Assembly: GCF_000015645.1 (NCBI RefSeq)
Contig: NC_008816.1
Location: 1,302,001 to 1,366,000 of the forward strand
Length of the DNA stretch: 64,000 bases
Reading direction: 5' to 3'
From: Prochlorococcus marinus str. AS9601
GTDB lineage: Bacteria; Cyanobacteriota; Cyanobacteriia; PCC-6307; Cyanobiaceae
Position numbers and translations under genes: made by a program. Below the pieces are notes generated by a model. It did not search any database. It was not told the origin of the DNA and was given only the letters and a program-made list of their open reading frames with translations. How positions within the stretch are numbered: the stretch's first letter is position 1; each line of letters opens with the position of its first letter. This document shows positions 1 to 64,000 of the stretch, piece by piece.

Positions 1-143
1 GAAATTAATAATCTCAAAGTCTAATAAAGTTGATTACTGAAACCTTATATTTTAGTTTTTTTCTCAATTTTGTATCTATTATTCTAATATCAGTAATTTG
101 AATAAATTATCTCAATATTTAATTAATCAATGATAAAGAGAAC

Positions 144-2177
144 GTGACTCATATCAATAAAGGTAAACCATTTCCCCTAGGAAGTTCTCTAACTTCACAA
201 GGGGTTAATTTTTCCCTAGTAGCCACAAATGCAGAATATGTAGAAATCTTATTGTTTGAGAAAGAGGGCTCTATTTCCCCAAAAAGTATATTGAAACTAG
301 ATCAGAATCATAATACAGGTCCCTACTGGCATGCAGAGGTAAAGAATCTAAATGAAGGTTGTATTTATGCTTTCAGAGTAAAACAAAAAAATAATGCGAT
401 CAACAATAACTATGAAAAAAAAGTATTACTCGATCCATGTTCAAGGGGTATAACTGGGTGGGAAAGTTATAAAAGAGAAAATGCATTAAAAACACAAGAA
501 AATACTAATTCTTGTCTTAAAAGCGTTGTTTGCGATAGAAAATTATTTAATTTTAAGGATTTTCCAAGACCGAAACATTCTTGGGAAGAAACAATAATTT
601 ATGAACTCCATATCAAATCCTTCACTGAATCAAATGATAAAACCGAAAGTTGTTTCAAGAAATTTTTAAAAAAAATTCCATATCTCAAAGAACTGGGAAT
701 TACCTCTATAGAATTACTTCCAATTTTTTGTTTTGATCCAACTGATGCACCAAGTGGTTTAGAGAATTTTTGGGGTTATAGTCCAATTAATTGGTTTACT
801 CCGCATTTTGAATACGTTTCGAATGAATCAGCTGAAAAGAATAGAGAGGAATTTAGAAAATTAGTAGAGGAGTGTCATAAGTCAGGCATTGAAGTTATTT
901 TAGATGTCGTATACAATCACACTTCTGAAGGAGATTACAAAGGGCCTGCGATATGTTGGAAAGGTATAGATGAAAATCTTTATTACTTTATTGGGAAAGA
1001 TAAAAATTATCAGGACGTATCTGGTTGTGGGAATACTATTGCAGCAAACAGAGGATTAGTTAGAAAACTAATTATTGAATCATTAAAGTGTTGGGCGAGT
1101 GAATTTGGAGTAGATGGTTTTAGATTTGATTTAGGTATTGCCTTATCAAGAGGTGAAAATCTTTCGCCACTCGATAATCCTCCAATTTTTGAAGATATAG
1201 AATGTGAGCCAGAACTTGTTGATATAAAGTTTATAAGTGAGCCATGGGATTGTGGTGGGTTATATAAATTAGGTGATTTCCCATCTAAGAATACTTTCAC
1301 TTGGAATGGTCATTTTAGAGATGATTTGCGTAGATTTTGGAAAGGGGATAAAGATACAGCTTGGAATATGAGCGATAAAATCAAAGGTACTCCATCGATT
1401 TATAAAGAAGATACTATTTTCCCAAAATCAATAAACTTTATTACTTCACATGATGGATTTACTCTAAAAGATTTAGTAACTTTCAATAGAAAACATAATT
1501 TTGCCAATAGAGAACAAAACAGAGATGGTGATAACCATAACAATTCTTGGAATCATGGTACGGAGGGACCAACTACAAATTTATTAATTAATGATTTAAG
1601 AAAAAGACAACAAAAAAATCTTATTCTTAGTTTACTTATCTCTAAAGGTGTTCCAATGATACTAATGGGTGATGAGATAGGAAGATCACAAGGCGGTAAT
1701 AATAATTCTTGGTGCCAAAATAATTTACTGGGCTGGATGAATTGGGAACATGGTCAACAAGATTTGGAATTATTAGAATATTTTAAATACGTTATAAAAA
1801 TCCGAAAAAAACTAATACACATTTTTAATCCATCATTCTTTCCTAATAATCAAACCAATGAAAATATTCCAACATATCATTGGCATGGAACAAAGTTAGA
1901 TAGCCCAGATTGGAGTAGTTGGTCACACACAGTTGCATTTAGCATTAACGAAGGCAATACTAATCCGCTGGTCTGGATAGGTTTAAATGCATATTCAAAA
2001 AGTATCGATTTCCCTTTGCCGAAATGTAAATATAATTGGCTAAAAGTTGTTGACACTAGCATGTCCGAGATTTTTGAACCCTTAACTATTAATCAAAAAT
2101 CTGTTTCAATAAAGAGTAGAAGCTCTTTATTAATTATCTCAGAAGAAGTATTTTTGGAAAAAAATAATATATTCTAA
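144..2177 (+). CDS. glgX: Isoamylase-type glycogen debranching enzyme
   Basis: Hydrolyses alpha-1,6 branch points of glycogen or limit dextrin in the cytoplasm. The 677-residue protein starts with a CBM48-like beta domain (about 8-105) followed by a GH13 alpha-amylase barrel. Visible GH13 motifs are DVVYNH (254-259), the nucleophile region DGFRFDL with Asp329, the acid/base region SEPWD with Glu366, and SHDG with Asp437; all three catalytic acids are present. The start is GTG; no upstream in-frame ATG is apparent. It faces a minus-strand tRNA-Gly and is followed by a sugar transporter gene on the same strand. Family assignment is firm; isoamylase versus GlgX naming is by convention. Confidence 0.93.
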   Translation: MTHINKGKPFPLGSSLTSQGVNFSLVATNAEYVEILLFEKEGSISPKSILKLDQNHNTGPYWHAEVKNLNEGCIYAFRVKQKNNAINNNYEKKVLLDPCSRGITGWESYKRENALKTQENTNSCLKSVVCDRKLFNFKDFPRPKHSWEETIIYELHIKSFTESNDKTESCFKKFLKKIPYLKELGITSIELLPIFCFDPTDAPSGLENFWGYSPINWFTPHFEYVSNESAEKNREEFRKLVEECHKSGIEVILDVVYNHTSEGDYKGPAICWKGIDENLYYFIGKDKNYQDVSGCGNTIAANRGLVRKLIIESLKCWASEFGVDGFRFDLGIALSRGENLSPLDNPPIFEDIECEPELVDIKFISEPWDCGGLYKLGDFPSKNTFTWNGHFRDDLRRFWKGDKDTAWNMSDKIKGTPSIYKEDTIFPKSINFITSHDGFTLKDLVTFNRKHNFANREQNRDGDNHNNSWNHGTEGPTTNLLINDLRKRQQKNLILSLLISKGVPMILMGDEIGRSQGGNNNSWCQNNLLGWMNWEHGQQDLELLEYFKYVIKIRKKLIHIFNPSFFPNNQTNENIPTYHWHGTKLDSPDWSSWSHTVAFSINEGNTNPLVWIGLNAYSKSIDFPLPKCKYNWLKVVDTSMSEIFEPLTINQKSVSIKSRSSLLIISEEVFLEKNNIF

Positions 2178-2178
2178 A

Positions 2179-2249
2179 AGCGGGCGGCGGGAATCGAACC
2201 CGCATCTTCAGCTTGGAAGGCTGAGGTTTTACCACTAAACCACGCCCGC
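2179..2249 (-). tRNA. tRNA-Gly (anticodon UCC)
   Basis: On the minus strand the segment folds as a complete cloverleaf: 7-bp acceptor GCGGGCG/CGCCCGC, a D arm, an anticodon arm with loop CTTCCAA giving UCC, and a T arm with GGTTCGATTCC. The base after the acceptor is U, the usual discriminator of bacterial tRNA-Gly. CCA is not encoded. Confidence 0.96.
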
Positions 2250-2310
2250 ATTAAGTAATAGAATTACCATTGCAATAATACATTATCAAACAATCAACAA
2301 AGTAAAAAGA

Positions 2311-3708
2311 TTGGAAAATTCACACTCGAAAAAAAATATTACTAGATCAACAACAAGATTAATGTTGTCTTATGGGCTAGGAGATGCAGGTACAGGTTTA
2401 GTCGCTACGCAATTTGGTTTTTTTCTGTTCAAATTCTTTATTTCTGCTGGTTTACCAGTAATAATTGCAGGTTCATTATTAATGTTAATAAAGATATGGG
2501 ATGCAGTAAATGATCCGTTGATTGGATGGTTAAGTGATCGTACTAAATCCAGATGGGGGCCTAGAATCCCTTGGATGGTAGCAGCATCTGTTCCGCTTGG
2601 TTTATCTTTAGCTGCGATATGGTGGACACCCACTGGTTCCGTGCTAACCAAGACTATTTACTACGCCATAATTTCTATAATCGTAATGACCGCTTATACT
2701 AGTATTAATCTTCCTTTTGCAGCTTTATCTACTGAAATTTCTGAAAAAACAGCAATAAGAACAAGATTAAACGCCTCTAGATTTACTGGCTCAATAATTG
2801 CAGGACTAACTGGTTTAATCATTGCAGGAGTTGTATTGGGTTCTGAAGGATCAGCAAATAATGAATATTTTTTAATGGGTAAAATAAGCGGATGTATTGC
2901 AGTTGCTGCAACATTAATTTCTTGTTGGGGATTGGCTCCATTCGCGAAAAAAGCAAGAAGGCCTTCAGGGAAAGTTGAAGCAATAACACTTCAATTCAAA
3001 AGGATCTTCAGAAATAAAAAATTTCTAAAAGTTATTACTCTTTATATTCTTCTCTGGTGCGCCTTACAATTGATGCAAACAGTAGCGTTAATCTATGTAG
3101 AGGATGTACTTAATGTTCCAACATACATTGCGAAGTGGATCCCGATACCTTTCCAAATTAGCGCTTTAGTGGGTCTACAAATATGGACCAGAGTATCAAA
3201 TAAATTGAACAGAATTTCAGCTTTAAACTATGGAGCGATTTTATGGATTATTTCATGTACGGCAGCTTTATTTTTACCTTCTTTATCAAAAATTTCAGGA
3301 GTTGGAGATAGTTTATTCCTAAATACCAGCAATATATTTCTGTTCATTCTTTTAATTTTCATAATCTGTCTTATTGGCATTGGGGCTTCAACCGCTTTTC
3401 TTATCCCTTGGTCACTACTTCCTGATGCAATAGACGAAGACCCAGAAAAACCAGCAGGATTATATACCGCTTGGATGGTACTTATTCAGAAGATTGGTAT
3501 CGCGTTTAGTGTTCAATTATTAGGATTTTTATTGTATTTATCAGGTTATCAATCATGCTTTGTTGATAAAGATAGTCTAAATATTATTGAACAATGCTAC
3601 TCAGCACAATTAACTATTAGATTATGTATTGGTTTTATACCCTCAATATTGGTAATAATTGGTCTTTTAATAATGAGAAAATGGGATCCAAAATTAATTA
3701 CAAACTAA
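2311..3708 (+). CDS. GPH-family (MelB-like) sugar/cation symporter
   Basis: Inner-membrane major facilitator protein of 465 residues with about 12 hydrophobic helices. The N-terminal signature WDAVNDPLIGWLSDRT followed by SRWGPRIPW (about 70-92) is typical of glycoside-pentoside-hexuronide:cation symporters, and a second-half motif PWSLLPDAIDED (about 370) also fits. The start is TTG. The substrate cannot be read from sequence; the nearby glgX makes a glucan-derived sugar or osmolyte a reasonable but unproven guess. Confidence 0.85.
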   Translation: MENSHSKKNITRSTTRLMLSYGLGDAGTGLVATQFGFFLFKFFISAGLPVIIAGSLLMLIKIWDAVNDPLIGWLSDRTKSRWGPRIPWMVAASVPLGLSLAAIWWTPTGSVLTKTIYYAIISIIVMTAYTSINLPFAALSTEISEKTAIRTRLNASRFTGSIIAGLTGLIIAGVVLGSEGSANNEYFLMGKISGCIAVAATLISCWGLAPFAKKARRPSGKVEAITLQFKRIFRNKKFLKVITLYILLWCALQLMQTVALIYVEDVLNVPTYIAKWIPIPFQISALVGLQIWTRVSNKLNRISALNYGAILWIISCTAALFLPSLSKISGVGDSLFLNTSNIFLFILLIFIICLIGIGASTAFLIPWSLLPDAIDEDPEKPAGLYTAWMVLIQKIGIAFSVQLLGFLLYLSGYQSCFVDKDSLNIIEQCYSAQLTIRLCIGFIPSILVIIGLLIMRKWDPKLITN

Positions 3709-3717
3709 TATAGAGAT

Positions 3718-4473
3718 ATGTATTACCCTAATTTTTTCAAAAGACTTCTAAGCAGCTTAATCATTGGCGGGCAAGCAATTAATTTTATCTTTAAGGGTAA
3801 AATTTCCAAAAATGATCTCTTTGACCAACTTATGGAGTCAGGTCCGGGCAGCTTATTAATTGTATTAATTACAGGAATTGCTGCAGGTACAGTTTTTAAT
3901 ATTCAAGTTGCATCACAACTTACAAGTATGGGAGTTTCAAGTGAAATTGGAGGTTTATTAGCAGTAGGTATGGCGAGAGAAATGGCTCCTCTTCTAACTG
4001 CTACTTTAATGACTGGAAAGGTTGCCACTGCCTATGCTGCTCAACTAGGTACTATGAAAGTCACAGAACAAATTGAGGCAATAACCATGTTAAGGACCGA
4101 ACCAGTCCAATATTTGGTAGTCCCTAGGTTACTTTCGATGGTAATAATGTCTCCAATACAATGTCTTTTATTTTTATCTGTAGCTTTATGGAGCGGACAA
4201 ATTTGGAGCACAATTTTTTATAAAGTTCCTCCAATAGTTTTTTGGACATCCGTCAGATCAGGTAATGTGAGTTTAACAAGTACAGACTTAACTTCAATGT
4301 TAATAAAATCTGTAGTGTTCGGATTACTTATTTCAATCATTGCTTGTGGATATGGACTCACAACTAAAGGTGGTCCAAAAGAAGTTGGAACAAGTACAAC
4401 AGGCGCAGTTGTAATGACTCTCGTTACTGTATCTTTAATGGATGTATTTCTAACACAAATTTTATTTGGATAA
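3718..4473 (+). CDS. MlaE/YrbE-type ABC lipid transporter permease (ycf63 family)
   Basis: Permease of 251 residues with about five membrane helices. The diagnostic segment EMAPLLTATLMTGK followed by an amphipathic stretch reading TEQIEAI is that of the MlaE family, which moves phospholipids between membranes with an ATPase and an MCE-domain protein. In cyanobacteria and plastids (ycf63/TGD1) this permease is conserved. No ATPase or MCE gene is adjacent here. The next gene begins 4 bases after its stop or, with an alternative TTG, overlaps it, suggesting coupled expression. Confidence 0.88.
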   Translation: MYYPNFFKRLLSSLIIGGQAINFIFKGKISKNDLFDQLMESGPGSLLIVLITGIAAGTVFNIQVASQLTSMGVSSEIGGLLAVGMAREMAPLLTATLMTGKVATAYAAQLGTMKVTEQIEAITMLRTEPVQYLVVPRLLSMVIMSPIQCLLFLSVALWSGQIWSTIFYKVPPIVFWTSVRSGNVSLTSTDLTSMLIKSVVFGLLISIIACGYGLTTKGGPKEVGTSTTGAVVMTLVTVSLMDVFLTQILFG

Positions 4474-4477
4474 TCCT

Positions 4478-4882
4478 ATGTTTAAAACTAAGTCAAAAAA
4501 AGAGGAACCAGTAATAATATCTCCATCATTTCAGTTACCAATCATTCTAATAGTCTTAAGCTTTATGCTTTTGTTTTTGAAAATTGGTTCTTTGCCAACA
4601 ATAGTTTTTGCTTCTTTTAGCTTTTTTTTATTACTTCAGTCATTCACCTTAAGAATAAAAATAACAAATGATGATTTTATCGTTTTACAATTAGGGAAAG
4701 AGATTAGAACTTTTCCATTCAAGAACTGGATATCATGGAAATTCTTTTTCCCTATAATCCCAGGTATTTTTTATTTTAGAGAAAAGTCGAGCCCTCATTT
4801 ATTGCCAATTTTATTTAATCCAAAGCAATTAAAAGATGAGCTCATTAAAAAAGTTGACTCCTTGGAAATTAAAAATTCTTAA
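4478..4882 (+). CDS. DUF3119 family membrane protein
   Basis: Conserved cyanobacterial protein of unknown function. About 134 residues, with two adjacent membrane helices near residues 20-60 and a soluble C-terminal half that resembles a small beta domain. I chose ATG 4478; a TTG at 4466 in frame would overlap the mlaE-like gene by 8 bases. The close linkage suggests a shared transcript and perhaps a role with the lipid permease, which is inference. Confidence 0.75.
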   Translation: MFKTKSKKEEPVIISPSFQLPIILIVLSFMLLFLKIGSLPTIVFASFSFFLLLQSFTLRIKITNDDFIVLQLGKEIRTFPFKNWISWKFFFPIIPGIFYFREKSSPHLLPILFNPKQLKDELIKKVDSLEIKNS

Positions 4883-4917
4883 AATTCAGACTTTGCCTAT
4901 TCCTCAAAATTAATTAA

Positions 4918-5928
4918 ATGACAAATACAGAAATTTCCGACAATAATCCTGAAAAGGAATTAATAATAGATAAGTCAATTTCAGATGATAAAACCAAACA
5001 AATTAGTAAGAAAAATACAACGCAAAATAAAAAAATTACACCAAAAAACGACAAATCAATTAAATCTTTTGATGAAATTTCTAATGAAATTTTTAGAGAT
5101 CTCATTTCAAAAAAAGACTTTTTAGTTAAAGAAATAAAAGAGTTAGAAACAAAAAAAAATGAAATAGAAAAAGATATTGAGTCAAATTTTAAAGGACAGT
5201 CAGATAATATTGCTAAGAGAGTTAAAGGCTTTCAAGAGTACTTAACTGGAGCTTTACAGAATCTTTCGCAAAACGTAGAGAAACTTGAATTAGTTTCTCA
5301 ACCAATAATCGTAAAGCCTTCTCCCCTTGATGAAAAAAAGCAAAACAATATCACAAATAATGTAGTTAATGTTCCCGCTCTTTCTGAAACATTTAAACCA
5401 GATGAAGAGATTATAAAAAGTTGCTTTTCAAGTTTTACAGAACAACCTGATTTTTATGCTGAACCTTGGAAATTAAGACGGAGTCTTGATTCATCAGATA
5501 TAGAAATTATGAGTGATTGGTTCTTTAACATGGGCGGAAGAGGTTCTCTTGAAAGTAGAGGTTCTCGACAAAAAAATGCTTTGTTATCAGCGGGTTTAAT
5601 CTCTATTCTTGGCGAATTATATGGTGATCAGTTTCAGACTCTTATTTTAGCTTCGCAGCCTGAACGATTAGGTGAATGGAGAAGAATTCTGCAAGATTCA
5701 CTTGGTCTCACCAGGGATGACTTTGGACCTAATAGTGGGATTGTTCTTTTTGAAAGGCCAGAAGGTGTCATCGAGAGAGCTGATAGATTAGAAGCTAATG
5801 AAGAATTGCCATTTATTATCATTGATGCAGCAGAAACCTCTGTTGAAATTCCAATACTTCAATTCCCATTGTGGGTTGCATTTGCTGGTTCAGATAATGA
5901 AATTTACGATGATCTTGAACTAAACTAA
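4918..5928 (+). CDS. DUF3086 family protein, cyanobacterial
   Basis: A 336-residue soluble protein. Residues 1-55 are polar and probably disordered; about 55-125 is a charged helical stretch with coiled-coil character (repeated Lys/Glu around [18 protein letters not shown]). The C-terminal 190 residues, beginning near the [15 protein letters not shown] segment, form the conserved domain. No catalytic motif is recognised. It ends 5 bases before plsY, so the two are likely co-transcribed. Confidence 0.72.
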
Positions 5929-5933
5929 GCTTT

Positions 5934-6527
5934 ATGAATATCTTAATAATTTTTACAAGTTATCTTTTAGGATCACTTCCGACAGGTTTTTTAATTGGGA
6001 AATATCTTAAAAATATAGATCTAAGAACTATAGGTTCTGGATCTACAGGTGCCACAAATGTCTTAAGAAATGTTGGGAAATGGCCAGCACTTTTTGTATT
6101 TATCATTGACGTTGGGAAAGGTCTTATTGCAGTAAAAATTGCTCAATATTATACAGATCAAGGATTAATAGAAGTTATAGCAGGGATATCCGCTATATCA
6201 GGACATATTTGGCCAATTTGGCTTAGAGGTAAAGGAGGGAAAGCTGTTGCAACTGGATTAGGTATGTTTTTAGCTCTTTCTTGGAAAGTTGGACTCGCAT
6301 CTCTTGGTATTTTTTTAATAGTCCTAACAAAAACTAAATTTGTTTCTTTATCCAGTATTTCAGCTGCAATCTTACTTCCTATTTTTATGTTTTTTTACCT
6401 AGGTAAATTTATTCACTCATATTTTTTTATAAGTTTAATTGTGGCATTATTAGTAATCTGGAAACATAGAACAAACATTAAAAGATTGATTAAGGGAGAA
6501 GAATCTAAAATTAATCAGAATCAATAG
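5934..6527 (+). CDS. plsY: Acyl-phosphate:glycerol-3-phosphate acyltransferase PlsY
   Basis: Membrane enzyme making lysophosphatidic acid from acyl-phosphate and glycerol-3-phosphate, the first acylation of phospholipid synthesis. 197 residues, several membrane helices. PlsY motifs are present: [12 protein letters not shown] (about 36-47), the DVGKG segment, [19 protein letters not shown] (about 90-108) and a C-terminal [15 protein letters not shown]. The 3' end overlaps the convergent pyrF by 17 bases. Confidence 0.95.
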
Positions 6528-7242
6528 ATTTAAATATTTCTATTAGAGCCATATTAGGATCTATAGCTTTTGATATTGATCTACCAATGACTAACTTAGA
6601 AGCGCCATTATCTATAGCTTCATGGGGTGTCATAATTCTATTTTGATCATCTTTACTATCAATATTTAATCTGATTCCTGGTGTAATAAGTTCAAAATTA
6701 TTCTTATAGTTAGATCTCAACATTTTTACCTCCCAAGGGGAACAAACACATCCATCTAATCCAGCATCAAAAGACAATTTTGCAAGTCTCAATACATTTT
6801 CTTCAATTGAATTATTTCTATCAAGATCAGTTTGAAAATCTTTAAGAGAAAAGCTTGTTAAAACAGTTATTCCTACAACAAATGGAGGTTTAACACTGAC
6901 TGATGTGGCTCCTTCTAAAGATGCTTTCTTCGAATCCTTAAGGGCTTTTAGACCTGCTGAAGCATGAATAGAAATTATATCAACTCCTAATTTTGAAACT
7001 TGGAAACATGCTGCACTCATGGTATTTGGAATATCATGAAATTTTAAGTCTAAAAAAATTTTTTTATTTAAACCTTTTAATATTTCAATAACTCTTGGAC
7101 CTTCCCTAACAAAAAGCTCTAAACCAACTTTCACCCACTTAACATGGGGACATTTTTCCAGAAGTAATTTTGCTTGACTTAAATCTAATCCATCAATTGC
7201 CAATATTATTTTATCTTCTGAATTAAATCTTTTATTCATCAA
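6511..7242 (-). CDS. pyrF: Orotidine 5'-phosphate decarboxylase
   Basis: Last step of de novo UMP synthesis. 243-residue TIM barrel; the catalytic charged network [10 protein letters not shown] is visible with Asp65, Lys67 and Asp70, and the phosphate-binding end reads LVIGRSI. It follows tyrS with only 3 bases between the tyrS stop and the pyrF start, so it is probably in one operon with tyrS and the DUF1825 gene, and its tail overlaps plsY. Confidence 0.95.
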
Positions 7243-7245
7243 TTT

Positions 7246-8484
7246 TTAGTTTTCAAACCTCTTAATTATTTTTTTTCCAATTTGCAAAATTTTCCCTTCC
7301 AAATCATTTTTTGAATTAAAAACTAAATCAGGATTTGTTACTTTTTGACTATCAATTTTTACACCCCCTCCTTTAATAGATCTTTTGGATTCGCTGCTAG
7401 ATTTGAAAAGTTTTAGAGCACTTAACAAGTAAAAAAACTTTACTGGGAAAACTACTTCTTTTATAGAAATCTCTGGAATTTCTCCAACTTTTTCTTTTTG
7501 TCCAAGGAATAATTTTTCGCAATTTGATTGCGCCTTTAATGCTTCTTCAGCCCCATGGAATAAAGTAGTAACTTCTAAAGCCATTCTTCTCTGTAATTCA
7601 CGAGGATTTGAGTTTTCAAGAAACCTTAAATCTAATTCAGTAAGTAATTCAAAATAGGTAGGAATTATATTATCAGGTACTTTTTCTAATTTTGAATACA
7701 TTGAAAGAGGATCTTCACTCAAACCGACGGTGTTAAATTCAGATTTACTCATCTTCTTAATACCATCTAAACCTGTCAAAATTGGCAGCAGAACACCAAA
7801 TTGAGGCTCTTGTTTAAAATGCCTTTGAAGATCTCTTCCTATTGCAATATTAAATTTCTGATCTGTACCTCCAAGCTCAATATCTGATTGAACAACTACC
7901 GAATCATAACCTTGTAATAGTGGATATAAGAATTCATGCAAAGCAATTGGAACTTGCGAAGTGTACCTTTTATTAAATTCCTCCTTAGCTAGCATTTGAC
8001 TAACTGTCGCACTCCCCATTAATTCAATTATCGAATTAAGATTTAATCCTTTTAACCATTCACTGTTATATCTAATTTCTATTCTATCTTTTGAATCAAA
8101 ATCTAAAATAGATTCATTAGCTGGCTTTCCCATCCCTAATTGGGTTAAATATGTTTTTGCATTATCCTTAACTTGTTTTTCCGATAACTGAACTCTTGTT
8201 TTGTTTTTTCCGGTTGGGTCTCCAATTTGAGCAGTAAAATCGCCAATAATTAGAACTGCAATATGTCCATTATCTTGGAACGCCCTAAGTTTTTTAAACA
8301 ATATGCTGTGCCCAAGATGAATATCTGTTCCGGTTGGATCGATCCCGAGTTTAACCCTTAATTTTTTATTATTTTTTTTCGCATAATCAATTATCTCCAA
8401 AAAGGTTTGATCTGTTCCCTTAATTGGAAAATATTCTTCTATTCCTCTTGAAAGCCATGATGGAATTATTAAATTATCTGACAT
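7246..8484 (-). CDS. tyrS: Tyrosyl-tRNA synthetase
   Basis: Class Ic aminoacyl-tRNA synthetase of 412 residues. The ATP-binding HIGH motif appears as HLGH (56-59) within [14 protein letters not shown], and KMSKS is present near residue 250. The tyrosine-binding region [19 protein letters not shown] is intact. The C-terminus carries an S4-like RNA-binding segment containing [11 protein letters not shown]. Cytoplasmic; lies between the DUF1825 gene and pyrF in an apparent operon. Confidence 0.96.
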
Positions 8485-8502
8485 GAAGTTTAACAGTTAA
8501 AT

Positions 8503-8826
8503 TTAAGAAGTTTTATCAAGTTCATCCTTCATTCTTATTAAAGTTTTATTCATTTGATCGAACATTTGATCAGGAGTAATCCCAAATTGACTTAACTGTG
8601 TCTTTAGTTGTTCTACTGTCATTTTTGCTTGAAAATCTTCAGACAATTCAAATCTCTTCATAAAAACTTTATAACGGTCCATAAGAGATTCCATTTTTTT
8701 TATAAACATTTTTTTCCCTTCTCTGTCAAATTTTCCATAATCAGAACCAAGTTTCATAAGTTCTTGGTAATCTGTAAAAAGCTTTTTGGCTTCTTCTTGA
8801 ACGATGTCTGACTCAAAAAATCCCAT
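8503..8826 (-). CDS. DUF1825 family protein
   Basis: A 107-residue, mostly alpha-helical, charged cyanobacterial protein of unknown function (start MGFFESDIVQEEAKKLF). No membrane helix or catalytic motif. It precedes tyrS by 18 bases on the same strand, indicating co-transcription. The name rests on family recognition, not on a function. Confidence 0.78.
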   Translation of the reverse strand: MGFFESDIVQEEAKKLFTDYQELMKLGSDYGKFDREGKKMFIKKMESLMDRYKVFMKRFELSEDFQAKMTVEQLKTQLSQFGITPDQMFDQMNKTLIRMKDELDKTS

Positions 8827-8978
8827 TTCTATTTTTTTTACTTCCCAAGATTATGGCTCAATTACAAGATAACAAGAATCTTTTAAATTGATTAGAACAT
8901 TAATAAATTTTAGTTTATAAATAATTCTTTGATTTATATTTTTTCATAATTAAATTTAGTAGAGATGTTTCATAAATA

Positions 8979-9590
8979 TTGGAAAAATTTAACGTAAATA
9001 ATATTTCAAACCAAAATAGACAATTTGAATTATTTGGTTCTAATGTAAATACATCAATTAATTTTCAGCACTCAAATAATCTAAAAATCAAAGGCGAAAT
9101 CCTAACTGAATGGAGAAATAGAATATACAATCACCAATTCAAAATTTCAAAAGACACACACAATAAAATTTTGCGCCAAACAAGTCTTCCTATAAATACA
9201 ATTTCCAATGAAATAAAAATTGATCCTTTTTCCTTGCAGCCATTATCATTGAACTTTTGGAGAACCAATCAATATATACATAATGGTCCAGCAATGTATT
9301 TTGTAATTGACTCGATGGATAATTCTAAAATAATCCTTTATATAGGAGAAACAAATTCAGCAAATAAAAGATGGAAGGGAGAACATGACTGTAAAAATTA
9401 CCTCATAAACTATAAAGAAGCCCTAGCTCATAACAAACTCTCAAGTCATCAAGATATTCGTTTTTTCTTAGATGTACCCAAAGAAGTAAAATTAAGACGT
9501 AAATTAGAACAGCAACTGATATATTTATGGTTACCACCTTTTAATAAAGAAACTCGAGATAGGTGGGCAACTACTTTCACAAACAACTAA
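8979..9590 (+). CDS. GIY-YIG nuclease-fold protein
   Basis: A 203-residue protein whose C-terminal 110 residues match the GIY-YIG layout: strand AMYFVI, then ILYIGET (YIG literally present), an Arg in NKRWKGEH, and EQQLIYLWLPPFN supplying the usual Glu and Asn. The N-terminal ~90 residues are polar and Asn-rich with no recognised domain. The start is TTG; the ATG at 8965 is out of frame. It lies alone between tyrS and pepA. No homing-endonuclease or UvrC domain accompanies it, so the role is open. Confidence 0.72.
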   Translation: MEKFNVNNISNQNRQFELFGSNVNTSINFQHSNNLKIKGEILTEWRNRIYNHQFKISKDTHNKILRQTSLPINTISNEIKIDPFSLQPLSLNFWRTNQYIHNGPAMYFVIDSMDNSKIILYIGETNSANKRWKGEHDCKNYLINYKEALAHNKLSSHQDIRFFLDVPKEVKLRRKLEQQLIYLWLPPFNKETRDRWATTFTNN

Positions 9591-9614
9591 AAGTTAATTA
9601 AATCCATTTAACAA

Positions 9615-11087
9615 ATGCAATTTTCCACATTCCAAACAAATCTAGATAACTGGCAAGGTGCTTCATTAATTTTTGGAGTTCTAGAGGAAGAAATTGCAAG
9701 CCAACTTGAAAACATAAAATTTGTTGTTGACCCAAAATTATTACTAAAAAAAGTTACTCAAAAAAAATTCAAAGGAGAAAAAGGAAAAACTTTAAGCTTT
9801 GAATTTTTAGATCAAAAATTAGAAACTTTAATCATAGTTGGTCTTGGCAAATCAAAAGACCTAAACAAAAGTGATATAGAAAACTCTATAGGAAATCTAG
9901 TTAGGAAAACTGTTGATAAAAATGCAAAAATCAGCATCTTGCTACCTTGGGAATTAATAAATTCACAACTAGAGATAACTAAACTAGCAGAATCAGCCAG
10001 ATTATCTGCCTATAAGGACAATAGATTTAATAAGAAAAAAGATGAAAAGAAAGTTCTTAAAGAAATAGAGTTTTTGAATTTAAAACAATTTGAGAATATT
10101 AGCTTTGAAGAGACAGCACAAATATGTGAAGGTGTAGAACTAGCTAGAAAACTTGTAGCCGCCCCTCCAAATAGTCTTACACCTCAGGAAATGTCTTTAC
10201 AAGCTTCTAAAATAGCTAAAGATCATGGTTTGGAAGTAAAAATTTTAGAGGCAAAAGATTGTGAAGATTTAGAAATGGGTGCATATTTAGCTGTAGCAAA
10301 AGGTTCTGATCTAGATCCTAAATTTATACATCTTACTTTGAAGTCAGAGGGGCCTATAAAAGAAAAGATTGCACTTGTTGGGAAGGGTTTAACCTTTGAT
10401 TCTGGAGGGTACAATCTGAAAGTAGGAGCCTCTCAAATTGAAATGATGAAATATGATATGGGAGGAAGCGCTGCAGTTTTAGGAGCAGCAAAAGCACTTG
10501 GAGCAATAAAACCAAAGGGATTAGAAATTCATTTTATTGTGGCAGCTTGCGAAAACATGATAAATGGATCTGCTGTTCATCCTGGAGATGTAGTTAAAGC
10601 ATCAAATGGTAAGACAATTGAAATAAATAATACTGATGCAGAGGGTAGGCTCACATTAGCTGATGCTTTAACTTATGCATCCAATTTAAACCCCGATTCA
10701 ATAATAGATCTTGCCACTTTAACAGGAGCTATCGTTGTTGCATTAGGGAATGATGTAGCTGGATTCTGGAGCAATAATGATGATCTAGCAAATGACCTAA
10801 AAGCTGCATCAGCCCAGTCTGGAGAAAAATTATGGCAAATGCCTTTACAAAAATCTTATAAAGAAGGGTTAAAGTCTCATATAGCTGACATGAAAAATAC
10901 AGGCCCTAGAGCAGGTGGGTCAATAACTGCGGCTTTGTTTCTAGAGGAATTCTTTGATTCAGAGATTAAATGGGCTCATATTGATATTGCTGGGACTTGT
11001 TGGACTGATAAGAATAAAGGAATTAATCCATCAGGTGCAACCGGTTTTGGAGTTAAAACTCTTGTTCAATGGATTAAAAATAAATAA
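9615..11087 (+). CDS. pepA: Cytosolic (leucyl) aminopeptidase, M17 family
   Basis: Zinc/manganese aminopeptidase that trims N-terminal residues from peptides. 490 residues; the C-terminal catalytic domain shows [15 protein letters not shown] (catalytic Lys and a metal-binding Asp) and the family signature [14 protein letters not shown], plus DLATLTGA. The N-terminal domain (1-170) is the usual variable macro-like domain. Convergent with msrA, 11 bases apart. Confidence 0.95.
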
Positions 11088-11098
11088 CTATATTTAAA

Positions 11099-11701
11099 TC
11101 ATTCATTCCAAATATTTATCGATCTAGCGTTATCACCCCATAATTTATCCAACCTTTGATCTCTACCACATGAGAATCTATAGAATTTGTATTTTAATTC
11201 ATTTCTCTCAGCAAAATCCTGATGATATTCTTCAGCCAACCAAAATTGACCTTTTGATTTTAACTCTACAGATATTTTTTCTATTGGCACTCTCAACTCA
11301 TTGGAGGCCGAAACAATTGCATTTATTGCATCACTTTTCTCAGTTGCATCTTTGAAAAAGATTACTGGCCTATATGAATCTCCACGATCACAAAATTGAC
11401 CTTTGCCGTCCAGAGGATCAATATTTCTGAAATAGAGCCTAAGTATCTCGGGTAAAGTTACCAAATTGGAGTCATAGTCGATCAAAACCACTTCTTGATA
11501 TCCTTCATGATTTTCGTAAGTAGGATTTTGCAAATCTCCACCTGAATAGCCACTTTGAACAAAATTTATCCCCTTTAAAGACTCTAAATCATGTTCTAAG
11601 CACCAAAAACAACCTCCTGCAAGAATCAATTCATCTGCAAAAGCGTTGACAGGGGTCATAAATAGTGAAAAAGCGACTATTAGAGGTAACAAATATTTCA
11701 T
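11099..11701 (-). CDS. msrA: Peptide-methionine (S)-S-oxide reductase with signal peptide
   Basis: Repairs oxidised methionine. The active-site motif GGCFWC (Cys31 nucleophile, Cys34) is followed by GYSGG and the substrate-binding YEEYHQDF-like segment (here LAEEYHQDF). Residues 1-22 form a clear signal peptide (hydrophobic stretch, then PVNAFA), so the enzyme should act in the periplasm or thylakoid lumen rather than the cytoplasm. Distal to lpxB by 16 bases on the same strand. Confidence 0.9.
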   Translation of the reverse strand: MKYLLPLIVAFSLFMTPVNAFADELILAGGCFWCLEHDLESLKGINFVQSGYSGGDLQNPTYENHEGYQEVVLIDYDSNLVTLPEILRLYFRNIDPLDGKGQFCDRGDSYRPVIFFKDATEKSDAINAIVSASNELRVPIEKISVELKSKGQFWLAEEYHQDFAERNELKYKFYRFSCGRDQRLDKLWGDNARSINIWNE

Positions 11702-11717
11702 TTTTTTATTATAAAGT

Positions 11718-12896
11718 TCAAATAATAGAATTAATAATCTCTTTTGCAGTTCTTTGGACTACACCTTCTTCACCTAATTCTTTTTTTAAAAAAGCATAAC
11801 CTTTTTTTATTTTTATCTTTTCTGACTTTCCCTCTAGAATCCTGCAAGATTTATAGAAGATTTTATTTTCGTCAAACTCTTTCTGTACAAATTCAGGAAT
11901 TATTAATTTATTAACTAATAAATTTACAGGGGAGATAAATCTTACTTTGAAATTGAGTATTTTTTTAGCAATAAAAGCAGTTACCCTACTTACTCTATAA
12001 CCAACAATCTGTGGAATTCCATATAAAGCTAATTCCATATTAACTGTCCCAGATTTACAAAAAGCAATTTTAGTAAGCGAATAAATATAAGGCTTTAATT
12101 TTGCACTATCTTTTTGAGAAATAACAAGACCTTTAACTTGATATTTCCTGAAGGCTTTTTTGAATATTTCATCAAAAGCCCTCCTACAGGAGGGAATATA
12201 GACAACCAAACTTGGATATTTTTGTTGTAATTTTTTAGCCGCTCTCATAAAAGTAGGTAAAATATATCGTAATTCTTGAGGTCTTGATGCGGGCATCAAA
12301 AGTAGAATGTTTTGATCTGGGCGAAGATTCAGAATAGTTCTGGCATTTTTCTTTAAAGGAAGTTTTTTTGTCAAATCAATCATTGGATGACCAACCCACA
12401 AAACATTTCCACCCCTTTTTTTATAAAAAACTGCTTCTTTCTTGAAAATCGCAAAAATTTTATCAGAAAATTTTATTAGATTTGTCGTAGTATTGTTGCC
12501 AACCCTCCAAGCCCACTCTTGAGGCGCGATATAGTAAAAAATTGGAACATTAGTCTTCGATCTTTTTAATTTAGTTCCAATTTTTATATTGGGGCCCATA
12601 TAGTCAATCAAAATTAAGCAATCAGGCGGATTTTTTTTTAGTAATTTATAGAACCTTTTTTGAATTCTTATTGTTGGAAGAATAAGAGGTAAAGCCTCCC
12701 AAATCCCTATTGCACTAATTGATGTAGTATCTTGAAGAATTTTTACACCTTCTTTCTTCATCCTTTCACCACCTAATCCGCAAATTTCTAAATCTATGAA
12801 TTTCTTTTTAGCTTCCTCTAATAATGCTTTTGATAACAAACTTCCGTGCAAATCACCAGATACTTCTCCAGTACTTATAAATATCTTTTTATTCAT
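11718..12896 (-). CDS. lpxB: Lipid-A-disaccharide synthase
   Basis: GT19 glycosyltransferase condensing UDP-2,3-diacylglucosamine with lipid X. 392 residues, starting MNKKIFISTGEVSGDLHG, the typical GEXSGD start of LpxB; other conserved segments are PQEWAWR, VGHP, LLMPASRPQEL and a CKSGTVNMELAL region. Start overlaps the lpxA stop by 4 bases (ATGA), indicating translational coupling within the lipid A operon. Confidence 0.95.
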   Translation of the reverse strand: MNKKIFISTGEVSGDLHGSLLSKALLEEAKKKFIDLEICGLGGERMKKEGVKILQDTTSISAIGIWEALPLILPTIRIQKRFYKLLKKNPPDCLILIDYMGPNIKIGTKLKRSKTNVPIFYYIAPQEWAWRVGNNTTTNLIKFSDKIFAIFKKEAVFYKKRGGNVLWVGHPMIDLTKKLPLKKNARTILNLRPDQNILLLMPASRPQELRYILPTFMRAAKKLQQKYPSLVVYIPSCRRAFDEIFKKAFRKYQVKGLVISQKDSAKLKPYIYSLTKIAFCKSGTVNMELALYGIPQIVGYRVSRVTAFIAKKILNFKVRFISPVNLLVNKLIIPEFVQKEFDENKIFYKSCRILEGKSEKIKIKKGYAFLKKELGEEGVVQRTAKEIINSII

Positions 12897-13735
12897 AAAT
12901 TCACTACTGGCATTGGTCCTCGTCTTTCTTTAGATATTGACTCTTTTAAAAAATTACATAATTTTGAAGATGAAAGATCTAATTCTCTGTTCATGGCTTT
13001 TTCTAATGAATTTGTAATAGTATCGCTAGATTTAAAAAGAAGATTCCAAGTACTTTGAAGTAATTTAAAATCAAAATCTTTGTTTTCCATCAAACCACTT
13101 CTTTTAATTCCAATCCTATTCAAACCTCTTAATCTTCCTGGATGTCCTTCTGCCAAACAAAAAGGAGGTACATCCCTATCTACTCTTGTCATTCCTCCAA
13201 TCATTGCCAAATATCCAATATGTACAAATTGGTGGATACCTAAACAGCCACCAATAATAGCTTTTTCTTCAATCTTTACATGGCCTGCAACTTGAACACT
13301 ATTTGATAAAACTATCCCATTTGCAAGTTCACAATTATGGCCAATGTGGGAGTAAGCCATTAACAAATTATTATTACCAATAATAGTTTTCTCTCCTTCA
13401 TCAGTTGCCTTATTTATAGTTACGCATTCTCTAAAAGTATTATTATCTCCAATGATTACTTCGGTAAATGCCCCCTTATATTTAAGATCTTGGGGATCAA
13501 GTCCTATAAACACATTAGGGAAAACTTTATTGTTTATTCCAATTTTAGTTCTTCCAGTAATAACAGCATTCGGTCCTATCTCCGTTCCTTTCCCAATAGT
13601 CACATCAGGACCGATAATAGCTCCTTGAGCGATAATGACCCCATCATGCAGTTCTGCCTTTGGATCAACAAAAGCGTTTGGGTGAATTTTAACACCACTA
13701 AAGATTGACTTTGATTCAGTATTTTTATTTTCCAT
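12893..13735 (-). CDS. lpxA: UDP-N-acetylglucosamine O-acyltransferase
   Basis: First step of lipid A synthesis. 280 residues of left-handed beta-helix with hexapeptide repeats (HPNAFVDPKAELHDGV, GPDVTIGKGTEIGPNAVI), the catalytic-His region YSHIGHNC and the chain-length region around GCLGIHQFVHIG. The C-terminal helical domain is present. Lies 4 bases after fabZ and overlaps lpxB. Confidence 0.95.
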   Translation of the reverse strand: MENKNTESKSIFSGVKIHPNAFVDPKAELHDGVIIAQGAIIGPDVTIGKGTEIGPNAVITGRTKIGINNKVFPNVFIGLDPQDLKYKGAFTEVIIGDNNTFRECVTINKATDEGEKTIIGNNNLLMAYSHIGHNCELANGIVLSNSVQVAGHVKIEEKAIIGGCLGIHQFVHIGYLAMIGGMTRVDRDVPPFCLAEGHPGRLRGLNRIGIKRSGLMENKDFDFKLLQSTWNLLFKSSDTITNSLEKAMNRELDLSSSKLCNFLKESISKERRGPMPVVNL

Positions 13736-13739
13736 TTTC

Positions 13740-14198
13740 TTAGTCGACTAATGAGAACATTAATTCTCCAGAACAAACCAACTTCCCATCAACATGAGCC
13801 TCACCTTTAACTTTGCCAAATCTTTGTCTTTTAATACTTAATAAATCACAAGAAATTATCAATTGATCTCCAGGTACAACAGGTTTTCTGAATTTAACAT
13901 TATTGATTCCAGCAAAGACGAAAAGTCCTTTAGGAAGATTCTGCATCTGGGTTACTATGATTCCCCCAACTTGAGCCATTGATTCAACAATGAGTACTCC
14001 TGGCATTAAGGGCCTTTCAGGAAAATGGCCCTGAAATTGAGGCTCATTTATAGTTACATTTTTTACTGCAACAGCTCTCTCCCCAGGAATATTCTCTATG
14101 ACTTTATCTACAAGAGCAAAGGGATATCTGTGAGGTAATAAACCTAGTATGTTCTCAGATGAGAGTTGATTATTTTCACTGGATAATTTCTTTTCCAA
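13740..14198 (-). CDS. fabZ: 3-hydroxyacyl-[ACP] dehydratase
   Basis: Hot-dog-fold dehydratase of fatty acid elongation. 152 residues with [14 protein letters not shown] (catalytic His in LPHRYP) and [20 protein letters not shown] containing the catalytic Glu. In the common bacterial order lpxC-fabZ-lpxA it competes for the same hydroxyacyl-ACP substrate as LpxA. Gaps of 17 and 4 bases to its neighbours. Confidence 0.95.
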
Positions 14199-14215
14199 AA
14201 CGATTAAAGATAAAG

Positions 14216-15052
14216 TTAATTTTTTAGCGATGAGGCTAATAAAGCATTTAAAGAGTGTGACCCTTTATATACTAAAATTTGAGCCTTAGGTAACCCTACC
14301 AAAGCCAAGTCCCCAATAAGGTCTAAAATTTTATGTCTTATTGGTTCATTATCAAATCTTAATGGTGGATTAACCCATTTTTCACCGTCACAAACAAGCG
14401 CATTTTCCAAACTTCCTCCTTTTATTAATCCAAGTTCACTTAACTCTTGAAATTGATCTTTAAAACCAAATGTTCTGGCAGGAGCAATCTTTTCAACAAA
14501 ACTTTTTGGATTTAAATCAATCACAAAAGTTTGATTTCCAATTGCTTTATAGTCAAAACTTATGGTAGATATAATTGTAGTTTTTTCAGAAGGAGTTGCT
14601 GCTATAACTGAGTCTTCTTTATTTAAAATTATTGATTTATTAATCTCTCGAAAGAAATTATCTGGTCTAGGAGCTTTTTTTATCCCTACTTCTTCAAAAT
14701 CTCTAACCCACTGAATTGCCGATCCATCTAAAAGAGGAATCTCTTTCCCGTCAACTTCAATATGTATATAACTCAATCCACAACCTGCCATTGATGATAA
14801 TAAATGTTCGATAGTATACAAATTTCTACCCCCTAATTTAACAGCTGTACAAAGCATCGTACTTCCAATTAAATCCTGAGTTAACTTAAAAATCTCGTCT
14901 GGTTTATCCCTGAAAGATATATAAAACCCTTCTTTCTCATAAGAGGAAATTATAACTCTCGTTTTTTCTCCACTGTGTAGGCCTATACCTTCTCTGGAGA
15001 TAACACCCGCCAGGGTATAACAATGATCATAATTAGCAGGCCAAGAAAACAC
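14216..15052 (-). CDS. lpxC: UDP-3-O-acyl-N-acetylglucosamine deacetylase
   Basis: Zinc deacetylase, committed step of lipid A synthesis. 278 residues with GIGLHSG near the start, TIEHLLSS (zinc-binding His), the DGSA segment and the C-terminal [13 protein letters not shown] carrying further zinc/catalytic residues. The start is GTG, directly abutting the bamA stop (no intergenic base), which indicates coupling with bamA. Confidence 0.95.
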
Positions 15053-17191
15053 TTAAAACTTCCATCCAACTCCAAGTGTATATCTCCAATCTCCACTTAG
15101 GTCTTTGCTAGCAAAATCTAATCTTAGTGGACCTATTGGTGTTTTAACCCCAACTCCCCCTCCAAGGGAAAAACCAGAACCTGATTTCTTCAATAATTTA
15201 CCTGGTTTTCCAGGAACGTCCTTTTGAGAGCCTAAATCACTTCCACCATCGACAAATAAAGCTCCTGATATCATTCTCCAAACTGGGAATCTATATTCTA
15301 CTGTACCCTCAACAAAACTTCTACTTACAGCCAAATCACAAGATCCCCAACCTCTAACAGATGATGTTCCTCCCATACAAAATGCTTCGTAAGGAGGTAA
15401 TTCTCCAAGAATAGTTCCTGCTTTAAATTGAAATCCAATAGCTTGCGGACAGTCTTCGCTATTAGCATTACTTGACTTACACGCTTTCGTTAAATTTATT
15501 AATTTTGTTGGAATGAAAAATGAATATGAGGCTCTCATTCTATTAAATGTTGGAGAGTTTTCCCCCATAGAAAAAAATTGTTCAGTACCAAAGCTAAATT
15601 TATTTCCTGCAGTTGGGTTGATGGAATTGTTTAAATTATTTCTAGAAGTACTTGCGATAACACTCACTAATGTATTTTCTTCAGGGCATGAATCATCATT
15701 TGGAGTAAATCCAATACAAATAATATCGCTTATATTATTTCTGGTTGTGGTTGGCGTCCTATCACCATAAGGTTTCTTGTTTCCATCACCATCAATCATC
15801 TTAACCTTCTTAAAATTCATTCCTGCAAGAATTCGCCATTTAGAGATCTTAAATGGATCTCCGCCATTAAATGGCCTTGAGAAAGAAAATCCACCTCCTG
15901 TTTTTTCTAAAACTATTGATGAAAAACTATCAGAGCTAGATGGTATTTGATCATCTACTGAATATAATTTCCCATGCTTTTCACTTTTAAATTCTTGTGG
16001 ATAATCTCTACTTAAAAAAATATTTGTTCTAAAAGATGTTTTATGTTTATCTCCTTTAATCCATGGATCAGATAATGAAAAATTATAGGTGGTTGAATAT
16101 TCTCCAAAATTTAAATTTAAATTTGTAGACCATGCTCTTCCTAGTGCATTTGTTTCCTGCAAACCAATTGTGGCAAAGATACCCGAACTATTGCTATATC
16201 CAAGTCCACCTGTAAGTGATCCTGTTCTTTGCTCGCTCACATCTAAAAAAATAATGACTTGATCAGGATTTAAATCATCAGGGCCAAGAGAAACCTTTAC
16301 ATCATCAAATAATGATGTGGCATAGAGTCTACCGATATCTGCTTCCAAAATTTTTCTATTAAATATTGAACCAGGTTGCGTTTTTAATTCTCTCTTTATG
16401 ACCCAATCTTTTGTTTTCCCTTTTCTAGGTTTTCCATCAGTAACAAATTCACCATCAGAATCTGGGAATCTTATTTTTACGTCAGATATAATTCCCTCAG
16501 AAACTTTTAATGCTATTACTCCGTTGTCTGAGATTCTATCGGGGCCATTAATTCTAGCTAAAGAATAACCCTCTTTTTCATAACGTTTTTTTATTATTTG
16601 TATCTTATTTTGAAATTCATTTAAGTTCAGAGTTGTCCCATAATAGTTATTAAAAATATCATCTACGTATTCATTAGAGATTACAGAGTTAACTGGTTGA
16701 AGTTCAACTTTCTTCAAGATTGGATTAGGCACTACATTTACAATCAGCCTCACGCCTAGTGGCCCTTCTTGAGATTTTATTTTGACTCCTGAAAACCAAC
16801 CACTAGCATATATTGCATTTAGGTCTTGATTTAAAATTCGATTATCAACAATACTTCCAGGTTTTATGCTCATAGAGTCATATGCAGCCAATTCTAGTTT
16901 TCTACCCTCAGGATGATTTTCCCAACCTTCGATAATTATTTCTGAGATAAGAACACTTTCTTCAGTAATATCATTTTTATTTTCTGCAAGAAGAAAATTT
17001 TTCTCTTGTTTAGTATCAATCCCTTGAAATAAACCATTATTAATATTTTGTATGTCTAAGGTTTTTATTGATTGATCAACATCATTTGGCAAGAACTTAG
17101 CGGCCAGTTCTGAATTATTTGATATCAAAATCAAAGGAGAGCAGGCAACATTTGTGAAAACCTTTCCAAATTTTAAAAAATGTTTTTGCAT
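15053..17191 (-). CDS. bamA: Outer-membrane assembly protein BamA/Omp85 (D15 surface antigen)
   Basis: Beta-barrel insertase of the outer membrane, homologous to Toc75. About 712 residues: N-terminal hydrophobic export signal, three POTRA-type repeats (about 70-310, e.g. the ISDVKIRFPDSDGEFV region), then a 16-strand barrel ending in an aromatic residue (final residues GVGWKF). The barrel lock motif appears as VRGWGSCDLAVSR. I prefer ATG 17191; an in-frame TTG at 17206 adds five residues. Heads the lpxC-fabZ-lpxA-lpxB group, linking protein and lipid A export. Confidence 0.92.
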   Translation of the reverse strand: MQKHFLKFGKVFTNVACSPLILISNNSELAAKFLPNDVDQSIKTLDIQNINNGLFQGIDTKQEKNFLLAENKNDITEESVLISEIIIEGWENHPEGRKLELAAYDSMSIKPGSIVDNRILNQDLNAIYASGWFSGVKIKSQEGPLGVRLIVNVVPNPILKKVELQPVNSVISNEYVDDIFNNYYGTTLNLNEFQNKIQIIKKRYEKEGYSLARINGPDRISDNGVIALKVSEGIISDVKIRFPDSDGEFVTDGKPRKGKTKDWVIKRELKTQPGSIFNRKILEADIGRLYATSLFDDVKVSLGPDDLNPDQVIIFLDVSEQRTGSLTGGLGYSNSSGIFATIGLQETNALGRAWSTNLNLNFGEYSTTYNFSLSDPWIKGDKHKTSFRTNIFLSRDYPQEFKSEKHGKLYSVDDQIPSSSDSFSSIVLEKTGGGFSFSRPFNGGDPFKISKWRILAGMNFKKVKMIDGDGNKKPYGDRTPTTTRNNISDIICIGFTPNDDSCPEENTLVSVIASTSRNNLNNSINPTAGNKFSFGTEQFFSMGENSPTFNRMRASYSFFIPTKLINLTKACKSSNANSEDCPQAIGFQFKAGTILGELPPYEAFCMGGTSSVRGWGSCDLAVSRSFVEGTVEYRFPVWRMISGALFVDGGSDLGSQKDVPGKPGKLLKKSGSGFSLGGGVGVKTPIGPLRLDFASKDLSGDWRYTLGVGWKF

Positions 17192-17227
17192 AATACTTTT
17201 TATCAAGATAAATAAGTCATTATTTAT

Positions 17228-17959
17228 TCAATTAGGTAGTAGAAAATCGTTCATTCTTCGGTGAATTTCAGTATAAGCTTCAATTAGACCACCTAAATCA
17301 TTCCTAAATCTATCTTTATCTAGACTTACGATTGTATCATTTTTTTGATTTAAATCCCACAATCTACAATTATCAGGGCTTATTTCGTCCGCAAGAAGTA
17401 TATTATTTCTAAAGTCATAACCAAATTCCAACTTGAAATCCACAAGTTGAAGTTGAATACTTTTAAAAAAACTTTTCAGGATTACATTAATCTTCAAAGT
17501 TAACTTTATTATTAACTCTAAATCATGAGGACTTAGTATGTTCATTAATTCAATTCTATCTTTTGTGATAAGGGGATCATTAAGTTCATCATTTTTAAGA
17601 TAGATATCAATGAGTGGTTTTGATAGGGGAGTTCCAGGTTTAATAGTCGTTTGTTTACATAAGGAGCCATAAGCAATATTTCTTAGAACAATTTCTAATG
17701 GTATAACTTTTATTTTTTTTGCAATAATCGTGTTTCATTTCAAGTTCAATAAAATGAGTTGGTATATCATTTTAATGAGAATTCAAAATTCTTGCACTTA
17801 TTAAGCAATTAAGTTTGCCTTTTCCTTCAAATTTTTCTTTTTTAACGCATTAAAAGCTGTAGCATCATCTTTAAATTCAATTTTTACTTTATCTAAATCA
17901 TCATGAGTAAATACTTTTTTTGCTTTGCCTTCATAAATCAATTTATATTTATTATTCAT
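17228..17959 (-). pseudogene. purC: SAICAR synthetase purC, reading frame broken by clustered indels
   Basis: Residue-level matches to PurC occur along the whole interval but not in one frame. The start [17 protein letters not shown] reads from ATG 17959; the frame then shifts and meets stops; the last part from about 17730 down (KVIPLEIVLRNIAYGS, later VDFKLEFGYDF and DEISPDNCRLWD) reads cleanly to 17228. Minimal repair needs one base added to each of six short A/T runs, at 17838-17843, 17785-17788, 17780-17781, 17770-17773, 17738-17740 and 17733-17735, giving about 245 codons. PurC is normally essential for purine synthesis, so either the sequence is faulty here, or the gene is truly broken. 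Confidence 0.85.
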
Positions 17960-18103
17960 TAATTTAAAACCTTATTATGATTACTAAATTACTTTTTGTA
18001 ATTAACATAAATATTAGAGATCAATCTTAAATGATCTTAAATGATTTCATTTCATCTTAACTGATTATTCATCAAAACCTCAAAACCTTAAAAAAACGAA
18101 TAT
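17960..18103. promoter_or_regulatory. Divergent purC-purD promoter region with 10-bp phased repeats
   Basis: The 144-base gap between divergent purC and purD contains ATCTTAA at 18024 and 18034, a degenerate ATTTCAT at 18044, and ATCTTAA again at 18054, so the units recur every 10 bp. A helically phased direct repeat is what a multimeric activator site would look like; the binding protein is unknown. It does not match the 11-bp-period Pho box. Confidence 0.35.
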
Positions 18104-19435
18104 ATGGGAAGTCATTCACCAAGTTCTAGGAGCTCTATTAGATTAGAAAATATATTAATAATTGGAAATGGCGGGAGAGAAAACTCTTTGGCTTGGGCTA
18201 TTCAAAAAAATGAATTAGTTAAAAAAGTTTATTTAATACCTGGCAACGCTGGTTCAGAAAGAATAAATAAATGTAAAAGAATAAAAATTGATATAAATAA
18301 TAAAAATGAACTAGTTGAAAAGCTTGATTTTTTGAAAATAGATTTAGTTGTTATCGGACCAGAAATACCTCTAGCAAATGGATTAGCTGATTTTCTTCGC
18401 AAAAAAAATTTTAAAGTATTTGGTCCTAATAAAGATGGAGCAAAATTAGAATTTAGTAAATCTTGGGCAAAGGAATTTATGCAAGACGCAAATATTCCAA
18501 CTGCAAACTTTTGGAAAGTCAATTCTTTAGAAGAAGCCAAAAAAATCATCAATTCAGCATCAATTCCATTGGTAGTAAAAGCAGATGGTCTAGCTTCAGG
18601 TAAGGGTGTTTTTATTCCTAATTCAAAAGATGAATGCTTTGCAGCTGCAGAGTCAATTTTTAATGGTAGATTTGGCAACTCTGGGAATATAGTTGTTCTA
18701 GAAGAAAAAATTCAAGGGCCAGAAGTTTCAGTTTTTGCTTTATGCGATGGGAAGAGATACACATTACTTCCAACCGCCCAAGATCACAAAAGACTTAATG
18801 AGAAAGATAAAGGACCAAATACAGGTGGTATGGGAGCCTATTCTCCTGCCCCATTATTAACAGAAGCTTACCTTGACAGAATTATTAAAGAGATAATTGA
18901 ACCTACAATAGATGAATTAAATAAAAGAAATATTGACTATAGAGGTGTAATTTACTTTGGGTTAATGATCACAGAATCTGGGCCTAAAGTTATAGAATAC
19001 AATTGCAGATTTGGTGATCCAGAATGCCAGACAATAATGCCTTTGATGGATCAGAATTTCGTATTTCTTTTAGAGAAATGTTCAATGGGAAATTTAACTA
19101 GTGGTGAAAAAATTAATACATCTGATAAAGTTAGCGGTTGTGTAATAGCGACCTCACAAGGTTATCCTTTCGAATATGAAACTGGATTTGAAATAAATAT
19201 AGGTAAGATTGATTCGAATGATTGTCAAATTTTCGACTCAGGTACCTCTTCTAATGAAAATGGGAAATTATTAACTAGTGGAGGAAGAGTCTTAAGTGTT
19301 GTCTGCCAAGATAAAGATTTCGATTTGGTTTTTGAAAAAGCATACAAGAATTTAAAAAAAATCCATTTTAAGGGAATTTACTTCAGAAATGACATAGGTT
19401 ATCAAGTCAGAAAAAACTTTTCAAAGGAGAATTAA
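18104..19435 (+). CDS. purD: Phosphoribosylamine-glycine ligase
   Basis: ATP-grasp enzyme of the second step of purine synthesis. 443 residues: N-domain beginning at ILIIGNGGRENSLAWAI, central ATP-grasp with VVKADGLASGKGV, and EYNCRFGDPECQ metal-binding segment. The first 15 residues (Ser-rich) precede the conserved core; the true start may be slightly downstream, but only this ATG is well placed. Followed after 4 bases by the histidine kinase gene. Confidence 0.95.
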   Translation: MGSHSPSSRSSIRLENILIIGNGGRENSLAWAIQKNELVKKVYLIPGNAGSERINKCKRIKIDINNKNELVEKLDFLKIDLVVIGPEIPLANGLADFLRKKNFKVFGPNKDGAKLEFSKSWAKEFMQDANIPTANFWKVNSLEEAKKIINSASIPLVVKADGLASGKGVFIPNSKDECFAAAESIFNGRFGNSGNIVVLEEKIQGPEVSVFALCDGKRYTLLPTAQDHKRLNEKDKGPNTGGMGAYSPAPLLTEAYLDRIIKEIIEPTIDELNKRNIDYRGVIYFGLMITESGPKVIEYNCRFGDPECQTIMPLMDQNFVFLLEKCSMGNLTSGEKINTSDKVSGCVIATSQGYPFEYETGFEINIGKIDSNDCQIFDSGTSSNENGKLLTSGGRVLSVVCQDKDFDLVFEKAYKNLKKIHFKGIYFRNDIGYQVRKNFSKEN

Positions 19436-19439
19436 GATT

Positions 19440-21506
19440 ATGGTGGGTTCCAATAATCAAGAAAGTGCGAAATATAGCATCAATGATAATGAAGAAATGA
19501 ATAAAAACCATTGGATTAATGGACTCCTCGCTTGGTGGAGTGGGTTCAGTTTAAGGACAAAGTTGTTAGCGATAGCAACTCTTGTCGTAAGCCTCCTAAT
19601 GACAGGAATAACTTTCTTTGCATTAAACAGTATCCAAAGAGATGCAGGAATGAACGATACAAGATATGCTCGAGATCTTGGCTTATTGTTATCTGGGAAT
19701 GTTACAGAATTAGTCGCTAACAACCAAAAAAAAGAAATTTCAAATGTAGCTGAAAAGTTTTGGAGATCCAGTCGAAACTTACGTTATATATTCTTTACTG
19801 ATGCTGAAGATATTGTTCAACTTGGAATACCGATCAGTGCAACGCCGACAAGCTCAGACAGTCAGTTTCAACTCACTCGAAGACTCAAACTACCCTCTGA
19901 ATTAAAGAAAAGACCACAATTCCCATTGGTTAGACAGCATGCGACCCCTCAAGGTCAAGTAACAGATGTATTTGTCCCAATGTTGTGGAAAGGCAAATAT
20001 CTCGGAACTTTAGCTTTGGGAGTCACCCCGAATAAAAAAGCATTAGCCAGTGCCGCCTTAACTAGAGAAGTAACTATTGCAGTTTTTATCTCTATTTGGG
20101 TTTTAGTAATACTTGGAGCTGTATTTAATGCACTAACTATTACAAGACCCGTCAGAGAGTTAGTAAGAGGTGTTAGAGAAATTTCAAGAGGAAATTTTAA
20201 ATCCAGAATTTCTTTACCCATGACAGGTGATCTGGGAGAACTCTTAAATGGATTTAACAGAATGGCCACCCAGTTAGAAAATTATGATGAGGCTAATATA
20301 GAAGAGCTAAAAGCGGCGCAAATCAAGCAGCAATCCCTGATAGCTACAATGGCTGATGGTGCCATATTATTGGATTCAAAAGGGAAGATTGTACTCACTA
20401 ATCCAACCGCAAAGAGATTATTTCGTTGGGAAGGGAGATTCTTAGAGGGTAAACATTTTTTAAATGAAATCCCCGAAATTCTATCTAACGACTTACATTC
20501 AAATATTGAATCTATTTTAAACAGGGAAAAGGAGAAAGACGATTTAAGATTCAGTTTAGGAGAACCAGCAAGAACCCTAAGAATTGTCTTGCAATCAGTT
20601 TTGGATACAAATAAAATTGAATTAAAAGGAATAGCCGTAACAATCCAAGACTTAACTAGAGAAGTTGAACTTAACGCGGCACAAAATAGATTTATTAGTA
20701 ATGTTTCGCACGAATTAAGGACACCTCTTTTTAATATCAAAAGTTATGTAGAGACCTTACATGATTTAAAAGATCAACTTTCTGATGAAGAACAAATAGA
20801 ATTTTTGGGAATTGCAAATTCAGAGACTGATAGGTTAACAAGACTTGTAAATGATGTATTAGATTTATCAAGATTAGAGTCTGGTAAAATTGTTCAACTA
20901 GAACAAATGGACATAAAGCCCGCAATAGAGCAGACACTTAGAAACTATAGACTTAATGCAACAGAAAAAAACGTTTCTTTAGCTCATGATATAGAGGAAA
21001 CTATTCCTCCAATTCTTGGAAATTTTGATTTACTTTTACAGGTTTTTGATAATTTGCTGGGTAATGGATTGAAATTTAGTCCAAAAAACAGCACCCTAAT
21101 TATAAGAGCTTATACTTGGCCAGATTCCTGCCCTGCTTTCCCTCCAAGTATTAAAAATGATGCAGCCCCTCAATGTGAATTGGTATCACCACTACCAAAA
21201 GTAAGAATTGAGATTGCTGATACTGGCTCAGGAATATCTCAAGCTGATCAAGAAAAGATCTTTGATCGTTTTTATAGAGTAGAGAATTCTGTTCATACTG
21301 AGCAAGGTACCGGTTTAGGTTTGTCAATCGTGCGAGGAATAATTGAAAAACATGGTGGAGAAATTCGTATGGCTAGTGAATTAGGAGTAGGAACAACTTT
21401 CTGGTTTGATTTAGCTTTAGCACAATCTGATAAAGATGAATTATTGACAAAAGCTATTAACAATTCAGATTCTTTCTCCGCTTCTGAAATTAAGGAAATT
21501 ATCTAA
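19440..21506 (+). CDS. nblS: Sensor histidine kinase NblS (Hik33/DspA-type)
   Basis: Membrane sensor kinase of 688 residues. Order: N-terminal tail, helix 1 (about 40-62), extracytoplasmic sensor region, helix 2 (about 208-230), HAMP (TRPVRELVRGVREISRG), PAS domain (about 295-410), HisKA with SHELRTPLFNIKSYVETL, then HATPase with DNLLGNGLKFSP (N box), ADTGSGIS and GTGLGLSIV. In cyanobacteria NblS works with RpaB in high-light and nutrient stress control, including hli genes; three hli genes lie in this window. The 3' end overlaps kaiC convergently by 4 bases. Confidence 0.92.
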   Translation: MVGSNNQESAKYSINDNEEMNKNHWINGLLAWWSGFSLRTKLLAIATLVVSLLMTGITFFALNSIQRDAGMNDTRYARDLGLLLSGNVTELVANNQKKEISNVAEKFWRSSRNLRYIFFTDAEDIVQLGIPISATPTSSDSQFQLTRRLKLPSELKKRPQFPLVRQHATPQGQVTDVFVPMLWKGKYLGTLALGVTPNKKALASAALTREVTIAVFISIWVLVILGAVFNALTITRPVRELVRGVREISRGNFKSRISLPMTGDLGELLNGFNRMATQLENYDEANIEELKAAQIKQQSLIATMADGAILLDSKGKIVLTNPTAKRLFRWEGRFLEGKHFLNEIPEILSNDLHSNIESILNREKEKDDLRFSLGEPARTLRIVLQSVLDTNKIELKGIAVTIQDLTREVELNAAQNRFISNVSHELRTPLFNIKSYVETLHDLKDQLSDEEQIEFLGIANSETDRLTRLVNDVLDLSRLESGKIVQLEQMDIKPAIEQTLRNYRLNATEKNVSLAHDIEETIPPILGNFDLLLQVFDNLLGNGLKFSPKNSTLIIRAYTWPDSCPAFPPSIKNDAAPQCELVSPLPKVRIEIADTGSGISQADQEKIFDRFYRVENSVHTEQGTGLGLSIVRGIIEKHGGEIRMASELGVGTTFWFDLALAQSDKDELLTKAINNSDSFSASEIKEII

Positions 21507-23032
21507 TTATTATCTAATCCTTTAAAAACATTTTGAACATTTTGATCAGGTACAATTCTGTGAGGGGCGCCGCTAAATATTTGTTCAAAATTAGAAAAAG
21601 AATCTCTTATTTCTGGGCCACTATTTGTAATGATAAATTCTCTTATTCGTTTATCATGCCATGATCCCCGCATTTTAAAAACATTTAGAGCTCTTGCCAT
21701 CTCACCTTTTATTTCTACATATTGAAGTAACAATATGGTATCTGTAATTGTTGAGATATGAGAATCAGTTATAGAATGACTTCCCATAAATTCTTCTGCA
21801 GTATTAGTAAAGAAGCCTGCTATCTCCTCTTGTTTTGTATAACCAGTAACAGCAATTACAAACTGTCTAAATGCATTCAAACTTACACCTCTGGCTAATG
21901 CAGAGAGAGAATCAATTGCCATCCTTTTTGGTTTAAATTGATTAATTTGCGTTTTTATAATTTGTAAGTGATCTTCTAAACCAGTTGATTCAGGATATGC
22001 ACAAATAATTTTCAATAACCCATCACTTTCCATTTTTTCAAAATCTATTCCCCAGCTAGTTGCATTCCTAAGCAATTGAGCCCTAGATTCTTCATATGCA
22101 AAAAGTATTGCTCTTTCATTATTGTTATAAGCATCTTCAACAAATTTTGATACAAGCATTGTTTTTCCTGTACCAGTAGCTCCAGTAGCGAGAATGATGG
22201 AATCCTGAAAATATCCTCCACCACACATATCATCAAGATCTTTAACTCCAGAGCTAATTCTAATATTTGAGGATCTCTGCGTTAATCTCATTGCTCCGAG
22301 GGCGAACACACTTATCCCATCAATCCCCATGGTGAATGGATATTCACCTTTCATATGTACAGTACCTCTTAACTTCAAAACTTCTAAAGTTCTTCTTCTC
22401 TTCTCTGACTCAAGCACATTTCTTAGTAAAACAACATTATCAGATACAAATTCTTCTACTCCATATCTAGCTATAGGTCCATAATCATCAACCCTCTCTG
22501 TAGTCATTACTGTTGTCACACCTATCTCTTTTAATCTTGCTATGAGTCTAAATATTTCTCTTCTCACAACGTAAATAGCATCATATTGTTGAAAGACTGC
22601 AGTTATTGAATCTATTGCAACTCTTTTAGCTTTATATTTTCTGATCGCATAACTAATTCTCTCAATAAGACCAGACAAGTCAAAGTTACCTGCAACATCC
22701 TGACCATCAGGGTCAGGAGAAGCATCCAAAATAAAAAGTTTATTTTGATCAATTAATTCTTGTAAATCCCACCCAAAACTCGCAGCATTCCTAATGATGT
22801 CTAAAGGTGATTCCTCAAATGTTACGAAGATACCAGGCTCATCAAAATTACAAATTCCATGGTGTAAGTATTGCAGTGAAAAAACAGTTTTACCCGTTCC
22901 TGAGGTACCACTAACGAGTGTACTTCGAGATACAGGCAAACCACCCCTACAAACATCATCAAAGCCTTCTATGCCAGTTGGTAATTTTTGTACTTGCATT
23001 TTATTTGATTTGCCAAATTTCTTATCATTCAT
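21503..23032 (-). CDS. kaiC: Circadian clock ATPase/kinase KaiC
   Basis: Double RecA-like ATPase of 509 residues. CI Walker A GTSGTGKT (42-49) with catalytic Glu73-Glu74; CII Walker A GATGTGKT (284-291) with Glu314-Glu315. The autophosphorylation pair is present as Ser427-Thr428 in SHISTITD. The C-terminal tail after about 490 is short and diverged, where KaiA would bind in Synechococcus. Lies downstream of kaiB on the same strand (60-base gap), the usual kaiBC order. Confidence 0.96.
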   Translation of the reverse strand: MNDKKFGKSNKMQVQKLPTGIEGFDDVCRGGLPVSRSTLVSGTSGTGKTVFSLQYLHHGICNFDEPGIFVTFEESPLDIIRNAASFGWDLQELIDQNKLFILDASPDPDGQDVAGNFDLSGLIERISYAIRKYKAKRVAIDSITAVFQQYDAIYVVRREIFRLIARLKEIGVTTVMTTERVDDYGPIARYGVEEFVSDNVVLLRNVLESEKRRRTLEVLKLRGTVHMKGEYPFTMGIDGISVFALGAMRLTQRSSNIRISSGVKDLDDMCGGGYFQDSIILATGATGTGKTMLVSKFVEDAYNNNERAILFAYEESRAQLLRNATSWGIDFEKMESDGLLKIICAYPESTGLEDHLQIIKTQINQFKPKRMAIDSLSALARGVSLNAFRQFVIAVTGYTKQEEIAGFFTNTAEEFMGSHSITDSHISTITDTILLLQYVEIKGEMARALNVFKMRGSWHDKRIREFIITNSGPEIRDSFSNFEQIFSGAPHRIVPDQNVQNVFKGLDNN

Positions 23033-23092
23033 AGTTTTAAACTAATTAAACAAAAGTAAAATAAATTTTGAATTTTGAAAGTTTTTAATGTT

Positions 23093-23410
23093 CTATTTAT
23101 CTCCACTATATTCAGTTTCAGTTAATTCATCAAAAAGGAGATCTAAACCAATTAATACTTTCTCTCTATCTGAGAGATCACCTATTATTTTTCTCACAGG
23201 AGGCGGTAAAATTTTAGCTAAGGTTGGGGTGGCTAAAATTTTATCTTCTTCTGCAAGTTGGGGTTGCTTGAGTACATCAATAACCTTCAAAGCGTAAACA
23301 CCTTTGAATTCATTTTCTAAAATTCCTCTTAAAGTATTTAAGGCTCTCATTGAATTAGGTGTATTTCCAGCAACATAGAGTTTTAAAATGTATGTTTTTC
23401 TTGCTGCCAT
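23093..23410 (-). CDS. kaiB: Circadian clock protein KaiB
   Basis: Fold-switching thioredoxin-like clock protein of 105 residues that binds the KaiC CI ring. Starts [15 protein letters not shown] and contains [22 protein letters not shown], the KaiB hallmark. Upstream on the other strand is rplU; no kaiA lies between, only about 145 bases. Prochlorococcus is known to lack kaiA, so this gap is where the gene has been lost. Confidence 0.96.
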
Positions 23411-23554
23411 TGTTATTGGTCCTTAATTGATATAAAAGATTTAAAACAACCCTTGACTTATTACACTACAAAATAAGAAAATAAACAAACTATTATGATT
23501 GCTTATTTGGCTAAATCAAATTATAAATTTGAGCCTGATAGCGTCTTTAAAAAG

Positions 23555-23995
23555 ATGACAAATTCTAAAAACTCCTCAAGCAATTCTTTAAAAAGTAATG
23601 AATTGTTCGCGATAGCTGAAACTTCGGGTCAACAATTCTGGTTCGAAGTTAACAGATACTATGACATAGACAGGTTAAATGCAAAAGAAAAAGATAAGAT
23701 AACACTTGAAAAAGTTTTACTTCTAAAAGACAAAGACTCTATTACTGTTGGAAAACCTTACGTTAAGGACGCAAAAATTGAATTGGAAGTAGTCTCCCAT
23801 AAGAGAGATAAGAAAATTCTTGTATACAAGATGCGTCCAAAAAAAAAGACACGAAGAAAAATGGGACATAGACAAGAACTTACAAGAGTTATGGTAAAAT
23901 CTATAACAATAGGTAAAGATACTCCTAAGTCTTCTTCAAAAAAAGAAACTATTAAAAAGGAAACTAAACCAAAATCAGAAAAATCTACAAATTAA
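23555..23995 (+). CDS. rplU: 50S ribosomal protein L21
   Basis: Large-subunit protein. The L21 core runs from LFAIAETSGQQFWFEV to MGHRQELTRVMVKSI, including the KKKTRRKMGHRQ RNA-binding motif. The C-terminus has a Lys/Ser-rich tail of about 25 residues absent in most L21 proteins. I chose ATG 23555 (146 residues) because the family has no homologue of the extra 20 residues obtained from ATG 23495. Operon with rpmA, 9 bases on. Confidence 0.93.
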   Translation: MTNSKNSSSNSLKSNELFAIAETSGQQFWFEVNRYYDIDRLNAKEKDKITLEKVLLLKDKDSITVGKPYVKDAKIELEVVSHKRDKKILVYKMRPKKKTRRKMGHRQELTRVMVKSITIGKDTPKSSSKKETIKKETKPKSEKSTN

Positions 23996-24004
23996 ACAAT
24001 TCTA

Positions 24005-24265
24005 ATGGCACATAAAAAAGGGACAGGTTCTACAAGAAATGGTCGAGATTCAAATTCCAAAAGACTAGGTGTTAAAGCTTATGGTGGAGAAAAAGTAACT
24101 GCTGGATCAATTTTAATCCGCCAAAGAGGTACATCATTTTTGCCCGGAAACAATGTTGGCATAGGTAAAGATGACACGCTTTTTGCACTAAAAGAAGGGA
24201 CCGTAAGTTTCGAAAGCATTAAAAGAAATTTAAAAAATAGAAAAAGAGTTAATATAGTTATCTAA
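24005..24265 (+). CDS. rpmA: 50S ribosomal protein L27
   Basis: 86-residue large-subunit protein that reaches the peptidyl transferase centre. Sequence [20 protein letters not shown] then [15 protein letters not shown] is classical L27; the N-terminus is mature-like with no Firmicutes-type cleaved leader. Its end overlaps the convergent methyltransferase gene by 8 bases. Confidence 0.97.
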
Positions 24266-24998
24266 TTTTCCGATAAGCTCTTGTGGTTATAAGAATAGGA
24301 TGAAATACCTCTAAAAATTTTGATTGAAGAGTCTCAAAAAACTTTTCAACAATTCGAATATCATCTATATGAAACGGATATTCATTCTTATCTCCTTTAT
24401 AGAAATACCAATTGAATAGAGCGATAGAATTACTATCCATAATCTCACTGAAATTATTAATTTGAGAAGCTGGATCTGCAAGATGTTCCAAAACATCAAG
24501 ACAGACTACTGTATCAAATTTCAATATTTGTGTATCTTGAATTGTCTTGCAAAAAGTAAGTTTTTTTTCTACTCCTAATTTCTTAGCCCTATATTCAACA
24601 AAATTTCTATTTGTTTGATTAATATCTACAAAAAAAACATGCTCAACTTTCGAAGACATAGCGTTAGCTAGGGCATGCGTACCAATACCTCCTCCAAAAT
24701 CTAAAACTAAATCTCTAGAAAATCTCTGCTGAAGTTTTAAAGTATCAGCTATATAGTCTCTACTTGTAATATGCCAAGCAGCTAAATCAGCTACATGCCT
24801 ATCTCCTACAATCTCAGTATAAAAATCTGAAACATCATTTAAAGCATCCCCAGGATGTGAATTTGCTAAATTAATCTTTGCATTTGCAAGGAATCCATCT
24901 AAATCACATTCCTTGATAGATAAGTATTCCATTAAGTGTGATTTCAAATTGAAAGCATTGTCTAAAAACTCTTTTAAAATGAAATTATGGTTTTTCAA
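24258..24998 (-). CDS. Class I SAM-dependent methyltransferase
   Basis: 246 residues. Motif [16 protein letters not shown] (about 98-112), an acidic residue at the end of strand 2 (FFVDIN), and [13 protein letters not shown] indicate a Rossmann methyltransferase of the UbiE/small-molecule type. The substrate is not inferable. Start is TTG. Convergent with rpmA and divergent from truB. Confidence 0.8.
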
Positions 24999-25074
24999 TT
25001 TCTTTCTCTAAATTTCCAATACCAAAATCATAGAATGGTTATAAATCTTTCTGAAAGTATTCTTAATATTAAAA

Positions 25075-25998
25075 ATGGAAACTAAAGATGGATTCTTAGT
25101 AATTAATAAAGATAAAGGCTGTACCTCTCATGATTGTGTTAAACAAATAAGGAAGTTACTAAATACAAAAAAGGTTGGGCACACAGGAACTCTTGACCCA
25201 GAAGTTATAGGAACATTACCAATCGCTATAGGCAATGCAACAAGATTTATTCAATATCTTCCCCAGGGTAAAACCTATATAGGAGAAATTAAATTAGGGA
25301 TAAGAACTAGCACTGATGATATTCAAGGAGAAATAATTAGTCAAAAAAGTTGGCCTAAAATCAGCTATAAACAATTAGATCAATACTTCAATAGATTTAG
25401 AGGAATTATTAAACAAATTCCGCCGAAAGTTTCTAGTGTGCACGTCAATGGAGAGAGAGCTTATAAAAAATCTTTCAGGAATGAAATTTTTGAATTAGCA
25501 CCAAGAGAAGTAAAAATAGACGAACTCATTTTAATGAACTGGGACCAAATTAACGGAATCATAGAAATAAAAATCAAATGTTCAGCTGGCACATATATAA
25601 GATCAATCGCGAGAGATATAGGAGAAACTCTTAATTCCGCAGGTTGCCTTCTTCAACTAAAAAGAATTTCAGCTTGTGGCTTTGATGAACAAAACTCGAT
25701 AAAAATATCTGATATTGAAAAAGAAAAAGGAAAAAAAAACTCGAAAAATTTTATTATTCCAACAATTTCTGCTCTTAGTCACATTTCAACATTTGTCTTA
25801 AGTAATGAAGAACAAATCAATTTTTGGCAAACAGGAAGAGAAATTAAAGTTGATATTAATTACTTCCGGGAAAGCAAATCATTTGACTATAAAAAACCTA
25901 TAAAAGTAATAGATAACAAACAAACACTTCTTGGGATAGGCTTCTTAAATAAAGAGCAATCTAATATAAATCCAAAATTAGTCCTTAATGCTAAATAA
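25075..25998 (+). CDS. truB: tRNA pseudouridine-55 synthase
   Basis: Makes pseudouridine 55 in the T loop of tRNAs. 307 residues; the catalytic motif HTGTLDP (catalytic Asp in GTLDPEVIG) is present, along with [10 protein letters not shown] and the [14 protein letters not shown] segment. The C-terminal PUA-like region is diverged. Convergent with the SpoIID-like gene. Confidence 0.95.
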
Positions 25999-26001
25999 CT
26001 T

Positions 26002-27192
26002 CTATAGGTATTCTTTTCTAAAAGGTTTAATCTGAACACCCCTATAAAAATGCTTTAGTATTCTTTCAGCTTTTTGGCCTCTAGACGCCAGATATTTTGC
26101 ACCCCATTGACTCATTCCTACTCCATGACCTGATCCCTGTCCAAAAGCTATTAAACCTCTCTTTTGGGGAGTATTGTTGTTTAATTCTTCCTCAAAAAAT
26201 CTAAATCTCACAAAATTACTGTTGAGTCCTAATTTTTTTCTTAAAGCTACCCCAGACATTTGATAAGAACCATAAGCCCCAATAAGATTTACATTTTTTA
26301 CCCTCCCGGTCGCAGTAATATCTAGAATCTCTATATTATTTAAACCTCCAATCTCGGGAAATAAATTTATTAATTGATTACTCGAAATTGTTTTGTGCCA
26401 TCTAAATTTTGGATTATTTTTATCAAAATCTTTCACACTTGATAAATATGGATATTTATTTTTCCATACATCTTGACTATTTTCTGTCATTCCACCTGAG
26501 CTGCTATGAAACAAAGCATTAATTAATTTATTTTTATAAGTTAAAACCAAAGATCTTGTACTTTTAACAGCTCTGATAGTTTTGTAAGTTCTAGACTCTA
26601 AGCCATTATAGACTTGATTTTTCTGGGTTGAATCTATATCAAATAAATTATTTCCCTTTTGATTTAAAGCATAAGTTCTTGAAGCAATTGCTTGTGCCTT
26701 TAATGCTTCAATAGGCCATTTTGTTGGCATTTCTGAACCCACTACGCTATTGAGGTATTTTTCTATTCCTAAAACATTTACTACCAATATTTTAGAGTCA
26801 AGGACAAAGATATTAAGCTTACCAGAAAATCTCTTCTGACCTACCCATATACCTCTTCTATCAGAAGAACTTATTTTAAATTGTTGATTATTTTTTAAGT
26901 CATATTTTTTTTGTTTATTTTTATCAAAATATAAAATTTTTCTATTTTTCTCATTTTTCAAGGTTAAGCCTTTTATTTTTTTGCTTGAAAAAAATTTCCC
27001 ATTTATTGTTAAAGGAATTGATCTATCTGATCTGATCCTTAAATTGTTATTTTTTGATATCAAAACTCTAATTATTGGCTCTTTAGATGCAAAAACACTT
27101 TCACTATGAAAAACACAAATAAATAGAATACTTATCAGGCAACATTTACTATAATTATTTTTAAATTTAAGTATCACTTTGTTTAAAAACAA
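26002..27192 (-). CDS. SpoIID/LytB-domain protein (exported)
   Basis: 396 residues. N-terminal hydrophobic signal/anchor (about 14-35), then a SpoIID domain: SEMPTKWPIEALKAQAIASRTYAL, SSSGGMTENSQDVW and GQGSGHGVGMSQWGAKYLA. In Bacillus the family trims peptidoglycan glycan strands or enhances amidases, so a periplasmic cell-wall role is likely. Conserved in cyanobacteria; divergent from ribonuclease Z. Confidence 0.88.
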   Translation of the reverse strand: MFLNKVILKFKNNYSKCCLISILFICVFHSESVFASKEPIIRVLISKNNNLRIRSDRSIPLTINGKFFSSKKIKGLTLKNEKNRKILYFDKNKQKKYDLKNNQQFKISSSDRRGIWVGQKRFSGKLNIFVLDSKILVVNVLGIEKYLNSVVGSEMPTKWPIEALKAQAIASRTYALNQKGNNLFDIDSTQKNQVYNGLESRTYKTIRAVKSTRSLVLTYKNKLINALFHSSSGGMTENSQDVWKNKYPYLSSVKDFDKNNPKFRWHKTISSNQLINLFPEIGGLNNIEILDITATGRVKNVNLIGAYGSYQMSGVALRKKLGLNSNFVRFRFFEEELNNNTPQKRGLIAFGQGSGHGVGMSQWGAKYLASRGQKAERILKHFYRGVQIKPFRKEYL

Positions 27193-27265
27193 ATGCTTAA
27201 TTTGCCTAAGTTTGACTAAAAGTCTAAATTTAATCCAGATATAAAAATAAAAATATCATAAATAA

Positions 27266-28204
27266 GTGAATATCACCTTCTTAGGAACAAGCTCAGGTGT
27301 CCCATCCTTAACGAGAAATGTTTCTTCCCTAGCACTTAAATTATCACAGTCAGCAGAAGTTTGGCTTTTTGATTGTGGAGAGGGAACGCAACATCAAATA
27401 ATGAAAAGTAATATTAAATCTTCACAAATCAAGAAAATATTTATTACACATATGCATGGTGACCATATTTATGGTTTGCCTGGACTTTTGGCTACCTTAG
27501 GTTTATCAGGCAATAGTGAGGGTATTGAAATTTACGGTCCTTCAGAGTTGCGAAGTTTTATAAATTCAGCACTTAAAAGTAGTTTTTGCAAATTGTCATT
27601 CCCATTGCATTTTGTGGAAGTTGAAAATTTTGCATTAAAAAATAAAATTCTATTTGAAAACAACAAAATAAAAGTAAATTGCGCCTGCCTTAAACATAAA
27701 ATACCTGCTTATGGTTATAGGGTTAGTGAAAAAGATAAGCCAGGTGTATTTGATATCAAAAAAGCAGAGTCTCTAAAAATAGCACCTGGACCAATTTATT
27801 CAGAACTGCAACAAGGTAAAAAAGTCGTATTACCAGACGGAAGGACATTTGATGGAAAAGAATTCTGTGGACCGCCTAGAGAAGGAGAAAGTTTTGTTTA
27901 TTGCACAGATACAGTCTTTAGCGAATCAGCTGTTTCACTATCGAAAAATGCCGATTTACTCGTACATGAATCAACATTTTCTCAGACGGATGAGAGAATG
28001 GCCTATGAAAAATTACATTCCACTACAATTATGGCTGCCAAAACAGCATTATTATCTAATACAAAAAAATTGATTATTACTCATTTAAGTCCAAGATATA
28101 CTAATAAAAATTCAATTACACCAGGTGATTTGCTTAAAGAGGCGCAAAAAGTTTTCCCAAATACTCATCTTGCCAAAGATTTCCTAACTGCAGAAATAAA
28201 ATAA
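27266..28204 (+). CDS. rnz: Ribonuclease Z
   Basis: Endonuclease of the metallo-beta-lactamase fold that removes tRNA 3' trailers. 312 residues; zinc motif THMHGDHIYGLPG, second metal-site regions FVYCTDT and LLVHESTF, and terminal HLSPRY. The two tRNA genes seen in this window lack encoded CCA, consistent with a need for this enzyme. GTG start. Confidence 0.95.
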   Translation: MNITFLGTSSGVPSLTRNVSSLALKLSQSAEVWLFDCGEGTQHQIMKSNIKSSQIKKIFITHMHGDHIYGLPGLLATLGLSGNSEGIEIYGPSELRSFINSALKSSFCKLSFPLHFVEVENFALKNKILFENNKIKVNCACLKHKIPAYGYRVSEKDKPGVFDIKKAESLKIAPGPIYSELQQGKKVVLPDGRTFDGKEFCGPPREGESFVYCTDTVFSESAVSLSKNADLLVHESTFSQTDERMAYEKLHSTTIMAAKTALLSNTKKLIITHLSPRYTNKNSITPGDLLKEAQKVFPNTHLAKDFLTAEIK

Positions 28205-28278
28205 ACTGCAACAGTTCGTTAGCAGGAGCGCTGTAAATGGCCAACCCATGAAATAATAGTCTTAGGTTTTTCTATTTG

Positions 28279-28839
28279 ATGTCGATCGAAATGGTCTCTA
28301 TTTTTTCATCACTACATATGTCTTGTAAAAGACTATTTATTTTTCTTCCATTAATTATTGGTTTACTTATTAATCCAATCTCTGCAAACGCACTTTATCC
28401 TAGTGATCCTTCATCAGTTGACGTTTTAAAAGATGATCTTCACGGTGCAGACCTTCATAATACTGAATATGTTAAATATGATTTATCTAATCAAGATTTA
28501 GGAGAAGCTAATCTTCAAGGCGCATATATGAGTGTAACAACAGCAAAAAACTCTAGTTTTAAAGGGGCCAATATGACAGACCTCATTGCATATGCAACAC
28601 GCTTCGATAATGCTGACTTTACTGATGCAAATCTTACCAATGGTGAACTAATGAAAAGTGTTTTTGATGGAGCAATTATTGATGGGGCAGACTTTACTGA
28701 TGCAAATCTTGATCTTTCTCAAAGAAAATCATTATGTGAAAGAGCTAGTGGAACTAACACAAAAACTGGAGTTAATACAATTGATAGTCTTGAATGCAGC
28801 GGCTTAAAAGGTTACATGCCTCCAAAGCCAAAAGCATAA
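28279..28839 (+). CDS. Pentapeptide-repeat protein, exported (probable thylakoid lumen)
   Basis: About 186 residues. A signal peptide is best seen from the internal ATG 28318 (MSCKRLFIFLP, hydrophobic core, cleavage after ISANA); ATG 28279 and TTG 28276 lie upstream in frame, so the start is uncertain. Then pentapeptide repeats of A(D/N)LxX type (ANLQGAYM, ANMTDLIA, ADFTDANL twice). Cyanobacteria have several such lumenal proteins of unknown role. A strong terminator follows at 28877. Confidence 0.82.
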   Translation: MSIEMVSIFSSLHMSCKRLFIFLPLIIGLLINPISANALYPSDPSSVDVLKDDLHGADLHNTEYVKYDLSNQDLGEANLQGAYMSVTTAKNSSFKGANMTDLIAYATRFDNADFTDANLTNGELMKSVFDGAIIDGADFTDANLDLSQRKSLCERASGTNTKTGVNTIDSLECSGLKGYMPPKPKA

Positions 28840-28848
28840 TACCTAAAG

Positions 28849-29217
28849 CTAACTAACTTCATAAGGAAAGATATTACCAGGCTCTTTTGAGCCTGGTTTT
28901 TTGCTATACCACCATTCTTGTATATCAGAAGAAAATTTCTTTGAAAAAAGAGTTATAACTGTCTCAACAGGTTTTGATCCAGGCTCCAAAATTTGTACTG
29001 AGTAAGATGGGCATTTTCTTGAGGCCATATCAGCAACAAACCTAGAACCTATTCTTCTCCAACTAGGCTCCTTACTTCTCCAAGCAAGCCTTGAGCAGGG
29101 CCAAGGTAACTCTTCCCTATCATAAAGTCTGCAACATGGTCCAATTACCTTATAACTGTACTGACCTCCATAACTTGATTGAACACTGCCAGTCTTAAAG
29201 AATTCAAAATTATTCAT
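28849..29217 (-). CDS. Conserved hypothetical protein, Cys/Trp-rich
   Basis: Not recognised. About 122 residues from ATG 29217 (MNNFEFFKTGSVQSS), chosen because the 18 residues upstream would be translated from the petF terminator hairpin. The centre is rich in Arg, Trp and Cys: GPCCRLYDREELPWPCSRLAW, then RRIGSRFVADMASRKCPSYSV. No membrane helix. The pattern suggests a compact, possibly RNA- or metal-binding protein. Its 3' end contains the terminator of the opposing pentapeptide gene. Confidence 0.7.
   Translation of the reverse strand: MNNFEFFKTGSVQSSYGGQYSYKVIGPCCRLYDREELPWPCSRLAWRSKEPSWRRIGSRFVADMASRKCPSYSVQILEPGSKPVETVITLFSKKFSSDIQEWWYSKKPGSKEPGNIFPYEVS
28877..28902 (+). terminator. 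Intrinsic terminator of pentapeptide gene
   Basis: Perfect 8-bp stem CCAGGCTC/GAGCCTGG with a TTTT loop, followed by six T. It lies inside the coding sequence of the convergent 28849-29217 gene, encoding part of its C-terminal Lys-Pro-Gly-Ser region. Confidence 0.9.
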
Positions 29218-29221
29218 ATAC

Positions 29222-29249
29222 AAAAAAAAACCACCTTCATAGAGGGTGG
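29222..29249 (-). terminator. Intrinsic terminator of petF
   Basis: On the minus strand CCACC and GGTGG form a stem around an 9-base loop, followed by nine T. It sits 46 bases after the ferredoxin stop and just before the start of the next minus-strand gene. Confidence 0.85.
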
Positions 29250-29295
29250 CAGAGAAATAATGAATAATCAACTTAGAAAAGTTAATTTTATATAA

Positions 29296-29595
29296 TTAAT
29301 ACAATTCTTCCTCAGCATGAGTTGTAATTGTTACATCAGATGTTGGATAAGCAACACATGTAAGAACAAAACCAGCTTCTAATTGGTCATCATCCAAGAA
29401 ACTTTGATCTGATTGATCAACACTACCTGAAGTAACTTTTCCAGCACATGTTGAACATGCTCCAGCTCTGCAGGAATAAGGAAGGTCGATCCCTTGTTCT
29501 TCAGCAGCATCGAGAATGTATTGGTCATCAGGTACTTCAATAGTTGAATTGAGACCTTCACCTTCACTGATGAGTGTAACTTTGTAAGAAGCCAT
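29296..29595 (-). CDS. petF: Plant-type [2Fe-2S] ferredoxin
   Basis: Soluble electron carrier from photosystem I to FNR and other acceptors. 99 residues, with the cluster ligands Cys42, Cys47 and Cys50 in CRAGACSTC and Cys80 in VLTC. Very acidic, as expected. It has its own terminator and is probably monocistronic; an inverted repeat ATCGA-N5-TCGAT lies about 50 bases upstream. Confidence 0.97.
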
Positions 29596-29644
29596 TTAAT
29601 TAAAAAATTGTTGGTAGTTAATACCTATCTCATACATTTTTAAC

Positions 29645-29659
29645 ATCGATTAGGTCGAT
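29645..29659 (-). promoter_or_regulatory. Inverted repeat upstream of petF
   Basis: ATCGA TTAGG TCGAT, perfect 5-bp arms with a 5-base spacer, about 50 bases before the petF start. Position and symmetry fit an operator, but no known cyanobacterial consensus is matched. Confidence 0.3.
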
Positions 29660-29729
29660 ATGTGAGATTTTGAAGTAAAAAATGACACAATAAAATGTAT
29701 GAAAGAGTATGTATAAGAAAAACTTATAC

Positions 29730-30641
29730 TTAGGTTGGATCGCTGGCTTTTTGCGCAGAAATGCATGCCCAATCTTTTCTAGTTGATACATCCAATAATT
29801 TCAAGTCATTCTGAATTAATATTTTTATAATTTCATCCTTTTGTGAATTCAGAATTCCACTAAAAATAACTTCCCCATTATTTCTTAAGCACTTATAAAT
29901 ATTTGGAATCATTTCTTTTATTACTTCTGCAAGAATATTGCATAAAACAAAATCAAATTGTTTGAGTTGATTTTTTAAAATTACCTCATTAAAAGATCCC
30001 AAATATGTATTTAAATTATTTAAATTACCGAAATTTAGTTGGAAATTAGATTTAGTTGCATTTATAGCTAGATAATCATTATCCACTGCACAAACTTCTT
30101 TAGCGCCAAGCAATCTTGCGGCGACACTCAAAATCCCGCTACCACTTCCAATATCTAATATCTTTTTATCAGAAAATAAAATATTATCCATTTTTTCCAA
30201 GCAAAGATAAGTCGAAGGGTGACTTCCTGTACCAAAGGCTGCTCCAGGATCAATTTTTATGATTTTTTTATCTTTAAATTTTTCATTTAGATTTATCCAA
30301 CAAGGCAATATTAAAAAATGATTTCCTACTAATTCAGGCGCCCAATATTTCTTCCAGCTTGTCAACCAATCCTCTTCTTTTATGATACTCCAGTCAAAAA
30401 ATTGATTCGTAGGGGCATTAATATTTAGAAGTTTGGTAATTATTTTTTCAACACCAAACCTAGAACTCTCGCTCCAATCAGCGACTGGAAGCCATATATT
30501 CACCTCTTTTTTATTTTTATTTTTAATTAAATATTCAAATGAAAAACTAAATATCCCCAGCTCATTTAATTTCCAAATAATTATTTCTTCTGAATCACTT
30601 TCAATCAAAAAAGTTAGTTTATACCAATCTTTAATTGTCAT
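29730..30641 (-). CDS. prmA: Ribosomal protein L11 methyltransferase
   Basis: Trimethylates ribosomal protein L11. 303 residues: N-terminal recognition domain (1-110) and a C-terminal Rossmann methyltransferase with [28 protein letters not shown] and the catalytic-loop sequence LCNILAEVI, which corresponds to the N(I/L)xA motif of PrmA. Follows serA by 18 bases on the same strand. Confidence 0.94.
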
Positions 30642-30659
30642 TACAGAGAGCAGACCTCT

Positions 30660-32246
30660 TTATAGAGTAACTGGATTAGCATTGGTAATTCCCTCTACTT
30701 CAATAATGGTGTCAAGCAACTTATTAGGAATTGGATCATCAATACTTAGAACCATAACTGCTTCACCTCTAACAATTTTGCGCCCAACTTGCATTGAAGC
30801 AATATTTACATTGTTACTACCCAATAAAGAACCAAGCTTGCCAATAATACCAGGCATATCCCTGTGCCTAGTAACCAACATGTATCTACTTGGCGATACA
30901 TTAACAGGATATTGATCAATACTAATAATTCTTAATTCCCCATCAGCAAAAATGCTTCCTGCTACGCTATGGTCGCCATTATCTCCATAAGTGGTTAATT
31001 GCAAAGATCCACTAGCAAATTCAGGTCTTGCCTCATCTTTACTCTCGACTACTGAAATACCTCTTGAATCTGCCTCTAGAGAAGCATTTACGTAATTGAT
31101 CCTATCTCCCAAAGCTTTACTTAGAAGACCTTTAAGACTAGCTATTATTAATGGCTGGGAAGGATGTTGAACAAATTCGCCTTGAAGCTTCACCTCTAGT
31201 TTTTGAATCTGTCCTCCTGAAAGCTGGCTTATAAGCAGACCCATTGTTTCAGCCAACTGCAAATGAGGTTTTAGGCTATCCATAATATCAGGGCTCAAAC
31301 CTGGAATATTTACGGCAGTTCTAGCAGACAAACCAAGCAAGACATCTCTGATTTGTTCTGCAACATCAACAGCTACATTTTCTTGCGCTTCTCGAGTAGA
31401 TGCTCCTAGGTGAGGAGTAAGAATAAGATTCTTTTCAACCTTTAAAAGTGGTGAATTAGATTCCAATGGCTCTTTAGAAAAGACATCTATCGCAGCACCT
31501 CCAATCAATGATTCATTTAAAGCTTCTGCTAATGCTTCTTCGTCAATTAAGCCTCCTCGGGCACAATTAATTAATTTTGCGCTACTTTTCATACTTTTAA
31601 GCACCTTCATATTTACTAAATTCTCTGTCTCTGGTGTACGAGGCAAATGCAAAGTTACGTAATCAGATTGTTGGAATAAATCCTTTATTTCAGATAGTTT
31701 AACTTGGATTTGTTGAGCTCTTTCAGTTGAGACAAAGGGATCGTATCCGTAAACTTCCATTCCTAATGCATTAGCAACTTTCGCTACATGAGCACCAATT
31801 TTTCCTAAACCTACTACACCTAATTTTTTGTTATAAAGCTCATTCCCAACAAATTTCTTTCTTTCCCATTTACCTGAAAGAGTACTACTATTAGCGACTG
31901 GAATATGTCTAGATAAGGCCAACATCATAGCTATAGTATGTTCAGCAGCAGCTATTGTGTTACCCCCTGGAGAATTAACAACAAGAACTCCTTTTTGTGT
32001 AGCAGCCTTAACATCTACATTATCGACTCCAACTCCGGCTCTTCCAATAATTCTAAGTTTACTTGAAGAGTTAATAATCTCTTCAGTCACTTGGGTCCCA
32101 GAACGAATCATTAAAGCATCATAATCTTTAATAATAGACGCTAACTCAGAGTCTGATATTCCTATCTTCTGATCAACCTGAGCAACTTGTGAAAGAATAT
32201 CGATTCCTGTTTGATCAATTGGATCTGTAATGAGAACTTTTGTCAT
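30660..32246 (-). CDS. serA: D-3-phosphoglycerate dehydrogenase (long form with ACT domain)
   Basis: First step of phosphorylated serine synthesis. 528 residues, the long type: catalytic/NAD domain with GRAGVGVDNVD, the GLGKIGAHVA NAD-binding turn and the CARGGLIDE segment, an intervening ASB domain (about 320-450), and a C-terminal ACT domain starting RYMLVTRHRDMPGIIGK. The ACT domain is the usual site of serine feedback. Probably co-transcribed with prmA. Confidence 0.95.
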   Translation of the reverse strand: MTKVLITDPIDQTGIDILSQVAQVDQKIGISDSELASIIKDYDALMIRSGTQVTEEIINSSSKLRIIGRAGVGVDNVDVKAATQKGVLVVNSPGGNTIAAAEHTIAMMLALSRHIPVANSSTLSGKWERKKFVGNELYNKKLGVVGLGKIGAHVAKVANALGMEVYGYDPFVSTERAQQIQVKLSEIKDLFQQSDYVTLHLPRTPETENLVNMKVLKSMKSSAKLINCARGGLIDEEALAEALNESLIGGAAIDVFSKEPLESNSPLLKVEKNLILTPHLGASTREAQENVAVDVAEQIRDVLLGLSARTAVNIPGLSPDIMDSLKPHLQLAETMGLLISQLSGGQIQKLEVKLQGEFVQHPSQPLIIASLKGLLSKALGDRINYVNASLEADSRGISVVESKDEARPEFASGSLQLTTYGDNGDHSVAGSIFADGELRIISIDQYPVNVSPSRYMLVTRHRDMPGIIGKLGSLLGSNNVNIASMQVGRKIVRGEAVMVLSIDDPIPNKLLDTIIEVEGITNANPVTL

Positions 32247-32345
32247 TTAAGATTGGTTCTTTAATCTTTTACTTTAACTTAATCTATAGTGTATGTATCT
32301 TATTTTATTAATTTGAATAACACACAAACATTTGAGGATTGAAAT

Positions 32346-32912
32346 TTGACTAAAAGTATCGTGATATTTGAAGACATTGATAAATGTATTCAGCTATTTG
32401 ATGTTTTCAAAGAAAAATCAGTAATGCTCTCTGAAGCTATTTTGATCCCACCAATAAGTGAGAAAATATCATTAGACGAAACAGAATTGCTCAATGCGAA
32501 AGCAAATATCTTATTCAAATCTCAAAATTTTGAAGATATAAGAATCTTAAATCCTAAACTTGATAGAAAGATCAGACAACGAGATATGAGTAGATGGCTA
32601 ATGCCATTTGGGTTTATAGCTGGAATAGCTTTTTCTAATATGACAAATTTATCTACCTTCAGCTTTCTTGGTTTAAATAACATTGGGGAATCATTAATTG
32701 GAGGTCTTTTAGGAATGGGTTCAGGATATTTAGGAAGCATTGTTTCTTCTGCAAGTATCAACATTAATAGAAATAAAGAGTTAAGATCAATCATTAATTT
32801 TAATAAAGAGGGTAAATGGCTTGTTTTACTTGAAAATCAAATTGGAGCTGAATTACCATGGTCTTTGATAAAACAATCAGAAGCAAAAGATATAATTTTT
32901 TTAGAAGGTTAA
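32346..32912 (+). CDS. Conserved hypothetical membrane protein
   Basis: Not recognised. 188 residues from a TTG start. Soluble N-terminal half, then an RDMSRWLMPFGF stretch and two hydrophobic segments (about 82-98 and 115-138), the second glycine-rich (GGLLGMGSGYLGS) like a glycine-zipper. A short soluble tail follows. Its stop abuts the photosystem II S4 gene start with no gap, so they form a coupled pair and may share a photosystem-related role, which is inference. Confidence 0.7.
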   Translation: MTKSIVIFEDIDKCIQLFDVFKEKSVMLSEAILIPPISEKISLDETELLNAKANILFKSQNFEDIRILNPKLDRKIRQRDMSRWLMPFGFIAGIAFSNMTNLSTFSFLGLNNIGESLIGGLLGMGSGYLGSIVSSASININRNKELRSIINFNKEGKWLVLLENQIGAELPWSLIKQSEAKDIIFLEG

Positions 32913-33704
32913 ATGATTGACTTAAAAGAGATCTTAATAAATGCAAACTACAAAAAAGAAACTGAGGAATTAATAAATATTGCTAACTTAGCCTACAAAC
33001 ACTGGGAAACTTATTGGACAGGGTTTAATTCAACTTATGTTTGCGAAGAAATTTTAAAAGATTTTGAAAATTTAAATGATTTCAAATTTTTTATTTATGG
33101 AGGATTCTCCTCTTCTCAAAGATCTAGGATAGCTTGCTTTAGAGGAGATAATATTCCTGAAGAGGATGCACTAAAAAGTAATTTTCCAGCTCAAGGAATA
33201 AAAATTAATGGGAATTTTTTATTTGATAATGCTACACAAGACGACTTTAGATCCCTTTTAATTGAAAATGGGGTTAATCAAATAAAAGTTGGAGATATAT
33301 GGACCATTGGCGATAGGGGAGCACAAGGGATAATTGATAATTCAAATATAAAGCATCTAGATGAAAAGATTTTTTATTTAAGAGACGTAAAAGTAAAAGT
33401 TAATGTAGTAGGTATAGATGAATTACAAATACCTTCTGGAAGATCAAAAAAACTTGTCAATACTGTAGAAGCTTCAACAAGATTAGATGCTATAGCATCA
33501 GCTGGCTTTAGGGTATCACGAACCAAAATCATTGAAAGGATAGAGAATGGAATGCTCAGATTAAATGGAAGCAAAGTTAATAAGCCAACAATTAATCTAA
33601 AAATTGGCGACAAACTAGAACTTGAAAATAAAGGATTTATCGAAATTCTAAATTTAGAAATAACCAAAAGAGAACGATGGAAAGTTAAATTACTTAGAAA
33701 ATGA
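32913..33704 (+). CDS. Photosystem II S4-domain protein (YlmH-like RNA-binding)
   Basis: 263 residues. N-terminal YlmH-like region (FIYGGFSSSQRSRIACF), and C-terminal S4 RNA-binding domain beginning near STRLDAIASAGFRVSRTKI with the GSKVNKPT and IGDKLEL turns. This architecture is the cyanobacterial/plant 'PSII S4 domain' family. Likely RNA or ribosome binding; a direct photosystem role is historical naming. Confidence 0.85.
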   Translation: MIDLKEILINANYKKETEELINIANLAYKHWETYWTGFNSTYVCEEILKDFENLNDFKFFIYGGFSSSQRSRIACFRGDNIPEEDALKSNFPAQGIKINGNFLFDNATQDDFRSLLIENGVNQIKVGDIWTIGDRGAQGIIDNSNIKHLDEKIFYLRDVKVKVNVVGIDELQIPSGRSKKLVNTVEASTRLDAIASAGFRVSRTKIIERIENGMLRLNGSKVNKPTINLKIGDKLELENKGFIEILNLEITKRERWKVKLLRK

Positions 33705-33753
33705 AACGCAACCTGCTATTTTCTTATAAGGGGGATTAAAAATTCCTCAATTG

Positions 33754-33825
33754 GGGCGATTAGCTCAGTGGTAGAGCACTACCTCGACACGGTAGTGGCC
33801 ACTGGTTCGAATCCAGTATCGCCCA
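33754..33825 (+). tRNA. tRNA-Val (anticodon GAC)
   Basis: Full cloverleaf: acceptor GGGCGAT/ATCGCCC, D arm GCTCAGTGGTAGAGC, anticodon stem CTACC/GGTAG with loop TCGACAC giving GAC, T arm CTGGTTCGAATCCAG, discriminator A. CCA is not encoded. Confidence 0.96.
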
Positions 33826-33892
33826 TTAAAACTTTTGACGACCTAGGTTATATCCACAGAAAATAATTTCATTTTTTAGATTATTAATAAAG

Positions 33893-34510
33893 ATGAAACT
33901 TAATCAAATAATTAATCTACATAAGGGGCTTACTGCATTTGTAGTGGTAGGTCTTATGATTTTTTTTGATAATTTTACGATCGCTCCCTACGTTTATTTA
34001 GCTCTGCATGGTACTTATGGATTACTTTGGCTTCTAAAAGAAAAGATATTCCCAGATCCTTATTTTAAAGAAAAAATCAATTTTTTAACTTCAGTTACGG
34101 GTTTTATTTTCCTTGGAAGTTACTGGGTAGCTCCCTACATTCTTATATCATCTCAGAAATCTGTTCCAAATATTGTAATAGCTGCATCTGTATCTATAAA
34201 TATAATTGGTGTGTTTCTACACTTTTCTAGTGATGCCCAAAAATATTTTTCTCTTAAATTAAAAAAAGATCTAATTAAAGAAGGATTTTTCAAAAATATA
34301 AGGAATACAAATTATCTAGGAGAAATACTAATTTATCTTTCATTCGCCATACTTTCAATGAGTTTAATACCATTAGTAATTCTTGCAATATTTTTCTCTA
34401 TAGTTTTTCTACCAAGAATGATAAAAAAAGATAAATCGCTCTCAAAATATGATTCATTCGAAGAATACAAAAAGAAAAGTGGTTTTATATTGCCTAAATT
34501 AAATGCCTGA
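33893..34510 (+). CDS. Integral membrane protein, ICMT/steroid-reductase-like fold
   Basis: 205 residues with about six membrane helices. The C-terminal NIRNTNYLGEILIYLSFA (about 136-153) and a trailing SFEEYKKKSG resemble the isoprenylcysteine methyltransferase / DUF1295 steroid 5-alpha-reductase superfamily, where (R)NPxYxGE is typical. Substrate unknown. Its stop overlaps the next gene by 8 bases. Confidence 0.68.
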   Translation: MKLNQIINLHKGLTAFVVVGLMIFFDNFTIAPYVYLALHGTYGLLWLLKEKIFPDPYFKEKINFLTSVTGFIFLGSYWVAPYILISSQKSVPNIVIAASVSINIIGVFLHFSSDAQKYFSLKLKKDLIKEGFFKNIRNTNYLGEILIYLSFAILSMSLIPLVILAIFFSIVFLPRMIKKDKSLSKYDSFEEYKKKSGFILPKLNA

Positions 34511-35054
34511 TAACAACTTACCCAGTTGGAGGCAAGATTTAAAATCTTCAAGAAAAAAAGAGGGCAAATCGCCCTCTAATAGATGGATACAGCTTGCAAC
34601 AGTCAGCGAAGAAAATGAGCCAAGATTAAGAACAGTTGTTTTCAGAGGATGGCATAAAGATAGTTCAATGATTATTTTTACAGATAGAAGAAGTGAAAAA
34701 ATTGGGCATTTAAAATCTAACCCTAATGCAGAAATATTATGGTTCTTTTTGAAAACCAAATCACAATATAGATTCAAAGGAAAAATATATGAATTAAGTG
34801 ATGACAAAAATTATTGGGATTTATTATCAGAAAAATCAAAATCGTCTTGGTTTTGGGGATCTCCTGGAGAGAAAATAAACCCAAAAGTCCAATCTAGTTG
34901 TGAAATATTATCCAATCTACCCAAGTCAGAAAATTTTGTAGTTCTAAATTTTAAAATCGATTCAGTGGATCTTCTTAAATTAGAACAGCCTGTTCATAAA
35001 CGATATATTTGGGAAAAGATTAAAAAATGGGAAAAAGTTGAAATTAATCCTTAA
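34503..35054 (+). CDS. Pyridoxamine 5'-phosphate oxidase-related FMN-binding protein
   Basis: 183 residues with a split-barrel flavin fold: QLATVSEENEPRLRTVVFRGW, then MIIFTDRRSEKIGHLKSNPNAEILWFF, the usual Alr4036-like layout, and a C-terminal WEKIKKWEKVEINP similar to PNPOx tails (W..R.....W....P). Could oxidise a small molecule or bind FMN/haem; true PNPOx activity is uncertain. Overlaps the upstream membrane protein gene. Confidence 0.75.
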   Translation: MPDNNLPSWRQDLKSSRKKEGKSPSNRWIQLATVSEENEPRLRTVVFRGWHKDSSMIIFTDRRSEKIGHLKSNPNAEILWFFLKTKSQYRFKGKIYELSDDKNYWDLLSEKSKSSWFWGSPGEKINPKVQSSCEILSNLPKSENFVVLNFKIDSVDLLKLEQPVHKRYIWEKIKKWEKVEINP

Positions 35055-35128
35055 ATATTTCTAAATTGTATATTTAGGTTGAAAAACATATTGTGATCAG
35101 TCAGTTTTAAAAAAGAAGTATTATTAAT

Positions 35129-35302
35129 ATGAATTTCTCAGAAATTCCAGAAAACCCTTTTATTTTTTTATCTTGGGTAACAGCTATAGGGCTATTTATA
35201 AGTCTATCTGAAGCAACAATTAAGATAAAACTTGAGAAGAAAAACAGTTATCGAAAAAGGTTAGAACTAATCAATAACCTTTATCCTAAAAAGTTAGCTT
35301 GA
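35129..35302 (+). CDS. Small one-helix membrane protein, 57 aa
   Basis: MNFSEIPENPFIFLSWVTAI is followed by a hydrophobic helix to about residue 28 and a Lys/Arg-rich tail ending LYPKKLA. It overlaps the 3' end of the convergent DoxX gene by 9 bases. Unrecognised; start ATG with weak upstream purines. Confidence 0.55.
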   Translation: MNFSEIPENPFIFLSWVTAIGLFISLSEATIKIKLEKKNSYRKRLELINNLYPKKLA

Positions 35303-35845
35303 AGTATCTGAAAGAATGTTCGCTTGCAAAAATTGAAATAAGCCACCTTTACTTGTTTCTTCTTTGACTTCGACTTGCTTGGAAGGTTTAACTTTTGTTG
35401 AAGCTATAATTTCCTCCTCATCTTCAGATTTCAAAATTCTGATAATGACTTCATCTAAGGAGAAGTTACCGGGGCCTGTTAATACAATTGAAGTTGCTGA
35501 AGCAAAATATAAGAGTAAAAGCTCTAGTAAGAAAATATTAAAACCTGAAGTAACAAGTGCATGATATATAGCGACAGAAATTGTTCCAACAATTGCCAAA
35601 GCTCCAAATCTTGTGGCTAAGCCGATAATTAGTAACCAACTACCACCTATTTCTGAGAATGCCGCTATGTATGATAAAAATATTGGGAATGGGAGGTGAA
35701 GTGGTCTTACAAAAGCATCAGCGAAATTTTCTATATTTGCTAATTTCTCATAACCGTGATGAATAAGAACAGTTCCAGTTATAACTCTAAGAATTAATAA
35801 AGCAGTATCTTTGCTAAACGACTTTGTAAGAATTGTTGAAAGCAC
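35294..35845 (-). CDS. DoxX family membrane protein
   Basis: 183 residues, four membrane helices in the first 135 with the DoxX start pattern LLILRVITGTVLIHHGYEKL and the EIGGSWLLIIGLATRFGAL segment. The C-terminal 50 residues are charged and cytoplasmic. DoxX proteins are linked to thiol/redox homeostasis at the membrane, but their role in cyanobacteria is unclear. A second DoxX gene lies at 61538. Confidence 0.85.
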   Translation of the reverse strand: MLSTILTKSFSKDTALLILRVITGTVLIHHGYEKLANIENFADAFVRPLHLPFPIFLSYIAAFSEIGGSWLLIIGLATRFGALAIVGTISVAIYHALVTSGFNIFLLELLLLYFASATSIVLTGPGNFSLDEVIIRILKSEDEEEIIASTKVKPSKQVEVKEETSKGGLFQFLQANILSDTSS

Positions 35846-35980
35846 TATAAAAAAATTATCCTTAAGTAAAAATAACTAGTCACAGTATCCATCGTGGATT
35901 AAAGAGCAAAAGTCATACCTAAATAAGTATTTATACTTACTTACCAAAAGGGTTATTTTCTGATTAGGAATTCAATTAAG

Positions 35981-37135
35981 TTAAAAATTGTTTTTTGAAA
36001 AATTTTCTAATATTCTCTGATTTATTTTTGGAATATTTTCTTTAAATTTAAAAAACCCTCTTTTAGCAAATTTCCAAGCAAATAAATCTTCATCCCTCAC
36101 AAGATTAAAAATTTCTTTATGGTGTAAATTTTTAAACTCAGTTATGAAATCATAATTTTCTCCCACTCCAGGATAAATAATGTCTATTTCATTGGTATTT
36201 TTAAAAGTATTTTCCAGTGAATAAGGATCAATCTGTTTAACATTATCAAATTGCTCTACAAATTCAGAGACCAAATCTTGTTTAAATTTCAAAACAGATT
36301 CAGACAATTTAATTTGTCTTTGTTCATTTTTTAAAAGGATAATAAATACTTTTTTATAGCTTGGAAGTAAATTTTTAAGAGTTGCAAGGTGCAGATCATT
36401 TTCAAACATAATCAGATTATCTGATTTAGGATCCATATCATTTTTATAAATCTCATCTTCAAATGGTATTTGATTAGATTCTTCAAGAAAAATTTGTTGA
36501 TTACTTATTTTTTCCACATTAAATCTATTATTAGAAAACTTTCTGAGGTTTGATGATGAAAAAAGATATTGTTTTCCCTTCGTTTGCAATCCTCCAACCC
36601 ATCTCCAGCTAAGGAGATTAGATGAAGCATCTCCATCAAAAAGATATTTAAAGAAAAACTTTGCTCCTAATTGCCATGGGAGGCCTAAATTAAATATCCA
36701 AGTACTCGCAAACCACATTCTTGTATGATTATGCAAATAGTTGTACTGCTTTAATTCATGAACCCAAGAATTAAAAAAATCTAATTCTGTATTGCCATTA
36801 ATTGCATTTTCATATAGCTCATAATCAAAATCGAGATTATTTTCTGAAATAAAATTTCTCCAAACTTTAGGTCTATTTTCCATCCACCCTTTCCAGTAAA
36901 CTCTCCAAAATATTTCTTCAACAAATTTAGTTGAATTTTTGATTTTGTACTTACTTTTAATATCATGGATCAGATCATATTCCGATAATATTCTATGAGT
37001 AATGAAAGGCGATAATTTTGAAACTGAACTTTCGTTATTTGGCCCAAAATCAAAATTTCTTAATTTTGCATAATCATTAATTTTGTATTTCGCAAAATTT
37101 TCCCAGGTATTTTGTGCTTTTAATAAAAATGACAT
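35981..37135 (-). CDS. Photolyase/cryptochrome-like flavoprotein with FAD domain first
   Basis: 384 residues. Residues about 10-205 match the photolyase FAD-binding helical domain: SKLSPFITHRILSEYD, FWRVYWKGWMENRP, HNHTRMWFASTW and LFDGDASSNLLSWRWVGG. The N-terminal Rossmann-like antenna domain that normally precedes it is missing. Residues about 239-370 instead look like that alpha/beta domain placed at the C-terminus (LIMFENDLHLATLKN resembling WFRrDLRL, VFIILL, and DEDLFAWKFAKRGFFKF resembling the end of the domain). This suggests a circular permutation; the FAD-domain call is firm, the permutation is inference. Start ATG 37135. Confidence 0.72.
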   Translation of the reverse strand: MSFLLKAQNTWENFAKYKINDYAKLRNFDFGPNNESSVSKLSPFITHRILSEYDLIHDIKSKYKIKNSTKFVEEIFWRVYWKGWMENRPKVWRNFISENNLDFDYELYENAINGNTELDFFNSWVHELKQYNYLHNHTRMWFASTWIFNLGLPWQLGAKFFFKYLFDGDASSNLLSWRWVGGLQTKGKQYLFSSSNLRKFSNNRFNVEKISNQQIFLEESNQIPFEDEIYKNDMDPKSDNLIMFENDLHLATLKNLLPSYKKVFIILLKNEQRQIKLSESVLKFKQDLVSEFVEQFDNVKQIDPYSLENTFKNTNEIDIIYPGVGENYDFITEFKNLHHKEIFNLVRDEDLFAWKFAKRGFFKFKENIPKINQRILENFSKNNF

Positions 37136-37270
37136 TTTCTCATAACTTTAAAAAATTTTTTTTTGTATTGATAGAAATTTCAAAAATTTGCCTGCAAATT
37201 AATCCTTAAAATTTTCTATTTCACTTTTTGTAAATATGTTTGATTGAAGTATTTAATTTAAACGCCTTAT

Positions 37271-37372
37271 GTGTTCATTTTATACCCTTTAATTGCTCTC
37301 TGCGTAGGAGGATATTTAGTGGTCAATTACTTTTTAGATCTAATTTTAATTTTCAAATCTTTGTTTAAATGA
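37271..37372 (+). CDS. Possible 33-aa membrane micro-protein
   Basis: GTG-start frame reading VFILYPLIALCVGGYLVVNY and a short Lys-ended tail, so one membrane helix. No clear ribosome-binding site. Lies in the gap before the ligase-like gene; the surrounding sequence shows nothing else. Confidence 0.25.
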   Translation: MFILYPLIALCVGGYLVVNYFLDLILIFKSLFK

Positions 37373-37411
37373 TTTTTTGTAAAAGATTTTTAAATATTTA
37401 TCAAAATTATT

Positions 37412-38161
37412 ATGAATAATTTATTAGTGAGAGATGTTAAGTATCTTGATGAACAATACAGAATAGGTGAAGGCATAATTTCGGATGATGCATTTAAGCA
37501 ACTAGAAAAGCTCTTTATTCCTGTTGATCCAGAGCCTGACTACTTTAATCAAAAAAATAATAAACTTTTGCCAAAATTAGCCAAAGAAAACTATAAAAAA
37601 TTTTTGGAAAGTTTATTAACAAAAACAAGATTAAGCATTCAACCAAAAATTGATGGCTGTGCTATTGCAATTAGATATATAGATGGCAAGTTTAATAAAG
37701 CTATTACAAAAAAAGGATTTGATGTATCAAGCAAAATTAAACAAATTAAAAATGTCCCCGATTGTATTCCTATCAAACGAGATTTTCAAATTAGAGGTGA
37801 ACTATACGCTACAAACCAAGTTGCCGGCATTTCCCAAAGAATTACAAGAAAATACCTCAATGATAAGAAAGGGATTGGAGAAAGTCTCCGCTTTTGCTGT
37901 TTCGAAATACTTAATGGAAGACTTAATCAATACGAAACCCTTAACTATCTTAAAAAATGTGGCTTCAGCACCCCTGACAGTTACTTCACAAATCATACAA
38001 GCGAAATCCAAATATATAAAAAAAATTGGTTAGAGAAAAAAATATTTGAGAAATATCCAACTAATGGGATAGTTATAAAAATAAATAGTAGGAAATTAAA
38101 GTTACTTAGAGAGAAAAGTTTATCTCAAAATAACGAATGGCAATATGCAATTGAAAGATAA
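37412..38161 (+). CDS. Stand-alone NAD-type DNA ligase adenylation domain
   Basis: 249 residues, against about 670 for a full LigA. Residues 5-36 resemble the Ia NMN-binding helices (YRIGEGIISDDAFKQLEKL). The nucleotidyltransferase core has motif I KIDG with the AMP-accepting Lys79, motif III IRGELY (Arg128-Glu130), FCCFEI, and motif IV NGIVIKI (218-224). It ends about where motif V should lie (EWQYAIER), without its usual Lys and without OB-fold, zinc finger, HhH or BRCT. Self-adenylation is possible; nick sealing alone is unlikely. The upstream stretch ending near 37380 is very AT-rich. Confidence 0.78.
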   Translation: MNNLLVRDVKYLDEQYRIGEGIISDDAFKQLEKLFIPVDPEPDYFNQKNNKLLPKLAKENYKKFLESLLTKTRLSIQPKIDGCAIAIRYIDGKFNKAITKKGFDVSSKIKQIKNVPDCIPIKRDFQIRGELYATNQVAGISQRITRKYLNDKKGIGESLRFCCFEILNGRLNQYETLNYLKKCGFSTPDSYFTNHTSEIQIYKKNWLEKKIFEKYPTNGIVIKINSRKLKLLREKSLSQNNEWQYAIER

Positions 38162-38269
38162 TATTAAATAGTACCTTCAAGAAGAGCTCACGATACTGAC
38201 TTCCAGTATTTACAGTGGAAAAGTAATTATATTGTGGTTAAATTCCATAGCAATTTGCAGGATTAATAA

Positions 38270-39199
38270 ATGACTGCCACTATTTCAAGACCTAAAATCT
38301 CTAACTGGGAAACATCTAATATTCCAAACCTTACAGGCAAAACAGCGCTAATTACTGGTGCGAATAGTGGTCTTGGATACTACACTGCAAAGGCCTTAGC
38401 AGAAAAAAATGCTCATATCGTTATAGCTTGTAGATCGTTTGAAAAAGCTAATCAAACTATCAAAAAACTTAAAGGTCTTAATCCTGAAGGAATATTTACA
38501 CCTTTAGAATTAGATTTGTCAGATTTAAAAAATATTGTTGAAGTTCAGTCCAAAATTTTTGATAATTTTGAAAATTTGGATTTACTAATCAATAATGCAG
38601 GCATTATGCATCCGCCTAAAACACTTAGTGCCCAGGGATATGAAATACAATTTGCAGTTAATCATTTAGCTCATATGCTTTTGACACTAAAGCTACTTCC
38701 AATTATTGAAAAAAAAGAAGAATCTAGAATAGTGACGGTTACTTCTGGAGCACAATTTTTTGGCAAAGTTGGTTGGAAAAATCTTAAAGCTGAGAACTAT
38801 TACAATAAATGGGAATCTTACTCTAATAGCAAATTAGCGAATGTAATGTTTGCTTTGGAACTAAATGAAAACTTAAAGCACAAAAATATACTTTCTTTAG
38901 CTGCTCACCCAGGAATTGCAAAAACAAATCTCTTTACTGCTCAAAAACCTAACCCTAGTCCATTAGAAACATTTTCATTGGAATTATTTAGCCCTATTTT
39001 TCAAACTGCTGAGATGGGTGCTTTACCTCAACTTTTTGCAGCTACTTCACCAGACGCAAGAGGTGGTGATCATTATGGACCTAGATTTAATTTCAGAGGT
39101 CATCCAAAACTATCCCCTACTTCTCCTTTCGCCATGAATAAAAAAGAAAGAAAAAATTTATGGGAAAAAAGCCTTGAAATACTTAAAAACTTCTTATAA
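38270..39199 (+). CDS. Short-chain dehydrogenase, protochlorophyllide/retinol-dehydrogenase-like
   Basis: 309-residue extended SDR. Cofactor motif TGANSGLG (about 29-36), Arg in ACRS suggesting NADP(H), NNAG (about 107-110), catalytic Ser in TSGAQF and YSNSK with the catalytic Tyr and Lys. Sequence order resembles light-dependent protochlorophyllide reductase relatives, but it is shorter and the substrate is unknown. Convergent with the small 39194-39460 gene, overlapping by 6 bases. Confidence 0.85.
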   Translation: MTATISRPKISNWETSNIPNLTGKTALITGANSGLGYYTAKALAEKNAHIVIACRSFEKANQTIKKLKGLNPEGIFTPLELDLSDLKNIVEVQSKIFDNFENLDLLINNAGIMHPPKTLSAQGYEIQFAVNHLAHMLLTLKLLPIIEKKEESRIVTVTSGAQFFGKVGWKNLKAENYYNKWESYSNSKLANVMFALELNENLKHKNILSLAAHPGIAKTNLFTAQKPNPSPLETFSLELFSPIFQTAEMGALPQLFAATSPDARGGDHYGPRFNFRGHPKLSPTSPFAMNKKERKNLWEKSLEILKNFL

Positions 39200-39460
39200 A
39201 TTTTTCATTTTTACTAATTTTAGAAAATATTTTAAGATATGTAATTCACTTTCTGAGAGTTTCATAAATTCTGTTAAGGCATCATAATTTTTTTCATCAA
39301 TTTTTTTTGACAATTGAATAAAGCTATCATGGTTTTCATTAACAAAGCGTTCAGCAATCTGAGACGGAGTTAAACCTTGTTCAATTAATTCACCTGGAGC
39401 ATTTTTCTCCCACTTTTCATAAAACCAAGTGAACCAATATTTTGCAGTATTATCTTCCAT
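39194..39460 (-). CDS. Small hypothetical protein, paralogue of 49757-50074
   Basis: 88 residues, helical and charged. It aligns along most of its length with the minus-strand protein at 49757: WFTWF/WFKWL, a Pro-x-x-(I/V)-A-E-x-F stretch, D-x-L-x-x-F-x-KL and a C-terminal E-x-H motif. No function known; family is small and apparently cyanobacterial. Confidence 0.7.
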   Translation of the reverse strand: MEDNTAKYWFTWFYEKWEKNAPGELIEQGLTPSQIAERFVNENHDSFIQLSKKIDEKNYDALTEFMKLSESELHILKYFLKLVKMKNL

Positions 39461-39560
39461 TAATTAACTTTTCTTGGGCGAATACTATAAATACTGCAGA
39501 AAGATCTCATGATTGAATTACCCCTTAAACACAATTAATATAAATTCAATTATAAATTTA

Positions 39561-40991
39561 ATGATAGATAATTATTCAAGTAAAAGAAATATTAATCTTG
39601 TAATTGGATTAGGTAAATCTGGATTTTGGGCTGCCAAGTATTTGAGAAGCATCAATAAGAGAGTAATTGTTTGGGAAAGTAACGATGGGATAGAATTCTT
39701 AGAAAGAAAAACAGCATTAGAAGAACTTGATGTACTAGTTTCTCTGAATAAAGAATTTGTATTTGAAGAAATTCAACCTTTTGTGAGAGAGATCGAATCT
39801 GTTGTTGTGAGTCCATCAATACCTTATGACCATGTAACTATTGTTGAATTAAAAAAAAAGGGAATTAGAGTAATTGGAGAAATTAATGTTGCATGGGAAA
39901 TTTTAAAAGACACAAATTGGATAGGTATTACTGGCACTAATGGCAAGACTACTGTTACTCATTTACTAAGCCATATACTCTGCGATACTGGATTATATGC
40001 TCCTTTTGCTGGAAATATTGGTACACCTTTATGTAAATATGCTTACTCCAAAAAACACGAAAAAATTGATTGGGTTGTAGCTGAATTAAGCAGTTATCAA
40101 ATAGAAATATCTCCAGAAGTAAAACCTAATATTGGAATATGGACAACCTTCACAGAAGATCATCTTGAAAGACATAAAACACTTGAAAACTATTTCAATA
40201 TAAAAAAAAGCTTGCTAGAAAAATCTGATTTTAGAATTTATAATTATGACGATAAAAACCTGAGAAATTACTACAGTTCACTATCAAGAGGGGTTTGGAT
40301 AACAACTAGTTTAGATAAATCAAATTTTATTCATTGCGATTATTGGATAGATGATCAAGCATACATTGTTGAGAGAGGGAAGAAATTATTCAAACTTGAA
40401 CATTTTTCTTTAAAAGGAATGCATAATCTTCAAAATCTTTTATTGGTAATTGCAGCAGCAAGAAAAGTTGGATTATCTGGCAAGAAGATTAAAGATTCTT
40501 TATCTAATTACAAACAATTACCCCATAGGATGGAAACAATTTATAAAAATAATGGTCTGGAAATCATCAATGATAGTAAAGCTACAAATTTTGACTCATC
40601 TATTGCGGGAATAAGTTCAATTGAAGGTCAAATAATAATAATTGCTGGGGGCAGATTAAAAGGCAATGAATATAGTGAGTGGATAAAAGTTTTAAAGAAA
40701 AAAGTTAAATGTGTTTTTCTTTTTGGAGAAAGCTCAAAAGTCCTAAAAATGGCGCTTATTAATGAAGGATTTAAAAAAAATATTTTTGAATTTTCAGAAC
40801 TAAAAGAGCTTTTAAATTTTGTTTTTCATTATTTACAAAATAATAGAGTTGGAACATTATTATTTTCACCTTCATGCTCTAGTTTTGATCAATTTAAAAA
40901 TTATGAAGAGCGTGGAGATTATTTCAAGAAACTAATAAGTGAAAAATTAAAGGTTAATCAATCCATTTTTTGTTCAAGTATCATTTCGTAA
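39561..40991 (+). CDS. murD: UDP-N-acetylmuramoylalanine-D-glutamate ligase
   Basis: Cytoplasmic peptidoglycan precursor enzyme adding D-Glu. Three-domain Mur ligase: N-terminal Rossmann domain ([13 protein letters not shown]), central ATPase with [14 protein letters not shown] and the ELSSYQIE segment, and C-terminal domain with [13 protein letters not shown] and [18 protein letters not shown] chose ATG 39561 (476 residues); a TTG at 39513 would add 16 non-conserved residues. Confidence 0.93.
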
Positions 40992-41076
40992 TTTCCAGGT
41001 CGGTCATCACAACCGTTAACCCCTAGCAAATATTTACTTAATTAGTTAGATTTTGATTATAAATTAACCACTAGCA

Positions 41077-41397
41077 ATGAGTGAATCTAACAATTTACCT
41101 CAAGCAATAAGTCACAAAAAACTAAGTTACTTGATGCTTAAGGCACAAAAGGATGCTCATTTTTCTGATGAAATAGCAGAAATAGAAAGTACCGAAAAAA
41201 GAGAATTTGAAGAGTTAATAAACAATTGGGAAGCTTCAACTAAGAAGGTAGTTAATGAGTTATCAAAAAGAAAAGAAAATTTACTAAAAGATAAATCACC
41301 AAATTCTTTAATTGCTCTTGGTGCTATGGAAGTTCACCTTAATATGGCTTTGCAAGCCTTAAATGCATTTAATAAAGGAGTTGATGGGGAAAAGTAA
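41077..41397 (+). CDS. Hypothetical helical protein, 106 aa
   Basis: Not recognised. Soluble, Lys/Glu-rich, predicted helical (ESTEKREFEELINNWEAS, then KKVVNELSKRKENLL), with a less charged C-terminal helix containing ALGAMEVHLNMALQAL. No cofactor motif. Stands alone between murD and the convergent pirin gene, whose end is 8 bases away. Confidence 0.65.
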   Translation: MSESNNLPQAISHKKLSYLMLKAQKDAHFSDEIAEIESTEKREFEELINNWEASTKKVVNELSKRKENLLKDKSPNSLIALGAMEVHLNMALQALNAFNKGVDGEK

Positions 41398-41405
41398 CAG
41401 ATAAA

Positions 41406-42137
41406 TTATAAGGACGGCATCGAAAACAAGAGAAAATCTAAGTCTTTTTCAGTATCAATACAGACATCATCATAATAATTAACTTCAAAACCCAAGCCAT
41501 CTCCAGTTTCGAGAAATATATTTGAATTAGAGTCTTTACTTTTTAATAAAAGATTACCTTCTATTATTTGTATCCAATTATATTTATCGATTTTTAATGG
41601 CAATTTTTTTTCTTTAATTGGCTTATATTTACAACGCCATAAAGAGATACTTTGATTTAGAAAAAGCTTATTATTTTTACCGTCTTTGTAATTAAAAATA
41701 AGATTGTCCCACAACTTTTCATTTAATGAAATTTGATCATATCGAGGTTTGATATTTTCTTTTTGAGGATATATCCAAATCTGGAACAACTTACAGTTCT
41801 CATTTTCTTCATTCTTTTCACTATGAGAGATTCCAGTACCTGCAGACATAACTTGTACTTCATCTTTGTGAATTTTTCCAAGATTGTTTAAAGAGTCTCT
41901 ATGAGTAATTGCTCCTTTTGTTACGACAGTAATTATTTCCATATTTGCATGAGAATGTGTATTAAATCCTGCATTAGGAGAAATAATATCTTCGTTTATA
42001 ACTCTAATTTTCCCAAAATTATCCCATTTTGGATCTCTATGCTCTGCGAAAGAGAATGAATGCATCGAATTTAGCCATTCTCTAGTCGATCTAAATCTCT
42101 CGTGAGATTTCCTTATTTTAATTATTTTCAAAGACAT
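41406..42137 (-). CDS. Pirin family protein
   Basis: 243-residue bicupin. The N-terminal cupin has the pirin metal pattern: FNTHSHANMEIIT, then GAITHRDSLNN and QVMSAGTGISHSE. Bacterial pirins bind Fe or other metals and some have quercetinase or regulatory activity. The C-terminal cupin is diverged and lacks clear ligands. Function in this organism unknown. Confidence 0.9.
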   Translation of the reverse strand: MSLKIIKIRKSHERFRSTREWLNSMHSFSFAEHRDPKWDNFGKIRVINEDIISPNAGFNTHSHANMEIITVVTKGAITHRDSLNNLGKIHKDEVQVMSAGTGISHSEKNEENENCKLFQIWIYPQKENIKPRYDQISLNEKLWDNLIFNYKDGKNNKLFLNQSISLWRCKYKPIKEKKLPLKIDKYNWIQIIEGNLLLKSKDSNSNIFLETGDGLGFEVNYYDDVCIDTEKDLDFLLFSMPSL

Positions 42138-42224
42138 AAGTACTAAGAAATAAATATGGTGTATTTGTGTAAATTAAATATTTTTGAAAATTATAAATTA
42201 TGAATAAGTGAAATTAATTTTTAT

Positions 42225-42353
42225 TTATTTGTTAATTTTACTTTGTGCTTTATTTGCTTTATTAATTATTTTTTTTTCTTCTTCTCTTGTAGAACATTTT
42301 TCTGCCTCAACATTCAAGTTTTTTAGTTTATTTAATTGCTTTGAAATTTTCAT
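42225..42353 (-). CDS. Small charged protein, 42 aa
   Basis: ATG-start frame MKISKQLNKLKNLNVEAEKC followed by a Glu/Lys-rich helix ending SKINK. Coding-like composition and a clear stop; no homologue recognised. Confidence 0.45.
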   Translation of the reverse strand: MKISKQLNKLKNLNVEAEKCSTREEEKKIINKANKAQSKINK

Positions 42354-42435
42354 ATTAAGTTAACTTAACAAATAGAAATTAACACATATTCAATGGAATA
42401 GCTAAAAATACTGGTTTGCATTTGAGCCTTACTAC

Positions 42436-42972
42436 CTAAAAATAAGATTGGAGGATGGAATTATCAGAACAATATAGAGGGTGTATTGGATTATCTTTGA
42501 TTGTTTTCTTAATTAAAAGCGGTCCAAGAGGATTATCAAAATTATTTTCTCTAATTGAGTTATATTGCATTATTTTTTTTGATATTCTTTTATTTCTATT
42601 TAGAAATTTACCTTTGTTACCCCAACCTAACCATAAATCACAATTTTTACTTTCAGACCAGTGTTTTAAGTTTTTACAAATATGATTATTGTTTAGATAA
42701 CCCACAGGGTTTTTATGTTTAAAAAGTTTTTCTGGTTTGCTTGAAATAAGAGCAAATAAATTTATTAATTTTACTTTGCCGTAATCATTGTTTTTCGAAA
42801 TTTTGATTATCTTTTTTGTTGTGTTGTCCAAAAAAATTTCATCCGATAATGAGGGATTTAAACCAATAAAGATAATCTCTTTTTTAGATTTAGAAATCTT
42901 ATAACTTAAGCTCCATCTATATAGTTTGTTAGCACTTATTAAACAACTTCTTTCTAGAAATAAATTTTTCAA
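42436..42972 (-). CDS. DUF1643 family protein
   Basis: 178 residues with the DUF1643 pattern IFIGLNPSLSDEIFLDNTTKKI, KLINLFALISSKPEKLF, NPVGYLNNN and LWLGWGNKG. Function unknown; the family is found in bacteria and phages and is suspected to act on nucleic acids. Its start overlaps the stop of the DUF2214 gene upstream by 4 bases. Confidence 0.85.
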   Translation of the reverse strand: MKNLFLERSCLISANKLYRWSLSYKISKSKKEIIFIGLNPSLSDEIFLDNTTKKIIKISKNNDYGKVKLINLFALISSKPEKLFKHKNPVGYLNNNHICKNLKHWSESKNCDLWLGWGNKGKFLNRNKRISKKIMQYNSIRENNFDNPLGPLLIKKTIKDNPIHPLYCSDNSILQSYF

Positions 42973-43454
42973 CCTAAACCTACACCTCTAGCCATGAGCG
43001 TGGCAAACAAAGGTATTGTTGCAAAGCCCACTAATTCAGTAGTAATGATAAGTCTGAACCTCTCAACTAGATTTTCTGATATTTCAGGTAATTTATTCTT
43101 ACTTAATGGAATGGCCCATAAGATATAGGTTGTTGTTGGATATAAAGAAAGTAATCCCACCAGAATGTAAAGAGAAACTTTTATCCAAAAAACAGGATTA
43201 CCTGTATAAAAATCACCTCCTTGACCAAAATACTTAACTCGCAAAATTCCAGTGACCAATATTGCAACACCTGCCAAACCATAGACTACATCTGCAATTA
43301 TCATTGAAATCGTCTCATTTCTATTAAGACCTACTTTGAGAGTCAATCTTTCAAATAAAAGAGAACCGAAACACAATATAATTCCTAAGTAATGAACATA
43401 TGCTACTAATGCACTTTTAGCAATTTCACCTGTTAATAAAGTTCCTAATAACAT
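42969..43454 (-). CDS. DUF2214 family membrane protein
   Basis: 161 residues, four membrane helices. AYVHYLGIILCFGSLLFERL with conserved His and ILRVKYFGQGGDFYTGNPVFWIKV are characteristic of the family. Function unknown; the conserved His residues could bind haem or metal, which is inference. Confidence 0.82.
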   Translation of the reverse strand: MLLGTLLTGEIAKSALVAYVHYLGIILCFGSLLFERLTLKVGLNRNETISMIIADVVYGLAGVAILVTGILRVKYFGQGGDFYTGNPVFWIKVSLYILVGLLSLYPTTTYILWAIPLSKNKLPEISENLVERFRLIITTELVGFATIPLFATLMARGVGLG

Positions 43455-43542
43455 TTTCTAGTCAAAATTTATACAATACTAACCACCAAATAAAGAATTT
43501 GTTTAGAAAATAGATTAAACAATAAAAAGCAAGTTTTTGATT

Positions 43543-44292
43543 CTAGGAATCTAAAAACCTTTTTTGGCCGTCTTCAAAAAAATCCTTTTTATTCCACACT
43601 TCAATTACATCTGGGAAATGTTTTTCCATACAATTATCACAAACCCCATGACTGAATCTAATATCACTAATTTTGGAAAGATATTTTTCTAAATGCATCC
43701 AGTCGCCCTCCTTATTTTTCACTTCTCTGCAATATGAACATACAGATAAAATCCCTTCCTGTTTATGCAAATTAGATAAAGCGTCTAGCAAATTTAATGA
43801 CTTTTTTCTAAGCTCTAAAAATGAAACTATTTGCTTGGATAATAATTCCATAATATTAAATTGTTGTGTAGTAAGATTTCCTGGCTTTCTGTCTATTACA
43901 CACAGAGTTCCAAGCTTATTACCATCACTATTTCTAAGAGGAAAACCTGCATAAAAACGAATCTTTGGATCTCCAGTTACCAATGGATTATTTATAAATC
44001 TTTCATCTTGGAAAGCATCATGAATAATTAATGGACTATTTTCTTTTATTGCATGTGTACAAAAAGACCAATCTCTTCTAGTTTCTGATATTTGAAGTCC
44101 TATTTTGGATTTAAACCACTGTTTATCTTTGTCAACCAAAGTCATTAAAGAAATAGGCACATTACAAGTAGTAGCAGCAATTTTTGTAATATCGTCATAA
44201 CATGATTCTGGCTTGGTTCCCAAAATCCTATATTCTGCTAAAGCTTTTAATCTTCTTTCCTCTTCTTCTTTTTTTGATACAAGATTCTGCAT
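43543..44292 (-). CDS. GAF-domain sensor protein with Cys-pair C-terminus
   Basis: 249 residues. GAF domain about 20-170 (FDDI-type opening YDDITKIAATTCNVPISLMTLVD, WFKSKIG, FYAGFPLRN, GTLCVID). The last 60 residues carry CSYCREVKN and later SHGVCDNCMEK, a CxxC pair arrangement often seen after GAF or PAS domains in response regulators. No kinase or cyclase domain, so it may be a stand-alone ligand or redox sensor. Confidence 0.8.
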   Translation of the reverse strand: MQNLVSKKEEEERRLKALAEYRILGTKPESCYDDITKIAATTCNVPISLMTLVDKDKQWFKSKIGLQISETRRDWSFCTHAIKENSPLIIHDAFQDERFINNPLVTGDPKIRFYAGFPLRNSDGNKLGTLCVIDRKPGNLTTQQFNIMELLSKQIVSFLELRKKSLNLLDALSNLHKQEGILSVCSYCREVKNKEGDWMHLEKYLSKISDIRFSHGVCDNCMEKHFPDVIEVWNKKDFFEDGQKRFLDS

Positions 44293-44393
44293 TAATCTTC
44301 ACCAATAATTAAAACTTTAAAATTAAAGTTTCTCCAAAAAACTTTTTCCCTCTAATACTTAATAAAAAAAAGATAAACTTATTGATTTGTTAC

Positions 44394-45626
44394 TTAATGA
44401 TTTAACTTTGAGACTGCAATCCCGGCGATCCATCCACTAGTCCAACAATGTTGAAAATTAAATCCACCTGTAATCCCATCAACATCTAAAACTTCTCCAG
44501 AAAAAAATAACCCTGGACAAATTAAGCTCTCCATACTTTTAAAATTAACTTCATTAATTTTTACACCTCCAGAAGTAACAAATTCCTCTCCAAATGGTCC
44601 TTTGCCCGAAATTATATATTTGTCTCTCTTTAGAATATTTATCATTTTCTCTCTTTCATCCGCCAGTAAATCGGCCCACTTTTTCTCTTTATCAATACCT
44701 ACTTTATTTAACAAAAAAATCCATAATCTTTTTGTTAACTTTGGAAGAGGTCTACTGTTTATTAGATTCACCTTGCCTTTATTTAATCTTAAATAGTTAA
44801 CTTTTTCTTTTAACTCCTCATAACTTAAAGCAGACCATTTAATGATTAGATTAAATTTATATTTTTGGTTGTAAAGTTCTCGTGCAGCAATTGATGAAAG
44901 TTTTAATACTGCTGGCCCACTAAAACCCCAATGAGTTATTAGTAAATCGCCTCTATTTTGAAAAGTCTTAGTGTTTAATTTTATTTCTATATCTATGCCC
45001 TTTACCGATACCCCACTACATTCATCCAAATTTGGTTCTTTTGTAGAAAAAGTAAAAAGCGATGGTAAAGGTTTAACAATGTTGTGTCCAAGATTTTGAG
45101 CTAATTTATATCCGCTTGGATTACCTCCAGTTGAAAGAATAATATTTTTTGAAGTTACCTTTTCTTTCTTAATACTAAAAATATTAAATATATTATCAGG
45201 AGTTTTTGAAATTTCTTTTACAAAAAATTTTGTTAATATCTCTACGTTTTTAGATAAAGCACTTTTTCTCAAACAATCAATAACATCTGAAGAAGAATTA
45301 GACACTGGGAATACTCTTAGATCTTTCTCAATTTTTAATTTTAACCCTTTTTTCTCAAACCAATCATATACATCTCCAGGAGCAAAACGATTAAATGATT
45401 CCAAGAGCTGAATCCCACCTCTGGGGTAATTCTCAACTAGTTCTTTCGGTATCCATGTCGCATTAGTGACGTTACATCTTCCCCCTCCACTAATCCTTAC
45501 TTTCTCCATAAGTTTTGAAGTACCTTCAAGAATTATTATTCTTTTTACTCCATTTTCAGCAGCAGTTATTGCTGTCATAAAACCGGCTGCACCACCTCCT
45601 ACAACTGCCAAATCAAAAGGTTCCAA
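44394..45626 (-). CDS. BaiN/HI0933-like FAD-dependent oxidoreductase
   Basis: 410-residue flavoprotein. FAD Rossmann motif VVGGGAAGFMTAI near the N-terminus, the family signature ISGGGRCNVTNA (about 46-57), STGGNPSGYKLA, and C-terminal GEVLDVDGITGGFNFQHCWTSGWIAG. Widespread, function mostly unknown; some relatives reduce C=C bonds. Confidence 0.9.
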   Translation of the reverse strand: MEPFDLAVVGGGAAGFMTAITAAENGVKRIIILEGTSKLMEKVRISGGGRCNVTNATWIPKELVENYPRGGIQLLESFNRFAPGDVYDWFEKKGLKLKIEKDLRVFPVSNSSSDVIDCLRKSALSKNVEILTKFFVKEISKTPDNIFNIFSIKKEKVTSKNIILSTGGNPSGYKLAQNLGHNIVKPLPSLFTFSTKEPNLDECSGVSVKGIDIEIKLNTKTFQNRGDLLITHWGFSGPAVLKLSSIAARELYNQKYKFNLIIKWSALSYEELKEKVNYLRLNKGKVNLINSRPLPKLTKRLWIFLLNKVGIDKEKKWADLLADEREKMINILKRDKYIISGKGPFGEEFVTSGGVKINEVNFKSMESLICPGLFFSGEVLDVDGITGGFNFQHCWTSGWIAGIAVSKLNH

Positions 45627-45811
45627 AAACTTATTATTTAATATGCTTCATTCTGAATAATAGCAAGTAGTAAAAAAGAAAAATTACTCCAAAAACCATA
45701 AAAAAATTAATAAAAAACTTTAAAACCAAATAATAAATAGTTGCAATTTACTAATTTTTAAATTTCTAAAAAATTAACGCAGTCGTTATTTTTATGCTTT
45801 AACTTAATTAA

Positions 45812-46048
45812 ATGAGTCTAATATTTTCTTACGTTAAATATTCTGAGGCCAGTTTTCCTATGACTGGTCAATATACTGCTCTTCTTTTAATAACTTCTGT
45901 TATTTGGGTTCTACTTTGGTTTGGTTATAGACAAAATAAGATAAATGATGAGATCAAGAAAAAAGAAAAAGAAGAAAGAATTAATGAGAAAGTTAAAAGA
46001 AGAAAAAAGTTAGAGAGTTTGTACCCTACTAATAAAAAAACTGTTTAA
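45812..46048 (+). CDS. Small membrane protein with basic coiled tail, 78 aa
   Basis: One hydrophobic helix (about 22-40, LLLITSVIWVLLWFGY) followed by a long Lys/Glu-rich tail (KKKEKEERINEKVKRRKK). Unrecognised; begins the small-gene-rich part of the window. Confidence 0.6.
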   Translation: MSLIFSYVKYSEASFPMTGQYTALLLITSVIWVLLWFGYRQNKINDEIKKKEKEERINEKVKRRKKLESLYPTNKKTV

Positions 46049-46065
46049 AATGAATTTTTGAAAAT

Positions 46066-46164
46066 ATGAAAAAAAATAATTTCAAATCACTTATTCAGTA
46101 CTTACCGGGGATTTTGATCCTTGTTTATGTATCCTTTTTAGTATTTACTCAATTTATAAAATAA
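46066..46164 (+). CDS. Micro-protein, single membrane helix, 32 aa
   Basis: Starts MKKNNFKSLIQYLPG and continues as a hydrophobic helix ending FTQFIK. Lies 17 bases after the preceding small gene, same strand. Composition is gene-like, but family unknown. Confidence 0.45.
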   Translation: MKKNNFKSLIQYLPGILILVYVSFLVFTQFIK

Positions 46165-46185
46165 AATTTCTAAAAATTATTCGTT

Positions 46186-47058
46186 TTGATTGGAATCCTT
46201 TCTGCTTTTGGAGCCGCTACATCTTGGACTTATGCGTGCTGTATTTGGCGCACGCAAACTCAAAAATATAAATCAATAGATATAAATTTAATAAAAAATA
46301 TAATAGCTTTTTTAGTTTTTATACCTGCTTTTATTAATCTCAGTTCTATAACAGAATTAAAACACATATTTATCTTATTAATAAGTGGAATAATAGGTAT
46401 TGGTTTAGGTGATACTTTCTATTTAAAGTCACTACAAACAATTGGTACAAGAAAAACTTTATCTATAGAAACGCTTTCTCCCTTAATAGCTGCTTTGTCA
46501 GGAGAAACTTTTATTAATGAAAATTTAGCAACTAAATCATGGGTTGGAATAATCATAGTATCCATTTCGCTATTCATAATTCTCAAAAAAGGGAATAATT
46601 TAAAAGAGGAAAATGCACCTTTCTCAGAAAAAAATAACATTAAGATTTTTGCTTTTCCTTTTTTGTCAGTTTTATGTGCAGTTCTTGGAGGTCTTTTTTC
46701 AAGGATGGTTTTCCTTCAAAGCAATTTATCTCCTTTCCTTACAACTGAGATAAGATTATTGGGAGCAATAATTTTTTTGATTAGTCTAAAAGGATTTAAT
46801 ATTAATTTTTTCTTAAAAGACATTGAAAAGAAACAACAAAAAAAATTTTTGATTTCAATACTTCTTGGAACCAATATAGGGATATTGCTACAACAAGTCG
46901 TTTTTAAAACCCTTCCCATAGGATTAGGATGGGCTTTATTAAGCACATCTCCAGTAATTTCCTTATTTTTTGCTAAGAATGAGGAAAGAGAAATTACCAA
47001 AAAAATAATATTTTTTACTTGTTTTTTATTGTTTGGCTTGACATTAATAATTCTTTAA
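46186..47058 (+). CDS. EamA/DMT-family transporter
   Basis: 290 residues with about ten membrane helices in two EamA repeats (first GILSAFGAATSWTYAC; second beginning FAFPFLSVLCAVLGGLFSRM). Drug/metabolite exporter superfamily; substrate unknown. TTG start. The C-terminal half has the GLGWALLSTSPV turn. Confidence 0.82.
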   Translation: MIGILSAFGAATSWTYACCIWRTQTQKYKSIDINLIKNIIAFLVFIPAFINLSSITELKHIFILLISGIIGIGLGDTFYLKSLQTIGTRKTLSIETLSPLIAALSGETFINENLATKSWVGIIIVSISLFIILKKGNNLKEENAPFSEKNNIKIFAFPFLSVLCAVLGGLFSRMVFLQSNLSPFLTTEIRLLGAIIFLISLKGFNINFFLKDIEKKQQKKFLISILLGTNIGILLQQVVFKTLPIGLGWALLSTSPVISLFFAKNEEREITKKIIFFTCFLLFGLTLIIL

Positions 47059-47135
47059 TCTCAGATTTAATGTAAAAAATACTCATGTTAATAGATATTA
47101 GATTAAATAAAATTATCCTATAAACACTAAGAACA

Positions 47136-47252
47136 ATGAAAATTTTAAAGAAAAAAAACCTTGGTACATTTGAGGTTTATGTTATTTTTCTAAGCTGTAT
47201 ATATGCAGGCGTTATGGGTTATAAATCTTTATTAAATTTTCTATTTACTTAA
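47136..47252 (+). CDS. Micro-protein, single membrane helix, 38 aa
   Basis: MKILKKKNLGTFEVYVIFLS then a short hydrophobic segment and FLFT end. Two bases from the end of the convergent 47255-47389 gene. Unrecognised. Confidence 0.45.
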   Translation: MKILKKKNLGTFEVYVIFLSCIYAGVMGYKSLLNFLFT

Positions 47253-47254
47253 AA

Positions 47255-47389
47255 TTAATTAATTCTTTCGAATGATTTAATCAACTTACCTCCATCTTGG
47301 TCATCATCATCATTGGACGCAAAAAATAAAAAAAATATACCAAGAGAAGCTATAGATAATGAAATTGACAATACAGAAAGTTCATCCAT
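47255..47389 (-). CDS. Small membrane protein with Asp-rich QDGG tail, 44 aa
   Basis: A membrane helix (about 5-25) followed by the acidic motif SNDDDDQDGGKLIK. The same tail, DDDNDDQDGGMLI, occurs in the 59-residue protein at 48524, so these are probably related. The acidic cluster could bind Ca2+ or Mg2+ but that is speculation. Confidence 0.6.
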   Translation of the reverse strand: MDELSVLSISLSIASLGIFFLFFASNDDDDQDGGKLIKSFERIN

Positions 47390-47505
47390 AAATTTAAATT
47401 TTTTTCATAATAAACCAAAAAAAATAAAAGACGGTAAACAAATACACATTCTTGAAAATATAAATTTCCTTTATTTGTAAAATAGAAAAATATTCAAACT
47501 AATTC

Positions 47506-47781
47506 GTGAAAGTCCTAATCACTTCCCCTTGTAGTGCGAGCGTAATAATTCAGTATGGAATCAAAAGTTGGCCTATTTGGGAATGTGAGCCAAGCAAATT
47601 TCAATGGAATTACGATGATAAGGAAATTTGTTTAATTATTGAAGGCCAAGCGAAAATAAGTACCCAAAACGGCGACATTTACTTGATTAAAGCTGGAGAT
47701 CTAGTTGAGTTTCCTGCTGGACTTAACTGCCAATGGGAAGTAACCAAAAGTATTAAAAAACATTATCGATTGGGTAGGTAA
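47506..47781 (+). CDS. Single-domain cupin (DUF861/EutQ-like)
   Basis: 91-residue beta-barrel. WPIWECEPSKFQWNYDDKE, ICLIIEGQAKIST and DLVEFPAGLNCQWEV match the DUF861 cupin pattern. Role unknown. GTG start. Confidence 0.78.
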   Translation: MKVLITSPCSASVIIQYGIKSWPIWECEPSKFQWNYDDKEICLIIEGQAKISTQNGDIYLIKAGDLVEFPAGLNCQWEVTKSIKKHYRLGR

Positions 47782-47873
47782 ATTTTAGAAAAAAGATTTT
47801 TCCTTTCTTTACTGCTAAGTCAATAGAGATAAAATATGGTTAATAAATAATTTTCAAAAGGGGAACTAATATT

Positions 47874-48044
47874 ATGCCTTTTACTGATCAAGAATATTTT
47901 GAGGTTATTCAAAAAAACGAAATAGTAAAAAAAGCTTTTGAAAATATTAAGCAAATTTGCATTGATTTGCAAAAACAAACAAATTGTCCTGAAGAGGACC
48001 TAAAAGATTTTCTTGAATTTATTTCTAAACAATGGAACAAGTAA
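47874..48044 (+). CDS. Small soluble helical protein, 56 aa
   Basis: Begins MPFTDQEYFEVIQKNEIV; two amphipathic helices with Cys in IKQICIDL and TNCPEED. A purine-rich AAAAGGGGAA precedes the ATG by about 8 bases, a good ribosome-binding site. Unrecognised. Confidence 0.6.
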   Translation: MPFTDQEYFEVIQKNEIVKKAFENIKQICIDLQKQTNCPEEDLKDFLEFISKQWNK

Positions 48045-48110
48045 TAATTAACAAGCCTTTTGAAAACACTAGATTTAAAATCTCAATTTAGTTTTCTCAC
48101 AGAATCAGTT

Positions 48111-48242
48111 CTAATCTAATTCCTTTTTTGGTTTTGTATTGATACTGGAAGTTCCCTTAGCAGCAGAAACAAAGAAAAAGAAGCCTACAATTCCTGATAT
48201 ACCGAATATCGCAGCCAAAGGATCAAAAGTGAAAGAAAACAT
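48111..48242 (-). CDS. Small membrane protein, 43 aa
   Basis: MFSFTFDPLAAIFGISGIVG then a Phe-rich helix and a Ser/Lys tail. I chose the internal ATG 48242; an upstream ATG at 48293 adds 17 residues of no membrane-protein character. Unrecognised. Confidence 0.5.
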   Translation of the reverse strand: MFSFTFDPLAAIFGISGIVGFFFFVSAAKGTSSINTKPKKELD

Positions 48243-48523
48243 AGAATTTATAAAATCAAGATAAATAATAGTTTTTGAATCAAAATTGTACAATTATTGT
48301 TAAGTATAAAAAATAACAATAACGCGATTCATTATGTCATTATTAGTTTCTCATAAGGTTTAAAAAAATTATTATTCACATTCATATTGAAGAATAAAAA
48401 TATCAATAAATACTAAAGATTTATTCGTGCGGCAGAGAAAAGTTTAAAAAATATTTATAGAAATGTTGAATAACACTTCCCGGAGGATCCACAATTGTTG
48501 TTTCTTTAGATTAATATCAAGCC

Positions 48524-48703
48524 ATGACAGATATTTACTCAGCCTCTTCAGCAGTAAGCCCTTTTACAGCGATATTATGGTGTCTTTATCCAATAGCTAT
48601 GCTTGTAATCATTGAGTTACTACTAGGTGGTGGATTTGATGATGATAACGATGACCAAGATGGCGGAATGCTTATACCTGCTTACTCTAGATCTGAAGTT
48701 TGA
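48524..48703 (+). CDS. Small membrane protein with Asp-rich QDGG tail, 59 aa
   Basis: A hydrophobic helix (about 14-35, ILWCLYPIAMLVIIELLLGG), then FDDDNDDQDGGMLIPAYSR. Shares the QDGG tail with the gene at 47255. A CGGAGG motif lies about 40 bases upstream, too far for a normal ribosome site. Confidence 0.65.
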   Translation: MTDIYSASSAVSPFTAILWCLYPIAMLVIIELLLGGGFDDDNDDQDGGMLIPAYSRSEV

Positions 48704-48749
48704 AATTTTTTAGATTTAAAATTACTAGCTCTTTAAAAACTCCAGTAAA

Positions 48750-48890
48750 TTGATTAACAATATTGATACAATTCATTTTTCCCTTATTACACTTACCATT
48801 ATTATCATTTCCTCTCTGTCTTGGCTTGTCTTGAGAACCCTTAAAGAAGGTAGAAAAGCTTTAACAGATATAAATAAAGATAAATCGTAA
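48750..48890 (+). CDS. Small membrane protein, 46 aa
   Basis: TTG start. Helix about 11-29 (LITLTIIIISSLSWLVL) followed by a charged tail TLKEGRKALTDINKDKS. The layout (helix, then basic/acidic tail) is shared with several neighbours. Unrecognised. Confidence 0.5.
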   Translation: MINNIDTIHFSLITLTIIIISSLSWLVLRTLKEGRKALTDINKDKS

Positions 48891-48932
48891 AAAACTCAAA
48901 TAAATACTAGAATTTGGAGGATTACTTAGTTA

Positions 48933-48956
48933 AACAACTATAAATTCATAGTTGTT
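48933..48956 (+). terminator. Hairpin, probable terminator
   Basis: Perfect 9-bp arms AACAACTAT/ATAGTTGTT with a 6-base loop, followed by CCTTTTTG. Downstream of the 48750 small gene by about 40 bases. Confidence 0.55.
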
Positions 48957-49004
48957 CCTTTTTGTGACGGGGGGCTCTCCTACTAATTACTTTAATAAAT
49001 AAAA

Positions 49005-49100
49005 ATGCATCTAAATTCTTTACTTTATATTTGTTCTATATCTTTATTCATTTATATAATGGCGCTATTTTGGAGAGACTTGCCAAATCAAAAAAAGTAA
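49005..49100 (+). CDS. Micro-protein, single membrane helix, 31 aa
   Basis: MHLNSLLYICSISLFIYIMA then FWRDLPNQKK. Size and layout resemble photosystem low-mass subunits, but I cannot match it to any of them. Confidence 0.45.
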   Translation: MHLNSLLYICSISLFIYIMALFWRDLPNQKK

Positions 49101-49177
49101 ATAATTAATGTTAAATTTATTGCTTATTAAAATCAATTGAGTTATTAATTAAATATTGGATTTAATTTTTTATATAA

Positions 49178-49342
49178 ATGCTGAAAGAATCTTCAAATAA
49201 CAATAACAAAAATATATTCTCAGAGACTACAAGTATTGCAAAAGAAAAGATGATTTGCAAAGACGGATTCTGTTCATTACCAAATAAAGATGAGATCCCA
49301 AAACAAGATTCAAATGATATTAATTTTTTTGATCCTGTTTAG
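49178..49342 (+). CDS. Small soluble protein with CX4C, 54 aa
   Basis: Starts MLKESSNNNNKNIFSE, polar, with MICKDGFCSLP holding two Cys. No helix long enough to span a membrane. Unrecognised. Confidence 0.5.
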   Translation: MLKESSNNNNKNIFSETTSIAKEKMICKDGFCSLPNKDEIPKQDSNDINFFDPV

Positions 49343-49409
49343 GAAATGAATAACATTTTAATAAATTAACGATTAGATAGAATATTTTCAATTTTTGAAT
49401 TTTTAATTT

Positions 49410-49745
49410 ATGCTTAATGACTTTTTCAGTGCATATAAAGAGTTTTGGATTAAAGCTACAGACTTCAAAGGATTCACATCTCGATCGAACTGGTGGCTAG
49501 TTCAACTAGCGAATCTTATAATTTCTTTCCTAACTATAAAAATATTTTTAAAAACGTTTGGTTTTAATGCTTATGGATTAGTTTGTATTATTCCTCAAAT
49601 AGCTATTGATATACGAAGAATCAGAGATTTTGGAAAAGATTGGAAATGGATTTTTATTAATTTAATACCTATCTTCGGATGGATCTTGTGGTTCATCTGG
49701 CTAGGCTTTGGAAAGACTGGTAATGGGAAAAATAAACTTATGTAG
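49410..49745 (+). CDS. DUF805 family membrane protein
   Basis: 111 residues with four hydrophobic segments. DFKGFTSRSNWWLVQL corresponds to the family's FxGRxxRxxFW motif, and IDIRRIRDFGKDWKW to its IRRLHDxGxSGW motif. Function unknown in all bacteria. Confidence 0.88.
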   Translation: MLNDFFSAYKEFWIKATDFKGFTSRSNWWLVQLANLIISFLTIKIFLKTFGFNAYGLVCIIPQIAIDIRRIRDFGKDWKWIFINLIPIFGWILWFIWLGFGKTGNGKNKLM

Positions 49746-49756
49746 AAATTAACTCC

Positions 49757-50074
49757 TCATTTTTTTCTTTTTTTAAAATCTACAAATCTTACCTTGTTTC
49801 TAAATTCTATTTGTTTTTCAAGAATTCTAAACACATGCATCTCGCATTCGGTTAATTTAAGAAACTGATCGAGCGTATCTTTATCTTCTTCATCAAAATT
49901 ATCAAAAACTTCTGAAATAGCAGTACTATTTCTAGAAATAAAATCCTCTGCTACATCTCGTGGATTCTTGCCAGATTCAAAATCCTGAAAAGCTTCATAA
50001 GAATTAAGCTCTCTAGTTAACCATTTAAACCATGGTTCATTTTTATTATGTTTTTTATTAATGCTTTTCTTCAT
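49757..50074 (-). CDS. Small hypothetical protein, paralogue of 39194-39460
   Basis: 105 residues. Aligns with the 39194 protein through WFKWL, a NPRDVAEDFISRN stretch, DEEDKDTLDQFLKLTECEMHV and a following NKV. The C-terminus adds a basic FVDFKKRKK. No known function. Confidence 0.7.
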   Translation of the reverse strand: MKKSINKKHNKNEPWFKWLTRELNSYEAFQDFESGKNPRDVAEDFISRNSTAISEVFDNFDEEDKDTLDQFLKLTECEMHVFRILEKQIEFRNKVRFVDFKKRKK

Positions 50075-50284
50075 GAAAAATTTTTTACTAATTTAATCAT
50101 TATTAGTTATTCATTCTTTGACAGCTGTACAAATACTTATTTAAAAAATTTAATTAAAGATTAACCTTATTTATTTTTTTACAAAATAACTAGCATAATT
50201 GCCATAAAGCTTATTAAAGAATAAGTATTTATTACTCATTTTTTTGTTTATGAGATAGCTAAAATTTATTTTTAGCAAAGTAAA

Positions 50285-50503
50285 TTGTCAATTCCATTTT
50301 ACGACTTTCCTTCATCTCCAATTTTAATAATTGGTGCTCTTGGCATTGCAGTAGCAATAGCAGTTTTTTTTGTCTCTTACCAAAAATATTTCAATTCTCC
50401 TTTGAATAAAGAGCTTGCAGAAAAGAAAAAAGCCTTAATTAAGGAACAAAAAGAATTAAATGAAAGATTAGAAAAAATAGAACAAGATTTAAAAAATTTA
50501 TAA
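50285..50503 (+). CDS. Small membrane protein with coiled-coil tail, 72 aa
   Basis: TTG start. Membrane helix about 12-32, then a heptad-rich charged tail (LAEKKKALIKEQKELNERLEKIEQDLKNL region). Likely a one-pass protein whose soluble part oligomerises. Unrecognised. Confidence 0.6.
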   Translation: MSIPFYDFPSSPILIIGALGIAVAIAVFFVSYQKYFNSPLNKELAEKKKALIKEQKELNERLEKIEQDLKNL

Positions 50504-50588
50504 AAAATTACTCTTTATAGAGATGAGTTAATGATCTCGAATTCAAGATCTTAATTTTTTTAACAGGAATTTTGGTCTATAAGAAGTT

Positions 50589-50744
50589 ATGGATAAAGAT
50601 CATCTTATTGAGTTGATTTCTAATAGTCTTCTTTACGAGAGCAAAAATTCTGACTCTACTAGGAATCTTAGTGACTTTAAAAATTACTTAGAAAGATTAA
50701 ATCTAGATCAATTGAGAACTATGTCTAAAGAATTTATTCTTTAG
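50589..50744 (+). CDS. Small soluble protein, 51 aa
   Basis: MDKDHLIELISNSLLYESKN, a Ser/Thr-rich centre and a Leu-rich C-terminal helix (NYLERLNLDQLRTMSKEFIL). Unrecognised. Confidence 0.5.
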   Translation: MDKDHLIELISNSLLYESKNSDSTRNLSDFKNYLERLNLDQLRTMSKEFIL

Positions 50745-50825
50745 TATGATTTTTAAAATTTTTTATTGTTTATTAAATAATCAATACTTTTTAAAAATTG
50801 TTAGTATCAAAAAAAAAAGAGAAAT

Positions 50826-51932
50826 ATGCCTAAAGTATATAGAGGTGAATTTTTAATAAAGCCATTTCTAAAAAGAAATAATTTTAGAGCTTCTTATCAA
50901 ATTATTTCTACCATCATTCCGATAATCTCAATTTGGTTAATCATCTACCACATCACAAATCAACCTTTTTCATTATTGATTAAAGGATTTCTATTAATAC
51001 CTTCGATAGTTCTACTAACTCTATTCTCTTCTCGAACATTCTCATTAATGCATGATTGCGGTCATAATTCTCTTTTTACAAAACGGAAATTAAACCGCTT
51101 ATTTGGATTTTTACTTGGCTTGGTTAATGGTATTCCACAAAAGTCATGGTCGATTGATCATGCATTTCATCATAGAAATAATGGAAATTGGGAAATTTAT
51201 AAAGGGCCCGTAGATGTTTTAAGTCTTGAAGATTATGCATCCCTTACAAAAAGAGAGCAAATATTTTATAAAGTAAGTCGAAACTGGATTATGCTTTTCC
51301 CTGGCGGTTTTTTTTACTTGGTTTTAAAACCCAGATTAGGACTTATTATTATTATTTTTAATTTAATTAAAGATATATTGAAAGAGACTTTTATCAAAAT
51401 CAAAAACAGACAAATTTCTCAACTTCTAGCTATTAATTCAAGAGTCAAACCACCTTTTTCTGATTATGGAGATAATTTCGGTGAACTAAGTGAATTAATA
51501 ATCAATAACATAGTAGTAATAATAGGCTGGATTTTTATGTGCAAATGGTTGGGGATAGTTTTTTTCTTATCATTTTATTCCATTGTATTAACATTATCAG
51601 CAGCAATTTTAATGTGTGTTTTTTTCGTACAACATAACTATGAGAATGCGTATGCTAAAAATACAAAAAATTGGGATCTCATCGATGGAGCTATTTTAGG
51701 TAGTAGCAATTTAGATATCCCTAATTGGCTAAATTGGTTTTTAGCAGACATATCCTTCCACAGCATTCATCATCTCTCTGAGAGAATACCAAATTACAAC
51801 TTAAGAGCTTGTCATAAAGCAAACATTCATTTGCTCCAACAATCAAAGTTCTTAAAATTAAGAGATTTTTATAACTGCTTCAAATATATTATTTGGGATA
51901 ATAAAAATGAAAAATTAATTCCTATAAGTTAA
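50826..51932 (+). CDS. Membrane fatty acid desaturase-type di-iron enzyme
   Basis: 368 residues, hydrophobic with several membrane helices. Histidine boxes are present: HDCGH (about 76-80), HAFHH (about 112-116) and HSIHH near residue 315, giving the eight-His set of the desaturase superfamily. Substrate (fatty acid, sterol or carotenoid) cannot be told from this. A second, different desaturase lies at 53480. Confidence 0.85.
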   Translation: MPKVYRGEFLIKPFLKRNNFRASYQIISTIIPIISIWLIIYHITNQPFSLLIKGFLLIPSIVLLTLFSSRTFSLMHDCGHNSLFTKRKLNRLFGFLLGLVNGIPQKSWSIDHAFHHRNNGNWEIYKGPVDVLSLEDYASLTKREQIFYKVSRNWIMLFPGGFFYLVLKPRLGLIIIIFNLIKDILKETFIKIKNRQISQLLAINSRVKPPFSDYGDNFGELSELIINNIVVIIGWIFMCKWLGIVFFLSFYSIVLTLSAAILMCVFFVQHNYENAYAKNTKNWDLIDGAILGSSNLDIPNWLNWFLADISFHSIHHLSERIPNYNLRACHKANIHLLQQSKFLKLRDFYNCFKYIIWDNKNEKLIPIS

Positions 51933-51935
51933 TAC

Positions 51936-52088
51936 CTAATTCAATCTTCTTCTCAATTTTCTTTTTATGGGAATACTGCTATAAGCATGAGTTCCTATAG
52001 ATGGAGGCAAGTCATTTTTTAAAGGATGCATAAAAGCATTTGCCATACTCTCTAACATTTTCGAAAGCCAATTAATTAATGATTTCAT
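51936..52088 (-). CDS. Small basic protein, 50 aa
   Basis: MKSLINWLSKMLESMANAFM is followed by HPLKNDLPPSIGTHAYSSIP and an Arg/Lys-rich end. Amphipathic N-terminal helix. Unrecognised; convergent with the desaturase gene, 3 bases apart. Confidence 0.55.
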   Translation of the reverse strand: MKSLINWLSKMLESMANAFMHPLKNDLPPSIGTHAYSSIPIKRKLRRRLN

Positions 52089-52377
52089 TTGAAAATCTAA
52101 AAGTGTACTTTTTTATCTTCTAACTAAATTACTTAAAAGTAAATCAGTCTTTATGCTGATTTTTTTGAGAGATTAACTTATAAAGTTAAAATTAAATAAT
52201 CAAATTGTTTTTTTCTTGTATCTTTGAAAAGAATAATAATACTAACTTTTTTGAAGGAAAACTAAGTGAAATATAGCTTTAGTAAATAATACTTATTTTT
52301 TCTAATTCACTTAATAAATTAAATTATTGAACATAAATTCGTGCTATATCTCTATTCCAAATAAATTTAACAATATT

Positions 52378-52536
52378 ATGAATGATTCATTTGTTTCTAC
52401 CAACCAGAACACAGAAATAGATTCTATTAATTCATATTTTGAGTGTATTACTGAATGCAGTGTTGTGGATGGTCATCAAGAATGTATTACTCGTTGTTTA
52501 GAAGTTCATTTAAAGGGGGGTGAGCAAAATGAATAA
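52378..52536 (+). CDS. Small twin-CX3C protein, 52 aa
   Basis: From ATG 52378 (chosen; ATG 52327 gives 17 more residues), MNDSFVSTNQN is followed by CITECSVVDGHQECITRC, two CX3C pairs 10 residues apart, the spacing of a disulfide hairpin. The next gene starts inside it. Confidence 0.55.
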   Translation: MNDSFVSTNQNTEIDSINSYFECITECSVVDGHQECITRCLEVHLKGGEQNE

Positions 52537-52681
52537 AAAAAATTCACCTCAAAGGAAAACAACTTTAAAATGGAACTCGAATGGAGAGCTTTCCGAAATT
52601 GATATGTTAAGAATTTTAGAAAAGATATCATCTCATGAACTTAATCAATGTGAATTAACATGCGATTCTGATACAAATTAA
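52529..52681 (+). CDS. Small soluble protein, 50 aa, coupled to upstream gene
   Basis: MNKKNSPQRKTTLKW, an acidic helix, and C-terminal CELTCDSDTN. Its ATG overlaps the upstream gene by 8 bases behind the strong AAAGGGGGG Shine-Dalgarno-like run, indicating translational coupling. Confidence 0.5.
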   Translation: MNKKNSPQRKTTLKWNSNGELSEIDMLRILEKISSHELNQCELTCDSDTN

Positions 52682-52821
52682 GTTATGTTTTTCAATGTAT
52701 TTAGCAATACTGCTCAAAAAAAAGCAGCTTATGAGATTTTTAAGATATCAATTTTTAATTAACTAGATTTCAATCAAGAATTAGAACATTTTCAAAATAT
52801 CTTAGTTTTTATTTTAAAAAA

Positions 52822-52962
52822 TTAGTTTTTAGAACTCCTACCTTTTTTTAAGAATGTTTTACTAATTTCTTTTTTTGTTAGTTGAATCGGTTTTACTAAA
52901 CCTGAATCACCATAAGTTGGACAATAATAAGTCATAAGCATCCACTTTTTTTCTTCATCCAT
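52822..52962 (-). CDS. Small hypothetical protein, 46 aa
   Basis: MDEEKKWMLMTYYCPTYGD then SGLVKPIQLTKKEISKTFL and a basic end. No membrane helix. Unrecognised. Confidence 0.5.
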   Translation of the reverse strand: MDEEKKWMLMTYYCPTYGDSGLVKPIQLTKKEISKTFLKKGRSSKN

Positions 52963-53151
52963 AACTAATCTCTATTTAGGTAATGATTAACTAAATAGGA
53001 TGGATTGTAAAAAAATTGATTTTTTTTAATCTTTTTTTCTTTTTTACTTAATAATTTATAAAAATTTTGAATCTATTCTCACAAAATAGATATAAATACG
53101 CATGACTTTAAAAAAAAATCCTGCTATTTATTAATAAATTCAAAATTATTT

Positions 53152-53283
53152 ATGTCTCTAGAATCTATATTGATGGTAGTTGCTCCAATCTGTCTTTTTA
53201 CCGTAGGAGTTATTGTCTTACCTATTTTAGTAAAGCCACGTAAACAATCTGGTTTACCTAAGAGGTACATACGCGGTCTTTAA
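53152..53283 (+). CDS. Small membrane protein, 43 aa
   Basis: MSLESILMVVAPICLFTVGV then VIVLPILVKPRKQSGLPKRY. One membrane helix and a basic tail. Unrecognised, but composition is clearly coding. Confidence 0.55.
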   Translation: MSLESILMVVAPICLFTVGVIVLPILVKPRKQSGLPKRYIRGL

Positions 53284-53479
53284 ATTAATTCAGCTTTAAA
53301 GAAGAGCAAAGGCAATCAGCATAAAAAAGAAAGAAATAATTAATAAGATTGCGATAAAAGAGTAAAATAAAAAATATTTGGAACAAAATTATAAATTCTT
53401 TTCATTATGAGATCCTTTGATGGATAATAGAATTTATAAATTCACTTTTATTTAACACTATTCTTAACCAAAAAAAAAT

Positions 53480-54514
53480 TTGAGTAATATAAAATTTTCA
53501 GGTCTTAAAGGCCAAGCGCTTGTAATAGAGGATAAAGATATTCCAAGCATAAAAGAATTTCAGGATGTTATCCCAGATCACTACTTTAAGTGCAATACCA
53601 AAACTTCTTTGAGGTATCTTTTACAATCAACTTTAATTCAATTATTAATAGTTGCGATAGGGTTATCTATTCCATTTACCCCAAAAATGATCCCAATTTG
53701 GATTATTTACGCATTTCTATCAGGCACCACTGCAATGGGATTCTGGGTAATTGCCCATGAATGTGGGCATGGAGCATTCTCTAAAAACAAGACGCTGGAG
53801 TCTATTACTGGTTATTTCCTACATTCATTACTTCTAGTGCCTTATTTTTCTTGGCAGCGTTCTCATGCTATTCATCATCGATTCACAAATAACATAACCA
53901 ATGGAGAAACTCACGTCCCATTGGTCATAAAAGGGAATGGAGTTACAGAAAAAGTTGGCGGAGAAAAAGAATTACATTTTTCAAATTCCTTAGGTAAGAA
54001 AAAATATGGAATTCTTCAACTTGTCTTACATCTAATATTTGGCTGGCCTGCTTATTTACTTACAGGAAGTACAGGAGGGCTTAAATATGGTACTTCAAAT
54101 CATTTTTGGCCAATAAAACCATTTTCTAAAGCATTATGGCCATCAATATGGGCCAAGAAAGTTTGGATATCAGATATAGGTGTATGTTTAACATTAGTGG
54201 GCATAGTTTATTCAGTTTTCAAGTATGGATTATTTCCAGTAATTGCTATGTATTTTGGCCCTTTATTAGTGGTTAATTGTTGGCTAGTAGTTTATACATG
54301 GCTTCATCATACAGATTCAGATGTGCCTCATCTTTCAAATACGGAATTTTCCTTTATGAAAGGCGCATTTCTGTCTATTGACAGGCCTTACGGTAGAGTC
54401 CTTAATTTTCTTCACCATAATATAGGTTCTAGCCATGTCGTTCATCATGTATGTCCAACGATCCCTCATTATCATGCAAAAAAGGCAACTGTCTTTATTA
54501 AAAAAGCCTTTTAA
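53480..54514 (+). pseudogene. desA: Membrane fatty acid desaturase (DesA-like), cut by an in-frame stop
   Basis: Thylakoid/plasma-membrane acyl-lipid desaturase. 344 residues to the TAA at 54512-54514, with HECGHGAF (about 95-102), HAIHHRFTN (about 132-140) and HVVHHVCPTIPHYH. The same frame then continues another 43 codons to TAA 54644-54646 with KAYLFNPDPIHKALWNIA and CVAVKSD, resembling the normal desaturase C-terminus. So the gene probably ran to 54646 and is truncated by one stop. All catalytic His are upstream of the stop, so residual activity is possible. TTG start. Confidence 0.75.
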
Positions 54515-54763
54515 AAAGCATATCTTTTTAATCCTGACCCAATACACAAAGCTCTATGGAATATTGCTTGCAATTGCGTTGCTGTTAAGTCAGACATTAA
54601 GAGAGGAAGATATATTTGGCAATCTTCATACAAAATGGTCGATTAAAAACATAATAAGTTTCAATTCTTTATCACATTAATTTGCGCAAATCTGAAAAGA
54701 ATATAAAAGAATTAGCAATAACAAACTTTTCATCTTAGAAAATACTTACATTTTGGTAATTCT

Positions 54764-54925
54764 ATGAGTGGCGACAATTTGCATGGTAATCAGCCTATTA
54801 AATTTTATTCGGAAAAAATAACACTTACAAAAGTTGAATTATTAGAAAGACAGTTGAGTTTGGGCGAAAAAATTTCAGATTTAGATCAAAAGCATAAAGA
54901 ATGGAGCAAAAAACTATCAGGTTGA
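54764..54925 (+). CDS. Small soluble protein, 53 aa
   Basis: MSGDNLHGNQPIKFYSEKI then a Leu/Lys/Glu helix (VELLERQLSLGEKISDLDQKH). Unrecognised. Confidence 0.5.
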   Translation: MSGDNLHGNQPIKFYSEKITLTKVELLERQLSLGEKISDLDQKHKEWSKKLSG

Positions 54926-54969
54926 TCATCTAATATGCTGCATTCGCAAAACTTATTAATATTTACATT

Positions 54970-55593
54970 TCATTTATCAAAAATTTTTCTGTAAATTATC
55001 GAAAAATTATTTGCAGGCATTTTAATAATATCCTCTTGAGAAAAACCATTTTTCTTACTCTCATCACAAACTTCCTCAAGATTTTTAATACCCCATAGAC
55101 CATTTTGCATTTTTAAAGAATTATCGAAAAAATAATTACTTTCACTTGTATGCTTATTACAAATTTTAAATGGCCCATACAAAATCAAAAATTGCCCCTT
55201 ATTGAGTAATTTTCCTGACTCTCTAAAGAGTGCTACAGTACAAGACCACTGTGCAACATGAATCATATTTATAGAGACTATTCCTTGCAAAGAATGAGCT
55301 AATCTCAATGGAATTTTCCAAGGAATTTTTTCTACATCAATCTCAAGAGGCTGGGGCATATTCTTAGTTAGGTCTTCATACTCAATCCAAGAACTTATAC
55401 TTTTTCTATGCACTAACTCTGGGTCACTTGTTTGCCAAATTATTCCAGGAAAGCGTTTTTGAAAAACCACTCCATGTTCACCGCTGCCACTCCCGATTTC
55501 CAATACTGAACCTTTTTTTATAATTCTGGAGAGTACATCACCAATGCAGTCTCTATTTCTTTGAGTTGACGAATAAAACAGTCTATTATCCAA
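54970..55593 (-). CDS. DUF938 family SAM-dependent methyltransferase
   Basis: 207 residues. SSTQRNRDCIGDVL start, motif I VLEIGSGSGEHGVVF, SDPEL after strand 2, IVSINMIHVAQWSC and LLNKGQFLILYGPF. Substrate unknown; the family includes eukaryotic methyltransferase-like 26. Confidence 0.88.
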   Translation of the reverse strand: MDNRLFYSSTQRNRDCIGDVLSRIIKKGSVLEIGSGSGEHGVVFQKRFPGIIWQTSDPELVHRKSISSWIEYEDLTKNMPQPLEIDVEKIPWKIPLRLAHSLQGIVSINMIHVAQWSCTVALFRESGKLLNKGQFLILYGPFKICNKHTSESNYFFDNSLKMQNGLWGIKNLEEVCDESKKNGFSQEDIIKMPANNFSIIYRKIFDK

Positions 55594-55643
55594 AATTAAA
55601 AAAATGGGCGCTTCGATAAAAAGAATATTTCTAAAATCGTTGA

Positions 55644-55754
55644 TTATTTAACCTTTCTTAATTTAGGAGTCTTGAAAAACATTATTTTAAGACTAAACAA
55701 TAATATTGAAATTGTAAGAGCAGGCAAGATATAAAGTATTAAATCAGAACTCAT
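55644..55754 (-). CDS. Micro-protein, single membrane helix, 36 aa
   Basis: MSSDLILYILPALTISILLF then a Lys-rich end (TPKLRKVK). Unrecognised. Confidence 0.45.
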   Translation of the reverse strand: MSSDLILYILPALTISILLFSLKIMFFKTPKLRKVK

Positions 55755-55884
55755 TAGAGAAGGAATCTTTCCAAAAATTAAGTGCATGTAGTAAGTCGCG
55801 AATGACATAAATTAATTTATAACTATTTTATTAATAGCAATTATTTGAATTCTAAAAACTACTTTTAGTCAAAACCAAAAATGC

Positions 55885-55925
55885 TCAAAAAAAGAGTCAG
55901 CCTGTATCCCTACTAGCTGACTCTT
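55885..55925 (-). ncRNA. Candidate small RNA 3' hairpin
   Basis: On the minus strand a perfect 10-bp stem AAGAGTCAGC/GCTGACTCTT encloses a 14-base loop with AGGGATACAG, followed by seven T: a strong intrinsic terminator. No minus-strand ORF ends into it within several hundred bases, so it may end a small RNA beginning around 56000. The loop shares GGGATAC with the hairpin at 57575. Confidence 0.4.
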
Positions 55926-56120
55926 GTATTATATTAATTAAAATTACCTCTGAATGAGGATTTAATTTTAAAAGAAAAAGGTAATAATTTACATTTATTT
56001 TGTTTCAAATTGGAAAAAATCTCAGAAAAAAAAATAAAAACTATTATGGTATGTTTCGATACATATATGTAGCATTTTCATAAAATTACCTAATTAAGTA
56101 AGAAAAAAATTTCTTTTTTC

Positions 56121-56158
56121 TTTACATTAATAAAAAATATGTTATATTTGTTTACAAA
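56121..56158 (+). promoter_or_regulatory. HLR1-like half-sites upstream of hli pair
   Basis: TTTACATT at 56121 and TTTACAAA at 56151 both fit the RpaB half-site (G/T)TTACA(T/A)(T/A), but 30 bp apart rather than the usual 10. They lie just before the hli gene at 56170. Confidence 0.35.
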
Positions 56159-56169
56159 TTATTAAAAAA

Positions 56170-56277
56170 ATGACTCCAAAAGCAGAACGTTTTAACGGTT
56201 GGGCAGCAATGTTAGGTTTCGTTGCAGCAGTCGGTGCATACGTAACCACTGGTCAAATTATTCCAGGTTGGTTCTAA
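56170..56277 (+). CDS. hli: High-light-inducible protein, 35 aa
   Basis: MTPKAERFNGWAAMLGFVAA and ending TTGQIIPGWF, a single chlorophyll-binding helix of the Hlip/LHC superfamily. The usual ExxNGRxAM motif reads ERFNGWAAM, so the Arg is replaced by Trp. The stop and the next start overlap (TAATG), so two hli genes are coupled. Expected to bind chlorophyll and protect photosystems under strong light. Confidence 0.92.
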   Translation: MTPKAERFNGWAAMLGFVAAVGAYVTTGQIIPGWF

Positions 56278-56417
56278 TGAAAAATAACGAAACAAAAATA
56301 GTCGAAAAGGAAAAAATCGTTGCTGAAAAGCTTAACGGAAGATTCGCAATGATCGGTTTTATCGCTCTAATAGGAGCATACCTAACAACAGGTCAAATCA
56401 TACCAGGGTTTATTTAA
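56277..56417 (+). CDS. hli: High-light-inducible protein, 46 aa
   Basis: ATG 56277 lies within the stop of the upstream hli. Polar N-terminus, then AEKLNGRFAMIGFIALIGAY with intact ExLNGRxAM and TTGQIIPG. Followed by a strong terminator at 56435, so this is a two-gene hli operon. Confidence 0.94.
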   Translation: MKNNETKIVEKEKIVAEKLNGRFAMIGFIALIGAYLTTGQIIPGFI

Positions 56418-56434
56418 AGAAAATTTTTTTCCAT

Positions 56435-56461
56435 AAAGTCGAGTTAAACTCGACTTTTTTT
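56435..56461 (+). terminator. Intrinsic terminator of hli operon
   Basis: Perfect 10-bp stem AAAGTCGAGT/ACTCGACTTT with a 3-base loop, followed by a T run continuing from the stem. Confidence 0.9.
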
Positions 56462-56835
56462 CTAATCTTATAATTGATATCAAACTTTATGTTTTAGTTA
56501 AGGTTTAAAAATCAGTATAACGTTTTGTCTTAATTCTAAAATTTAACTTACGATATTGATTGTTTAACGGATCCAATGTCATTCCAAAGATTAGTTATAT
56601 TATTTAGGCTAATTTTATTAATTTAGTTGGGCATAAATAGTTACTCAAACTAAGAAAGTTTTACAAGAAACAATATCAATAAATTAAATTCCCAACCAGA
56701 AAGCAGAAAACCTATGATAACTGAATTTTAAAAAATAAATAAAAACATAAATATTAATTTGATTATTTTTCTTCTTTAAATCATAAATTTATCTGTTATT
56801 TGATGCTATCTTTATCGAAATAATTTGAGGATTTA
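56462..56835. other. Gene-free stretch
   Basis: After the hli terminator I see no ORF above background on either strand and no repeat or tRNA. It is very AT-rich and probably carries only the promoter of the 56836 gene. Confidence 0.5.
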
Positions 56836-56964
56836 ATGAGAGTAAAGCTTGAACCAGATACAGCATTTATAGGCAAAAAATTTGCTTACATATTTCTAGG
56901 AATAATATTTAGCCTGAATGCGGTAACGTTTATTTGGTTTTTCTTATTTTCAAATTTAAAATAA
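56836..56964 (+). CDS. Small membrane protein, 42 aa
   Basis: MRVKLEPDTAFIGKKFAYIF then a hydrophobic helix ending WFFLFSNLK. Preceded by TTTGAGGATTTA, a plausible ribosome site. Unrecognised. Confidence 0.55.
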   Translation: MRVKLEPDTAFIGKKFAYIFLGIIFSLNAVTFIWFFLFSNLK

Positions 56965-57073
56965 ATAAATTATTGCTAAAAGAATGAGGTTAATTGAATA
57001 AAAATTAATTCTAAATTTATTTAAATTCTTTTAAATTTTTTAAAAATAGCTTATAAAAACAGAAATCGAGGAA

Positions 57074-57280
57074 CTAGAAAATTCCTGGAATTATCTGGCC
57101 TGTTGTTATGTATGCACCTAATAGTGCAACGAAACCTACCATAGCCCATCTGCCATTTACTTTTTCAGCATTTTGAGGATACCCATCATAAGATACAGAT
57201 TCATCAATATAAGGCCTAGTTTCTGATGGAAACATATTTTGTCTTCCACCTGATTCTGTAGTAACTCCAGACTTCGTCAT
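57074..57280 (-). CDS. hli: High-light-inducible protein, 68 aa
   Basis: Longer N-terminal tail (about 35 residues, Ser/Tyr-rich), then EKVNGRWAMVGFVALLGAY and TTGQIIPGIF, a complete Hlip helix. Encoded opposite to the other two hli genes. Upstream on the minus strand, positions 57315-57332 read as TTTACATA AG TTAATATT, close to an HLR1 element. Confidence 0.94.
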   Translation of the reverse strand: MTKSGVTTESGGRQNMFPSETRPYIDESVSYDGYPQNAEKVNGRWAMVGFVALLGAYITTGQIIPGIF

Positions 57281-57314
57281 TTAAAATATAATAATTGTTA
57301 ACTAAAGTAACATA

Positions 57315-57332
57315 AATATTAACTTATGTAAA
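57315..57332 (-). promoter_or_regulatory. Possible HLR1 (RpaB) site before minus-strand hli
   Basis: One perfect half-site TTTACATA and, at the canonical 10-bp spacing, a weaker TTAATATT. It ends 35 bases upstream of the hli start. Matches the direct-repeat design of HLR1 with two mismatches in the second half. Confidence 0.4.
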
Positions 57333-57735
57333 CTAAAAGACTTCAATCATTGAATCCCCAAGCAATTACGAGTCAATATTTGAAATTTCTGTTTAAAAAA
57401 ATTAATAGGTCAGATTTTTTAATAAAATCCCCTTTAATTATCAAATTTACAGATAAATCTCTAAAAATGAGCATTTATACTCACAGTGAGTAATTTTACT
57501 TAGTAAAATATAAAAAGCATTTAGGAAGTGCTTGCCTGGTTAAATCACAAATCTGAATTTAACTAGTTCGTCATGAGCTTGCCTGTGGGATACCTGCAAG
57601 CTCTTTCAATTTTAAAAGCAAATAAATAAACTAAACAAGTAGTAAGCAATTTTCTACCAAATCTAATTTTTACGCGAACATAAAATGTCAATAAATAGTT
57701 TTATTGCTAAATAAAAAATAGAGTTAAAAAAAGTT
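57333..57735. other. Gene-poor stretch with a hairpin
   Basis: No convincing ORF. The only structured part is a hairpin at 57575-57603, listed separately; the rest is AT-rich and featureless. Confidence 0.5.
57575..57603 (+). ncRNA. Candidate small RNA hairpin
   Basis: Perfect 8-bp arms GAGCTTGC/GCAAGCTC around a 13-base loop containing GGGATAC, then TTTC. The loop heptamer is shared with the minus-strand hairpin at 55885. No gene ends immediately upstream on this strand, so it could close a short transcript starting near 57500. Confidence 0.4.
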
Positions 57736-57837
57736 ATGTCTTTAGATTTTATTCTCATCCCCTCTTGCATTGTTATTATCCTTTTTCTTTTGAATAGAGA
57801 AAATATTATCTACAAGAAAAATCAAAAGGCTAAGTAA
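57736..57837 (+). CDS. Micro-protein, single membrane helix, 33 aa
   Basis: MSLDFILIPSCIVIILFLLN and a charged tail (ENIIYKKNQKAK). Unrecognised. Confidence 0.45.
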   Translation: MSLDFILIPSCIVIILFLLNRENIIYKKNQKAK

Positions 57838-57917
57838 ATGGATTTGTTTTCATGAGGAACAACATTAAGAATCAAAAAACTTAATTATTATAAATAAATA
57901 ACAGATTTTTAAACTAT

Positions 57918-58037
57918 CTAGGCTGACTTTTTTCTTAAGATCAATTTATCCCAATAGAACATTGAATTATTAATTTGATCTATTTTTTGTTGGCAGTGTA
58001 CACACTTACATTCGTTTATAAAAGCTTTATTTTTCAT
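57918..58037 (-). CDS. Micro-protein with CKC-X3-C cluster, 39 aa
   Basis: MKNKAFINECKCVHCQQKI contains CxCxxC, suggesting metal binding; the rest is polar. Preceded by AAAGGGGGAAAG, an excellent Shine-Dalgarno. Another Cys-cluster micro-protein lies at 60645. Confidence 0.55.
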   Translation of the reverse strand: MKNKAFINECKCVHCQQKIDQINNSMFYWDKLILRKKSA

Positions 58038-58214
58038 TCTTTCCCCCTTTCTTCTTAAAGAAACCAAATTTTTTGTTTTACTGCAAGTATTAATAAACTA
58101 TTTTTTCTTAAATAACTAAATTAAAAATTTTTTTTATGCAAATTTTATATTGTTTTATAAAACATTGATATTTTATAATGCTGGGAAAGGTAGCACAAAT
58201 TAAATAAATTTCTT

Positions 58215-59420
58215 TTGAAACTTTCAAATAAATCACTAATTAAATCAACTATTAATAAATTAATTAGTCCTTGGTATTCAATACCTCTAATCGATAGATG
58301 GTTACTTGGGCAAATAATACCCCCTATGTTATTTGCTATTTCTGCTTTTACTGTTATCTCATTATCTGTTGGGGTAATGTTCGATCTAATAAGGAAAATA
58401 GTTGAGTATGGTTTACCACTTTTTCTAGCGTTAAAAGTTCTCTTTTTTAGCTTACCAAGCTTTCTAGTGTTGTCATTCCCGATGGCAGTTTTACTCTCTA
58501 CTTTATTAGCCTATGGAAAGTTATCAAGCAATTCTGAATTATTAGCACTGAAATCATTGGGAATAAAAACTTCAAGAATTATTTCTCCAGCTATCGCTCT
58601 TTCAATATTTATGACAGGATTAACTTTTTACTTTAACGATAATTTAGTTCCCAAAAGTAACAAGTTAGCTGAAACAACATTAAGAGCAGGGATAGGAAGT
58701 TCTTTCAGCGAAGAAAAAGGAAAAGAAAACATTATGTTTTCAAGATATGGATCCAGAATAAATTCCGAAACTAAAAAACCAACAAAAAATAATTCTAAAC
58801 TCACTCATATTTTTTATTCCCAATGGTATGAAAACAAGATCATGAAAAACGTTACAGTATTAGATTTTTCCAGAGAAGATTTTCAACAAATTTTAAAAGC
58901 AAACTCTGGAAGATTTGACAAAAAAAGTTCTTCTTGGATTTTTTCTAACGGGAGTATTGTATCAATTGATTCAGGTGGACAAACTACAAATATTCAATTT
59001 AAAGAATATAAATATCCATTTGTGGAAGGACCCATGGAGTTAGCAAAAGTACCTAAGGATGCCAATGAAATGACTTTAAAGCAGGCTATACAAGCAGAAA
59101 AAATTTATAAAAAAACTGGAAACTTGAAAGAGGTTAGAAGAATGAAAGTCCGCATTCAAGAAAAATTTACTCTACCTTTTGCATGCTTGGTCTTTGGTTT
59201 AATAGGAAGCAGTCTGGGATCTAAATCTAATTTAAGATCTTCAAAAAGCCAGGGATTTGGATTGAGCGTAATTCTTATATTAATTTATTATGTAATGTCA
59301 TTTATATTTAGTTCCTTCGGAGTAAAAGGTATTTTACCTCCAATTTTTGCTGCATGGTTACCTGTCTTAATTTCTCTGGGAGGTGGAATTTATTTGTTAA
59401 GAAAATCAAGTTCTTTTTAA
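58215..59420 (+). CDS. LptF/LptG (YjgP/YjgQ) LPS-export permease
   Basis: 401 residues: three N-terminal helices, a periplasmic beta domain (about 150-285) and three C-terminal helices with KFTLPFACLVFGLIGSSLG, typical of the permease pair moving lipid A/LPS to the Lpt bridge. Only one such gene is seen here, as is usual in cyanobacteria. Complements the lipid A genes at 11.7-15 kb. TTG start. Confidence 0.85.
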   Translation: MKLSNKSLIKSTINKLISPWYSIPLIDRWLLGQIIPPMLFAISAFTVISLSVGVMFDLIRKIVEYGLPLFLALKVLFFSLPSFLVLSFPMAVLLSTLLAYGKLSSNSELLALKSLGIKTSRIISPAIALSIFMTGLTFYFNDNLVPKSNKLAETTLRAGIGSSFSEEKGKENIMFSRYGSRINSETKKPTKNNSKLTHIFYSQWYENKIMKNVTVLDFSREDFQQILKANSGRFDKKSSSWIFSNGSIVSIDSGGQTTNIQFKEYKYPFVEGPMELAKVPKDANEMTLKQAIQAEKIYKKTGNLKEVRRMKVRIQEKFTLPFACLVFGLIGSSLGSKSNLRSSKSQGFGLSVILILIYYVMSFIFSSFGVKGILPPIFAAWLPVLISLGGGIYLLRKSSSF

Positions 59421-59492
59421 ATATTTAAAATTATAAATAATAATAAAAATCATTAAGCAAAATTCTTTTGCAATTAAAAGAGTCTTAAATCA

Positions 59493-60077
59493 TTATTTCC
59501 CATCTATCTTTTGATATCCATACCAATCAGGATAATTTTTTTCTTCAATAAAGTTTTTATCTTGAGTTAATTCTATTGCCCAATTATCTATCTTTTTTAT
59601 TAGTTTACAATCATCGCAACTAATTAATGTTTCTAAAGAAGCAAGATCATCTTTATGCTTTTTTTTACACCCAATAAGCCATTTAGATTTAGCTATATTT
59701 TTTGCCTCTAATTTATTTGTAGCTATAACTAATCCAAACTCATGTTTTTCTTGCATAGAAGTTGGATCATAGCCTCCAATATTGACGAACCATAAATTCT
59801 TTTTAGTGCTACTCTTATTAGAAAATTTGTTATTGTTTATTTTCAAATTTTCAATATTTCGAAGATTTATCTTATAACCATCTAAATATTGTATTTTTTT
59901 ATAGCTATCGATATGCAAACCTTTTGAAGATCCAAACCAATTCTTTCTTAAAGTATCGTATGTATCTTCAATTTTAGACCCAACAACCCATCTAACATCA
60001 TGAAGTTCAATATTAGCTTTTTTTACTCTTCCTCCAAGGACAACCAAATAGAGAAAATTATTTTCTATTTTTTCCAC
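59493..60077 (-). CDS. DUF1543 family protein
   Basis: 194 residues with two related repeats: LYLVVLGGRVKKANIELHDVRWVVG then WFGSSKGLHIDSY, and a second LWFVNIGGYDPTSMQEKHEFGLVIA. Known from bacterial genomes without function. Soluble. Confidence 0.82.
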   Translation of the reverse strand: MEKIENNFLYLVVLGGRVKKANIELHDVRWVVGSKIEDTYDTLRKNWFGSSKGLHIDSYKKIQYLDGYKINLRNIENLKINNNKFSNKSSTKKNLWFVNIGGYDPTSMQEKHEFGLVIATNKLEAKNIAKSKWLIGCKKKHKDDLASLETLISCDDCKLIKKIDNWAIELTQDKNFIEEKNYPDWYGYQKIDGK

Positions 60078-60161
60078 TTTTAAGAAATAAAGTTTAATTT
60101 GACTTAAATTTAAATTATCAAAGATTATCTTGCAGATTATTGTTCTAAGTAAAAGATTATC

Positions 60162-60305
60162 TTAATTGAACCAGCCTTTTTTCTTTGCTTTTACTTTTGG
60201 TGAAGTTTGAATCTTGGGAGCTTCGTCCACTCTACCTTTGATAATCATTATGGGAACTATTGCCCATAATGATAAAAATAATATCCAAAAAAGATAAATG
60301 TTCAT
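60162..60305 (-). CDS. Small membrane protein, 47 aa
   Basis: MNIYLFWILFLSLWAIVPIM then a Lys-rich tail (TSPKVKAKKKGWFN). Unrecognised. Confidence 0.5.
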   Translation of the reverse strand: MNIYLFWILFLSLWAIVPIMIIKGRVDEAPKIQTSPKVKAKKKGWFN

Positions 60306-60644
60306 AATTTTAAAATCTTATAAAATCATCTTAAAATCAATAAAATAAGATTCGTGAGTTTCTTTTTAAAGTTCCAATGTCGATGTATAATCAAATATTT
60401 TCTTTTGCAATAAAGATAAATAAAATTCAAAAAAGTTTATACAATTATTCGGTTAAATTCAAAAATATAAAGAAAACATTTGGTTTATTTTAAGGCATCA
60501 AGAAATAATCGCACTCAACAAAACCACTGCTTTGCTCCAGGATATTTTGAGTGCATATTTATAATGACACGATAAAAATTTTTTCGTGAATCTTTTAAAA
60601 TCAAACTTCGCTTATCTAAAATAAACTTAAATGTTAATAGATAA
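60306..60644. other. Gene-free stretch with a hairpin
   Basis: No ORF. Positions 60511-60554 form an 8-bp stem GCACTCAA/TTGAGTGC with a 28-base loop, a possible small RNA element or loop structure. The remaining sequence is AT-rich and shows nothing. Confidence 0.4.
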
Positions 60645-60800
60645 ATGAAAAAATGTGATTCATGTCGTAAGCCAGATAAAATTCATTACAGAGTTAAATC
60701 CATAGTTCATACGGACTGGATTTTTTGTTGTAAAGAATGTTGGAGTATAATTTCTAAAAATAAAAATTATTCCTATGGTGGCACTAGAAAGTCAAAATAA
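60645..60800 (+). CDS. Zinc-ribbon-like micro-protein, 51 aa
   Basis: MKKCDSCRKP ... WIFCCKECW: CxxC and CCxxC pairs 20-odd residues apart, a treble-clef/zinc-ribbon layout. Basic C-terminus (GGTRKSK). Unrecognised beyond the metal-binding pattern. Confidence 0.6.
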   Translation: MKKCDSCRKPDKIHYRVKSIVHTDWIFCCKECWSIISKNKNYSYGGTRKSK

Positions 60801-60860
60801 TTAATTTTCCAGCGGAGTAACTTACAAAACTATTAAAACAATTGAATTAGAAAAAGAATT

Positions 60861-61346
60861 TTAATTTTCTAAAAAAAAATCTTTAATTTCTTTTTTTATA
60901 GATTTATATTCTAAATTAATATCTTTAATAAATTCGTCTACTTCTTTTTTTATATTTTTATATTCATTTATTTTTTGTTTACTTTTCTTATAGAAAATCG
61001 ATTCAAATTTACCTGGATTTGATGCCTCAATCCAATATCCTGCTAAACAATAAATTTGATTTGGCACTAAAGTTACAATGAATAATTTTTTAGATTTTTT
61101 ATATTGATCAATTATCTTGTTAGCCAAATTACCTTTAGTTTTCTTAGTTCCAAATAGAGTAATATCTTTTGCTAAAGGCTTAAAATTATTCGATAGATTC
61201 TTACTTTTTTCTACTGAATTTCTAGAAATTATTTTTTCTAGAGTAAAACAATAATCGAAAAAATTAGTATTTTCTTTTTTTGAGGGATATATAGTTATGA
61301 GAGAACCAAAAAGTAAAAAAGAAGTTAGAAGAAATTTCTTAAACAT
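60861..61346 (-). CDS. Exported hypothetical protein with helical tail
   Basis: 161 residues. N-terminal signal peptide (MFKKFLLTSFLLFGSLITIY), a middle domain with two Cys (FDYCFTLEKI and NQIYCLAGYWIE) and a Lys/Glu-rich C-terminal helix. Probably periplasmic or lumenal; unrecognised. Confidence 0.65.
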   Translation of the reverse strand: MFKKFLLTSFLLFGSLITIYPSKKENTNFFDYCFTLEKIISRNSVEKSKNLSNNFKPLAKDITLFGTKKTKGNLANKIIDQYKKSKKLFIVTLVPNQIYCLAGYWIEASNPGKFESIFYKKSKQKINEYKNIKKEVDEFIKDINLEYKSIKKEIKDFFLEN

Positions 61347-61537
61347 ATTTATTTTAAATTAGATTTTATTATTGCATAAATATAAAAAGAGAATTTTAAA
61401 ATAACTTTTAATGTCCTTTAAAAGATGCAAATCAATTAAAAAAATTTCTATTAATTAAGCTAAAACTCTTTAGAAAACTTTAAAAGTTTTTCGAACTAAT
61501 TAAGTATTTAAAAAAAATTTTTTCTTATAATAAATGT

Positions 61538-61918
61538 ATGAAAAAAACTTTTTTAAAAAATAAAAGTATCAGATCCTTTTTAGATTTTTTTGCAAGAGTA
61601 TCAATTTCAGCAATATTTATCTCTGCAATACCAGGCAAAATAAATGATTTTGAAAGAACAGTTGAATATATTTCTTCAAAAGGTATTCCCGATCAAATTT
61701 CATCTATTCTTCTAGTAGGTGCGATTATATGTCTTATCTTGGGTTCGGGTTTTTTAATATTTGGAGAAAATCAAAAAATTGGTACAGTCTTTTTATTACT
61801 ATTTCTTATTCCAACAACAATAATTTTTCATTTATTCCCTTTCCATCAACGAGCAGTATTTATGAATCTAGGTTTGATAGGTGGATTAATTATTACTGCA
61901 ATAAGGGAACCAAAATAA
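61538..61918 (+). CDS. DoxX family membrane protein
   Basis: 126 residues, four membrane helices. FARVSISAIFISAIPGKIND is the DoxX start pattern, followed by GAIICLILGSGFLIFGE and FHLFPFHQRAVFMNLGLIGG. Distinct from the DoxX protein at 35294. Confidence 0.82.
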   Translation: MKKTFLKNKSIRSFLDFFARVSISAIFISAIPGKINDFERTVEYISSKGIPDQISSILLVGAIICLILGSGFLIFGENQKIGTVFLLLFLIPTTIIFHLFPFHQRAVFMNLGLIGGLIITAIREPK

Positions 61919-61949
61919 TTAACTTAATTAAAGAAACCTACATATTTTA

Positions 61950-62144
61950 TTATTTTTTCTTTCTTAGTTCTGGAAAGCATTTCGCAATATGAATTAATTC
62001 ATAAACCTCATTGCTATCGTATTTTTTATTAGGAACCCCGCTTCCTACATCTATGCCTCTCTCTTTCATCTTCTTTAAAATCAATTCTTGTCTTTGTATA
62101 CTCGACATAGACTTAAATCTTTTAATTCGTTCTTCTTTATTCAC
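61950..62144 (-). CDS. Small basic protein, 64 aa
   Basis: GTG start. MNKEERIKRFKSMSSIQRQE then GIDVGSGVPNKKYDSNEVYEL and a basic end. Soluble, unrecognised. Confidence 0.5.
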   Translation of the reverse strand: MNKEERIKRFKSMSSIQRQELILKKMKERGIDVGSGVPNKKYDSNEVYELIHIAKCFPELRKKK

Positions 62145-62186
62145 TAGATCTTAATTTATTTAAAATTTATTTTAAGGTTTTATCAA

Positions 62187-62309
62187 TTAGCGATTCATTA
62201 AATAAGTAAGAAAGCCTGTAAATGTGAGTAATTTAAATCCAATAAATAAAGGCAAATATTTTTTTACCTTTTTGCTAACGGGCAATAATTTATTTAATGA
62301 ATTGATCAT
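62187..62309 (-). CDS. Small basic membrane protein, 40 aa
   Basis: MINSLNKLLPVSKKVKKYLP then one hydrophobic helix and FLTYLMNR. Unrecognised. Confidence 0.45.
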   Translation of the reverse strand: MINSLNKLLPVSKKVKKYLPLFIGFKLLTFTGFLTYLMNR

Positions 62310-62430
62310 GATTTAAATTAAAATCTAATTCTTTCAAACATCCTAACGAATTTTTTTTAAAATTATCTCATTTCGATTTGTACATTTAAAACAGTAGATC
62401 TAAACTAGAAAGGTTACTCCCCTTATTTTT

Positions 62431-62817
62431 ATGAATGATAAAGAAACAATAATTTCATTATTAGATGAGTTTGCTAATCCAAAAAAAATGGCATCATTTT
62501 TTGTTGACAATGCTACTCCAGAATTTTTATTCATAAGACCGAGTGGTAATCCAATAGATGCAAAGGGATTCGAACAAATGATTACTGGTGATATAGTTCA
62601 AGAAAAGGCAGAAATAACCAAAATTCACAGATTCGAATTTTTAAGCGAAAATATCGTAATGTGCATCTTTACACTAGGTTCAAAATTTACTTACAAAGGG
62701 GCTCCTAATGACGACTTACCAACAGTGACATCCATTTTTAAAAAAGTAAATAATGTTTGGAAAATTCACTGGATGCAAAGATCTACCGGAAATTCGGATT
62801 TATCTTTATGGGACTAG
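62431..62817 (+). CDS. NTF2/SnoaL-like fold protein
   Basis: 128 residues: a helical N-terminus (ETIISLLDEFANPKKMASFF) and a beta-rich half with RPSGNPIDAKGFEQMI, HRFEFLSENIVMCIFTL and IFKKVNNVWKIHWMQRS, the layout of SnoaL/NTF2-like domains. No catalytic residues assigned. The next micro-gene starts inside its end. Confidence 0.68.
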   Translation: MNDKETIISLLDEFANPKKMASFFVDNATPEFLFIRPSGNPIDAKGFEQMITGDIVQEKAEITKIHRFEFLSENIVMCIFTLGSKFTYKGAPNDDLPTVTSIFKKVNNVWKIHWMQRSTGNSDLSLWD

Positions 62818-62897
62818 CTAAGTTAATAGCGCTGTTGATGGTACTACTACTTGTAGGTAGTTCTTTTATTAGTTTAATTTTGTATTTTATAAAATAA
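62808..62897 (+). CDS. Micro-protein, single membrane helix, 29 aa
   Basis: MGLAKLIALLMVLLLVGSSF plus a short hydrophobic end. Overlaps the NTF2-like gene by 10 bases, so coupled translation is likely if it is real. Confidence 0.45.
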   Translation: MGLAKLIALLMVLLLVGSSFISLILYFIK

Positions 62898-62963
62898 AGA
62901 ATACCCAGTAAATATTTCTTTTTTAGAAAACAATTGCTGTTTTTATGCTAAGTAATTTGATTT

Positions 62964-63038
62964 TCAAGTAAAAATAAAAACTTTAGACAGGCTAACGCCT
63001 ATATCTAAAGCTAATAAGGCAATTAATAAATTACTCAT
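62964..63038 (-). CDS. Micro-protein, 24 aa, coupled
   Basis: MSNLLIALLALDIGVSLSKV, one hydrophobic helix. Its ATG overlaps the stop of the upstream 18-residue frame (ATGA), which is the only support for translation. Confidence 0.3.
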   Translation of the reverse strand: MSNLLIALLALDIGVSLSKVFIFT

Positions 63039-63091
63039 TTTTTAGAACTCTCAACTATTTTTTTGTAAAGTTCTTCAGAAATAGGTTGCAT
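63035..63091 (-). CDS. Micro-protein, 18 aa, coupled
   Basis: MQPISEELYKKIVESSKK, a short helix, its stop overlapping the next ATG. Too short to judge alone. Confidence 0.3.
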   Translation of the reverse strand: MQPISEELYKKIVESSKK

Positions 63092-63370
63092 AACCTTTTG
63101 AAAATCTAATTAAAAAATAGTTACTTTAAAATTAATTTCTCGTTACTAAATATACGAATATATGAATTTTTAAATAGGCAAAAAATATATCCACTATAAG
63201 TTCTTCTTATAAAGTATTAATTAATACTTAATCCAAAAAGGTCAATAAATGTCCAAACTTTTTTAAAAAAAGAAATTAGAAATCTTATTTCAAGTAAATA
63301 GATCCTCTATAAGTAAGCTTTATAATCTTTTCTTCTTGTTTTCTACAATATACGAAAGACTTTCCATTGA
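63092..63370. other. Gene-free stretch
   Basis: AT-rich, no ORF with a normal start. An open frame runs from about 63267 into the GC-richer element but lacks a plausible start codon. Confidence 0.45.
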
Positions 63371-63490
63371 AATACATGTTTACCATGATGCAGCTCCTGA
63401 ACTTGCTCAAGTCCCCGTCCTATGGCTTGAGTCGTACTGCGGTCTATCAGATGGTAGATCGGACGATTTTGTAGTATTCACTACAATCCA
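63371..63490 (+). ncRNA. Candidate structured RNA in GC-richer segment
   Basis: By eye about half G+C, against roughly a quarter around it. Nested inverted repeats are visible: CTCAAG/CTTGAG (63415-63440), CGTCC/GGACG (63424-63473), GGTCTA/TAGATC (63449-63468) and TTGTAGT/ACTACAA (63477-63494). An ORF also runs through it without a good start. Strand uncertain; orientation given is arbitrary. Confidence 0.35.
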
Positions 63491-63668
63491 TTTATAAAGT
63501 ATTTATACTTAGATGTCAACAATTAATAGAAACTAAACTTCAATTTAAAAGCAGATTCGGCTCTCATAAACTCCCGAACAAGAATACACAACATATAACT
63601 ACGAGTAACTCCCATAAAAACTGAAACAAATGCTAGAACTACACAAATAGGGCAATGTGGGAATCCCA

Positions 63669-63785
63669 TTATTTATTTTCCAATATAAATTTCAATTCAG
63701 TCTCTGCGTTACGAATGTCAATTCTTCTCTTAAGTAGTTTAAAAAATTTAATTATTTTTTTCAAAATTAAACCTTCTTTAGGCAT
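63669..63785 (-). CDS. Possible small basic protein, 38 aa
   Basis: MPKEGLILKKIIKFFKLLKR then RIDIRNAETELKFILENK: an amphipathic basic helix. Competes with a longer frame on the plus strand at 63655-63864, which looks less protein-like. Uncertain. Confidence 0.35.
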   Translation of the reverse strand: MPKEGLILKKIIKFFKLLKRRIDIRNAETELKFILENK

Positions 63786-64000
63786 CAATAATAATATTAT
63801 TCTAAGAATCAATATATCAATGAGCAAAAATACTGAATCGATTGATATAACTAAATTTTTGTAGCCAAACTATACAAAAAAACCAACATACGCTCAATTA
63901 CTTTTGATCAATTAAGCCGTAAATGCTTATTCAGAATAAATAGAATAATTGGTGATCTAGTTACCTTGCAGTACTATTTTTTTTGCTAAAAAATAGAGCG

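Follow-up and report, generated by a model that had tools for sequence, protein, structure and literature searches.

The window, by which we mean the whole stretch of 64,000 nucleotides that was analysed, belongs to a Prochlorococcus genome represented by a single contig of 1,669,886 bp with a completeness score of 99.97%. On its minus strand, at 35981-37135, lies an open reading frame for a protein of 384 aa, with the ATG start codon at 37135 and the stop at 35981. From the ORF, its orthologues and an AF2 model we identified this gene as phr7, coding for a NewPHL-type photolyase. An earlier reading made from the letters of the DNA (below, the sequence-only reading) had placed a photolyase or cryptochrome with exchanged domains at these coordinates, which are correct; the frame is a real ORF. 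Photolyase FAD domain matches were observed in four frames of the host genome, phr7 and frames of 478, 519 and 501 aa. The AF2 model of the whole protein has pLDDT 89.1 and pTM 0.90; it was made from an alignment of 29 sequences, with 28 loci drawn from the best 80 of 565 relatives. Searches with Pfam, NCBIfam and PHROGs gave a confident name for the FAD half of the protein only. Among viral predicted structures there was no match at E-value ≤0.001, and none of 10 matches to phage records covered 80% of the query.

The FAD-binding helical domain occupies residues 1-220 (36476-37135, minus strand), at the N-terminus, just as had been proposed from the letters. The Pfam family FAD_binding_7 covers residues 71-193 (E-value 6e-14), and VIA-align matched residues 1-220 of the model to residues 176-419 of the Thermus photolyase 2j07 with Z 16.1. 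In hhalign comparisons the FAD domain of the phr7 type aligned with canonical photolyases at 99.4% (E-value 3.6e-21). A profile of the phr7 family matched 17 sequences of solved structures at E-value ≤1e-5; all these matches fell into the FAD half and all were to canonical photolyases or cryptochromes.

Conservation within this domain is strict. Residues E74, W77, R78, N136, R139, M140, W154, D167, D169, N173 and W177 are kept in all 42 aligned rows (the window protein included), and the alignment puts them on positions that in class I photolyases contact the flavin or the dimer, or hold the two proximal tryptophans of electron transfer. We take these roles to be those of the E. coli photolyase, where E74, W77, N136, M140 and N173 would correspond to E274, W277, N341, M345 and N378. 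Where photolyases normally have the third tryptophan of the triad, the alignment shows A111, an alanine in 42 of 42 rows; W154 and W177 are both invariant. This pattern fits the Trp dyad reported for a NewPHL, the Dinoroseobacter enzyme being described as having ‘a mere Trp dyad’ (PMC8948257).

The FAD domain is joined to the rest of the protein by residues 205-238 (36422-36523, minus strand). The acidic, linker-like character ascribed to this segment by the sequence-only reading is seen in its composition, 8 D/E against 3 K/R, and the pLDDT of its blocks is 75-92. It is followed by the C-terminal domain, or Z-domain, residues 238-384 (35984-36424, minus strand), for which the AF2 and VIA-align results, the conserved columns and a chain of profile comparisons point to an antenna-type alpha/beta fold. 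Strands are predicted at residues 240-243, 262-266, 299-302, 316-320 and 341-345; conservation is highest in two motifs, YPxxGEN (321-327) and KGxFxFK (359-365). For this half of the protein Pfam gave sub-threshold matches only and NCBIfam gave no confident name.

When residues 226-384 were predicted alone, a five-stranded beta/alpha domain was obtained (pLDDT 89.7, pTM 0.81). VIA-align, run for this model over the 1000 best Foldseek chains, listed 50 rows; 43 of them were photolyases or cryptochromes, which filled every place from rank 1 to rank 20. The best row (Z 8.6, rmsd 2.8 over 108 residues) was to residues 2-131 of 8ijy, while the best row of another kind had Z 6.5. Because the tool cautions that models lacking clear relatives typically reach a best Z of 7-8, we regard the value of 8.6 as good but not conclusive. 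The sequence-only reading had likened residues 239-370 to the Rossmann-like antenna domain of photolyases; with N-terminal domains of photolyases coming out best in VIA-align, the prediction agrees and does not fold these residues as something unrelated, although Foldseek alone would be ambiguous on this point.

Indeed, Foldseek found no match of the Z-domain model in the PDB at E-value ≤0.001; ranks 1-6 were taken by CoaD/PPAT chains with TM-scores of 0.42-0.46, and a photolyase came at rank 7. Taken by itself, this output leaves the model ambiguous between CoaD/PPAT and photolyase. One could thus propose that the NewPHL identity of the protein is right and that its C-terminal domain is an unrelated domain of Rossmann or HUP type, e.g. 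CoaD/PPAT-like, fused independently, so that there is no permutant of the photolyase fold. The NCBIfam CoaD model does match residues 249-338 weakly (E-value 0.076), and genome searches with the CoaD model returned weak matches (E-values 6e-5 to 3e-4, model positions 15-102) to frames of 385-405 aa in four members of the genus; these frames are probably phr7 itself. Also, no direct profile link leads from the Z-domain to the antenna. Still, the photolyase row had a TM-score of 0.52, higher than the CoaD rows ranked above it, and the first 20 places in VIA-align speak against an unrelated domain, as does the alignment of alphaproteobacterial Z-domains to the Phr5/6 domain described below, which was better than that of 80 decoys. 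In hhalign a CoaD profile, a thin one (Neff 1.8; 7 of 16 loci kept, 9 of 16 being without a match to the start motif), gave P 0.19-0.91 against the Z, Z2, alphaproteobacterial Z, Phr5/6 and canonical antenna profiles. CoaD chains were absent from the 50 VIA-align rows listed, which excludes nothing. We consider an independent fusion of an unrelated domain improbable.

The preferred reading, a photolyase with both of its domains in reversed order, is supported by the predicted structure. Residues 1-220 correspond to residues 176-419 of 2j07 and the C-terminal domain to residues 2-131 of 8ijy; the canonical arrangement, with the antenna N-terminal to the FAD domain, is thus not that of phr7. A circular permutant in the strict sense would in addition keep the packing of the two domains seen in canonical photolyases; the structural matches of both domains are sequential, and the pTM of the whole-protein model indicates only that the model is confident in its own packing. 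The order suggested from the letters, FAD domain first and antenna-like domain second, is therefore backed by structure prediction as well as by related proteins, with the sequence link of the C-terminal domain being indirect and weak at one step. The canonical class I CPD photolyases (Thermus 2j07, A. nidulans 1owl) share with phr7 the FAD fold, the aligned active-site residues and the alpha/beta fold of the other half; unlike phr7, they have the antenna domain at the N-terminus and the third tryptophan in place. In solved canonical members such as 2j07 an antenna chromophore is bound.

In direct comparisons the sequence of the Z-domain showed no similarity to an antenna. Against profiles of the canonical antenna or of Phr5/6, the window-type Z profile gave P 0.11-0.63 in local mode and about 0.9 in global mode, and reversed controls did as well; the window-type C-terminal profiles in the three comparisons had 37, 42 and 35 rows. 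With HMMER, the Phr5/6 and canonical antenna profiles scored single Z sequences no better than shuffled sequences.

An indirect chain of three steps could be drawn. At the first step, the Z-domains of four plasmid-borne alphaproteobacterial proteins (4 rows) aligned with the window-type Z profile (35 rows, none shared) at 96.9% with a local E-value of 1.5e-10; the global E-value was 2.7e-9 over 141 columns, with the reversed control at 0.8. These matches place the window protein with the NewPHL Z-domain, where the NewPHL status of the alphaproteobacterial proteins comes from kinship and annotation rather than from comparison with the type sequences A8LJA9 and M7YZC8. At the second step, an alphaproteobacterial Z set of 6 rows compared with the C-terminal domain of Phr5/6 gave P 0.0021, 0.0011, 0.0019 and 3.4e-4 in four runs, and the set of 4 rows gave P 2.5e-4 to 0.001. 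In each of three runs the true score stayed above the scores of all 80 shuffled profiles. The HH probability at this step is only 8-27%, and the bridging alphaproteobacterial set was picked after the resemblance had been spotted by eye. Compared directly with the canonical antenna, the alphaproteobacterial Z-domains had no similarity (P 0.22-0.26).

The third step, from the Phr5/6 C-terminal domain to the canonical antenna, is strong: 97-98%, with local E-values of 1.2e-11 and 3.1e-12 and a global E-value of 4.7e-14 vs 0.19-0.5 for reversed controls. Deinococcus, Persicobacter and genomes of picocyanobacterial type supplied the Phr5/Phr6-type C-terminal set; in the Phr6-type rows added to it (L192-L194) the cut was placed at residue 280, which shortens L192. 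At the level of sequence profiles, the inverted order in the Phr5/Phr6-type group is well supported. For phr7 itself, the predicted structure gives the Z-domain an antenna fold, and its descent from the antenna is likely, though resting on the one weak link of the chain. Our data suggest that the second half of the phr7 protein corresponds to the light-harvesting half of ordinary photolyases, shifted to the opposite end of the chain.

The gene and its inverted order are already published, the gene by Haney et al. (2022) and the class, NewPHL, by Emmerich et al. (2020). Haney et al. (PMC9426592) describe phr7 as consisting of an N-terminal FAD domain and a C-terminal ‘Z-domain’, find it closest to Phr4/Phr6, and count it among the single-stranded-DNA CPD photolyases described by Emmerich et al., citing two NewPHL members as having this activity. 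The inverted order of Phr4/5 and Phr6 is described in the same paper, where the wording ‘atypical, short photolyase domain’ comes close to the idea of the Z-domain as an antenna. Inverted domain topology of NewPHLs, the Trp dyad and a conserved active-site asparagine are mentioned in passages of PMC13274461, PMC8948257 and PMC12083526. Among the papers listed in literature searches on circularly permuted photolyases and NewPHLs, no title or abstract opening equates the Z-domain with the antenna; Emmerich et al. may have done so. Thus, the new element may be the nature of the C-terminal Z-domain.

With the NewPHL/Phr7 class the window protein has in common the N-terminal FAD domain, the C-terminal Z-domain, the Trp dyad and the lack of Fe-S cysteines; we found no difference that would distinguish the window gene from this class. 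Phr4/Phr5 (split) and Phr6 (fused) have the same inverted order as phr7 and the nearest FAD domains: the profile of the Phr7 set aligned with that of the Phr6 set with E-value 1.3e-45 vs 1.9e-21 for canonical photolyases. They differ from phr7 in that the C-terminal domain is recognisable as an antenna by profile, in being often divided into two ORFs and, according to Haney et al. (2022), in carrying Fe-S cluster cysteines, which were found in Phr4 and Phr6 (PMC9426592). None of the 384 residues of the window protein is a cysteine; the four Fe-S cysteines of Phr4/5/6 are missing, and the protein therefore cannot bind such a cluster.

Genes with inverted order were seen in other bacteria too. 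A plasmid of Deinococcus sp. QL22 (L121, 2860-4151) carries the split form, in which an ORF with the FAD domain overlaps a separate antenna-like ORF annotated as hypothetical, while D. wulumuqiensis and D. psychrotolerans have a fused inverted photolyase (L193, 1830-3248, and L194, 1818-3191, respectively); this alternation of split and fused forms is the same as that of Phr4/5 vs Phr6. Persicobacter plasmids (Bacteroidota; L122 and L192) carry fused inverted-order photolyases in which, by eye, the cysteine motif at the C-terminus of Phr4/6 is missing; these proteins may stand between Phr6 and NewPHL. Near the alphaproteobacterial NewPHL-type genes (L119, L120, L188, L189 and L190) we observed AarF/UbiB-type kinase genes in Ruegeria, Peteryoungia and one Asticcacaulis, and DUF3429 genes in two Asticcacaulis and in Novosphingobium, so that these genes perhaps have a common neighbourhood. 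On a conjugative plasmid of Novosphingobium sp. THN1 (L191) the NewPHL-type open frame is only 255 aa long and the tblastn match comes in two pieces, which suggests a frameshift, either in the record or in the gene.

Matches over both domains were found in 17 of 201 genomes of the family, i.e. in 10 of 10 genomes of the host's own genus and in 7 of the 9 listed genomes of a second group, g56. A survey of orthologues, which the sequence-only reading had named as a check, thus shows conservation of a reading frame that spans the two domains. When only the C-terminal half served as the query, 6 of 101 genomes gave a match. Among 292 cyanobacterial genomes the full-length profile spanned the two domains in 13 (12 from the host's genus and one from g56), and the other matches listed end by profile position 221. 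Haney et al. report phr7 in HL and LLI Prochlorococcus, with ‘most’ HL strains named in the results and ‘all’ in the discussion (PMC9426592). Since they find the gene only in HL and LLI, we regard g56 as LLI Prochlorococcus.

The best 80 of 565 relatives, a scan which favours near relatives, included picocyanobacterial records with 56-98% identity and proteins of SAR86, SAR11 (Pelagibacteraceae), SAR116 (Puniceispirillum), OM182 and other marine proteobacteria with 42-49% identity. Proteins 85-98% identical to the window protein were found, within the same 80, in Prochlorococcus records such as MIT 9201 and MIT 9302, which we take to be high-light strains. In one alignment the identity to the window protein was 39-40% for six rows of g56 and 41-47% for 25 marine proteobacterial rows. 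A full-length relative from Ruegeria has 34.5% identity over 94%.

In a full-length tree of 40 rows built by a quick method (L190 and L191 being left out), both Prochlorococcus groups stood on one branch with support 84, not starred, and this branch lay within a larger marine group of 34 rows (97, starred). The simplest reading is a transfer of phr7 from marine proteobacteria to Prochlorococcus. Separate acquisition of the gene by HL and LLI was considered as well; the FAD-domain tree is compatible with it, while the full-length quick tree gives the single branch (84, not starred). In the FAD-domain tree NewPHLs formed one group (100/99), and NewPHLs together with Phr4/6 were separated from 13 of 14 canonical rows by a branch with support of 100/100; the fourteenth row, L156, is a very long branch beside a Deinococcus row. 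The places of the long branches (L156, L154 and Persicobacter) in this tree are unsure, the tool itself warning of long branches.

Taking structure, profiles and relatives together, we consider it quite probable that phr7 encodes a NewPHL-class photolyase with the catalytic FAD domain first and an antenna-type alpha/beta domain second, whose most likely activity is repair of CPDs, probably in single-stranded DNA, and whose C-terminal domain would be a relocated antenna that probably no longer harvests light. In such an enzyme blue or UV-A light would excite the reduced flavin; the excited flavin would pass an electron to a cyclobutane pyrimidine dimer, the dimer would split, and the electron would return. 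By analogy with published NewPHL work, the substrate would be a CPD in single-stranded DNA. We infer that the C-terminal domain descends from the photolyase antenna domain and that its move to the C-terminus may have followed a path of the kind that split (Phr4/Phr5) and fused (Phr6) genes still display. Having probably ceased to harvest light, it would instead cap or seal the flavin pocket. The abstract of the 2020 paper on the class reportedly speaks of inverted topology and of sealing of the FAD site by a C-terminal domain. In three VIA-align rows with Drosophila cryptochrome the aligned range ends at residue 362-363 of the model and at residue 527-530 of the chain; we take the latter to lie in the C-terminal tail near the flavin pocket. 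These end points of aligned ranges give a slight hint that the KGxFxFK motif of the model may be what caps the flavin.

Altered light sensing had also been suggested from the letters, with repair named beside it. Some photolyase homologues are indeed sensors, and phr7 could in principle encode a light sensor of cryptochrome type instead of an enzyme of repair. We found no support for sensing: the CPD-repair residues E74, W77, N136, M140 and N173 are invariant in the 42 rows, two NewPHLs are reported as single-stranded-DNA CPD photolyases (PMC9426592), and a Pfam scan of seven neighbouring ORFs detected known signalling domains in none (one of the seven had no match). Both the conservation of the repair residues and the activity published for NewPHLs favour DNA repair; a sensory role is very improbable.

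The repair enzyme bears on the origin of the family. NewPHL- and SPL-type short photolyases have been proposed as possible ancestors of photolyases and cryptochromes (PMC8948257, PMC9498864; title of Xu 2021). We lean towards seeing the NewPHL Z-domain as an antenna domain that has degenerated and changed ends, from the N- to the C-terminus. NewPHLs would then descend from the Phr4/5/6 photolyases, or have an ancestor of inverted order in common with them, and would not be antenna-less survivors from the origin of the family; the antenna would have been reused as a flavin-sealing cap once the domain swap had freed it from harvesting. On balance we slightly favour NewPHLs as derived rather than ancestral inverted-order enzymes. 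If the C-terminal domain of NewPHLs is a swapped antenna, the argument for short photolyases as ancestors weakens, and the split, fused and degenerate forms would make a visible series for a change of domain order in a two-domain enzyme. The enzyme seen in Prochlorococcus, SAR11, SAR86 and SAR116 would then probably be a shared, horizontally moved gene.

A separate observation concerns the gene beside phr7. At 37412-38161 on the plus strand the window carries a stand-alone adenylation domain of NAD-dependent DNA ligase (249 aa; PF01653, E-value 8e-18). The host genome has only this frame and one other frame of 249 aa, with a LigA of normal length being absent, while in most other genera sampled LigA frames are of ∼700 aa. 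Of 101 genomes of the genus, 4 (65-77% complete) had a full-length LigA match, and none of the 30 with at least 90% completeness and at most 5% contamination did. The ligase OB domain was seen in 0 of 13 genomes of the genus, whereas all 7 of the other cyanobacteria compared have it. The normally essential bacterial ligase seems to have been lost in this Prochlorococcus group, although a passage of PMC6698739 mentions, for this species, an NAD-dependent enzyme that is replicative. Among the papers listed in literature searches on this point, no title or abstract opening reports such a loss; the host genome has frames of the ATP-dependent ligase family of 548 and 444 aa.
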